This document shows, piece after piece, positions 1 to 37,168 of a stretch of DNA of 37,168 nucleotides. Each line of letters starts with the position of its first letter. The first letter of the stretch is position 1. The stretch covers positions 1-37,168 of the forward strand of contig JAICIO010000051.1 of NCBI GenBank assembly GCA_025924315.1. The letters are read 5' to 3'. Source of the DNA: Phycisphaerae bacterium (GTDB lineage Bacteria; Planctomycetota; Phycisphaerae; Tepidisphaerales; Tepidisphaeraceae). Both the position numbers and the translations under genes were made by a program. The notes beneath the pieces were generated by a model. The model was given only the letters and a program-made list of their open reading frames with translations. It made no database searches and was not told where the DNA came from.

Positions 1-91
1 CCTCAGCGAAGCGGCGCAGACCGTGACCACCCACGCGATCGCATCCGTGCGACGCATGACCGACTCCTTTCAGTCGATTGTGCCGGGGTGA
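1..91 (+). CDS. 3' end of an unidentified gene (partial)
   Basis: The reading frame starting at base 2 stays open for 29 codons and ends in TGA at 89-91, just before a strong hairpin terminator. The visible tail contains alternating Ala/Thr/Val and a Met-Thr-Asp-Ser-Phe stretch and looks like the helical end of a soluble protein. Too little is visible to name a family. Support is the open frame with GC-rich third positions plus the terminator directly downstream. Confidence 0.5.
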   Translation, partial: LSEAAQTVTTHAIASVRRMTDSFQSIVPG

Positions 92-96
92 TCACT

Positions 97-131
97 CCCG
101 AGCCCGGGACAAGCGGGCTCGGGCTATTTTA
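97..131 (+). terminator. intrinsic terminator of the upstream gene
   Basis: A perfect 10-bp stem (CCCGAGCCCG at 97-106 with CGGGCTCGGG at 114-123) and a 7-nt loop are followed by CTATTTTAT. It lies 5 bp after the stop codon at 91. Confidence 0.8.
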
Positions 132-184
132 TGCCCCCGATACAGACCGACGCGAAAGTGGGGATGAGTCAGATCGGGGGCTTC

Positions 185-213
185 TTGCGAATCGATCGCG
201 CTCGACGTAAAAT
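185..213 (+). promoter_or_regulatory. sigma70-type promoter candidate upstream of rny
   Basis: TTGCGA (185-190) and TAAAAT (208-213) are separated by exactly 17 bp. The site follows the upstream terminator and precedes the small ORF at 372 and rny. The rest of 132-371 shows no convincing gene. Confidence 0.45.
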
Positions 214-371
214 GTTGTGGTCCCGATTTTCCGGGATAATCGGCGGTCTGGGGTTTTTTTGGCCCCTCGATCGCTTCGGGCGAGAGTCGATGCGGATCGC
301 TTTCGTCCGGCACGGCTTTTTGACGCAACATCTCGCGGAGGCGGACGTTATCGCGCCGCGGGGGTTCAACG

Positions 372-668
372 ATGATTGTGGCTTTTCTGGGAGTTTTCAC
401 CGCGCAGACCCTCACCGTCCTGCTGAGCGCGACGTTCATTCTGCTCAGCGCGGCCGTGTTGGTGCTGGTGCTCGACGCGATTGGCGATCAACTCGCCAAG
501 CGCGATCGCGTGCTTGCGCTTCAACCGATCGTTGCGACGGCGCGGGTTTCCGGACGTTCGATGCGATCGCTGATCGCACGAGAGACCGCTGCGCCTTCAC
601 GAGCTCCTCCCACTTTCTTCCTGCGACAGCGCTGGATCGGCTCGTCGGGACTCGTTCCCCGCGAGTGA
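372..668 (+). CDS. small hypothetical membrane protein upstream of rny
   Basis: This is a 98-residue frame starting with ATG. Residues 2-37 are strongly hydrophobic (two possible membrane helices, around 2-16 and 18-36), followed by a charged DQLAKRDR segment and a less convincing Arg/Ser-rich tail. Third codon positions are GC-rich in the first two thirds, which favours real coding. No clear Shine-Dalgarno precedes the ATG, and I do not recognise a family. It ends 83 bp before the rny start on the same strand, so co-transcription with rny is likely. It could also be a spurious frame, since the 3' third looks weaker. Confidence 0.4.
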
Positions 669-751
669 TCGCACCGCGCGCTCGCTGCACGTCAAAAAGC
701 TTCCTTAAGGTGATCCGCGCAGGCGGCGATGGCGCTGCCGAGGAAGTTTCC

Positions 752-2314
752 ATGGACGCATCAGCCTTTTTATCAGGGGCGCTGCTCGGCCTGGTCGCCG
801 GCGGCGGCGGGATCTTTGCTTACATCCAGGCAACCGGCAAAAGCGCGATCGCTCGCGCCCGCACCGAAGCCGAGAACCTCATTTCCAACGCGACGAAGGA
901 AGCGCAAAACAAAGCCAAAGAGATCGAACTGTCGGCCAAGCAGGAACAGCTCAAGCTCAAGGAAAACTTCGAGCGCGAAAACGATCGCGAGCGAAAGAAG
1001 CTGGAAGAGCTGGAAATCCGGCTTTCGAAGCGCGAAGACACGCTCGATCGCAAGCTCGACACGCTGACGGTGAAGGAGCGAAATCTCGACGATCTCGAAA
1101 ACAAGCTGGCAAACCGCGACAAGGTCGTGGCGCAGAAGGAGGAGCAGTTGACGCAAGTCCTTCGTGAGCAGCGCGACCGGCTGCTTTCGATCACGAACCT
1201 CAGCGCCGACCAGGCGAAGGAACTGCTGCTCAAGCGCATCGAAGACGAGTGCAAAGGCGAAGCCGGCGCGATCGTGCAGCGATACACCGAAGCGGCGCAG
1301 GAAGAGGCGAAGGAAAAGAGCCGCCAGATCATCCTGCAGGCGATCCAGCGCTACGCCGCGGAGCAGACGGCCGATCACACCGTCAGCACGGTGACGATCC
1401 CGACCGACGACATGAAGGGCCGCGTGATCGGGCGAGAAGGCCGCAACATTCGCAGCTTCGAGAAGACGACCGGCGTGGACGTGATCATCGATGACACGCC
1501 CGGCGTGGTCGTGGTGAGTTGCTTCGATCCGGTACGGCGTGAGATCGCGCGCATCAGCCTTGAGAAGCTCGTGCAGGATGGCCGCATCCACCCGGCACGC
1601 ATCGAGGAAGTCGTCGCGGCGACGAGCAAGGACATGGAGGAAGAGCTCTTTAAGATCGGCAAGGAAGCGATTCAGGAAGCAAATCTTCCGAATCTAGCAA
1701 AACCAATCATTCCGATGCTCGGCCGATTGGGCTATCGAACGAGCTACGGCCAGAACGTGCTGAAGCATTCGCTGGAAGTGGCGTACATCTCGCAGGTGAT
1801 GGCCGACGAGCTCGGGCTCGACGGCACGGTCGCGCGTCGCGCAGGCTTGCTCCACGACATCGGCAAAGCGATGGATCACGAGACCGAAGGCGGCCATCCG
1901 CAGATCGGGATGGAGTTCCTCAAGCGCTTCAACGAGAGCGAGGCGGTGCTCAACGCGTGCCTCGGTCACCACGGCGACTGCCCCGCGACTACCCCGTACA
2001 CGCCGATCATCATGGCCGCCGACGCGATCAGCGCCTCGCGTCCCGGCGCACGTCGCGAATCGCTCGAGCGCTACGTGAAGCGCCTCCAGGATCTGGAAGA
2101 TCTCGCGATGGGCTTCGAAGGCGTGCGACAAGCCTACGCGATCCAGGCCGGTCGCGAAGTGCGCGTCATCGTCGATGCGAGACTGATCGATGACCGCACG
2201 AGCGCCAAGCTCGCGCGGGACATCTCGAAGAAGATCGAGTCGGAAATGACCTACCCCGGCGAGATCAAGGTGACCGTGCTGCGCGAGGTGCGCAGCGTCG
2301 AATACGCCCGGTGA
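752..2314 (+). CDS. rny: ribonuclease Y
   Basis: RNase Y is a membrane-anchored endoribonuclease that starts mRNA decay. The 520-residue length is typical of the family. An N-terminal membrane helix (residues 6-26) is followed by a long charged coiled coil (about 35-170), a KH RNA-binding domain with [12 protein letters not shown] (223-234), and an HD phosphohydrolase domain with HDIGK (His368-Asp369) and a downstream GHHGD metal motif. The start at 752 is preceded by AGGAAG (741-746) at normal spacing and puts the membrane helix at the N-terminus. The frame is open upstream to about 131, but that part is Arg-rich, unlike the family, and overlaps a promoter-like site, so I exclude it. Identification is secure. 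Confidence 0.96.
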
Positions 2315-2374
2315 GGCGGGCCGCCCCGCGGCAACATTTTGCATGGGATACCATGAATTAACGGTTGGGCCAAT

Positions 2375-2399
2375 GCGAATTTTCTTGACATAAATTCGC
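2375..2399. promoter_or_regulatory. operator-like palindrome over a TTGACA -35 box
   Basis: GCGAATTT (2375-2382) and AAATTCGC (2392-2399) form a perfect 8-bp inverted repeat with a 9-bp spacer. The spacer contains a consensus -35 hexamer TTGACA (2385-2390). The best -10 candidates are weak: GATACT at 2406-2411 with short spacing, or TACTTA at 2408-2413 with 17-bp spacing. The arrangement is what a repressor site over a + strand promoter looks like. The regulator is unknown. Confidence 0.4.
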
Positions 2400-2413
2400 G
2401 GCGGCGATACTTA

Positions 2414-2510
2414 CTCCTCTGGCGGTTTGCACATTTAATTGAGTCGTCACTGATTCTTAGGGCAAGAGATAAAGAGAAATGCCCCACGAGAAGCTCGTGG
2501 GGCATTTTCT
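2414..2510 (+). ncRNA. candidate small RNA (promoter-terminator unit without ORF)
   Basis: Between the TTGACA promoter candidate (2385-2390) and the strong terminator (2479-2509) there are about 60-90 transcribed bases with no start codon plus Shine-Dalgarno and no open frame of note. An independent small transcript would explain the layout. The alternative is that the terminator simply ends rny, 165 bp upstream, and the promoter is fortuitous. Confidence 0.3.
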
Positions 2511-2511
2511 A
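2479..2511 (+). terminator. strong intrinsic terminator
   Basis: A perfect 12-bp stem (ATGCCCCACGAG 2479-2490, CTCGTGGGGCAT 2494-2505), loop AAG, then TTTTCTATTTTT. It is preceded by an A-rich stretch. Confidence 0.85.
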
Positions 2512-2627
2512 TTTTTGCACTAGATGGATGTTGTGAGCGGATCTTCATTTCATCTTTGTCTGTTCTGAACATCGCGGCCGGATGTTGTGCGGCATCCGGC
2601 AACCGACGGCGCGTACGGACGTTAGAT

Positions 2628-3095
2628 ATGTCAAAGCTACGGAATTTTCTGCGCGGTCCCGCGGGCAAACTGCTCGCCGTGGTCGTGATCTCGATCGGCT
2701 TGTTTGTGCTCTATCTGAATGGGCGCAGTTTGCTCGGCGAATCGCAAGTCGCCTCCAACTCGCGCGATCGCATCTTCATCGACGCCGAGAGCGGCAAAGC
2801 ATTTGAACACCGGCTGCAGATTGGGGACACCTACCCGATCGAGTCGCCCTATACGCACAAGAAAACGGGCTATCCGGCAGAACTCTGCTATTGGACGAAG
2901 GACGGGCAGCGCAAGCACGACCCGACGCCGGTGTTGCTCAACCAGTACAAGGGCAAAAAAGGTCCGACCTTCTGCCCGGATTGTGGGCGGCTTGTGGTCC
3001 CGATGAACCCGATCGGTCAGAGCGCTCCTCCGACCGAAGCGGATTACAAGAAGAACAAAAAGGGCGACGCGGACGACCGCGAAGATTCGGAGTGA
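2628..3095 (+). CDS. membrane-anchored protein with CPDC zinc-knuckle-like motif
   Basis: This is a 155-residue protein. After a short basic N-terminus (MSKLRNFLRG), a hydrophobic helix at about 14-33 should anchor it in the inner membrane, with the remaining 120 residues probably exported. The C-terminal part has a FCPDCGRL motif, with one further Cys in a LCYW context, so a metal-binding knuckle is possible. The tail is highly charged. The ATG at 2628 is chosen because an upstream TTG frame start (2556) would hide the signal anchor. It ends 24 bp before a pseudopilin-like gene, suggesting one exported-protein transcription unit. I do not recognise a named family. Confidence 0.75.
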   Translation: MSKLRNFLRGPAGKLLAVVVISIGLFVLYLNGRSLLGESQVASNSRDRIFIDAESGKAFEHRLQIGDTYPIESPYTHKKTGYPAELCYWTKDGQRKHDPTPVLLNQYKGKKGPTFCPDCGRLVVPMNPIGQSAPPTEADYKKNKKGDADDREDSE

Positions 3096-3119
3096 ATTGG
3101 CATGTATCAGGAGAACTGT

Positions 3120-4190
3120 ATGAAGACCCAGGGAATGGTCCGCCGCGCATTTACGCTGGTAGAGCTGCTCGTGGTGATCGGCATCATTGCGATTCTGATG
3201 GGAATTCTGCTGCCGGCGCTGACGCAGGCGAAGCGCGCGGCGAATACGATCAAGTGCAGCGCCAACATCCACACCATTCTGCAGGGCATGCAGATGTATG
3301 TCGCTGCGTACCAGGGTTGGCTGCCGGGCAGCGCGTGGACGAGCGGCAATCATCTGTACAAGCACGGATCCGAGCCGGTGAACGGCAGCAATCAGTTTGG
3401 CAACATTGGCAATGCGAACTGCCCGTTCGTCTCGCACATCAACGATTGGCAGGCGCCGATTGGCAAGATGCTCGGGATGAAGTTCAACGAAGGTAACACG
3501 ACGCCAGACCGCGTTGAGCGATTCACCTACCTGATGAACCGTCCGGAATTTCATTGCCCGGAGAACGACATCATCGCCGGCCCCAATGGAACGCCGACGT
3601 TTCCCGCGACACAGTTTGGCTCGTATGTCGGGGCGGTCTGCTTCATGTACGAACGAACGACCAGCAACAGCGACATTGCCGGAAAGATTGCTGTCGGTGA
3701 GACGCACGCGCGACTGGATCACAATCCCCCGCCGGGCTACGTGCCCAAGATCACCAAGATCGGCAATCCGGCAGAGAAGATCTTCATCGCGTGCGGGGCG
3801 AAATACTCTGGCTCAGGTGTTCCTCCGACGATGCCGCTCTCGCTGAAGTGGGACTGGGGTGGCGCGTTCATGGACCGCGGGCCGTGGCTCGCGGCGAACA
3901 CGTGCTGGGACCGCTCCAATGCGCCGGGCAACGGCGGAAATCCGTCTGACCAGGATGGTCGGCTCTACGGCTTCCGGCATGGCAAGCACGTGCAGAATGG
4001 CCCGGCGGACAGCTACCGATTCGTCGTCGGTTTTTACGACGGTCACGTCGCCACTATGGGCGACCTCGAAGGATCCAATCCGAAGTACTGGATGCCCAAG
4101 GGCACCACGATCCAGATCAACGCGCGGCTCTTTAACGATGTGCGGAACCTCTACTACCCGGGCGGCAGCGGAAGCTATGAAATTCCGTGA
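3120..4190 (+). CDS. type II secretion/pseudopilin-like protein (planctomycete DUF1559-like)
   Basis: This 356-residue protein starts with a class III (prepilin) signal: basic MVRR, then [16 protein letters not shown], with the conserved Glu at +5 of the mature form (Glu15), followed by a long hydrophobic helix. The C-terminus carries the [12 protein letters not shown] ending found in the large planctomycete family of pseudopilin-headed proteins (H-X9-DG type tail). Start at 3120 is decided by AGGAG at 3109-3113. The upstream ATG at 3102 lacks such a site. Such proteins occur in many paralogues per genome, their function is poorly known, and they presumably form or decorate surface or periplasmic structures. 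It sits between two other exported proteins. Confidence 0.85.
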
Positions 4191-4238
4191 CCGCATCATG
4201 AAGCTGTGATCGAGCGAAACAACTGAAAGGTGAGAAAT

Positions 4239-5408
4239 ATGCAAATTGGAAAGTGGCTGACGCGGAAAACAGCCGCGACAATCGGGGCAGCTCTGTTTGG
4301 TCTCGCGGCGACATCCGCATCGGCGCAGTTCACGCCTGGGGACATTGTGGCGTTGAAGGTGCAATCACCCGGGACCAGTTCGGCGGCCGGCACGATCTCT
4401 CTCGTCGAGCTGGCGCCGGACGGATCACTGGTGAACACAATCGCGGTCCCTTCGAGCGGTACCAGCGCTGTGACGATTAAGTTGTCCGCCACCACGGAAG
4501 GATTGCTTTCGCTTAGTCCGGATGGCCGATACGTGACGTTCGCCGGCTACCGCGCCGACGTGGGTACGGCCAATCCCGGCACAAGTACCACCATCAATCG
4601 CGCGATCGGCAGGTTGGACGTGACCAATGGCGCGCTCGACACGAGTACAGACTTTCTCGCCTACACCGGAGACTCAATTCGGTCCGCGGTCACGAACAAC
4701 GGCACTAATTTCTGGTTGGGAGGTGCTGGGACCGCAGGCGATGGAGGTCTCCGATATCTCGATGGCGCGAATTACGGCACAAGCAACGCCCCGACCGTCG
4801 CCATTACTCATGGCCAAGGCGGCAATCCCAACACTCGACCGACCTATATCTATGAGGGACAGTTGTACATGGGCACGTCCTCGACCAATCCGGGGAATGG
4901 CATCGCCAAGGTGGGAGATGGACTGCCCACCACCGATCCGCAGACGTACACGTCTCTCACCACGACAAACTCGCAAGCATTTTTCTTCGCCGATCTTTCA
5001 CCGACCGTCGGCTACAACGGCGGGTCGAACGATACCCTCTACAGCGCGAGCACGTCGGGTCTGGCAAAGTTCAGCTATCACCCGGACACGCAGTCTTGGG
5101 TCGCCAACGGCACAGCGATAGCGCTCACCAACACCCTGCTCGACATCGCCGGCACGACGTCCGGCTCGACTGTTACGGTGTACGGCAGTTCCACCACGGT
5201 GAACGACGTCCTCTACAAGCTCGTTGATACGGCCGGGTACGACACCGCGCCAAATGGAACATGGTCAGCGCTAGCCAACGCGCCTTTGGCCGGAGTCAAT
5301 ACCGAATATCGCGGTCTGGTGGTCTTGGTGCCCGAGCCGACGGGTCTGTGCCTGCTCGGATTTGCCGCGATCGGCCTGCTTCGTCGCGGCCGACGCAACG
5401 CCGCGTAA
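4239..5408 (+). CDS. PEP-CTERM sorted exported protein
   Basis: This 389-residue protein has a Sec signal peptide (basic MQIGKWLTRK, hydrophobic 11-24, cleavage after ASA near residue 29). Its C-terminus has the full PEP-CTERM sorting tag: VPEPTG, a hydrophobic span (LCLLGFAAIGLL), then RRGRR. PEP-CTERM proteins are processed by an exosortase and placed at the cell surface or in extracellular matrix. The middle is Thr/Ser/Gly rich with YVTFAGYR- and FFADLSP-like strands that suggest a beta-propeller or beta-solenoid, but no catalytic motif is visible. GAAAGG at 4225-4230 supports ATG 4239. It follows the pseudopilin-like gene by 48 bp. No exosortase lies in the window. Confidence 0.85.
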   Translation: MQIGKWLTRKTAATIGAALFGLAATSASAQFTPGDIVALKVQSPGTSSAAGTISLVELAPDGSLVNTIAVPSSGTSAVTIKLSATTEGLLSLSPDGRYVTFAGYRADVGTANPGTSTTINRAIGRLDVTNGALDTSTDFLAYTGDSIRSAVTNNGTNFWLGGAGTAGDGGLRYLDGANYGTSNAPTVAITHGQGGNPNTRPTYIYEGQLYMGTSSTNPGNGIAKVGDGLPTTDPQTYTSLTTTNSQAFFFADLSPTVGYNGGSNDTLYSASTSGLAKFSYHPDTQSWVANGTAIALTNTLLDIAGTTSGSTVTVYGSSTTVNDVLYKLVDTAGYDTAPNGTWSALANAPLAGVNTEYRGLVVLVPEPTGLCLLGFAAIGLLRRGRRNAA

Positions 5409-5447
5409 GGCCTCGCCTGCGGTCCAAGGTAAGATTCGTGACTCCAC

Positions 5448-5482
5448 CGTCCCCGGCTTCACCACGAATTCGGGGACGTTTT
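5448..5482 (+). terminator. intrinsic terminator after the PEP-CTERM gene
   Basis: CGTCCCCG (5448-5455) pairs with CGGGGACG (5471-5478) across a 15-nt loop and is followed by TTTT. It lies 40 bp after the stop at 5408. Confidence 0.65.
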
Positions 5483-5505
5483 GTTTCGATCCAGCTTGGG
5501 TGCGC

Positions 5506-5534
5506 TTGCAACTCGCGGTCCTGCTGACTAGACT
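5506..5534 (+). promoter_or_regulatory. promoter of rpmB
   Basis: TTGCAA (5506-5511), 17-bp spacer, TAGACT (5529-5534), placed 37 bp before the L28 start codon. Confidence 0.6.
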
Positions 5535-5570
5535 ACCCGGCCCTAAATTCAGGCGATAAAGGAACGGACG

Positions 5571-5828
5571 ATGCCACGCGTTTGCTATTTTACCGGCAAG
5601 AAGACGACCTTCGGGAACCAGATCACGCACCGAGGCAAGGCCAAATACCTCGGCGGGGTCGGCACCAAGGTGACCGGCATCACCGCCCGCAAGTTCAAGC
5701 CGAATATCCAGAAGGTGCGAGCGGTCGTGAACGGCAAGATCGTTCGCATAAAGGTCAGCACCCGCGCGATCCGTCAGGGTCTCGTGACCAAACCCGTCCG
5801 CCGCAAGTACAGCAAGCCGGCGGCTTGA
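5571..5828 (+). CDS. rpmB: 50S ribosomal protein L28
   Basis: This 85-residue protein begins MPRVCYFTGKKTTFGNQ, the typical L28 opening (R-V-C-x-x-TGK), followed by HRGKAK and a basic C-terminal half with KVSTRAIRQG. L28 is part of the large ribosomal subunit. Length is at the long end of the usual 60-85 range. AAAGGA lies 6-7 bp before the ATG. It is monocistronic, with its own promoter (5506-5534) and a bidirectional terminator after it. Identification is secure. Confidence 0.95.
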   Translation: MPRVCYFTGKKTTFGNQITHRGKAKYLGGVGTKVTGITARKFKPNIQKVRAVVNGKIVRIKVSTRAIRQGLVTKPVRRKYSKPAA

Positions 5829-5845
5829 GGCTGTCCGATCATCGA

Positions 5846-5887
5846 TAAAAAGAAACGCCCACGGCTTGGCCGTGGGCTTTTTCTTTG
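5846..5887. terminator. bidirectional terminator between convergent genes
   Basis: A 9-bp stem (GCCCACGGC 5857-5865, GCCGTGGGC 5869-5877) with loop TTG is flanked by AAAAAGAAA on one side and TTTTTCTTT on the other. It can serve rpmB (+) and the large gene ending at 5909 (-). Confidence 0.85.
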
Positions 5888-5908
5888 CGCATCATTGGTC
5901 TTTGAAAC

Positions 5909-8905
5909 TCAGGTCGCCCGTGCGCCGGAGACCAGCTTGGGACTCGACTCGTTGCCGGACGTATCGACGGCTGTCACCCAGTAATACATCGTTCCCTTCG
6001 GCGCGGCGCTGTCGATATAGGACGAGCCGACGAAGACGTTGGGGTTGAGCTTCGTGAACGGTCCATCCGGCGAATCGCTTCGATAGATGTTGTAGCCGAG
6101 CAGGTCCTTGTCCTTGCTGCTCGGCCAGTCGATCGTGATGCTCCCCGCGGTCGAGGTGACCACCGGCGGACGAACCGTTCGCGGCTTCACCGTGTCGTTG
6201 GTCAATCGAACGTTGCGGATGATGCCGACGACGTCCTGCTGATCCGAGTACGAGCTGATCCCTTCAAACGCGACGACATACGCATTCTGCACGTACGTCG
6301 AATCCGGGTTGCGTAAGGGATAGAAACGGAGCATGCGTCCGTGGGCGGCGCCGGTGTCCCAGGTGTTCTTGCTGTCCTGGCTGTACGAGATGCGATTGTT
6401 GTACTTCGGCCACACACCATACAGGCCGAACGTTTCAGTGCCCGGATTAAACGAGGTCGTGCCGGTAATCACCGGGGCGACAGTCTGGTTCGAACCTTGC
6501 GCCACGCTCCACAGGTCGGTGCGAGCACCGGTCGAGACGTTGTAGAAACCAACCGTCGCCTGCGTGCCGGTGACCGTCGGCGCGAAGACAGCGATCGGTG
6601 TGAAGGTCACGGGGGTGCCCTTGGCGGCGCGAACGAGCGTCTGGCCGACCACTTCGCTATTCGGTGTCGCCAGCGGAAGCTCAAGCTTGTACTCGTCCGG
6701 CGTGGCATCGCCGTCGTTCACCGGGATCTGCCAGAGATCGAGGACGCGCTGCAATGACGGCTCGTTCGTTCCCTCGATGCCGGTCGTCGGCAATCCGCGG
6801 AGCGCGATGTCGAGCGTCGGGTGTTTCGTATCGGTGCTGACGATGTGAACCGACGCGTTCTTGATCGTTACGGTCGTCGTTGAAGTCGGATTGAACGCGA
6901 CGTTCACCGTGATCGACGCGCCCGCACCGAGCGTCATCGGCAGGGTCGGCTTGTTCAGCAACTGGAACTGATCGGCGCTGGCGCCCTGCAACACGATCTG
7001 CGAAATGGTCAGCGGCGCGTCACCCTTATTGCGGAGCGTGAGTGTCTGCGTCGGGCTGGCGGCGCCACCACGAACGTCGCTGAAGACCATGCGATCATTC
7101 GACGACACGAGCCGCGTGCCCGAAGCGAGCGGCGCGTCGTTCGGACGAAGCAGTGTAATGCGCTCGCCACCATACTCGGCGACGTAGATGTTCCCGTTGC
7201 TCGTGTCTTCGGTCAGATCGAGCGGATCGACGAACTGCGTGAAGCCTTCGATGCCGGTTGTCGCCTTGGTGATCTTGCCGTTCTTGTCGCGCGAGAGCGC
7301 GATGATGTCATCGCCACCGCTGTAACGCACGGCGAGCAGCGTGCCGTCGAGCGCGCCGTTAAATCGCGTGCCCTTGTATTCGATGATGCCGTCCGGCGAG
7401 AAGTTCTTGCCGAAGTCGTACGCCACGCCGCGGTAATTGCGGTCGGGCTGCGTGCCGACGGGATAGGTCGTGACCTCGTACGGATCGACGCCGCTGGTCG
7501 GGTTCCCGCCGTTCATGACGAACTCATTGCGCGTCGGATTCGGATGGCCGTAATACCCACCCTGCTGGATGTTGTAGAGGAAGTCGTCCTGCGTCGGCAG
7601 GTTCGTTCCACCCTGCACGGCCGGCCCGTCGTATGGCCCGTTCGTCGCGTAATCGATTCGCGGATCGGGGTTGAACGGCGCGGTCGAACTCGGCGTGTTA
7701 CCGCCGTGAGCCGAGCCATTCACCGGCGCGTAGAGATGCCCGTCGCGCGTCCAAACGAGGTCATACGCATTGCGCACGCCCGAAGCGTAAATCGTCAGCG
7801 GCGCGCCCTTCTTAAATGGGTTGTAATGTCCCCCGCCATCTTCCGTCTTCACATTCAGCGGCGAGGTGATTGCCTTCGTATCGACCCGCAAAATGGCGGC
7901 GCTGAGCAGATGCTCGGATCGATTGCCCCACGTCGCATCGGGCGCGCCCATCGCGCTCATGCTCGCCTGTTCGAAATACAGGGCGCCATCCGGACCAAAC
8001 ACCATCTGGTTCGTCAGATGGTCGCGATAGGATCGCGGAAGGTCGTAGACGACGTCGGTGTAGGTTTCCAGATTTGGCCCGGTCAGCTTGCTGATCTTGC
8101 CCGACCAGTCCGGCGACGCCTCGAGCGCGTCGTAGCCGTGGCTCACCCACAGAATCAAATTCTTCGCGGTTGACGCGGGATCGAACACGATGCCGGTGAT
8201 GAGCCGCCCGCCGCCATTGGCGGTCTGCACGGTCTTGAAGGTCTTGCTCGACGCGAACGTGCCGTCGGGATTCACCGTGAATCGGATGATGTAACCATCC
8301 CGATCAGCGGCGTAGACGTTGCCGTCCGGGCCCATCGTGACCGCAGTGAACACGTGTCCCGTCGCGTTGGTGAGTGCGACCTTATCGAAGCGGATGTTCG
8401 ACGTCGCGGGCTCGGTGTTGCCGGTGGTGAACGTGCTCGTGTATGGCGCGAAGCTCGCGCCGGCGGTGTCTTTCAGACCGCTGGTGACCTGGAACGTGTA
8501 CTTGGTGTTCTTCTCGAGATACTCAACCGGCTGAAGCGCGATGGCATCCCCGCCGCCGGAAGTGTTCACAACCGCCTGCACCGCCTTGCCGTCGCTCGTT
8601 CGGAAAAGTTTGACGGTGGAGGTCGAGATCGTCGCGGCGTCGATGCCGTGGCCGGTGTTCGGCAGGTTCACATCCGCGGCGACAAATACGTCGATCCCCA
8701 CATTGGACGCGCCGTTCGCCGGTCGGGTTGCGGTGACGCTCGGCGTCGCGAGCGAAGCGGCGACGAGGCTCGTGCTATCGGTCGATGACGTGGAGAGGCT
8801 ACTCGCCGCGGTCGACGAGAGGAGGACCCGACTCTCCAACACCTCGAAGTGCGAGGACACAGATTGACCCAGAGGCTGCGGGAGCCCCGGCTCCATACGA
8901 CGCAT
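5909..8905 (-). CDS. large exported protein with glucose/sorbosone dehydrogenase-like beta-propeller
   Basis: A 998-residue protein. Residues 20-30 are FEVLESRVLLS, the LEPR/LESR-x-LLS N-terminal motif of giant planctomycete exported proteins. Residues 53-162 look like a Big_5-type Ig-like domain (ending YTSTFTTG). Residues about 165-595 look like a PQQ-type glucose/sorbosone dehydrogenase propeller (MGPDGNVYAADRDG, FGPDGALYFEQ, GVRNAYDLVW, GNIYVAEYGGERI). Residues about 605-700 resemble the HYDIN/choice-of-anchor D Ig-like fold (QTLTLRNKGDAPLTIS). The C-terminus (about 905-990) is a fibronectin type III domain (LGYNIYRSDSPDGPFTKL). Start at 8905 is supported by AAGGAT about 6 bp upstream. 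Probably acts on or binds sugars outside the cell; activity is unproven. Confidence 0.88.
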   Translation of the reverse strand: MRRMEPGLPQPLGQSVSSHFEVLESRVLLSSTAASSLSTSSTDSTSLVAASLATPSVTATRPANGASNVGIDVFVAADVNLPNTGHGIDAATISTSTVKLFRTSDGKAVQAVVNTSGGGDAIALQPVEYLEKNTKYTFQVTSGLKDTAGASFAPYTSTFTTGNTEPATSNIRFDKVALTNATGHVFTAVTMGPDGNVYAADRDGYIIRFTVNPDGTFASSKTFKTVQTANGGGRLITGIVFDPASTAKNLILWVSHGYDALEASPDWSGKISKLTGPNLETYTDVVYDLPRSYRDHLTNQMVFGPDGALYFEQASMSAMGAPDATWGNRSEHLLSAAILRVDTKAITSPLNVKTEDGGGHYNPFKKGAPLTIYASGVRNAYDLVWTRDGHLYAPVNGSAHGGNTPSSTAPFNPDPRIDYATNGPYDGPAVQGGTNLPTQDDFLYNIQQGGYYGHPNPTRNEFVMNGGNPTSGVDPYEVTTYPVGTQPDRNYRGVAYDFGKNFSPDGIIEYKGTRFNGALDGTLLAVRYSGGDDIIALSRDKNGKITKATTGIEGFTQFVDPLDLTEDTSNGNIYVAEYGGERITLLRPNDAPLASGTRLVSSNDRMVFSDVRGGAASPTQTLTLRNKGDAPLTISQIVLQGASADQFQLLNKPTLPMTLGAGASITVNVAFNPTSTTTVTIKNASVHIVSTDTKHPTLDIALRGLPTTGIEGTNEPSLQRVLDLWQIPVNDGDATPDEYKLELPLATPNSEVVGQTLVRAAKGTPVTFTPIAVFAPTVTGTQATVGFYNVSTGARTDLWSVAQGSNQTVAPVITGTTSFNPGTETFGLYGVWPKYNNRISYSQDSKNTWDTGAAHGRMLRFYPLRNPDSTYVQNAYVVAFEGISSYSDQQDVVGIIRNVRLTNDTVKPRTVRPPVVTSTAGSITIDWPSSKDKDLLGYNIYRSDSPDGPFTKLNPNVFVGSSYIDSAAPKGTMYYWVTAVDTSGNESSPKLVSGARAT

Positions 8906-9097
8906 GACACATCCTTACTAATTCAGCTTTTTCAGCAGCACCACCACGGCGGCGAAGTGTGATCGCACTTGGCACTGCGCGGGTCAAAACCTTACCACAG
9001 TACAGTGGTTGCAGGTAGCGAAAACTTTCATGAAGTGGCGTCTGATAAATTAGGAAAGTGGCGGATCTTACAGCGCAGAAATCGATCGCATCGGCAG

Positions 9098-9410
9098 TTA
9101 CAGATTCCTTGGCTGTCGCCGGGCTCCGTGTCGAATCGTGATGACGTCGACTGCAAAATTCCGTTCATTCACTGTTTAATAGATCAGGTCCGGCGGGAAA
9201 GGCATGCGTCGTATGGGCGCCTTGAACTTTCGTTTGCCCCGATAGATGCGATAGCGCTGCGGAAACTGCTCCAAGCTATCAACGGCTGCGATGAGTCGCG
9301 CCGCGAACCGCGTTGCGTGATCAAATGAGTCGCGCTCGATCTATTCGATGATTTGTTGAAGGTCACTCAGCGCCTGAGTCGTCAGGATGACCCTTGTATC
9401 GATCTGCCAT
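9098..9410 (-). pseudogene. dead ParE/RelE-family toxin
   Basis: Directly after the ParD antitoxin (6 bp), the ParE-like sequence can be read across three lesions. ATG at 9410 opens MADRYK, then one extra G in a GGG run (CCC at 9391-9393 on +) shifts the frame. The next frame reads VILTTQALSDLQQIIE, TAG (9343-9341), IERDSFDHATRFAARLIAA, VDSLEQFPQRYRIYR, then PPDLIY, TAA (9178-9176), TVNERNFAVDVITIRHGARR, and a final stop at 9100-9098. All canonical ParE blocks are present (IIEYIxRD, LxxFPxRYRIY, LIYY, VLxIxHGAR). Both stop codons sit where the family usually has Tyr, so each is one base from an intact codon. Confidence 0.85.
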
Positions 9411-9416
9411 GCGTGA

Positions 9417-9659
9417 TCAAACGCGGTATTTGGCTCGCAGTTCTTCGCGCACCTGCTCCCATGCACGCCCCTCTCCGCGAGAACCCTGATCGATCCCCCG
9501 GTCAATCGCAGCGGCGGTCTCGTCATCGATTGGCTCCGACTCAACCTCTTCCATCGTCGCCAGCGCATGCTGGACGAGTTCGTCGGCATTTGCGAAGCCC
9601 CCTCGCTTCATTCTCGCCTCAATCAACTCTTGAGTTTTGGGCGTCAGTGAGATGCTCAT
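9417..9659 (-). CDS. ParD-family antitoxin
   Basis: An 80-residue protein, MSISLTPKTQELIEARMK then GGFANADELVQHAL, the ribbon-helix-helix DNA-binding half of ParD antitoxins, followed by an acidic toxin-binding tail (EEVESEPIDDETAAAIDRG). In intact systems it neutralises a ParE toxin and represses its own operon. Here the partner gene just downstream is broken, so this is a leftover antitoxin. GGAGG lies about 9 bp before the ATG. The reading frame is intact with no sign of decay. Confidence 0.85.
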   Translation of the reverse strand: MSISLTPKTQELIEARMKRGGFANADELVQHALATMEEVESEPIDDETAAAIDRGIDQGSRGEGRAWEQVREELRAKYRV

Positions 9660-9692
9660 GGAAAGCAGCCTCCGGGAGCTATTGTAGCATTC

Positions 9693-11276
9693 TCACGCGG
9701 CGATTGCAGGGGGTTCGGGATCAACTTGCGGTGCCGGCGCTGGGCGTCGTGAGGGGTCGTTGGCGGGCTTCGATTTCGCGATGTAGCTGTAGCGCGGCTT
9801 GAGGCCCGCGAAGCGCAGGGGTTGGAGAATTGCGCTGAACAGGTTGTTGTACATGTTGGCGGTCATGAAGCGCAGCGTTTCGCGAGTCGCCTTCGCTTCG
9901 GGTTCGTGAATCTTTGGGAGGAAGGCGACGGCGGCTACCAGGCGAAGGACGCCGCTCAGGATGAAGAGCACTTCGTAGAACGTCATCGTGTGCAGCCCGA
10001 AGAGGTGCGCGTTCCATTGCCAGTTGTGAAGCCACTGCGCGATCACGCCCGAGGACAAGCCACCAAGGCACCCCGCGACGTTGATGATCACACTGTTCAC
10101 CGCGACGTAGTTGCTTCCACCCTTTTGACCGTCGTCTGTGCTTGAGCCCGCCATCTCCAGCACGAGGTTGAGGTTTGCAACTTCGACGCCCGCCCACAAC
10201 GCCGCGCCCAATGCCGACAGGGCATAACCCAGCCAGATCTGCTGCGGACTGACGAGACACCAGCCGAGGCCGACCGGCACGAGACCGAGCGATGCGATCG
10301 CCAGCACCGGTTTCTTTCCCATTCGATCCGCGGCCGCGCCCCACACGGGAAGTACCACCAGCTGCGCGAGCATCGGCGCGACGAGCAACATCATCTGCGT
10401 TTGCGTGTTCGTGATCTTCAGCCGGTCGATCATGAACAGCGTCACGAACTGCCCCATGAAGCTAACCGCGAAGACCAGCGTCGCGACGAATCCCGCGAAC
10501 CACAAAAACTGCGGATCGCGCATGGGCTTGGCGAAGATGTTCAGCAGCGACGCTTCCCGCTGTGGCGCTTTGGGTACATCCGGCACGAAGTTAAAGAGGA
10601 AGATATCGGTGACGCCGAAGATCGACGACGCCATGAAGACCAGCGCGCACCACGTCATCACGTGTAGTTCGTTTCCATAACTGACCATCGATGCGCGATC
10701 GAGGATCCATCCGACAACGAGCGCTGCCGGAATCGCGGACAAGATTCCCCAACACCTGCGTCGCGAGAAATATTTACCGCGGCTCCGTTCGGGGACGATG
10801 TCGGCCATCCAGCTCGTCCACGCCGGCCCGCCCGCATTTCCGCCGGAGTGCATCAGGAACAGCATCACGAGAAACGCCATCATCGCCTTCGAAGCCGATC
10901 CAATGCCGAACGCGTGGATCATCCACATCGGAACCAGCGCGATCGGGATCCACAGTACGCGGTTGAGATAGCTGCCGAGAAAGAAGATGCGCTTGCGCGC
11001 GCCGGTGCGTTCGGTGATGACCGAGGCCGGCATCGAGATGAGCGACGCGATGAACGGCAACGCCGACAGCACGCCAAACTGAAACTCGCTCGCCTTCAGC
11101 CCCTGGGCGAAGAGCGTGAGCGGCGCCCCCGAAACCGCGGTCGCCCAGACTGATCCAAACACCCACGACAACGTCACAATGCGCAGCGACCGCCGCACCC
11201 CCGCGCGCCGCTGTTCGGGATCCAACACCAACCCATCAACAGAATTCGAGCGCAACATCAGGAACAACCCATTCAC
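9693..11276 (-). CDS. MFS transporter
   Basis: A 527-residue membrane protein with about 12 hydrophobic segments. The first half has the MFS loop signature ITERTGARKRIFFLG after the second helix; the second half repeats a similar loop (AADRMGKKPVLAIASLG). The long central loop carries REASLLNIFAK. The C-terminus is a Pro-rich cytoplasmic tail (RRPAPAPQVDPEPPA). The substrate cannot be told from sequence. The start could be 11276 or 11258 (MLRSNS); neither has a strong ribosome binding site. The gene ends 33 bp before the antitoxin start, on the same strand. Confidence 0.88.
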   Translation of the reverse strand: MNGLFLMLRSNSVDGLVLDPEQRRAGVRRSLRIVTLSWVFGSVWATAVSGAPLTLFAQGLKASEFQFGVLSALPFIASLISMPASVITERTGARKRIFFLGSYLNRVLWIPIALVPMWMIHAFGIGSASKAMMAFLVMLFLMHSGGNAGGPAWTSWMADIVPERSRGKYFSRRRCWGILSAIPAALVVGWILDRASMVSYGNELHVMTWCALVFMASSIFGVTDIFLFNFVPDVPKAPQREASLLNIFAKPMRDPQFLWFAGFVATLVFAVSFMGQFVTLFMIDRLKITNTQTQMMLLVAPMLAQLVVLPVWGAAADRMGKKPVLAIASLGLVPVGLGWCLVSPQQIWLGYALSALGAALWAGVEVANLNLVLEMAGSSTDDGQKGGSNYVAVNSVIINVAGCLGGLSSGVIAQWLHNWQWNAHLFGLHTMTFYEVLFILSGVLRLVAAVAFLPKIHEPEAKATRETLRFMTANMYNNLFSAILQPLRFAGLKPRYSYIAKSKPANDPSRRPAPAPQVDPEPPAIAA

Positions 11277-11435
11277 TACATGCCAGCCGGAACATTATCG
11301 ACCACAGCCCTGCGCGGTCGAAGCGGTCGAAGCGATTGTCCGACCTGTAAAACTATCGGAACAATCGAGGAGGAACTGTGGTCAAGCATCCGAAGAGGGA
11401 AGTGCCGGGCGGGAATCTGTTGCCCGGAAGCGAAT

Positions 11436-11468
11436 CGGGCACGAGAAGTCGATGACTCCTCGTGCCCG
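11436..11468. terminator. hairpin downstream of the low-complexity protein gene
   Basis: CGGGCACGAG (11436-11445) and CTCGTGCCCG (11459-11468) form a 10-bp stem with a 13-nt loop, 28 bp beyond the stop of the (-) gene ending at 11497. There is no proper T-tract, so it may be a dispersed palindrome or a Rho-type/processing hairpin rather than a classic terminator. Confidence 0.45.
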
Positions 11469-11496
11469 GTCCGTTCTTCAATAAGACGTCGATCGC

Positions 11497-12966
11497 CTAC
11501 GGATTCTGCCCACCACTTCCGGTCGATCCGGCGCCGGTGGTGTTGTTATCGCTCGGTCCCGCGCCGTTCGATTGCGAACCCGTCGAACCCGCGCCGGTCG
11601 TGCCGCTGCCAGTTCCGCCGACGCCTGTCGCGGCGCCGGTTGAGCCTGTGCCGCCGCCGATTTTCGAGCGCGGCGCGCCGGTGGACTGCTGCTGCGCGCC
11701 GGTGCGGTTGGCGTTGTTATTCAGCGGTTGCGTGCGCGTGTCGGTCGGATATTGTCCCGGCTGCGAAAGCGCCAGCACCACCGCGTGCGTGACCATGTTG
11801 GTGGCATCCGTCGCAGAAGCGGGCCACGTGCCTTTCGCTTCGTTCAGCGAGCGAAGCTGGTGAGCGAGATTCTGCTGAATCTGCCGCGTGTCGGTGCTGT
11901 TCGGGACGTCAAGCTTCCACGTCTCCGCAGCAGCGCCGGTGGCGCCGGTCGGATTTGCGGCCGCTTCACGCGTCACGACGATGCTCGCCTCGGGCATGTT
12001 GTGCGACGCGGGGATGATCACCGTCGCCACATTGTTATTTGCGCCGCTGATCGTGCCGGCCACCGTCGCGTTGTTTCCGGTCGCATTGCTTCCCGCCTGA
12101 CGAGCGCTCGCGGGAGTCGCTTCCCCCGTCGGCGCATTGTTCGGCGCCGCGGTTGGATTCGGATTGGGCGTCTGCGAATTCGCCGCCGTCGGATTCGGAT
12201 TCACGGCCGTTGCTGCGGTCGCGTTTGGACTGGAGCTGTTCGCATTCGCTGCCGTCGTGTTCGGGCTGGCCGCGCCGGGCGCGGTCGCATTCTGCGCGCT
12301 GGCCGTATTTTGATTCGACGATCCCGCGGCTCCGATCGCAGTCCCACCGGTGTTGACGTTCGAGGGTGCGCCTGCCGTCGCGCCGCCGGTTGCGGTCCCA
12401 GTGGCGCCCGCTGTTGCGCCCTCCGTCGCTCCGCCGCTCACGATCGCGCCGGGGACGATCTGCACATTGCGATCGTTCAGCACCAGCTGCTGATCCTTGA
12501 TCGCGAAGTCCTGCTTGTATTTCTGCTTCCAGTTCTCCTGAAACTTCTGGATCTGGCTGTCGAGGATGCTGTTCTTCTCGCCAATATTGCGAAGGCGATT
12601 GGCGTCTTCGCCGGCGATGTATTGCGCGATCTGGCCGATGCCATCGGGCTTCAGCACGGCTTCGGTCACTTCCGAAAGCGTTCGCCGGATGCCGTCCCCG
12701 TCCGCCGCCGCAACCTGCCCCTGCGCCCCAGTCGCCTGCGCGCCAGTCGCGCTGGTCCCGTTGACCGTCGCATTCGCGCCCGCAGCCGCATTGTTATCCG
12801 AACTGCGAACCCCGACCGCGCCGTTCACCTCTTTCCCCGCCGCCACACCCGGCTTGCGGTTCTGATCCGGATCGCCGCTCAGCGCCTGAGCATGCAGCAA
12901 AGCCGCCCACCCCGAAACCGCCACCGCCACCGCTGCCGTCGTCGTCACCAAACGTCGTCGTCGCAT
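11497..12966 (-). CDS. exported low-complexity Asn/Thr/Ala/Gly-rich protein
   Basis: A 489-residue protein with a signal peptide (MRRRRLVTTTAAVAVAVSGW, cleavage after LHA-Q near residue 27). One compact segment (about residues 90-165) looks folded: IRRTLSEVTEAVLKPDGIGQ, then RLRNIGEKNSILDSQIQKF and KYKQDFAIKDQQLVLNDR. A second one (about 310-400) contains VATVIIPASHNMPEASIVV and TWKLDVPNSTDTRQIQQNL. These are joined by long repetitive linkers of NATA, PNPTAAN, GATAGATG and a GSTG-rich tail. The linkers could span peptidoglycan or form an extracellular matrix. AAGGAG lies 7 bp before the ATG. Function unknown. Confidence 0.75.
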   Translation of the reverse strand: MRRRRLVTTTAAVAVAVSGWAALLHAQALSGDPDQNRKPGVAAGKEVNGAVGVRSSDNNAAAGANATVNGTSATGAQATGAQGQVAAADGDGIRRTLSEVTEAVLKPDGIGQIAQYIAGEDANRLRNIGEKNSILDSQIQKFQENWKQKYKQDFAIKDQQLVLNDRNVQIVPGAIVSGGATEGATAGATGTATGGATAGAPSNVNTGGTAIGAAGSSNQNTASAQNATAPGAASPNTTAANANSSSPNATAATAVNPNPTAANSQTPNPNPTAAPNNAPTGEATPASARQAGSNATGNNATVAGTISGANNNVATVIIPASHNMPEASIVVTREAAANPTGATGAAAETWKLDVPNSTDTRQIQQNLAHQLRSLNEAKGTWPASATDATNMVTHAVVLALSQPGQYPTDTRTQPLNNNANRTGAQQQSTGAPRSKIGGGTGSTGAATGVGGTGSGTTGAGSTGSQSNGAGPSDNNTTGAGSTGSGGQNP

Positions 12967-13188
12967 AGGGATTCTCCTTCATGTCGCGAAAGTGCGAGTA
13001 AGGGAGGTCGCAAACCTCGGACCGATGCCAAAATCGAGCAAAGAACAGGCGCGCAAAGCGGCAGGGTGAGACAAAAACGCAAAGCAGAATCAGCAAATGT
13101 CGTTGATTGGAGCGCGTTTGCAGAGGCTCCCACGGCCGACCCAGAGCGCAGCGCCGGGCGGCATCTTCGTTTGAACGCAGGGATATGC

Positions 13189-13848
13189 TCAATACTCCGC
13201 TGACGTGATCCCTTCGCGGATCGCGAACTTCGTGAGCTCGGCGACGCTGAAGATCTGCAGTTTCTCCATGATCTGGCGACGGTGCGTTTCGACCGTCTTC
13301 ACGCTGAGGTGCAACGTCGCGGCGACTTGTTTTGTCGATTGTCCTTCGGCGAAGAGTTGGAGGACCTCGCGCTCGCGGGGGGTGATGGAGGCGTAGGCCG
13401 ATTTCTTGCCCTGCGTTTCGGGGTTCTTGCGCACGTAATCTTCGACCACGAAGTTGGCGATCTTGGGGCTGAGGTAAACGCGATTCGCCTGCACGGTGCG
13501 GATCGCGTTGGCGAGTTCTTCGAACGCGCCGTCTTTCAGCAGGTAGCCCTTGGCGCCGGCCTTGAGCATCTCGCCGACGAACCGGCGATCGGAATGCATC
13601 GACAGCGCGACGACCTTCGCCTTGCCGTCCTGGAGCGCGACCTGTCGAGTCGCCTCGACGCCGTTGAGGCCCGGCATGCCGACGTCCATGATCACAACAT
13701 CGGGTTGCAGTTCTTCGGCGAGTTCGACTGCACGTCGGCCGTCTTCCGCCTCGCCGACGACTTCCATGTCCGGGTGTTGGTCGAGCAGGCTTCTGAGGCC
13801 TTGCCTGACGATTTGATGATCATCCGCCAACAAGATTTTCGTTTTCAT
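13189..13848 (-). CDS. NarL/FixJ-family response regulator
   Basis: 219 residues. The receiver domain (1-120) has the acidic pair Asp9-Asp10, phosphoacceptor Asp55 (VVIMDVGMPG), Ser83 and Lys105 (GYLLKD). A LuxR-type helix-turn-helix (about 152-210) has TPREREVLQLFAEGQSTKQV and LHLSVKTVETHRRQIMEKL. When phosphorylated, such proteins bind DNA and change transcription. It lies 116 bp downstream of, and on the same strand as, a histidine kinase with a HisKA_3-type dimerisation domain, the usual partner class of LuxR-type regulators, so the two probably form a pair. Target genes are unknown. Confidence 0.93.
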   Translation of the reverse strand: MKTKILLADDHQIVRQGLRSLLDQHPDMEVVGEAEDGRRAVELAEELQPDVVIMDVGMPGLNGVEATRQVALQDGKAKVVALSMHSDRRFVGEMLKAGAKGYLLKDGAFEELANAIRTVQANRVYLSPKIANFVVEDYVRKNPETQGKKSAYASITPREREVLQLFAEGQSTKQVAATLHLSVKTVETHRRQIMEKLQIFSVAELTKFAIREGITSAEY

Positions 13849-13964
13849 GACAAGTTCCCCGTATGCGTCGGCAGCACGCGTATTTCGCGAGGGTAAGCCT
13901 TCAGTGCCGCTGGCCGCAACGGCAAACTTTGCGTTTTATCTCGAAATTCCTCGGGTGTGACGGA

Positions 13965-16900
13965 TCAGGTCGATGTCGAGCTCTCACCGCCATCGTGACT
14001 GCCGTCGATTGGAATGATCAGCGTCACGCGCGTTCCCTTGCCCCGTGCGGATTCAATTTCCATCCGGCCGCCGGACAGATCGATGCGCTCTGCGATATTG
14101 AACAGTCCAAAGCCGCCATCGCCGGGCGAGCTTTTTCGCGCCGCCGGGTCAAAGCCGACGCCTTTGTCGGAGACGCTGATCTGCACCTCGCCGTCGGGGC
14201 GCTCGAGGATGATGATCGCATGTGAAGTCTTCGCATGCTTCACCACGTTCCAGAGCAGCTCGCGCACCGACTGGAACACGAGCCCCAGCATGTCTTCGCT
14301 CAGCGGTTTCGGTTCGTCGTCATCGTGCACAACGACCTTCAGCCCGTACTTGAGCATGCGCTGTGCGATCCATTCCATGGCCGCTTTCAGATCGTGTTCG
14401 TCGAGCACATCCGGACGAAGGTCCGACATGAGCGTACGGGTGTACCCGATCGCTTCGCCGAGCGATTCCTTGACCGCCGCGGCCTCCTGCCGAGCGCTAC
14501 TTTGTTCAGGTGATTGCGCTTCGATGGCGGAAACGCGCATCTTGCAGACGGCGAGCAGCTGCGCGAGGTTGTCGTGCAATTCCGTGGCAAGCATGCGGCG
14601 CTGGCGGATCTCCGACCGGCCCAGTTCGGCAACGAGCGACCGCAGCTGACTCTGGTGCGCGCCCAGGGACCGCGTGCGTTCGCTAACCCGCTGTTCCAGC
14701 ACCTCGTTGGCAGTGCGGAGGTCCTCCTCCAGCTGCTTGCGAGCCGTTTCGTCGCGAAGAATCTTGGTGAAGCCGATCAGATTGCCCGCCGCGTCGCGCA
14801 GCGCACTGGTCACGCCGCCCGCCCAGAAGCGCTCGCCGCCATTGCGCATCTGCCAGCGATCGTCCGATGCGCGACCGTCGCGTGCGGCGGTCTCCAGCTC
14901 CTTGGCGTGCTCGCCGTTGGCCTGATCTTCGGGGGTGAAGAGCATCCGCGCGTTCTTGCCGATGATCTCGTCCGTCGCGTACCGGAAGATTCGTTCGGCG
15001 CCCGGATTCCACGAGGTGATATTGGCTTCTGGATCGGTGGTAAAGATGGCGTAATCGCGCACGGTCTCCACGATGAGACGGAACCGCTCCTCACTCTCGC
15101 GCAGTGCCTGCTGCGCCCATCGCCGCTCGCCGAGGTCGCGCGTGATCTTCGCAAAGGCGATGACCTGCCCGTTCGGGGAGCGCACCGCATTCACAATTTC
15201 ATTCGCCCAGAATTTTTCGCCGTTCTTGCGCTGTCGCCAGTCTTCACGCTCGGCGCGGCCGGTCTCGGCTGCCTCGGCCAGCTCCTGATCGACGTACCCA
15301 TCCGCCACCTGTTCAGGGGTATAGATGATCGACAGGTGTTTGCCGATCGCCTCCTCGGGAGTGTAGCCGGTCACGCTGGTCGCGCCCTCGGTCCACTCGG
15401 TGATGATGCCGTTCGGATCGGCGATGAGCATCGCGTACTCGTGCAGGTTCTGCACCAGCATCCGGAAGCGCGCCTCGCCGGTGCGCAGCGCCGCCTCGGC
15501 GTTGTGCTGTTCGGTCACGTCGCGGATGCCCAGCAGGATCAGCTGGATGTGGTCCAGCCGCCGACCGTTCAGCAGCATCACGCGCCGGCCCAGGCCTTCG
15601 AATTCGTGCACCACCTCGTAATCGTTGAATGCCTTGTCGTCCGGCAGCACCTCCTCCAGCGCCGTGCGCAGTGCCGGGATGTTCCACTGCCCGTTGCCCA
15701 GGTCGTAGATCAACCGTCCGGCTGTCGCCTCGGGGTTCACCTTGAAGTCGCGATAGAACGAAGGGTTGGCGGTGCGCACGGTCAGGTCCGGGTTGAGCAC
15801 CAGCAGCGGCTCGTGCAGGGTCTCGACGACCTTGGCGGCGTACTCCCGGGTTCTCGCCGCCTCCTGCTCGGCCCGCGCACGCGAGGTGATGTCGACGAAC
15901 GTCATCACCACGCCGTCGATGCGGTTGTCCGCCGTCCGATAGGGCAGCACCCGGCGAACATACGTGTGCCCGTTGGCCGCCTGGATCTCGCGCTCGATCG
16001 GCACGAGCTTCTCCAGCACCTTTCGGGCATCCGCCTCCAAAGTCTCGTCTTCGAACTTGCGGTTGAGATCCGACAGCGGGCGGCCGACGTCCGTGCCGAT
16101 CAGGTCGAACAGCTCTCGCGACGCGGGCGTGAACTTGCGGATGCGATAGTTCGTGTCGAGGAACAACACCGCGACGTCCGTGCTGTGCAGCAGCGCGCTG
16201 AGGTCGTTGCTGGCGTTTTGCAGCTCCTCCATCTTGGCGTTGAGCTGCGCGTTGACCGTCGTCAGCTCTTCGTTGAGCGACTGCATCTCTTCTTTGCTGG
16301 TCTCGAGCTCTTCGTTGGAGCTTTGCAGCTCCTCGTTGATGCTTGTGATCTCCTCGTTGGAGGCCTTGAGCTCTTCGTTGCTGGTCTGGAGCTCCTCGAT
16401 CGTCGTCTGAAGTTCGTCGCGCACGCGGCGGAGCTCTTCCTCCGCTACTGTCGCCGTGCTGCCGTCGCCGTCGCCATTGCCGTCGCCGTCGCCCTTGCCA
16501 CCGCCGCGCGTCGGGAGACGCAGGTCGTCGAACCGCTCGAAGCTGACGACGAGGTAATCGGGCGCCGCCGGATCATCGTTGAGGATCGGCGAGGCAGTCA
16601 CGCCAACGCGCACGGTGCGCCCCGGCGCGATTTCCATCCAGCCGTCCATGACCGTTACGGCCGACTGCTCGCTGGCGGCGCGGTGCAGTGCGACGCGGAT
16701 CGCGCCGCGCACGCCGTCGCGGGCCAGCGTCAACAGATCGCGCGTCGGCTCGCCCGCCGGCTGCTCGAGGAACGGCTGCGTGTTGCCGTGGAAGTAGAGC
16801 ACCCGGCCGTCGCGGTCGACGGTAACGGCCGCCTTCACGTGCCGCTCCAGCAGCGTGCGCTGGGTAAGCACCGCGATCGACGGCCGACCGACGGCGCGCC

Positions 16901-18527
16901 GTTCGCGCATGTCCGTGGTCAGCGCCGGCGCCGCGCCCGCGCCGCCTGCACTCGCGCCGCCGGCGCGGATCGCGTGCGGCAGCGGAAACTCCAGCGCCCC
17001 GTGCCGCGTCGGACCGACCCGACGGTAAATCCGCGCTCGCTTGTCGATCAGCTCATACAGCTCGTCCGTGGCCGTCACCGTTTCGCTGCTCCCCAGGAAC
17101 AGCGCCCCGCCCTCGCGCAAACCAAAATGCAGCAGCGACAGCAATCGCTGCTGCATATCGGGCTCCAGGTAGATCAACAGGTTTCGGCAGGAGATGATGT
17201 CCAGCCGGCTGAAGGGAGGGTCTTGCAGCACATTCTGCGGCGCGAACACCACGCACTCGCGGAGGAACTGCTTGATGCGGTAGACGCCGTCCTCCTTGTC
17301 GAAGAACCGCTCGAGCCGCTCGGGGTCGATCTCGCTCTCGATCCCGCCGGGATAGATGCCTTGCCGCGCGTGCTCCAGCGGGCGCGTCGCCATGTCGGTG
17401 GCGAAAACCTTGATCCCGACCGGCTTGTTCACGCGCTCGGCCTCTTCGACCAGCGTCATCGCCAGCGAATACGCCTCCTCGCCGCTGCTGCACGCGGTCA
17501 CCCACGCGCGCAGCTCGCTCTCGGGCTCGCGCCGCTCGACCAGCGGCGCGATCACGCGCTTGCGCAGCGCGTCCCACGCCGGCGGGTCGCGGAAGAACCC
17601 CGTCACGTGAATGAGCAGGTCATCCGCCAGCGAGGTTACTTCGCTGGGACTCTGCCGCAGCAGCTTGGCGTAGTCGCCCATGTCGGTCAGCCGCGTCAGG
17701 CCCATGCGGCGCTGGATGCGGCGGACGATCGTCGGCTTCTTGTAGCCGTGGAAGTCGTGCTTGGTGCGCGTCCGCAGGATCGCCAGGATCTCGCGCACGT
17801 GGTTCTCGACGCGCTTGATCTGCGAGATCGAGTCCCTCGGGTCGTCGCGCGCGTAGGGATGCTGCGCGTACTCCAGCAGCACCTGCGCCATATCCTTGGG
17901 AGGCAGGATGTAGTCGGCGTAACCCGCGTCGATCAGATTCCGCGGCATCGACGGGAACTGCGCCGTCTCCGGGTCCTGCGCGATCGCAAGCCCGCCCACC
18001 GCCTTGATCGCCTGCGCGCCCGCCGTGCCGTTCGAGCCCATCCCGCTGAGGATGACGCAGATCCCGCGCTCGCGCTGCTCTTCCGCGAGGCTCTTGAAGA
18101 AATCGTCCACCGGACGACCGGCCACGCGCTTGCCCAGCACCTCGCCGAGGTGAAACTTTCCATCCAACATCGTCAGCACGTGACCCGGCCGGATCACGTA
18201 CACGCAGTTGGGCTTGATCTCCATCTCCTCTTCGACCTGCTGCACGACCATCTCGGTCTTCTTCGCGAGGATCTCGACGAGCATGCTCTCGCGCTCGGGC
18301 GGGAGGTGTTGGATGAACACGAACGCCATCCCGCTTTCGGGCGGCGTCGCGCTGATGAATTCCGTGAACGCTTCAAGTCCCCCCGCCGACGCGCCCACCC
18401 CCACCACCGGAAACGCGAGCTTCGGCGGGCTCTCGTGATCGACGGCCATCGCCTGCCGATCCGTCTGCTCGGTCGGCTCCGCGCCACGCGGATCCTCGCC
18501 CGTCGGATTGCTTTGATCGTTCTCCAT
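13965..18527 (-). CDS. CheB-CheR-coiled coil-PAS-histidine kinase hybrid
   Basis: 1520 residues. CheB-type methylesterase domain, 40-220, with Ser47 (GVGASAGG) and His74 (FIQHL), but the place of the catalytic Asp is Asn166 (SGMGSNGTAG). CheR methyltransferase, about 240-500, with VTGFFRDP, the SAM-binding WVTACSSGEEAYSLA, and LDIISCRNLLIYL. A coiled coil of repeated SNEEL/INEEL heptads, about 697-770. Four PAS domains, about 780-1290 (for example FRMLVQNLHEYAMLIADPNG and FRLIVETVRDYAIF). The kinase core has HisKA_3 His1318 (ATELHDNLAQLL), N-box RELLWNVVKHA, G1 DKGVGFD and G2 GFGLFNI. Start 18527 has AAGGCGG upstream; the open frame continues 116 codons further but lacks domain character. Likely signals to the regulator at 13189. 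Confidence 0.93.
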   Translation of the reverse strand: MENDQSNPTGEDPRGAEPTEQTDRQAMAVDHESPPKLAFPVVGVGASAGGLEAFTEFISATPPESGMAFVFIQHLPPERESMLVEILAKKTEMVVQQVEEEMEIKPNCVYVIRPGHVLTMLDGKFHLGEVLGKRVAGRPVDDFFKSLAEEQRERGICVILSGMGSNGTAGAQAIKAVGGLAIAQDPETAQFPSMPRNLIDAGYADYILPPKDMAQVLLEYAQHPYARDDPRDSISQIKRVENHVREILAILRTRTKHDFHGYKKPTIVRRIQRRMGLTRLTDMGDYAKLLRQSPSEVTSLADDLLIHVTGFFRDPPAWDALRKRVIAPLVERREPESELRAWVTACSSGEEAYSLAMTLVEEAERVNKPVGIKVFATDMATRPLEHARQGIYPGGIESEIDPERLERFFDKEDGVYRIKQFLRECVVFAPQNVLQDPPFSRLDIISCRNLLIYLEPDMQQRLLSLLHFGLREGGALFLGSSETVTATDELYELIDKRARIYRRVGPTRHGALEFPLPHAIRAGGASAGGAGAAPALTTDMRERRAVGRPSIAVLTQRTLLERHVKAAVTVDRDGRVLYFHGNTQPFLEQPAGEPTRDLLTLARDGVRGAIRVALHRAASEQSAVTVMDGWMEIAPGRTVRVGVTASPILNDDPAAPDYLVVSFERFDDLRLPTRGGGKGDGDGNGDGDGSTATVAEEELRRVRDELQTTIEELQTSNEELKASNEEITSINEELQSSNEELETSKEEMQSLNEELTTVNAQLNAKMEELQNASNDLSALLHSTDVAVLFLDTNYRIRKFTPASRELFDLIGTDVGRPLSDLNRKFEDETLEADARKVLEKLVPIEREIQAANGHTYVRRVLPYRTADNRIDGVVMTFVDITSRARAEQEAARTREYAAKVVETLHEPLLVLNPDLTVRTANPSFYRDFKVNPEATAGRLIYDLGNGQWNIPALRTALEEVLPDDKAFNDYEVVHEFEGLGRRVMLLNGRRLDHIQLILLGIRDVTEQHNAEAALRTGEARFRMLVQNLHEYAMLIADPNGIITEWTEGATSVTGYTPEEAIGKHLSIIYTPEQVADGYVDQELAEAAETGRAEREDWRQRKNGEKFWANEIVNAVRSPNGQVIAFAKITRDLGERRWAQQALRESEERFRLIVETVRDYAIFTTDPEANITSWNPGAERIFRYATDEIIGKNARMLFTPEDQANGEHAKELETAARDGRASDDRWQMRNGGERFWAGGVTSALRDAAGNLIGFTKILRDETARKQLEEDLRTANEVLEQRVSERTRSLGAHQSQLRSLVAELGRSEIRQRRMLATELHDNLAQLLAVCKMRVSAIEAQSPEQSSARQEAAAVKESLGEAIGYTRTLMSDLRPDVLDEHDLKAAMEWIAQRMLKYGLKVVVHDDDEPKPLSEDMLGLVFQSVRELLWNVVKHAKTSHAIIILERPDGEVQISVSDKGVGFDPAARKSSPGDGGFGLFNIAERIDLSGGRMEIESARGKGTRVTLIIPIDGSHDGGESSTST

Positions 18528-18804
18528 AAAGCCGCCTTGACAGCGCGATGTCCAATCCCCCATTTTAGGCGAGTCTGACCCGGATGCCAGCGAAAGAAGT
18601 CGGGCAATTCGGAATGGCTCAGTGAATTGTGCGCATAAAAAATCGAGGGTTGAAGAAGGAGGGGGGAACCTTCTTCGGGGAGCACCTTCGACGTGATCAT
18701 TATCCCTCAAATCCCGTCGCTTTTCGACAAAATCTTCTGGGAACGGCAAACGAGAATTCTCGGTCTGCTGCAGCGGGCACGCGAGAGCAGTGCCATCCGC
18801 CGAT

Positions 18805-19128
18805 TCAGGAATGACACTCGCTCGTCGCGGCCCGCGATTGGCTGCGCGAAGCAGTTTCGATTGGAACGCACCCACCCTGAAGAAAACCGGATCCCGGAAC
18901 GATCACTTTCGAGCCAGCGCACAGAACCTGGGTGTGCGGAATGGACCCCGCCGACTCGTCGATCGCGAAATAGGCGTACTCATGCATCCCCGGCTCGAGT
19001 TCGACGAACACTTCCCAGCGATCGCCGACCCGTTCCATGGGCGTGCGGACGGTCGACCAGTTGTTGAAGTCCCCCATCAGCGAGACGTGCTCTTCTCCGT
19101 CCGCGCGCAATCGAAACAGACAAGTCAT
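18805..19128 (-). CDS. stand-alone glycogen-binding (CBM48/AMPK-type) domain protein
   Basis: A 107-residue protein made almost wholly of one early-set/CBM48-like domain: FRLRADGEEHVSLMGDFNNW, a WEVFVELEPGMHEYAYF strand pair and a short C-terminal tail. Such domains bind alpha-glucans in branching enzymes, isoamylases and AMPK beta subunits. Here no catalytic domain is attached, so it may be a glycogen-targeting or regulatory module. Start at 19128 is chosen for GGGAGGG about 5 bp upstream; the frame is open further upstream without domain character. It lies upstream of the hybrid kinase gene on the same strand, separated by 277 bp with no gene. Confidence 0.75.
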   Translation of the reverse strand: MTCLFRLRADGEEHVSLMGDFNNWSTVRTPMERVGDRWEVFVELEPGMHEYAYFAIDESAGSIPHTQVLCAGSKVIVPGSGFLQGGCVPIETASRSQSRAATSECHS

Positions 19129-19386
19129 AAAAACCCTCCCAGTTGGGTAGCGAAGAATAGACAGGCCCCGCGGCGGATCCCATTGGGAATTCCGGCAATC
19201 GACGCAAGGGTTTAGAGCGCTCGCGGCGCGCAAGCCATCAAATACGCGCGGCTCACGCCTCTGCCCGGGAAGTCTCCCTTTATGGGGGTTCCAACCACAC
19301 GACCGGCGGGTTAAGCTTTCGACGTCCCGCCACCCCTTGCCCGGGCGCGCGAGCGGCGCGGGTGTGGCCCAACCGGGATTTTGTAT

Positions 19387-19578
19387 ATGGACCCGGAGCT
19401 CACGCGTTTGCACGAGGCGCTGCAAAAGCGCTTTGACGCGCTTCGTGCGCGCATCGACAAAGAGGGGATTTCTCCCGAAGAGCAGGCTAATCTCACGAAA
19501 GAGCTTCGCGCCCTCTGCGATGACGCGAATTCGCTCCTTCAACGCGCCGCGCCGGGCACACCTCCCTCGTCTCGATGA
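19387..19578 (+). CDS. small hypothetical coiled-coil protein
   Basis: 63 residues: MDPELTRLHEALQKRFDALR, then a KEGISPEEQANLTKELRAL segment. It is amphipathic and probably two short helices, with a Pro/Ser tail. Codon use is GC-rich at third positions. A Shine-Dalgarno is not obvious. It is one of three short charged helical proteins in 19.3-21.9 kb. Family not recognised. Confidence 0.5.
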   Translation: MDPELTRLHEALQKRFDALRARIDKEGISPEEQANLTKELRALCDDANSLLQRAAPGTPPSSR

Positions 19579-19700
19579 TTGGGCGAAGATGGCTTGAGAG
19601 GATGTTGCCATCGGGGATTTGGGCGAGGAATTATCCTGTTTGCCTCTGCTTTCGCGCGTGCATATCCTGAGGGATTCCTCAGGTTTTCCGCAGAGGCGCT

Positions 19701-19904
19701 ATGACCGATACACAACTCCGAGCGCAAGAGGAGTGGGCGAGTCCATTGTTCACCCCGAGGGAGCGCGAGCTCATGCGCGAGCTGAAGGAGTTGCAGCAAC
19801 GGTCGGCAGCGGTGATCGAACGGTTGGCGTACGCGACGCGGCCGAAAGAATTCCTGCATCACTTTCCGTCGCTGCCTTCAAAGTCTAAGAATCCCCCCCA
19901 CTGA
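19701..19904 (+). CDS. small hypothetical helical protein
   Basis: 67 residues, with an RERELMRELKELQQRSAAVI helix in the middle and a basic, Pro-rich end. AGAGG precedes the ATG by 4 bp. It ends 18 bp from the convergent cheB-like gene. Family not recognised. Confidence 0.5.
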   Translation: MTDTQLRAQEEWASPLFTPRERELMRELKELQQRSAAVIERLAYATRPKEFLHHFPSLPSKSKNPPH

Positions 19905-19922
19905 TTCTTGTTCCATCTGAAT

Positions 19923-20960
19923 TTATTTCTCGTGCAGCAGCAGCTGGCGCATCGTTTCCGTGCGGGCTTCCTGTTCGGCGGCGCGCTCGCCGTAGCGCGC
20001 GGCCATGTCGTTGACTCCGCGCTCGTGCGCTTTGGCTTCCATGCGCCGGTGCATGGCGGCGCTTTCCTGGAACATCCGCACGGCTTCCCAAAGCGTCGAT
20101 TCGAGATGCGAGTCGTGCTCGGACGCCATCGACTCGGCGGTGTAGGCGTGGCCGACGTGACAGCGATACGTCAGCAGGCCGCGCTCGTTTCCCTCCCACA
20201 CGGCTCCGCCGCATTGGGGGCAGGTGAGACCGGTGGGAGCGCCCGGAAGATGACCGGTCGTGAGTGCGTTGTCGCCGCGATCGGCGGTATCGCCGGTCTC
20301 GCTGGGGATCCCCGCGTTTTCCGGTAAGTCGTTCGCAGACATGATGGACGCTCCTCCTGCGGAAGGAAGGGTGCTCGGCTCCTGGACGAGTTGGGTTAAA
20401 ACGCCGGCGATCTGGTCGGGGCTCAGGATGTAATCGCACGGAACATTGCGGATGACGCTGGCGGGCATGTCGCCGGCCTCGGCGCTGGCGGGATCCTGCG
20501 CAATGGCCGTTCCACCGAACTGTTTGACGCGCATCATACCGAGGGTGCCGTCGTCGAGCTGACCGGAAAGGATCACGCCGATGACCTGTTTTTCGTACGT
20601 CCGCGCGGCGGTGCGGAAGAGCGGATCGATCGAGGGACGAAAGCGGTTTTCCTTCGGACCGAGCGAGAGCTTCATGCGCCCACGCTCGATCAGCACGTGG
20701 TAGTTCGGCGGCGCGACATAGACGCGACCGAGTTCGATCGGGGCGCCGTCTTTGGCATGATCCGCGGGAAGCTTCCCAACCCGTGACAGGATCTCCGGCA
20801 GTCGTCCCGGCTGGCTCTGCGACTGGTGCACGACAACGAACACCGCCGCGGGGAAATTCGCCGGCAACGGCGCGAAGAGCTCCTGCAAGACGGAGAGCGC
20901 CCCCGCCGACCCTCCGATGACGATAATGTCCCGATCAATCGCGGGTTCGTGGAGCGCCAT
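19923..20960 (-). CDS. CheB-type methylesterase with C-terminal zinc-knuckle domain
   Basis: 345 residues. CheB catalytic domain about 10-190 with the full Ser-His-Asp triad: Ser18 (VIGGSAGA), His45 (VVVHQSQS) and Asp137 (LSGQLDDGTLG). There is no receiver domain. After a linker, a Cys/His cluster follows: LTCPQCGGAVW ... YRCHVGHAY, a likely zinc site, then a helical tail (HRRMEAKAHERGVNDMAARY). Domains of this kind follow CheB in chemosensory-like proteins outside flagellar clusters, so the target may not be a chemoreceptor. The start at 20960 places the CheB fold at the N-terminus; the open frame reaches 21065 but that part is not CheB-like. A deletion remnant of this locus lies at 22494-22706. 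Confidence 0.88.
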   Translation of the reverse strand: MALHEPAIDRDIIVIGGSAGALSVLQELFAPLPANFPAAVFVVVHQSQSQPGRLPEILSRVGKLPADHAKDGAPIELGRVYVAPPNYHVLIERGRMKLSLGPKENRFRPSIDPLFRTAARTYEKQVIGVILSGQLDDGTLGMMRVKQFGGTAIAQDPASAEAGDMPASVIRNVPCDYILSPDQIAGVLTQLVQEPSTLPSAGGASIMSANDLPENAGIPSETGDTADRGDNALTTGHLPGAPTGLTCPQCGGAVWEGNERGLLTYRCHVGHAYTAESMASEHDSHLESTLWEAVRMFQESAAMHRRMEAKAHERGVNDMAARYGERAAEQEARTETMRQLLLHEK

Positions 20961-21321
20961 CCAGTCAACCCTAGCACAATCGTGCGGGGGCGTCTGTGAG
21001 GTAATTACTGATCCGCTTTTGGCGTCCAAACGCGGATACGAATCGGCAAATGGGCGGCTTGACATCGACCGCCCGGACCGCCCGCAGCCGGCGTGATTCG
21101 ATCACGATTCGCCTGTCCGACAGTTCAATGCGCCCGGCGATATTTCGCGCAGCGCTTCCTGCACCGATCGCGGCTCGCCGAGGTCGCGCGCCCCCCGGCT
21201 CGATCCGCTCGCCCAGAAAGCTTCCCGCTGTCTTGCCCCGCAATGGCAAGAACGTGGCACGGAATCTGCAACGCCGCTCAATCTCACCGCTTGGGTCCGA
21301 CGCCGGACGCTCGAGGTGAGA
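20961..21321. other. gap upstream of cheB-like gene containing half of a duplicated segment
   Basis: I see no intact gene here. Bases 21048-21070 are identical to 22673-22695 (23 of 23) and, after a 3-bp indel, CGGACCGCC is shared again, so this is the upstream flank of a duplicated cheB locus. On the minus strand it reads VDVKPPI in both copies, which suggests a former coding region. AATCTCACC and GGTGAGATT near 21277-21325 can form a 9-bp stem. Confidence 0.5.
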
Positions 21322-21624
21322 TTATGGCGAAGGGGCGGTCGCTCCGGCGATCGCTCCTTTTGCACGTTTGCGCCTCGACGCTTCTCCGCGCCGAAGCTTC
21401 GTCTTCAGCGCGCCGATCTTCTTTCGCTGCGCGTGCGCAGCCTTACGCGTAGTCTTCAGCGCCTTTGCTCTGGCTGCGCGTCGCTTCGTTCGGCGCGCCG
21501 TCGCGCGATCCGCATCGGCCCACCGTCGCTCCGCTTCTTCGCGCAGCGAGTCCGAAAGTCCGCGCTGCTTACCCGCACCCGACGCCGACATTCGCTTCGA
21601 TCCACGTTTTTTCGATCGGCTCAT
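21322..21624 (-). CDS. small very basic protein (histone-like)
   Basis: 100 residues with 34 Lys/Arg: MSRSKKRGSKRMSASGAGKQ, one acidic helix (SDSLREEAERRW), then Ala/Lys/Arg repeats (RRTKRRAARAKALKTTRKAA). Composition is like histone H1-type or other nucleoid proteins, or an RNA-binding tail. AGGAG 6 bp before ATG 21624 fixes the start. It is divergent from the small gene at 21682. Family not recognised; DNA binding is inferred from charge only. Confidence 0.65.
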   Translation of the reverse strand: MSRSKKRGSKRMSASGAGKQRGLSDSLREEAERRWADADRATARRTKRRAARAKALKTTRKAAHAQRKKIGALKTKLRRGEASRRKRAKGAIAGATAPSP

Positions 21625-21681
21625 ATTCGGCTCCTGGATTTTCGCGCTCCGCTTCCGCGCACCGTGCGCATAATCGTAACC

Positions 21682-21852
21682 ATGCCAGAAGATCCCAGGC
21701 GTGCCGAGGCCGAAAAAGCCATCGACTCCCTCCGCAGCGAGGCCGACAACCTGCTGCAGCGTTCGCGCGAACTCGCCGAGCAGGCCCTTCGCCTCAAACA
21801 GCGCGCCGACGACCTCGCCCAACTCCTCAAGCAACACGACGCCCGCGACTGA
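21682..21852 (+). CDS. small hypothetical coiled-coil protein
   Basis: 56 residues, almost wholly one amphipathic helix (SLRSEADNLLQRSRELAEQA, LRLKQRADDLAQLLKQ). A clear ribosome binding site is missing. It is divergent from the basic protein gene with 57 bp between. The heptad pattern and GC-rich third positions support coding. Function unknown. Confidence 0.5.
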   Translation: MPEDPRRAEAEKAIDSLRSEADNLLQRSRELAEQALRLKQRADDLAQLLKQHDARD

Positions 21853-21891
21853 CTTGGCTTGCGCTCAGCGCAATTGCATGTGAACCATTTT

Positions 21892-21961
21892 GGGAGGCGA
21901 GGCTCCTGCCGAGCCGGCGTGCCGATCGGCAAATGCGGCTCGGCAGGAGCCTCGCCCTCCC
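21892..21961. repeat. palindromic dispersed repeat (GGCGAGGCTCCTGCCGAGCC type)
   Basis: Arms 21892-21916 and 21936-21961 are near-perfect inverted copies (25 bp, one single-base bulge), with a 19-nt loop. The repeat sits in the 351-bp gap between 21852 and 22204, which holds no gene. REP/MITE-like by structure. Confidence 0.75.
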
Positions 21962-22203
21962 GTTTGTGAACACATGCGTTCGCCCCGGCTGGCGCTGCCC
22001 TTCGCGCACAAATTCCTCATATCATTCCCGCCCGACAGTGCTATAGTGCTCGCGGCTAACCGACGACCGAGTCACGCCACGGGCGTTACGCCCCCGCCGC
22101 CTGCCTCCCTCGACCCTTCGCCTTTCGCGAATCGATTTCAACACGCAGTCCGAACGCGCACGCCGTGCGCGATCACGCTGCCATCTCTTTCGCAGGAGCG
22201 CTC

Positions 22204-22500
22204 ATGATCATCGTCGGAATCTTTGGCTGGATCGTCGCCGGCCTCATCGTTGGATTCATCGTCAGCAAAATTGTCAATCTGCGCGGCGACGATCCCAAGC
22301 TCGGCATCGCCGTCGCTGCCATTGCCGGCGTGCTCGGCGGAATTGTCTACACGATCCGTTCCGGCGCCGGCGTCGTCGGCTTCAACGTCTGGTGCATGCT
22401 CACCGTCGCCATCTGCGCGCTCGTCGCCGTCATCATCTGGCACCTCGTCCGCTCGCGCAGCGTCTCCCGCGATCAACAATCAGTCCGGAGATCCTATTGA
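22204..22500 (+). CDS. GlsB/YeaQ/YmgE-type small membrane protein
   Basis: 98 residues with three membrane helices: IIVGIFGWIVAGLIVGFIVS, then SKIVNLRGDDPKLGIAVAAI with GVLGGIVYTI, and VWCMLTVAICALVAVIIW. The GLIVGFIVSKIVN and GVLGGIV pattern fits the transglycosylase-associated/YeaQ family of stress-linked inner-membrane proteins. The extra third helix and basic tail are less usual. AGGAG at 22194-22198 fixes the start. Its last bases overlap the convergent cheB remnant. Confidence 0.65.
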   Translation: MIIVGIFGWIVAGLIVGFIVSKIVNLRGDDPKLGIAVAAIAGVLGGIVYTIRSGAGVVGFNVWCMLTVAICALVAVIIWHLVRSRSVSRDQQSVRRSY

Positions 22501-22706
22501 TCGCGGGCACCGCGGCTCTCTGACATCGTCGACGCTCCGCCAGCGGAAGGAAGCGTGCTCCACTGCTGGACGAGCTCGTTTAAAACACCGCCGATCTGGT
22601 CGGGGCTGAGAGTGTAACCGCAGATGTAAATGCTGACCCGGGCTTTCCCCTTCAAACGCGCTTGCAGCCGCGAAATGGGCGGCTTGACATCGACCCGGAC
22701 CGCCAT
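22494..22706 (-). pseudogene. deletion remnant of the cheB-like locus
   Basis: A 70-codon frame reads MAVRVDVKPPISR at its start and CGYTLSPDQIGGVLNELV with STLPSAGGAS at its end. The first part matches the flank upstream of the cheB-like gene (21048-21082). The second matches CDYILSPDQIAGVLTQLV and STLPSAGGAS near the end of its CheB domain (20340-20445). Order and orientation are the same, so about 570 bp, including most of the CheB coding region, are missing between them. Confidence 0.75.
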
Positions 22707-22711
22707 AAAGT
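22684..22711 (+). promoter_or_regulatory. possible promoter of the tRNA-Asn unit
   Basis: TTGACA (22684-22689), 16 bp, TAAAGT (22706-22711), on the strand of the tRNA. The TTGACA is part of a segment also present at 21059-21064, so it may be fortuitous. Confidence 0.35.
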
Positions 22712-22718
22712 AAGGCGC

Positions 22719-22746
22719 TCGCGGGCCCCAAGCCCGCGATCTTTTT
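22719..22746 (+). terminator. hairpin with T-tract just before the tRNA-like array
   Basis: TCGCGGGC (22719-22726) pairs with GCCCGCGA (22732-22739), loop CCCAA, then TCTTTTT running into the first tRNA-like unit. It could end transcription from the gene at 22204. The T run is also the left edge of the tandem array. Confidence 0.6.
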
Positions 22747-22807
22747 CGGCAGTAGCTCAATGGTAGAGTCCCGACTTGTCGGGATTAACCGACTGAGTTT
22801 GCAAGTT
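22746..22807 (+). pseudogene. truncated tRNA-Asn-like unit 1
   Basis: It contains the acceptor 5' strand TCGGCAG, a complete D-arm (TAGCTCAATGGTAGAG), an inserted TCCCGACTT, then an anticodon-like stem GTCGG/CCGAC whose loop is GATTAA instead of CTGTTAA. The T-arm is degraded (GTTTGCAAGTTT) and the acceptor 3' strand is absent, so it cannot make a tRNA. Tandem with unit 2 at an exact 62-bp period. Confidence 0.85.
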
Positions 22808-22869
22808 TCGGCAGTAGCTCAATAGTAGAGTCCCGACTCGTCGGGATTAACCGACTGAGTTTGCAAGTT
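22808..22869 (+). pseudogene. truncated tRNA-Asn-like unit 2
   Basis: Same structure as unit 1, with two base differences (D-loop CAATAGTAG, and ACTCGTC for ACTTGTC). It abuts the intact tRNA-Asn at 22870, keeping the 62-bp spacing. Confidence 0.85.
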
Positions 22870-22941
22870 TCGGCAGTAGCTCAATGGTAGAGCAGTCGGC
22901 TGTTAACCGACTGGTTGTAGGTTCGAGTCCTACCTGCCGAG
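22870..22941 (+). tRNA. tRNA-Asn (anticodon GTT)
   Basis: 7-bp acceptor stem TCGGCAG/CTGCCGA, D-arm TAGCTCAATGGTAGAGCA, anticodon stem GTCGG/CCGAC with loop CTGTTAA (anticodon GTT), T-arm GTAGG-TTCGAGT-CCTAC, discriminator G. CCA is not encoded. Confidence 0.95.
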
Positions 22942-22966
22942 TTTCCCTCTGTTGCGTTTGACGATC

Positions 22967-23043
22967 CGTAGGGTGCGGGTCAGCGCCCCGGTTATTTCTC
23001 CGCGCGCAGAGCGAACAACCGGTGCGCTGAAGCGCACCCTACG
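22967..23043. repeat. palindromic dispersed repeat, GTAGGGTSCG...CGSACCCTAC family, copy 1
   Basis: Inverted arms of about 28 bp (from 22967, and to 23043) with several mismatches. They share the GTAGGGT..CAGCG..CCGGTT layout with the copy at 25150-25223. It lies between tRNA-Asn and nuoA; nothing else is visible there. Confidence 0.75.
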
Positions 23044-23066
23044 CATCGATTTAAATGCGATGCGGA

Positions 23067-23546
23067 TTAAATCGGTCGATCCACGCGCGCTTCGTGTCGT
23101 AGATCGATACCGGGTTGGTAGTCGATTTTGATGCTCGTGGTCGCTGCCGATCGCACCCAGTCGAGATAGCCGAAACGCCAGAGATAGGCGAAGCCGACGA
23201 GGAGCACGCCGAAGAAGAAGAGCATGTCGACCAGCGCGACCGAGCGGAGTTCGAACGCGCTCATGCCCAGGTCACTCGCCATCGCGCTCGCTCGGCCGTA
23301 GGTCACCGCCCACGGATAGAAGAGCGCGACTTCCACATCGAAGATCAAATACACCAGAGCAACAATATAAAACCGCAGGTCGAACTGCACCCAGCTGGTG
23401 CCGATGCTGGGTTCGCCGCATTCGTAAACCGAGGACTTTTCGGGATTAGGAATCTTCGGCCGCGCGACCGCGCCGATCACCAGGTTGGCAAAGACGAACG
23501 CCGCTCCGAATCCGACAAACAGCGTGATCGAAAGCAGCAGTTCCAC
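23067..23546 (-). CDS. nuoA: NADH-quinone oxidoreductase subunit A
   Basis: 159 residues with three membrane helices (about 3-25, 58-78, 103-123). Family marks are YECGEPSIG (41-49), the first matrix-side loop, and RFYIVALVYLIFDVEVALFYPWA (58-80, split here only by the second helix). NuoA is a small membrane subunit of complex I that lies near the quinone site. Start is GTG at 23546; the ATG nearby is out of frame. The C-terminal 30 residues are longer than usual. Downstream on this strand there is only a repeat and a + strand tRNA, so nuoA is not followed by nuoB as in normal complex I operons. Confidence 0.92.
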   Translation of the reverse strand: MELLLSITLFVGFGAAFVFANLVIGAVARPKIPNPEKSSVYECGEPSIGTSWVQFDLRFYIVALVYLIFDVEVALFYPWAVTYGRASAMASDLGMSAFELRSVALVDMLFFFGVLLVGFAYLWRFGYLDWVRSAATTSIKIDYQPGIDLRHEARVDRPI

Positions 23547-23705
23547 GCCATTTAGCCTAGATTCGCGAGGGAAAATTGCAAGAACTCTTCATTTCTGTCG
23601 AAAGCCGAAAATCCTCTCGCCCGAACTCGCGCTCTTCCCTATGATTCACCATCTCATGCATTTTCGAGAGGGAATTGGAGCCATGGATGTCAGCAACTCC
23701 GCCGA

Positions 23706-23975
23706 TTGCTTCGTGCCGATACGCAACTGATTCTGGACGCCTTTACCACCCGCCAGCACCTCCGTCCGCACCAGCCGATTGGCCAGGTGCTCCCGAGCAT
23801 TGTCGATGAAGTGGGCTGCTGCCCGAATGCGATCGCTCAGGCGATGGAATGGCTGCACATCGATCCGGCGATGGCGATTGGTCGCCTTCGTCGCACCGAG
23901 TTGATGCAACTCTCGCGCAGCATCCAGCGCTTCTGGCGCAACGCGTCGCTTCGCGCGACCGCTAGTGCGCAATAA
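23706..23975 (+). CDS. hypothetical protein, possibly frameshifted at its start
   Basis: An 89-codon frame with strongly coding-like third positions: LRADTQLILDAFTTRQHL, QVLPSIVDEVGCCPNAIAQA, MEWLHIDPAMAIGRLRRTEL. The only in-frame start is TTG at 23706, with no ribosome binding site. A plausible true start, ATG at 23683 (MDVSNSAD), is in the neighbouring frame and would join this one if one T were added near 23706. So either a TTG start or a recent single-base deletion (or sequencing error) applies. Family not recognised. Confidence 0.45.
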   Translation: MLRADTQLILDAFTTRQHLRPHQPIGQVLPSIVDEVGCCPNAIAQAMEWLHIDPAMAIGRLRRTELMQLSRSIQRFWRNASLRATASAQ

Positions 23976-23998
23976 CTTATCCCTGATCAACAGCTTGA

Positions 23999-24053
23999 CG
24001 AGCCGCGACCGTAAGGAGCGGTGCGGATTTCCGTTCCTCACGGTCGCCGCTCG
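23999..24053. repeat. palindromic dispersed repeat (GCGACCGT..GGAGCGG type)
   Basis: Left arm 23999-24021 and right arm 24031-24053 are imperfect inverted copies (about 23 bp) around a 9-nt loop. It lies in the 217-bp gap before the SirB1-like gene, where I see no other gene. Confidence 0.65.
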
Positions 24054-24192
24054 TTCTCTTCCCGTCAAAATGTGGCTTTTGGACCACCCATAAGGCCTGT
24101 CCGGGCCGTTTCTGCGCTTCGGCACGCAATGTGCTCTCAAATCCTTCGTTCGGCCGATAGTGAGATATGTATCATCGGCTTGGAGACGAACC

Positions 24193-25029
24193 ATGAAACC
24201 GTCTGCTCCACTTTGTTGCAATCGTGCGGCCTTTGAGCTGCTTTCCCGCCAAGTGCCCGCGATCAACTCCTCTGATGCATTGCTCGAAGGCGCGATCGCC
24301 ATCGCGATGCATCAGATGGAAAACGTGGACGCCACGGTCCTCGATAAAACGATTCAGAGCTACGCCGACACCGTTCGCTCGCGCGTGCGAGGTCCGCAAC
24401 CGCAAGCGCTGCTCGCGCACCTGCACGAATTTCTCTTCGACGAGCTCGGCTTTACCGGCAACGGCGAAGACTACTACAACCCAATCAACAGCTACGTGCC
24501 GGCGGTCATTCAGACCCGCCGCGGGTTGCCGATCATTCTCAGCCTGATCTACAAGCTCGTCGCGGAGCGCATTGGCCTGCGCTGCTGGGGCGTCGGACTC
24601 CCCGGCCACTTCATCGTCGGCGTGGATGTCGATGGGACGAACATGCTGGTCGATCCGTTCAACGGCGGACGCGTGCTCTCCACAGATGAAGCGCACCAGC
24701 GCATGCGCGACACGTTCGGCCCGGAGATCGAATGGTCGGATGAACTGATCCAGCCGATCTCGAACCTGCACTGGCTGACGCGCGTCCTGCAGAACCTGCT
24801 GCACATCTTCGGCGCCAGCGGCCACTACGCCGACGTCGCCGCGATGCTCGAGATGGAAATGGTGCTCTGGCCGAAGCAGACGCACTTGCAGCGCGATCTC
24901 GCGCTCGTGCTCGCGCGGATCGGCCTGTCGCAACCCGCGTCGATTTGGCTTGACCGCTACCTCAAGAGCAACCCCGACGATCCGCAGAAGCAGGATCTGG
25001 AACAGCTGCGAGAAGTGCTCAAGACGTAG
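24193..25029 (+). CDS. SirB1-like transglutaminase/TPR protein
   Basis: 278 residues. The N-terminal two thirds match the SirB1 family: LLAHLHEFLFDELGF, YYNPINSYVPAVIQTRRGLP (94-113, with conserved Asn96), and GVGLPGHFIVGVD (His139), followed by LVDPFNGG. The C-terminal part (about 190-275) is TPR-like helical (HLQRDLALVLARIGLSQPAS). The fold is transglutaminase-related, but the biochemical function of SirB1 proteins is unsettled. GGAG at 24182-24185 supports ATG 24193. It is followed by its own terminator. Confidence 0.85.
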   Translation: MKPSAPLCCNRAAFELLSRQVPAINSSDALLEGAIAIAMHQMENVDATVLDKTIQSYADTVRSRVRGPQPQALLAHLHEFLFDELGFTGNGEDYYNPINSYVPAVIQTRRGLPIILSLIYKLVAERIGLRCWGVGLPGHFIVGVDVDGTNMLVDPFNGGRVLSTDEAHQRMRDTFGPEIEWSDELIQPISNLHWLTRVLQNLLHIFGASGHYADVAAMLEMEMVLWPKQTHLQRDLALVLARIGLSQPASIWLDRYLKSNPDDPQKQDLEQLREVLKT

Positions 25030-25103
25030 CGAAACGAAACTTGAGGCGCGGCGCGCGCGACCGACTCAGCGCGCTGCCCTCACTAGGCTTCCACTCAACA
25101 AGC

Positions 25104-25140
25104 GGCGTGGTCACTGCGGTGACCGCGCCTCTTTTATTTT
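25104..25140 (+). terminator. intrinsic terminator after the SirB1-like gene
   Basis: An 11-bp stem (25104-25114 with 25119-25129, one G-T pair), 4-nt loop, then TCTTTTATTTT. Confidence 0.8.
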
Positions 25141-25149
25141 ACTCCACTG

Positions 25150-25223
25150 GTAGGGTCCGCTTCAGCGGACCGGTTACTCTCGGTTCGAAACCCGAATAAC
25201 CGGTCCGCTGAAGCGGACCCTAC
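25150..25223. repeat. palindromic dispersed repeat, GTAGGGTSCG...CGSACCCTAC family, copy 2
   Basis: Perfect 27-bp inverted arms (25150-25176 and 25197-25223) around a 20-nt loop that itself contains GGTTCGAAACC. Its right arm runs into the stop region of the ankyrin gene. Same family as 22967-23043. Confidence 0.85.
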
Positions 25224-26164
25224 AAAGAGCGCGTCGTCGCGCGTCCGTTCTTTAACATCGCGATGATTTTCTCATAATCCGCCGGCTTCCCGGGCGCGAA
25301 GTCTTTGAAGTCGCCACGCTTTCCTTCTTCAGCATCCTGAACGAAGCCTGGATTGATCTTCGCCCCCGCATCAATCAGCGCCTTCACATTCTCGGGCTTC
25401 CCGGCGACCACCGCCCAACCCAGCGGCGTGTTGTGATGCTCTTCTTCGATTGAATCCAGCGGCGCGCCCGCCTTCACCAGCACATCGATTACTTCCGGAT
25501 TCGCACTCCACGCCGCGGAGTGAAGCATCGTCACACCGTGCTCGCCTTCCGCCTTCGCGTTCGCCCCCAGTTCGATCAGCGCCTTCACCACCTTCGCCTG
25601 CGATGCATTCACCGCGACCATCAGCGGCGTGGAATGTCCCACTTCATTCCGCGTCGCCTCCGTCGCGTGCTCGCCATCGCCGAGAACATCGCATTTCAAC
25701 CCCGGCTTCTCCAACAGCGACGGATCCGATTTGACCAGCGATTTCACCCGCTCGACATCTCCCAGCCCGCACGCCAGAAACAAATCATCGACCTTCGCCC
25801 CACGCTCGCGGAGAAACTTCGCGACATCCCAACGCTTGTCCGACACCGCCCACCGCAACGGCGTCGCGAAATTGGCGGTGTCAAGTGCTTCGAGATCCGC
25901 GCCATTTTCCAGCAGGAGTTTCGCCACGTCGACATTCGCCGCCAGGTGCAATGGCATCGCGCCATGCCCCTCCTCGCGCGTGCTGACGAGCCGCTTGTCG
26001 CGCGCGAGATCCGCCTTCATTTTCTCAAGATCCCCCTTCTTCATCGCACGCCAGAAATCAGCGGTGAGACGAATGGATGGTTTGTCCGGGTGCTTCGGAT
26101 CCTGCGCAAGAAGTGAACTCGTGATTGCGCATACAATCGCGCACGTCAGACCGAGCTTGATCAT
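25220..26164 (-). CDS. exported ankyrin-repeat protein
   Basis: 314 residues with a signal peptide (MIKLGLTCAIVCAITSSLLA, then QDPK). At least six ankyrin repeats follow: AMPLHLAANVDVAKLLLENG, TPLRWAVSDKRWDVAKFLRE, TPLMVAVNASQAKVVKALIE, TMLHSAAWSANPEVIDVLVK and TPLGWAVVAGKPENVKALID. These mediate protein binding; the partner is unknown. AAGGG lies about 8 bp before the ATG. The stop region overlaps the edge of the palindromic repeat at 25150-25223, so the repeat may supply the end of the reading frame. Confidence 0.88.
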   Translation of the reverse strand: MIKLGLTCAIVCAITSSLLAQDPKHPDKPSIRLTADFWRAMKKGDLEKMKADLARDKRLVSTREEGHGAMPLHLAANVDVAKLLLENGADLEALDTANFATPLRWAVSDKRWDVAKFLRERGAKVDDLFLACGLGDVERVKSLVKSDPSLLEKPGLKCDVLGDGEHATEATRNEVGHSTPLMVAVNASQAKVVKALIELGANAKAEGEHGVTMLHSAAWSANPEVIDVLVKAGAPLDSIEEEHHNTPLGWAVVAGKPENVKALIDAGAKINPGFVQDAEEGKRGDFKDFAPGKPADYEKIIAMLKNGRATTRSL

Positions 26165-26207
26165 CGTCGTGCCCTTTGGAAGCTGACGACATCATACCGT
26201 TCCGATC

Positions 26208-26270
26208 GAAAAACGGACGCGAAATCGCAAGCGAGCCATCGAACCTCGCTTGCGATTTCGCGTCTGTTTT
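26208..26270 (-). terminator. long-stem terminator of carB
   Basis: Perfect 19-bp arms (26217-26235 and 26245-26263) extend by further pairs to a flanking A run (26209-26213) and T run (26267-26270). It lies just after the carB stop at 26275, and could work in both directions. Confidence 0.8.
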
Positions 26271-26274
26271 CTGA

Positions 26275-29200
26275 CTATTTCGCGTGATACGCCTGAAGTG
26301 GTTGAACGCCCCACCCCTGCTTCTTCATCGCCTCGATCGCCCGCGCCGCCGCATTCGCCCCCGTGATCGTCGTCACGATCGGCACCTTGTTCAGCACCGA
26401 CATCGCCCGAATCTTCCCCTCGTCCGTCGCGGGCCCCTTCTTCGTCGGCGTGTTGATGATCAGCTGGACTTTGCCGTTCTTGATGTAGTCGGAAATGTTC
26501 GGCCGGCCTTCACCGAGGCGTGGAATACGCTTCGACGGCACGTCGTTCTTTGAAAGCGCCTCATGCGTTCCACGACTGGCGACGATCTCGAAGCCCATCC
26601 CCGCAAGCATTTTCGCCGCCGGCACGATCGCATCTTTATCGTGATCGCGCACGGAGATGAACACGGTTCCTTCCGTCGGCAAAACCGTCCCCGCCGCCAG
26701 CTGGCTCTTCGCGAACGCGAGCGGGAAGCTTTGATCGATGCCCATCACTTCACCGGTGCTGCGCATTTCGGGGCCGAGAATCACGTCCACGCCGGGGAAC
26801 TTGCTGAACGGGAAGACGACTTCTTTCACGCTGATGTGCTTCGGATCCGGAATCTCGTGAACGTTCAGTTCATCGAGCGTCTTCCCCGCCATCACCTTCG
26901 CGGCGATCTTCGCGTACGGGACTCCGGTTGCCTTCGAAACAAACGGCACCGTTCGCGACGCCCGCGGGTTCACTTCGATAACGTAGATCTCGCGATCCTT
27001 GATCGCGTACTGCACGTTCATGAGCCCGCGTACGCGCAGCGCCTTGGCCAGCTCAACCGTCTGCCGCTTCAGCTCCGCGATGATTTCTTTCGAGAGCGAG
27101 TAAGGCGGCAAGGCGCACGCGCTGTCGCCCGAGTGAATGCCGGCTTCTTCGATGTGCTCCATCACGCCGATGACGATGGCTCTTCCATCGACATGAGGCA
27201 CAGCCGCCCCCGGCTGTGCTCCGCGCGCCGGCACAGCCGAGGGCGGCTGTGCCACACGGAAGTCTGCCAAACAATCGACGTCCACTTCCGTCGCGGCGTC
27301 GAGGAATTTGTCCACCAGGATCGGCGCGTCCTTGATCGTCGAAGCTTCGACCGCATGCGCCATGTAGTAGTTGAGCTGCTCTTCGTCGCTCACGATTTCC
27401 ATCGCGCGGCCACCGAGCACAAAGCTGGGCCGCACAAGCACAGGATATCCGATTCTCTTCGCGATCTCGCGCGCTTCATCGACGTTGCGTGCGATGCCAT
27501 TCTCAGGTTGTTTGAGTTTCAGTTGCTGGAGCAGCGTCCGGAACTGCTCGCGGTCGCCTGCGCGATCGATCGATTCCACGGTCGTGCCGATGATTGGAAC
27601 ACCTGCTTCTTCCAAACCCTTCGCAAGGTTAAGAGGCGTCTGTCCACCGAACTGAACGATCACACCTTTCACCAAGCCCACGGATGGCGATCCGTGGGCT
27701 TTAAACGGACCACCATTGAGCCGCTCACAGATATTGAGAATGTCTTCATGCGTCAGCGGCTCGAAAAAGAGCAGATCGCTCGTGTCGTAGTCGGTCGAAA
27801 CCGTTTCCGGATTCGAATTGATCATCACCGACTCGATCCCCATCTCCCGCATCGCAAACGCCGCCTGCACGCAGCAGTAATCGAACTCAATCCCCTGCCC
27901 GATTCGATTCGGCCCACCGCCGATGATGATGACTTTCGGCTTGTCGGTCAGGCGGATTTCGTCTTCGGTTTGGATTGTTGCTTGTTGATTGTTGATTGTT
28001 GTAAAGGGCTTTTCGTAGGTGGAGTAGTAGTACGGCGTCGAGGCCTCAAACTCCGCCGCGCAGGTGTCGACGAGTTTGTAGACGGGCCTGATGTTCCGCT
28101 CGCCTCGGATTTCGCGCACCGCGCCTGGCTTCATGCCAGAAATAGCAGCCAGTTGAATGTCGGAATAACCAAATGCTTTTGCTCGCGACAACAATGCTGA
28201 CGATTCAGCTAAGAATCGCTCCTTCCCGCCTGGCAACCAGTGCGTCAAGGAATGCCGTTCCTCATGAAGCTCCTTCAATCCGATAGCTAGTTGCGTCTCA
28301 AAATCGGTCAGTTCCTTCATCTGCGCAAGGAACCATGGATCGATGTTCGTCAGCTCGTGGATGCGGTCGATCGACCAGCCCATCTTCATCGCGTAGCGGA
28401 TGTAGTAGAGGCGGCCTTGGCTGGGGACGGCGAGTTTTCTTCGCAGTTTCTCTTCCGGGATGGGCCATTCGTGGTCGAGCGATTCGCCTTGTGTGGTTTT
28501 ATCTGATGCTTCATCGACCCGCGGCGGAGCCGCTGGGCTCCCGCTTACTTTTGGTGCGCTTTGAGCATTCAACCACTTGTCATATTTGTCGAGGCCGAAA
28601 CCGAAGCGTTTGACCTCCATCGAGCGGATGCCCTTCTGCAGCGCTTCCTTGAACGTGCGGCCGATCGCCATCGCTTCGCCGACGGATTTCATTTGCGTGG
28701 TGAGCGTTTCATCGGCGTCGGGAAATTTTTCGAACGTCCACCGCGGGATCTTGATGACGACGTAGTCAATCGTCGGCTCGAAGCAGGCGGAGGTGTACAT
28801 ATCCCACATCTCGCGCGGATCACTGCTTTGGCGCTGCCCGCTTAAGCGGGCGGCGCCGGCGGTGCGACGACTGGTGATGTAGTTTGGAAGTTCGTCGAGG
28901 GTATAGCCCACAGCAAGCTTTGCTGCGATCTTCGCAATTGGATAACCCGTTGCCTTCGATGCGAGCGCCGACGATCGCGACACGCGCGGGTTCATCTCGA
29001 CGACGACCATGTCGCCGGTCTTCGGATCCGTCGCAAACTGAATGTTCGATCCGCCGGTCTCGACACCGACGGCGCGGATCACCGCGATGGCGGCGTCGCG
29101 CATGCGTTGGTATTCCTTGTCGGTCAGCGTCTGGATCGGGGCGACGGTGATCGAATCGCCCGTATGCACGCCCATCGGATCGATATTTTCGATCGAGCAG

Positions 29201-29907
29201 ATGATGACGACGTTGTCGTTCTTGTCGCGCATCACCTCGAGCTCGAATTCCTTCCAGCCGATGACCGATTGCTCGATGAGCACTTCCGTCACCGGCGAAG
29301 CATCGAGCCCGCGCTGCACGATCGTTTCGAATTCTTCGACGTTGTAGGCGATGCCTCCGCCCGTTCCACCCAAAGTGAATGCGGGGCGAATAATGAGCGG
29401 CAGGCCAATGTCATCCATCACCTTGCGGGCTTCCGCCATCGTGTGGACGACGCCCGATCGCGGCACCTTCAGGCCGATCTTGATCATCAGGTCCTTGAAG
29501 ACCTGCCGATCTTCGCCTTTGAAGATCGCTTCGCGATCGGCGCCGATCATCTTCACGTTGTACTTCTTGAGAATGCCCTGATCGAAGCAGGCCATGCCGG
29601 TGTTGAGGCCGGTTTGGCCACCCAGCGTGGGCAGTAGCGCATCGATCGGTGTGCCTTTTTCCTGCTCCAGCTTCAAAATCTTCTCGACCGTTTCAGGCGA
29701 AATCGGCTCGATGTAAGTCGCGTCGGCGAACTCCGGATCGGTCATGATCGTGGCAGGGTTGCTGTTGATCAGGACGATGCGGTAGCCCTCCTCGCGCAGC
29801 GCGCGGCAGGCCTGCACACCGGAGTAGTCGAACTCGCATCCCTGGCCGATGACGATGGGACCGGAGCCGATGATGAGGATGGTGTGGATGTCGGTGCGAC
29901 GGGGCAT
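26275..29907 (-). CDS. carB: carbamoyl-phosphate synthase large chain, enlarged by extra in-frame segments
   Basis: CarB makes carbamoyl phosphate from glutamine-derived ammonia, bicarbonate and 2 ATP, for arginine and pyrimidine synthesis. All blocks are present: N-terminal ATP-grasp ([50 protein letters not shown]), oligomerisation domain ([15 protein letters not shown]), second ATP-grasp ([47 protein letters not shown]) and a C-terminal MGS-like allosteric domain ([13 protein letters not shown]). The protein is 1210 residues against about 1073 in Escherichia coli. The surplus lies in extra segments at about residues 348-368, 445-475, 545-570, 628-650, 733-748 and 883-906. Start 29907 matches the family (MPRRTDI); no clear Shine-Dalgarno. 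No carA is in the window. Confidence 0.96.
27197..27253. repeat. double-hairpin palindromic repeat inside carB
   Basis: Hairpin 1 is GCACAGCCG-CCCC-CGGCTGTGC (27198-27219). Hairpin 2 is GCACAGCCG-AGGG-CGGCTGTGC (27231-27252). An 11-bp spacer separates them. It is translated in frame as [20 protein letters not shown], interrupting the segment between VDVDCLAD and [17 protein letters not shown]. The same double hairpin is intergenic at 32879-32930. Confidence 0.85.
27674..27701. repeat. palindrome inside carB with terminator-like stem
   Basis: Perfect 12-bp arms AAGCCCACGGAT/ATCCGTGGGCTT with a 4-bp centre (GGCG), translated as part of [10 protein letters not shown] between ICERLNG and [10 protein letters not shown]. 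The GCCCACG/CGTGGGC stem equals those of the terminators at 5857-5877 and 30016-30039, but there is no T-tract here. Confidence 0.85.
27974..28001. repeat. 7-bp tandem repeat inside carB
   Basis: Four heptamers (ATTGTTG, CTTGTTG, ATTGTTG, ATTGTTG on +), translated within [14 protein letters not shown], just before [15 protein letters not shown]. Confidence 0.8.
28521..28544. repeat. imperfect palindrome inside carB
   Basis: GGAGCC-GCTG-GGCTCC (28526-28541), with partly paired GC-rich flanks, is translated as [10 protein letters not shown] in a Ser/Pro-rich surplus segment between DKYDKWLNA and [13 protein letters not shown]. Confidence 0.6.
28830..28857. repeat. palindrome inside carB (GCCCGCTTAAGCGGGC type)
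   Basis: Twelve-bp arms with one mismatch (GGCGCTGCCCGC, GCGGGCGGCGCC) around TTAA. Translated as [11 protein letters not shown], in a surplus segment between PNYITSRRT and [12 protein letters not shown]. Confidence 0.8.
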
Positions 29908-30008
29908 AGTCGAGCAATCTTAGGATGAAAAAGTCGAAAGAAATTCGGGGTAATGTACAGGGATGGGGCGCGATGTCCAATGCAGCGGAAGGAAGACCAT
30001 TTCTGCGC

Positions 30009-30040
30009 AAAAAAGTGCCCACGCATGAATGCGTGGGCAG
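30009..30040 (-). terminator. intrinsic terminator of the YHS-type lipoprotein gene
   Basis: An 11-bp stem (TGCCCACGCAT 30016-30026 with ATGCGTGGGCA 30029-30039) is followed on the minus strand by a six-T run (30014-30009). It lies 19 bp after the stop at 30059. Confidence 0.85.
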
Positions 30041-30058
30041 GATGAATGCTGTGCGAAA

Positions 30059-30427
30059 TCACTTGAGCGACGCCATGTATTTTGCCGGATCTTTTTGGAA
30101 ATCGGGGATGCAATCGGGGCAGCAAAATCCGATCACCTTGCCCTGATATGTGAACGTGACCTTCGGGTCGATCTTGTTCTTGGTTTCGACGGCGCAGAAC
30201 TTGTTGATCGGCATCGCGGAGGTTTGTGTCGCAGGAGCGGAGGTCGGTGCGGCTTTGGGTGTCGGAGCGGGTGGCACCGCCGGCGCGGTGGTTGGCGGTG
30301 GATTGAAATTGGGCTCCTTCAAATCGGGCGGAAGGTCGTTCGCCGAATTCGTCTTTGAATCCGATTTGTCGCACGCAAACGCGATGCAAAGGAGTGAAAC
30401 ACAAACGGCCGCGGTTATCCAACGCAT
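30059..30427 (-). CDS. probable lipoprotein with YHS-type metal-binding domain
   Basis: 122 residues. The signal peptide MRWITAAVCVSLLCIAFAC ends at Cys19, a somewhat irregular lipobox (AFAC). A Pro/Ala/Thr-rich linker (about 30-72) is followed by NKFCAVETKNKIDPKVTF and VIGFCCPDCIPDFQKDPAKY. Cys78, Cys102, Cys103 and Cys106 match the YHS/TRASH-like pattern of metal-binding domains found with copper and other heavy-metal proteins. GGAG lies about 7 bp before the ATG. It has its own terminator. The metal is not known. Confidence 0.8.
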   Translation of the reverse strand: MRWITAAVCVSLLCIAFACDKSDSKTNSANDLPPDLKEPNFNPPPTTAPAVPPAPTPKAAPTSAPATQTSAMPINKFCAVETKNKIDPKVTFTYQGKVIGFCCPDCIPDFQKDPAKYMASLK

Positions 30428-30546
30428 ACGTAATCTCCAACGAATGTGCCGAACCGATCATAGACGCGAATTGCGCCTCTTCCAACAAAAACGGGCCGCG
30501 ACAAGCGTCGCGACCCGGGTCGTCAGATCTTCGAAAAAGGTTCTGA

Positions 30547-30807
30547 TCACTTTTTGTAGTATTGCGTGTTTCTCTCGATGAACGAGGCCCATTCCGCCGG
30601 GAGGTCTTCCTGCGGGAAAATCGCCGTCACCGGACATTCATCCACGCACAGCCCGCAGTCAATGCAGGTATCCGGGTCAATATAGAGCATTTCCTCAGTC
30701 GCAAATTCCGGTTCATCCTTGGTGGGATGAATGCAATCCACCGGGCAGACCGTGACACAAGCGGTGTCTTTGGTGCCGATGCACGGCTGCGCGATAAAGT
30801 GAGACAT
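30547..30807 (-). CDS. fdxA: seven-iron ferredoxin (3Fe-4S + 4Fe-4S)
   Basis: 86 residues: PCIGTKDTACVTVCPVDCIH and CIDCGLCVDECPVTAIF. By comparison with Azotobacter-type FdI, Cys9, Cys17 and Cys58 should bind the [3Fe-4S] cluster and Cys21, Cys48, Cys51 and Cys54 the [4Fe-4S] cluster. It is a small soluble electron carrier; redox partners are not shown by context. AGGAGA 8 bp before ATG 30807 sets the start; the open frame continues upstream without ferredoxin character. The symbol is used in the family sense. Confidence 0.92.
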   Translation of the reverse strand: MSHFIAQPCIGTKDTACVTVCPVDCIHPTKDEPEFATEEMLYIDPDTCIDCGLCVDECPVTAIFPQEDLPAEWASFIERNTQYYKK

Positions 30808-30837
30808 AAAAAACTCTCCTGATCTAACGGAGGGTCG

Positions 30838-30865
30838 ATTATAGGGAACTGAACGCGGGGGACAA
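30838..30865 (-). promoter_or_regulatory. promoter of the ferredoxin gene
   Basis: On the minus strand TTGTCC (30865-30860), 16 bp, then a consensus TATAAT (30843-30838), 30 bp upstream of the start codon. Confidence 0.6.
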
Positions 30866-30973
30866 TAGCTGGAAAACTTCGGAACCGCCGAGGCGACGAG
30901 AAGTGCCGAGATCGCCGGAAAGACAGAAAAGTAGCACGGGCTTCTCAACCCATGCATGGCGCGGGCAACTCCA

Positions 30974-31198
30974 TCAATGATCGGACTTCTTACGCAATTC
31001 TTCCCGCACAATCTCCCAAGGAATATCCTCCGACAGACCTGCATCCTCTTCAGCAATTCGACGCGCAAGATCTTCCCACTGACCGGGCGTGAGATCTAGA
31101 TTCTCGGGGCGAACGCTCCACAACAGCATTTCTCCCAAGATCTCTCGCTGTTCCGGTGGAAGTGCTTCGGCCTCTTTCAGGATCGTTTCAAAGGTCAT
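30974..31198 (-). CDS. addiction-module component (antitoxin-like), orphan
   Basis: 74 residues: MTFETILKEAEALPPEQREI, LGEMLLWSVRP, then an acidic tail with WEDLARRIAEEDAGLSEDIP and EEL. This is the layout of the small putative addiction-module proteins usually paired with a RelE/ParE toxin. No toxin frame lies on either side: upstream is gpmI (25 bp away) and downstream is the ferredoxin promoter. AGG about 8 bp before the ATG. Probably co-transcribed with gpmI. Confidence 0.7.
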   Translation of the reverse strand: MTFETILKEAEALPPEQREILGEMLLWSVRPENLDLTPGQWEDLARRIAEEDAGLSEDIPWEIVREELRKKSDH

Positions 31199-31223
31199 CG
31201 GCGCACCTCGGTTGTGGGTACGG

Positions 31224-32801
31224 TCACTTGTCGATCAGCGACCGCCCGTTCATTTCCTTCGGCTGCTCCAATCCCATCATCTGTAATGCAGTCGGCGCAA
31301 CGTCGGCTAACCGGCCGCCTTCGTTCAGTTTCTTCCCCTTCAATCGCTCATCAACCAGGAAGATTTCGACCGGATACGTCGTGTGCGCCGTGTGCGGCCC
31401 GCCGGTGGCGGGATCGATCATCTGTTCGCAGTTGCCGTGGTCGGCGGTCACGATCGCGACGCCGTTTTGTTTCTGGATCGCGTCGAGGATTCGACCGACG
31501 CAGACATCAACCACTTCGACCGCTTTCACAGCCGCATTCAGCACGCCGGTGTGGCCGACCATGTCGCCGTTCGCGAAGTTCACCACCAGCATGTCGTACT
31601 GGTTGGAATTAATACGATTGATTACTTCGTCGCACACGCCGTAGGCGCTCATCTCCGGCTTCTGGTCGTATGTCGTCACATCCGTTGGCGAGGGAATGAT
31701 CTGCCGATCCTCGCCGGGGAATGGATCATTGCGGTAATCGTTGAAGAAGAACGTGACATGCGGGTATTTCTCGGTCTCGGCGCTGCGGAACTGTCGCAGT
31801 CCTTTGTTCGACAGATATTCGCCGAGAATGTTCGCCATCTTCGGCGGCTTCGGATACGCGACGTGCACCGGCAGGCCTTGCTCGTACGCGCTCATCGTCA
31901 CGAAGTACAGATCGAGCCGCTCGCCACGATCGAAGCCCGTGAAATCGGGCATAACGAACGCCTTCGTGATCTCGCGCGGACGGTCCCCGCGGTAGTTGTA
32001 GAAAATCACCGAATCGCCGCTTTTCACCGTCGCACGCGGTGTCGCGCCGTCGTCGCAGATCACCGACGGCGTGACAAACTCATCGCCGCTCATGTTCGTT
32101 TCGAGCGGATGCTCGTAATAAAACGTGATCGCTTCCTCCGCCGACCTGAACTTTGCGCCTTCGCCAAATCGAATCGCCCGATACGCCTTCTCCACGCGCT
32201 GCCATCGGTTGTCGCGGTCCATCGCCCAGTAGCGTCCGCTCACGGTCGCGATCTTTCCAACCCCGATCTCCTTCATCTTCGCTTCAACCTGCCGCGCGTA
32301 ATTCAGCCCCGAATTCGGCGACGTGTCCCGACCATCGGTAAACGCATGCAGAAATACGCGGTTCAATCCGCGACGCTTACACAGCTCGAGGCACGCATAC
32401 AAATGTTCGAGCAGCCCATGCACCCCCGCGTCGCTCACGATCCCGAAGAGATGCAGGTTCGTCCCCTTCGTCAGCGCATTCGTCACCGCGTTGTTCAATT
32501 CGACGTTGTCGAAAAACTCCCCGTTTCGAATCTGCTTGGTGATGCGCACCGACTCCTGATCGACGATGCGCCCCGCCCCGATGTTCTGATGCCCCACCTC
32601 GCTGTTGCCCATCGTTCCCTCGGGCAATCCAACATCAAATCCGCTCGTGTGAATCAGCGTGTTCGGATACTCCGCCAGCAATCGATCCTGCACCGGATGC
32701 TTCGCCAGATACACCGCGTTGGCGTGATTCCACTCCGGAAACGGATTCTTCCCCCACCCATCGCGAATGATCAAAACGAGCGGTCGCTTCAGCACGGACA
32801 C
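31224..32801 (-). CDS. gpmI: 2,3-bisphosphoglycerate-independent phosphoglycerate mutase
   Basis: 525 residues. It interconverts 3- and 2-phosphoglycerate in glycolysis, using Mn and a phosphoserine. Alkaline-phosphatase-type metal site: IIRDGWGKN (10-18), GNSEVGHQNIGAGR with nucleophile Ser67, HAFTDGRDT, RYWAMDRDNRW, YNYRGDRPRE, VVNFANGDMVGHTG and IVTADHGNCE. Length is slightly above the usual 510. Start is GTG at 32801, with AAAGG about 7 bp upstream. A palindromic repeat lies just upstream (32879-32930). Identification is secure. Confidence 0.95.
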   Translation of the reverse strand: MSVLKRPLVLIIRDGWGKNPFPEWNHANAVYLAKHPVQDRLLAEYPNTLIHTSGFDVGLPEGTMGNSEVGHQNIGAGRIVDQESVRITKQIRNGEFFDNVELNNAVTNALTKGTNLHLFGIVSDAGVHGLLEHLYACLELCKRRGLNRVFLHAFTDGRDTSPNSGLNYARQVEAKMKEIGVGKIATVSGRYWAMDRDNRWQRVEKAYRAIRFGEGAKFRSAEEAITFYYEHPLETNMSGDEFVTPSVICDDGATPRATVKSGDSVIFYNYRGDRPREITKAFVMPDFTGFDRGERLDLYFVTMSAYEQGLPVHVAYPKPPKMANILGEYLSNKGLRQFRSAETEKYPHVTFFFNDYRNDPFPGEDRQIIPSPTDVTTYDQKPEMSAYGVCDEVINRINSNQYDMLVVNFANGDMVGHTGVLNAAVKAVEVVDVCVGRILDAIQKQNGVAIVTADHGNCEQMIDPATGGPHTAHTTYPVEIFLVDERLKGKKLNEGGRLADVAPTALQMMGLEQPKEMNGRSLIDK

Positions 32802-32878
32802 GGTGAACCTTTCGAAAAGTTGAAGGGAGCATCTTATGCGGAAGCGAGAGCGTCACAAGGAACCGAGAGAACGATGTG

Positions 32879-32930
32879 GCACAGCCGCCCTCGGCTGTGC
32901 GTCCGCGGACACAGCCGAGGGCGGCTGTGC
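32879..32930. repeat. double-hairpin palindromic repeat, intergenic copy
   Basis: Hairpin 1 is GCACAGCCG-CCCT-CGGCTGTGC (32879-32900) and hairpin 2 is CACAGCCG-AGGG-CGGCTGTG (32910-32929), with a GTCCGCGGA spacer. Same element as inside carB at 27197-27253. It separates gpmI from the arfB-like gene. Confidence 0.85.
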
Positions 32931-32941
32931 GACATTGGGCC

Positions 32942-33406
32942 TTACCAATCGCCGACGGGTCCGCTTCGACGTGATTTGATTTCGGACCGACGCTTCTTCG
33001 ACTGGAGTCGTCGCTGTTTCGCGGCTTTGCTCGGCTTTGTCGCCCTTCGCTTCTTCGGAAGGGTCACCGCCCGCACGAGCAATTCGCGCAAACGCTCCAG
33101 CGCCTCCTCGCGATTCCGTTCTTGCGTGCGCTCGGATTCGGACGTGATGTGCAATTCATCGTTCGCGGTGATGCGCCGGCCGGCGAGCTTTCGCAGGCGC
33201 TCGAGGGCGATGGGGTTCAGCTCGCCGAGGTCGGACAGGGCGATCCAGAGTTCGGCCTTGGTGTTCAGCTTGTTGACGTTCTGCCCGCCGGGGCCGCCGC
33301 TACGCGCGAATTGAAAACGCAGCACCGATACCGGAACGCGCACGCCGGGCGCCAAACGGATTCGGCCGTCGCTTTCGCCGTAAAATGAACGATTCGTTTC
33401 ACTCAC
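32942..33406 (-). CDS. arfB: ArfB-like peptidyl-tRNA hydrolase / release-factor-like protein
   Basis: 154 residues. The GGQ catalytic loop of class I release factors is present (FARSGGPGGQNVNKLNTKAE, Gly40-Gly41-Gln42). It is followed by the small RF domain (ALERLRKLAGRRITANDELH) and a long basic tail (KKRRATKPSKAAKQRRLQSK), which in ArfB enters the mRNA channel of stalled ribosomes. It releases nascent chains from ribosomes without a stop codon. Start is GTG at 33406; no clear ribosome binding site, but the upstream gene stops only 15 bp away, so translational coupling is possible. Confidence 0.9.
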   Translation of the reverse strand: MSETNRSFYGESDGRIRLAPGVRVPVSVLRFQFARSGGPGGQNVNKLNTKAELWIALSDLGELNPIALERLRKLAGRRITANDELHITSESERTQERNREEALERLRELLVRAVTLPKKRRATKPSKAAKQRRLQSKKRRSEIKSRRSGPVGDW

Positions 33407-33421
33407 GCACGCGATTGTAGC

Positions 33422-33985
33422 TCATTCGCGCGCGCCGGGGATGGATGGATTCTTGAGAAGCGCCTGGAAGAGATTCTGCCGCGCACCGCGCGAGGCGCTG
33501 GCGAGGAAGATCGCAATCATGAGGATGAACAAATTGATCCGCATCCACTGCAAGGGACGTTCCGGCGGCTTTCCGCCGCTCACCAGCGCCACCGCGATCA
33601 CCAGCGAAAACAGACCTGACGCAATGTGGGCCAGGAACCAGAACCGCGGCCAGTTGAAAAACGACGCGGTGATCAGGCTGTAAACCTGATTCGGACCCGC
33701 GGCCTGAACCATGAACCGGATGAAATCGCCGTTGATCACGTTCCAATTCCGATACATCGAAATCGCGCCGGTGAGCAGCAGCGTCGCCGTGCTGATGTAC
33801 ACCACCCAGCGGAAAATCCACCGCATCCGCGCGAACAGCACCATCTGCACTTCGAGTTTCAGTTCATTGATCGCGATGGGCACGACCATTTCAAAGAACA
33901 GCGTGCCACCGACGATCAACGTCGTCGCGACGATGTGCAGGTAGCGCGCACTGAGAAAGAATAAATTGACCAGCGTTTCAACCAT
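33422..33985 (-). CDS. four-helix membrane protein (CopD-like)
   Basis: 187 residues with four membrane spans: LHIVATTLIVGGTLFFEMVV, FRWVVYISTATLLLTGAISM, FWFLAHIASGLFSLVIAVAL and MRINLFILMIAIFLASASRG. The first helix carries a conserved-looking His in SARYLHI. Topology and helix spacing resemble the CopD/DUF2269-type integral membrane family, but no defining motif is certain. Start 33985 (MVETLVNLFF) is preferred to 34030 because it puts the first helix near the N-terminus. It is followed after 15 bp by the ArfB-like gene, one operon. Confidence 0.75.
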   Translation of the reverse strand: MVETLVNLFFLSARYLHIVATTLIVGGTLFFEMVVPIAINELKLEVQMVLFARMRWIFRWVVYISTATLLLTGAISMYRNWNVINGDFIRFMVQAAGPNQVYSLITASFFNWPRFWFLAHIASGLFSLVIAVALVSGGKPPERPLQWMRINLFILMIAIFLASASRGARQNLFQALLKNPSIPGARE

Positions 33986-34105
33986 GTGCCGAGATTTGCG
34001 TGGCTGACTTGCGACCGCCGGCGGGATCATACCGTCTCATCGCAAATGAAACCAAATTACTGATCGTACAAAACATTTCCCATCGGCTCACGCGCGCCGT
34101 AGGGG

Positions 34106-34111
34106 TATAAT
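34106..34111 (+). promoter_or_regulatory. -10 box of the ElbB-like gene
   Basis: A consensus TATAAT lies 27 bp before the start codon; no good -35 is visible at 16-18 bp. Confidence 0.4.
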
Positions 34112-34138
34112 GCGGGATTGCGGTTCACGGAGGTGCGC

Positions 34139-34855
34139 ATGTCGGTGCGAGTTGGGATTCTACTCAGCGGATGTGGTGTTTACGACGGCAGCGAGATTCA
34201 CGAAGCCGTCAGCATCCTCGTTTCCCTCGATCGCCGCGGCGCAGAAGTGATCTGCATTGCGCCGTCCATCGCGCAGGCTGAAGTGATCAACCACCTCACG
34301 AAGAAGCCCACGAGCGAGAAGCGAAACGTGCTGGAAGAATCCGCCCGAATCGCGCGCGGGAAGATTCGCGATTTGAAGAAGGTGTCGGTGGACGATCTTG
34401 ACGCCCTGATCCTTCCCGGAGGGTTCGGCGCCGCCAAGAACCTCTGCACCTTCGCAAAAGACGGCGCCGAGTGCAGCGTTCAGTCCGACGTCGCCAAGCT
34501 GTTCAAAGAACTTCACGCCGCGAAGAAGCCGATCGGTCTTGCGTGCATCTCCCCTGTGATTGCCGCGCGAATTTTTGGCGAACTGAAGGTTAATCCAAAG
34601 CTGACGATTGGTTCCGATCAATCGACGGCAGACGCGATCAATGCGATGGGCGGACAGCATCACCACGTCGGGCCGACGGATGCGTATGTTGATGAAGAAA
34701 ACCGGCTCGTCAGCTCGCCCTGCTATATGAATGACGTCAGCCCTTGGATCGTCTTCCAGGGCGCCGAGCGATTGGTGGAAGAAGTATTGCGACTGGCGGG
34801 CGATCAATCGTCGCTCATCCGCTCACACCTCGCGACGATGGAAAACAAATTCTGA
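34139..34855 (+). CDS. elbB: ElbB-like glyoxalase (DJ-1/PfpI superfamily)
   Basis: 238 residues: VGILLSGCGVYDGSEIHEAV (family opening), DLDALILPGGFGAAKNLC, then the nucleophile elbow PIGLACISPVIAAR with Cys136, and IGSDQSTADAINAMGGQH. Matches the ElbB family, which has glyoxalase activity and was once linked to isoprenoid synthesis. GGAGG at 34129-34133 fixes ATG 34139; an upstream frame start at 34118 lacks a binding site. Length is close to the usual 217-240. Confidence 0.92.
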   Translation: MSVRVGILLSGCGVYDGSEIHEAVSILVSLDRRGAEVICIAPSIAQAEVINHLTKKPTSEKRNVLEESARIARGKIRDLKKVSVDDLDALILPGGFGAAKNLCTFAKDGAECSVQSDVAKLFKELHAAKKPIGLACISPVIAARIFGELKVNPKLTIGSDQSTADAINAMGGQHHHVGPTDAYVDEENRLVSSPCYMNDVSPWIVFQGAERLVEEVLRLAGDQSSLIRSHLATMENKF

Positions 34856-34858
34856 AGA

Positions 34859-34921
34859 GCCACAGATCGCACAGAGAATGGTTCAGAGGGACTTTCTCTG
34901 TGCTCTCCGTGTCTCTGTGGC
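34859..34921. repeat. imperfect palindromic repeat (GCCACAGA..TCTGTGGC type)
   Basis: Left arm 34859-34878 and right arm about 34894-34921 are inverted copies; the left arm lacks 8 bp. It starts 4 bp after the elbB stop and may serve as its terminator. Confidence 0.65.
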
Positions 34922-34932
34922 GAATTCATCCG

Positions 34933-35763
34933 TCATAAGCGTACAAACCCCTTCGTCACGCCAGGATCGTCCGCGACGTCGAGAATCCGGCGGATCATCA
35001 GACTCTCGCGACGGTCGATGTTTGGTTTCTTCGCTTCGAAGAAATCCACAATCGCGGCGGCGTTGTTGACGAAGATTTTGCCGGCGTCGACTTTGATATA
35101 TCGCGTGTTCTGCGCCGTTGACAGTGTGGCAGCGAACGGCGTGTCGGCGTTCGTGTAAACATTCGCCACCGCCGTGCGGTCGTCGGAGAAATTAATCAGC
35201 AGCTGCGATTGATCTCCTGAACCTCGGCGCACGACGCTCAGCGCATCCGGCCCCATGCAGCTGATCACCAGTTCCAGCGGATGGATCGCGTATTCCGCGA
35301 ACGAGCTTCCGCCGCCCCACGCGACCATGTGCCGCAACGGCTGGCGCATCTGCTTGAGTTCATCCTGCACATTCGTGTAGCGCAGCGCCGACGTCGTCTG
35401 CATCGGCGCATTATGCTTCTCCGCCAACGCGAAAATCCTCTTCGCCGTCTCGACATCCGGTGCGAAGGTTTTGTCAACGTAGGTCGGCTTCCCTATTGGC
35501 AACGTCATCTCGCACAATACCCAGTGCGTCTCCGGATTCCCTGGCGCCAGCACCATGAATGCATCGACGTTTGCCGCGAGCTCATTCACGCTCGAAAACA
35601 ATGGCACGCCGTTCTTCGCGCTCCACGCGCGGGCCACTTCCTGATCGAGCCCGAAACATCCGACGACGCTCGCCGCGCGGTCCTTCAGCTGCTCGCGGAA
35701 GATGCTCAAGAATGTGTTGGCGTGATAGTTTTCGAGTTTGTAATCGACGTACCCGATGCGCAT
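34933..35763 (-). CDS. Gfo/Idh/MocA-like oxidoreductase
   Basis: 276 residues. The N-terminal half is Rossmann-like (MRIGYVDYKLENYHANTF; SVVGCFGLDQEVARAW; LAANVDAFMVLAPGNPETH), with KPTYVDKTFAPD at 92-103 in the place of the family EKP motif. The second half has EYAIHPLELVISCMGPDALS. The usual GxGxxG near the N-terminus is not visible (GYVDYKLENYHA), so cofactor binding may be altered; related planctomycete proteins act on sugars or polyols. CTGGAG about 6 bp before ATG 35763. The substrate is unknown, and the protein is shorter than the usual 330-400. Confidence 0.75.
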   Translation of the reverse strand: MRIGYVDYKLENYHANTFLSIFREQLKDRAASVVGCFGLDQEVARAWSAKNGVPLFSSVNELAANVDAFMVLAPGNPETHWVLCEMTLPIGKPTYVDKTFAPDVETAKRIFALAEKHNAPMQTTSALRYTNVQDELKQMRQPLRHMVAWGGGSSFAEYAIHPLELVISCMGPDALSVVRRGSGDQSQLLINFSDDRTAVANVYTNADTPFAATLSTAQNTRYIKVDAGKIFVNNAAAIVDFFEAKKPNIDRRESLMIRRILDVADDPGVTKGFVRL

Positions 35764-35811
35764 GCGAACTCCAGGTAACACGGGAATCTACTTTATCTCA
35801 ATCATTGAGAA

Positions 35812-35896
35812 CATGTCATCCTGAGCGAAGCGAAGGATCTCGAAATCGGATATCGCTTCCCAAATCGAGATCCTTCGCTTCGCTCAGGATGACATG
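35812..35896. repeat. palindromic dispersed repeat with perfect 32-bp arms
   Basis: Arms 35812-35843 and 35865-35896 are exact inverted copies (core TCATCCTGAGCGAAGCGAAG), loop 21 nt. It lies between the TolC-type gene and the oxidoreductase, both on the minus strand, and could act as a terminator between them. Confidence 0.9.
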
Positions 35897-35923
35897 CGGC
35901 AAAGGAGAGACGAACGAGCAACT

Positions 35924-37168
35924 TCACGGTGCGGTTGTCGGATACGTTGCAGGCGCCACCGGCGCGGGCGTAGTGATTGCCTCGGCGGGTCCGGTCGTCG
36001 GCTGCGTCGTCGAAAGCAGTCGCGATTCCGGCGCAGCCGCATCGCTCAGTGTTCCTGTCTGGCGCAAAAGCGTCAGGAAGAACAGCTTGCGATCATACGA
36101 TTCGCTGGCGTATTGCAACTGTGCAGAAAGCAACTGATCCTGCGCTGTGAGGCGCTCGAGGTTGGTCGCCAATCCAACGTTGTATTGCTGATCCGCCTGC
36201 CGATAAGCCTCTGCGGCCGCGGTGATTTGAACCTGCAGCTCGGTGAGGCGATGCACGCTCGCGATGGTGTCGTTGTACGCTGTCTCGACATTCTCCAGAA
36301 CCTGCCGGCGCAAGAGCGATTCAGCGTATTTCGTCTGACGCAGTCGCGACCAGGCGTCGCGCACATTCGCTTCGATAATCCCGGCGGAGAAGATCGGCAG
36401 GTTCATCGACAGCAGCGCATTCCATTGCGAGTCGGTGGGCGAGCTCTCGCGCTTGAGGAACGCGTTCACGTCGAGCGCGATCGACGGATAATATTGACCG
36501 AAAGCCACTTGCACGTTCTGCCGCGCCGCTTCGATCGCGTGTTCGGAGGCAAGCAGGTCCTGCCGATGTTCCAGAGCCAGCTGCTTGACGGCCGCGAGCG
36601 GCGGCGCTTCATTTGGCATCGCGACGGTATCGACCAGCGGATTCGGCAGCTCTTTGAAGCCGAGCAGAAACGCCAGCGCCGCCCGATTGTTGCGAACGTC
36701 GTTCTCCGCGTTGATCAGCGTCACGCGCGTTTGCGATTGCAGCGCCTGCGTCTGCGCCACGTCGAGCTGGCGCGCGACGCCCGCCTGCTGGCGGCCGACG
36801 ATGTACCGCACGCGCTCGTCCTGCACCTTCAGCGAATTCGTCAACACCACAACCGAACGCTCGGCGCGCAGGATATTGAAGTAACTCTGAGCCACATCGA
36901 GCAAAAGCGCTTCGCGCGCATCGAGCAGATTCAGCCGCTGCTGCTCGATGGTCGCTTCGGCGCCGCGCAGATTTGCGACGTCGCGGAAGCCGTTGAAGAG
37001 ATTGATCTCGCCGTTCACTGGCGCGTCGAACGTGTGCGTCCGCGCATTTGTCGGCCCGCCACTACCCGCGACGGCGCCAGACTTATCCTGCATGAAGTAA
37101 CTCGGAATGAAGCTCACCGTCGGCAGAAATCCCGCGATGGCGCGGCGCTTCGCGATGATCGCCTGCAG
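35924..37168 (-). CDS. TolC-family outer-membrane efflux protein (5' part outside window)
   Basis: About 414 codons are visible; the frame runs off the window at 37168 (visible start reads LQAIIAKRRAIAGFLPTVSF). TolC-type repeats: LNGFRDVANLRGAEATIEQQ-like first helical hairpin, LDVAQSYFNILRAERSVVVL, VARQLDVAQTQALQSQTRV, then the second repeat ENVETAYNDTIASVHRLTEL and QYNVGLATNLERLTAQDQLL. The C-terminus is a Pro/Thr-rich tail (TTQPTTGPAEAITTPAPVAP). TolC proteins form outer-membrane channels for tripartite efflux or type I secretion. Signal peptide and partner genes lie outside. Confidence 0.9.
   Translation of the reverse strand: MQAIIAKRRAIAGFLPTVSFIPSYFMQDKSGAVAGSGGPTNARTHTFDAPVNGEINLFNGFRDVANLRGAEATIEQQRLNLLDAREALLLDVAQSYFNILRAERSVVVLTNSLKVQDERVRYIVGRQQAGVARQLDVAQTQALQSQTRVTLINAENDVRNNRAALAFLLGFKELPNPLVDTVAMPNEAPPLAAVKQLALEHRQDLLASEHAIEAARQNVQVAFGQYYPSIALDVNAFLKRESSPTDSQWNALLSMNLPIFSAGIIEANVRDAWSRLRQTKYAESLLRRQVLENVETAYNDTIASVHRLTELQVQITAAAEAYRQADQQYNVGLATNLERLTAQDQLLSAQLQYASESYDRKLFFLTLLRQTGTLSDAAAPESRLLSTTQPTTGPAEAITTPAPVAPATYPTTAP

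Follow-up and report, generated by a model that had tools for sequence, protein, structure and literature searches.

The window analysed here, a 37,168-nt stretch of Phycisphaerae DNA, carries directly upstream of its tRNA-Asn gene a tandem array of truncated tRNA-Asn copies in which the 5' strand of the anticodon stem is replaced by a palindrome. Across several phyla this kind of substitution recurs at one position of the tRNA and is tied to genes for GIY-YIG nucleases, which an earlier reading of the window (the first-pass annotation) had missed. The array is judged, with slightly better than even confidence, to be the trace left by a GIY-YIG element of the chromosome that targets tRNA genes and works like SegB of phage T6, a GIY-YIG homing endonuclease which is encoded beside tRNA genes and cleaves inside them (PMC13096335). 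Bacterial loci share the parts of the SegB system, namely tandem arrays and a nuclease gene whose 3' end is homologous to the 5' half of a neighbouring tRNA gene, and the array in the window is therefore read as a remnant. It is somewhat probable that the array is not primarily a decayed or regulatory structure and forms one end of a GIY-YIG system that is linked to tRNA genes and present in several phyla.

Two 62-bp units make up the array (22746-22869), unit 1 occupying positions 22746-22807 and unit 2 positions 22808-22869 on the forward strand, directly 5' of the intact tRNA-Asn(GTT) gene (22869-22942, forward strand) and in register with it. Tandem Repeats Finder delimits the array at 22744-22892 with a period of 62, 2.4 copies, 96% matches, no indels and a score of 284, the runner-up array in the window scoring 139. 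The intact gene is the single tRNA called in the window by ARAGORN and Rfam (74 bits) and the sole tRNA-Asn recognised in the assembly by the searches used, and neither 62-bp unit scored as a tRNA when the window was scanned with both tools, bearing out the first-pass description of truncated copies whose period runs into the real tRNA. Each unit consists in order of TCGGCAGTAGCTCAATGGTAGAG, corresponding to the acceptor 5' strand and D-arm and differing by one base in unit 2, the palindrome TCCCGACNNGTCGGGA, TTAACCGACTG, corresponding to the end of the anticodon loop and the 3' anticodon strand, and AGTTTGCAAGTT, after which the next copy begins. The acceptor 5' strand and D-arm are thus retained and the acceptor 3' strand is missing, as had been recognised before, and the T-arm is likewise absent.

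The palindromes, to which no strand was assigned, occur at 22769-22784 in unit 1 (TCCCGACTTGTCGGGA) and 22831-22846 in unit 2 (TCCCGACTCGTCGGGA), and abut TTAACC directly. Where the tRNA gene reads GAG, CAGTCGGCTG and TTAACC, the unit reads GAG, a 16-bp palindrome with 7-bp arms (TCCCGAC-TT-GTCGGGA) and TTAACC. Since the intact gene has CAGTCGGCTG at the position of the palindrome, the alteration is a replacement; the inserted TCCCGACTT reported previously is better understood in this way. The units differ at the two bases counted before (G/A at 22762 versus 22824 and T/C at 22778 versus 22840) and both bear the palindrome, supporting the proposal that the altered form was amplified after it arose, and the resemblance of TTTCGG to the T-loop sequence GTTCGA makes the suggested microhomology-driven duplication plausible. 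The genome search advised at that stage located no further unit copies in the 6.57-Mb draft genome, close matches being confined to the window locus. A chance tandem repeat is ruled out by the Tandem Repeats Finder score together with the like anatomy found in other genomes, and an assembly artefact is unlikely since this anatomy is seen in unrelated, independent assemblies.

A probable sigma-70-type promoter of the tRNA-Asn gene (TTGACA-16-TAAAGT; 22684-22711, forward strand) was located by a promoter scan and comparison with relatives, and a sequence scan revealed a terminator-like hairpin with a T-run (22719-22746, forward strand) between this promoter and the array. Most relatives have a TTGAC box upstream of tRNA-Asn and two share the identical TAAAGT; in the latter, which have no array, about 33 nt separate the -10 box from the tRNA-Asn gene. 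In the window it is the first unit, at about 35 nt from the -10 box, that matches this spacing, and not the intact gene, suggesting that the array was laid between the promoter and the tRNA-Asn gene. The units are consequently likely to form part of the tRNA-Asn precursor, with the array probably transcribed as its leader, and to this extent the earlier idea of an unusual precursor is retained. The RNA fold predicted for both units together is stabler than those of shuffled sequences (z -5.5), mostly as a result of the palindromes. Within one genus a compensatory change distinguishes the T-stems of array units (L128 and L126 versus L122), these being GTAGG/CCTAC in G148 and GTCGG/CCGGC in G163 and G138, which hints at a constraint at the RNA level. 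The position between promoter and gene, the stable fold and the compensatory change would all be expected of a functional leader RNA, whose tRNA-like precursor hairpins might tune tRNA-Asn processing by binding a factor such as RNase P or AsnRS. Such a function is nevertheless clearly unlikely, given that unit length ranges from 62 to 109 bp and the tRNA parts retained differ among genomes, that the array is absent from most relatives and that the units have no Rfam match. Nothing was found that backs the regulatory decoy proposed in the first-pass annotation in particular.

Of 397 genomes in the class, ten, including that of the window, contain a strict pattern comprising the end of the D-arm, a palindrome and TTAACC, and none contains the reversed pattern used as control. 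This comparison of the tRNA-Asn locus among relatives, which had also been recommended, brought to light both the altered copies and their linkage to GIY-YIG genes. Most of the 61 genomes searched with the locus contain a plain tRNA-Asn, altered copies being present in G014, G055 and G006, and like copies with the palindrome at the identical junction are found in Verrucomicrobiota and Nitrospirae metagenome-assembled genomes (MAGs). In G014, which belongs to the window's family, the syntenic locus (flanking gene 64% identical) contains one unit, the tRNA-Asn gene and, just 3' of it, the truncated start of a GIY-YIG gene (FWVYILENSAGP, followed by a stop). In G006 a GIY-YIG gene follows a tRNA-Asn 3' end, and two decayed GIY-YIG ends on another contig run into hairpin-marked tRNA fragments.

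Complete loci are arranged as tandem 5' tRNA-Asn copies, the intact tRNA-Asn gene, a GIY-YIG ORF and a 3' tRNA-Asn copy beginning in the D-arm, several of these 3' copies keeping an intact T-loop. The Verrucomicrobiota MAG locus L093 (JARKQH010000125.1) has two units at 74-bp spacing, the contig starting inside the first, and these are followed by tRNA-Asn, a GIY-YIG ORF ending in WIRENLLNGRVPTGRD and a stop, and a 3' tRNA-Asn copy whose T-arm has likewise given way to a hairpin (TCCCGA..TCGGGA); two more GIY-YIG copies with like ends are located downstream. In a MAG labelled Nitrospirae (L097), about seven 84-bp units (7.3 x; 99% identity) precede tRNA-Asn, the GIY-YIG gene and a marked 3' copy, and arrays of 3 x 80 bp and 3 x 103 bp are found elsewhere. 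With units so nearly identical, the arrays look recent. The 3' tRNA-Asn copy at L121/L135 contains separate palindromes, which flank TTAA and replace both strands of the anticodon stem. A partial tRNA-Ala copy with TCCCGACCTGTCGGGA is present in a Bacteroidia MAG (L100), upstream of an intact tRNA-Ala gene and a GIY-YIG gene.

The proteins encoded at the linked loci match the GIY-YIG domain in Pfam (PF01541, 56-62 bits). The ORF lies directly 3' of tRNA-Asn and its C-terminus (LLNGRVPTGRD, then a stop) is made from the tRNA D-arm and the palindrome: the D-arm sequence CTCAATGGTAGAG is translated as LNGR and the palindrome as VPTGRD, or as ASPPQAD in the TCCGCC-type group, while TTAACC supplies the stop (TAA), within the anticodon loop. 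In the corresponding frame, unit 1 of the window is translated as LNGRVPTCRD and unit 2 as LNSRVPTRRD, both ending in a stop. Each is preceded by a stop in the D-arm, and the units therefore encode no nuclease. The window contains no GIY-YIG gene or convincing relic of one, and the GIY-YIG genes of its genome are situated elsewhere. One GIY-YIG gene (L086, G000:C59) is found about 170 bp downstream of a tmRNA gene, that is, beside a tRNA-like gene.

Relatives of the G055 protein, which served as search query, were identified in the Verrucomicrobiota MAG (L093), L097, Phycisphaerae and others. At 22 of the 31 best GIY-YIG loci of the class an intact tRNA gene is present within 200 bp and always on the same strand, and the near flanks (11.9 kb in all) contain 23 tRNAs versus one in the farther flanks (67.9 kb); as the query itself derives from a tRNA-linked locus, these figures hold for its close relatives and not for GIY-YIG genes generally. 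On the 5' side the neighbouring tRNA is mostly tRNA-Asn and on the 3' side mostly tRNA-Pro, Val and Cys being represented too; at L152 the nearest is Cys, with tRNA-Asn also 5'. A parallel layout, in which a same-strand tRNA-Pro gene lies 3' of the GIY-YIG gene, is seen at L145, L147, L148, L149, L151, L156 and L163. A search of the phylum with the Verrucomicrobiota nuclease matched one of 199 genomes at an E value of 1e-12, indicating that the family is patchily distributed, and a phage collection yielded distant GIY-YIG matches only (best E value 1e-5, 37% identity). A literature search that covered few subscription journals returned no paper describing bacterial chromosomes with GIY-YIG genes linked to tRNA genes or with tRNA copies marked by hairpins. 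Tyrosine integrase-like ORFs, recognised by eye, follow tRNA-Asn or its marked 3' copy in two relatives (L006 and L133), where the locus may double as an island attachment site. These ORFs would suit an origin of the array as the scar of a genomic island or intron with tRNA-Asn as attachment site, which is highly improbable: such scars duplicate the 3' end of the tRNA, whereas the duplicated part here is the 5' one, the ORFs listed near the window locus include no integrase, and in the window the tRNA alone reaches the Rfam gathering score, with no match to group I or group II intron or T-box models.

In all of approximately 30 distinct marked copies TTAA follows immediately on the palindrome, the boundary lying between anticodon positions 34 and 35, and the 5' border of the palindrome falls after GGTAGAG or GGTAGAGCGAG; the copies were chosen by requiring a hairpin before TTAA, so that it is their existence on several tRNA backgrounds, and not the percentage, that is informative. 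Palindromes abutting TTAA in this way span Planctomycetota, Verrucomicrobiota and Nitrospirae MAGs. The host's own tRNA provides the best or equal best match to the flanking letters in 23 of 33 marked copies, suggesting that these were made locally. The type of palindrome also tends to follow the genome: the TCCCG class shows the larger palindrome excess over the reversed control in all 12 genomes with TCCCG..CGGGA-type tRNA copies, and the TCCGCC class does so in four of the six with TCCGCC..GGCGGA-type copies and not in the other two. The Nitrospirae genome contains a dispersed TCCCGAAA..TTTCGGGA family resembling its array palindromes, and TCCCGAAAGCTTTCGGGA-like palindromes are dispersed through it in large number, among them TCCCGAAAGTATTCGGGA, which marks its 3' copy (an entry that could be the locus itself). 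In the window's genome the TCCCG-type class is not in excess (106 versus 140 in the control), although one member of the class, exact TCCCGGCGCGCCGGGA, occurs in about 29 dispersed copies (G000, e.g. L039-L053; control 0). Several of these tip longer inverted repeats, such as GTGGCACAG[..]CTGTGCCAC. The unit palindromes are not mere members of this commonest genomic palindrome, from which they differ in sequence.

Such dispersed palindromes exist in many of these genomes, and one of them could have entered a duplicated tRNA copy by chance and been amplified through microhomology, with the nuclease a bystander using a recombination-prone locus. The lack of a nuclease at the window locus and the near-identity of its units agree with neutral slippage of this kind, which is rather unlikely in view of the identical tRNA junction across phyla and tRNA backgrounds, the nuclease ORF tail made from a like palindrome, and the nuclease relic at the syntenic locus of G014 in the same family. 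Decay alone, one of the roles considered in the first-pass annotation, leaves the recurrence of the palindrome across phyla and the GIY-YIG linkage unexplained.

Under the preferred reading, as the scar of a SegB-like chromosomal element, the nuclease would break the tRNA-Asn gene or a nearby copy, and RecA-type or microhomology-based repair through the D-arm repeat that the nuclease gene, at its 3' end, has in common with the 5' half of the tRNA would duplicate or delete segments. Selection would keep one intact tRNA, and surplus copies would last only in a form without a working anticodon arm and, probably, without the nuclease target, the palindrome taking that place. Repeated unequal exchange could then expand short 5' units in the interval from promoter to gene. 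At the window locus the nuclease gene would have been lost or never been present, leaving the 5' array alone as the element's scar, marked by a host-type dispersed palindrome. Against this reading stand the lack of a GIY-YIG gene or convincing relic in the window, the intact T-loop of several 3' copies, which a SegB-like enzyme might still cut, the TCCCG class not being in excess in the window's genome, and the two TCCGCC-type genomes that break the type rule. A more far-reaching version, in which the nuclease attacks tRNA-Asn genes across phyla and uncuttable, hairpin-marked arrays, with a host-type palindrome placed exactly between anticodon positions 34 and 35, protect the host or make the element tolerable, is put forward tentatively and is doubtful as a whole. 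The data suggest a selfish nuclease whose targets are pieces of bacterial tRNA genes, which it also multiplies. If this is true, the newly described SegB logic of a nuclease next to a tRNA with tandem tRNA amplification would extend from phages to the bacterial chromosomes of several phyla. The precisely placed palindrome substitution in tRNA copies calls for a mechanism, and the short dispersed palindromes that are common but unexplained in such genomes would be connected with an enzyme and with a defined site of insertion, making their origin testable.

Tandem repeats containing part of a tRNA gene are also represented by the rtT repeats at E. coli tyrT, which contain the tRNA 3' end and are located downstream, whereas the array in the window contains the 5' part together with a palindrome and is located upstream. 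Short dispersed palindromes with a companion gene are found in REP/RAYT elements, e.g. REPINs (PMC3116915); the present loci differ in having a GIY-YIG rather than a Y1 transposase companion and a palindrome at one junction in tRNA copies. The GC clusters or double-hairpin elements of mitochondrial genomes are a mobile DNA family of very short, GC-rich, spreading palindromes (PMC4478555), from which the present palindromes are set apart by their bacterial hosts and fixed position inside tRNA copies. In the case of SegB, tandem repeats arise when the 5' region of the tRNA recombines with the 3' region of segB, the ends of the two sharing microhomology, and the reported cut motif is RAWTSGAAC (PMC13096335). 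In our reading, this motif resembles the reverse complement of the tRNA T-loop. SegB cuts tRNA genes, as the bacterial nucleases are predicted to do; the bacterial loci differ in being chromosomal and mostly at tRNA-Asn, and in surplus copies that are partial and palindrome-bearing beside a nuclease gene that is often decayed or, as in the window, absent. Like the free-standing SegB of T-even phages, the related bacterial loci encode a GIY-YIG protein beside a tRNA gene, with the nuclease gene homologous at its 3' end to the 5' part of the tRNA, and tandem amplification is evident in the arrays of two to seven units beside the tRNA, of which the nuclease may be the cause.
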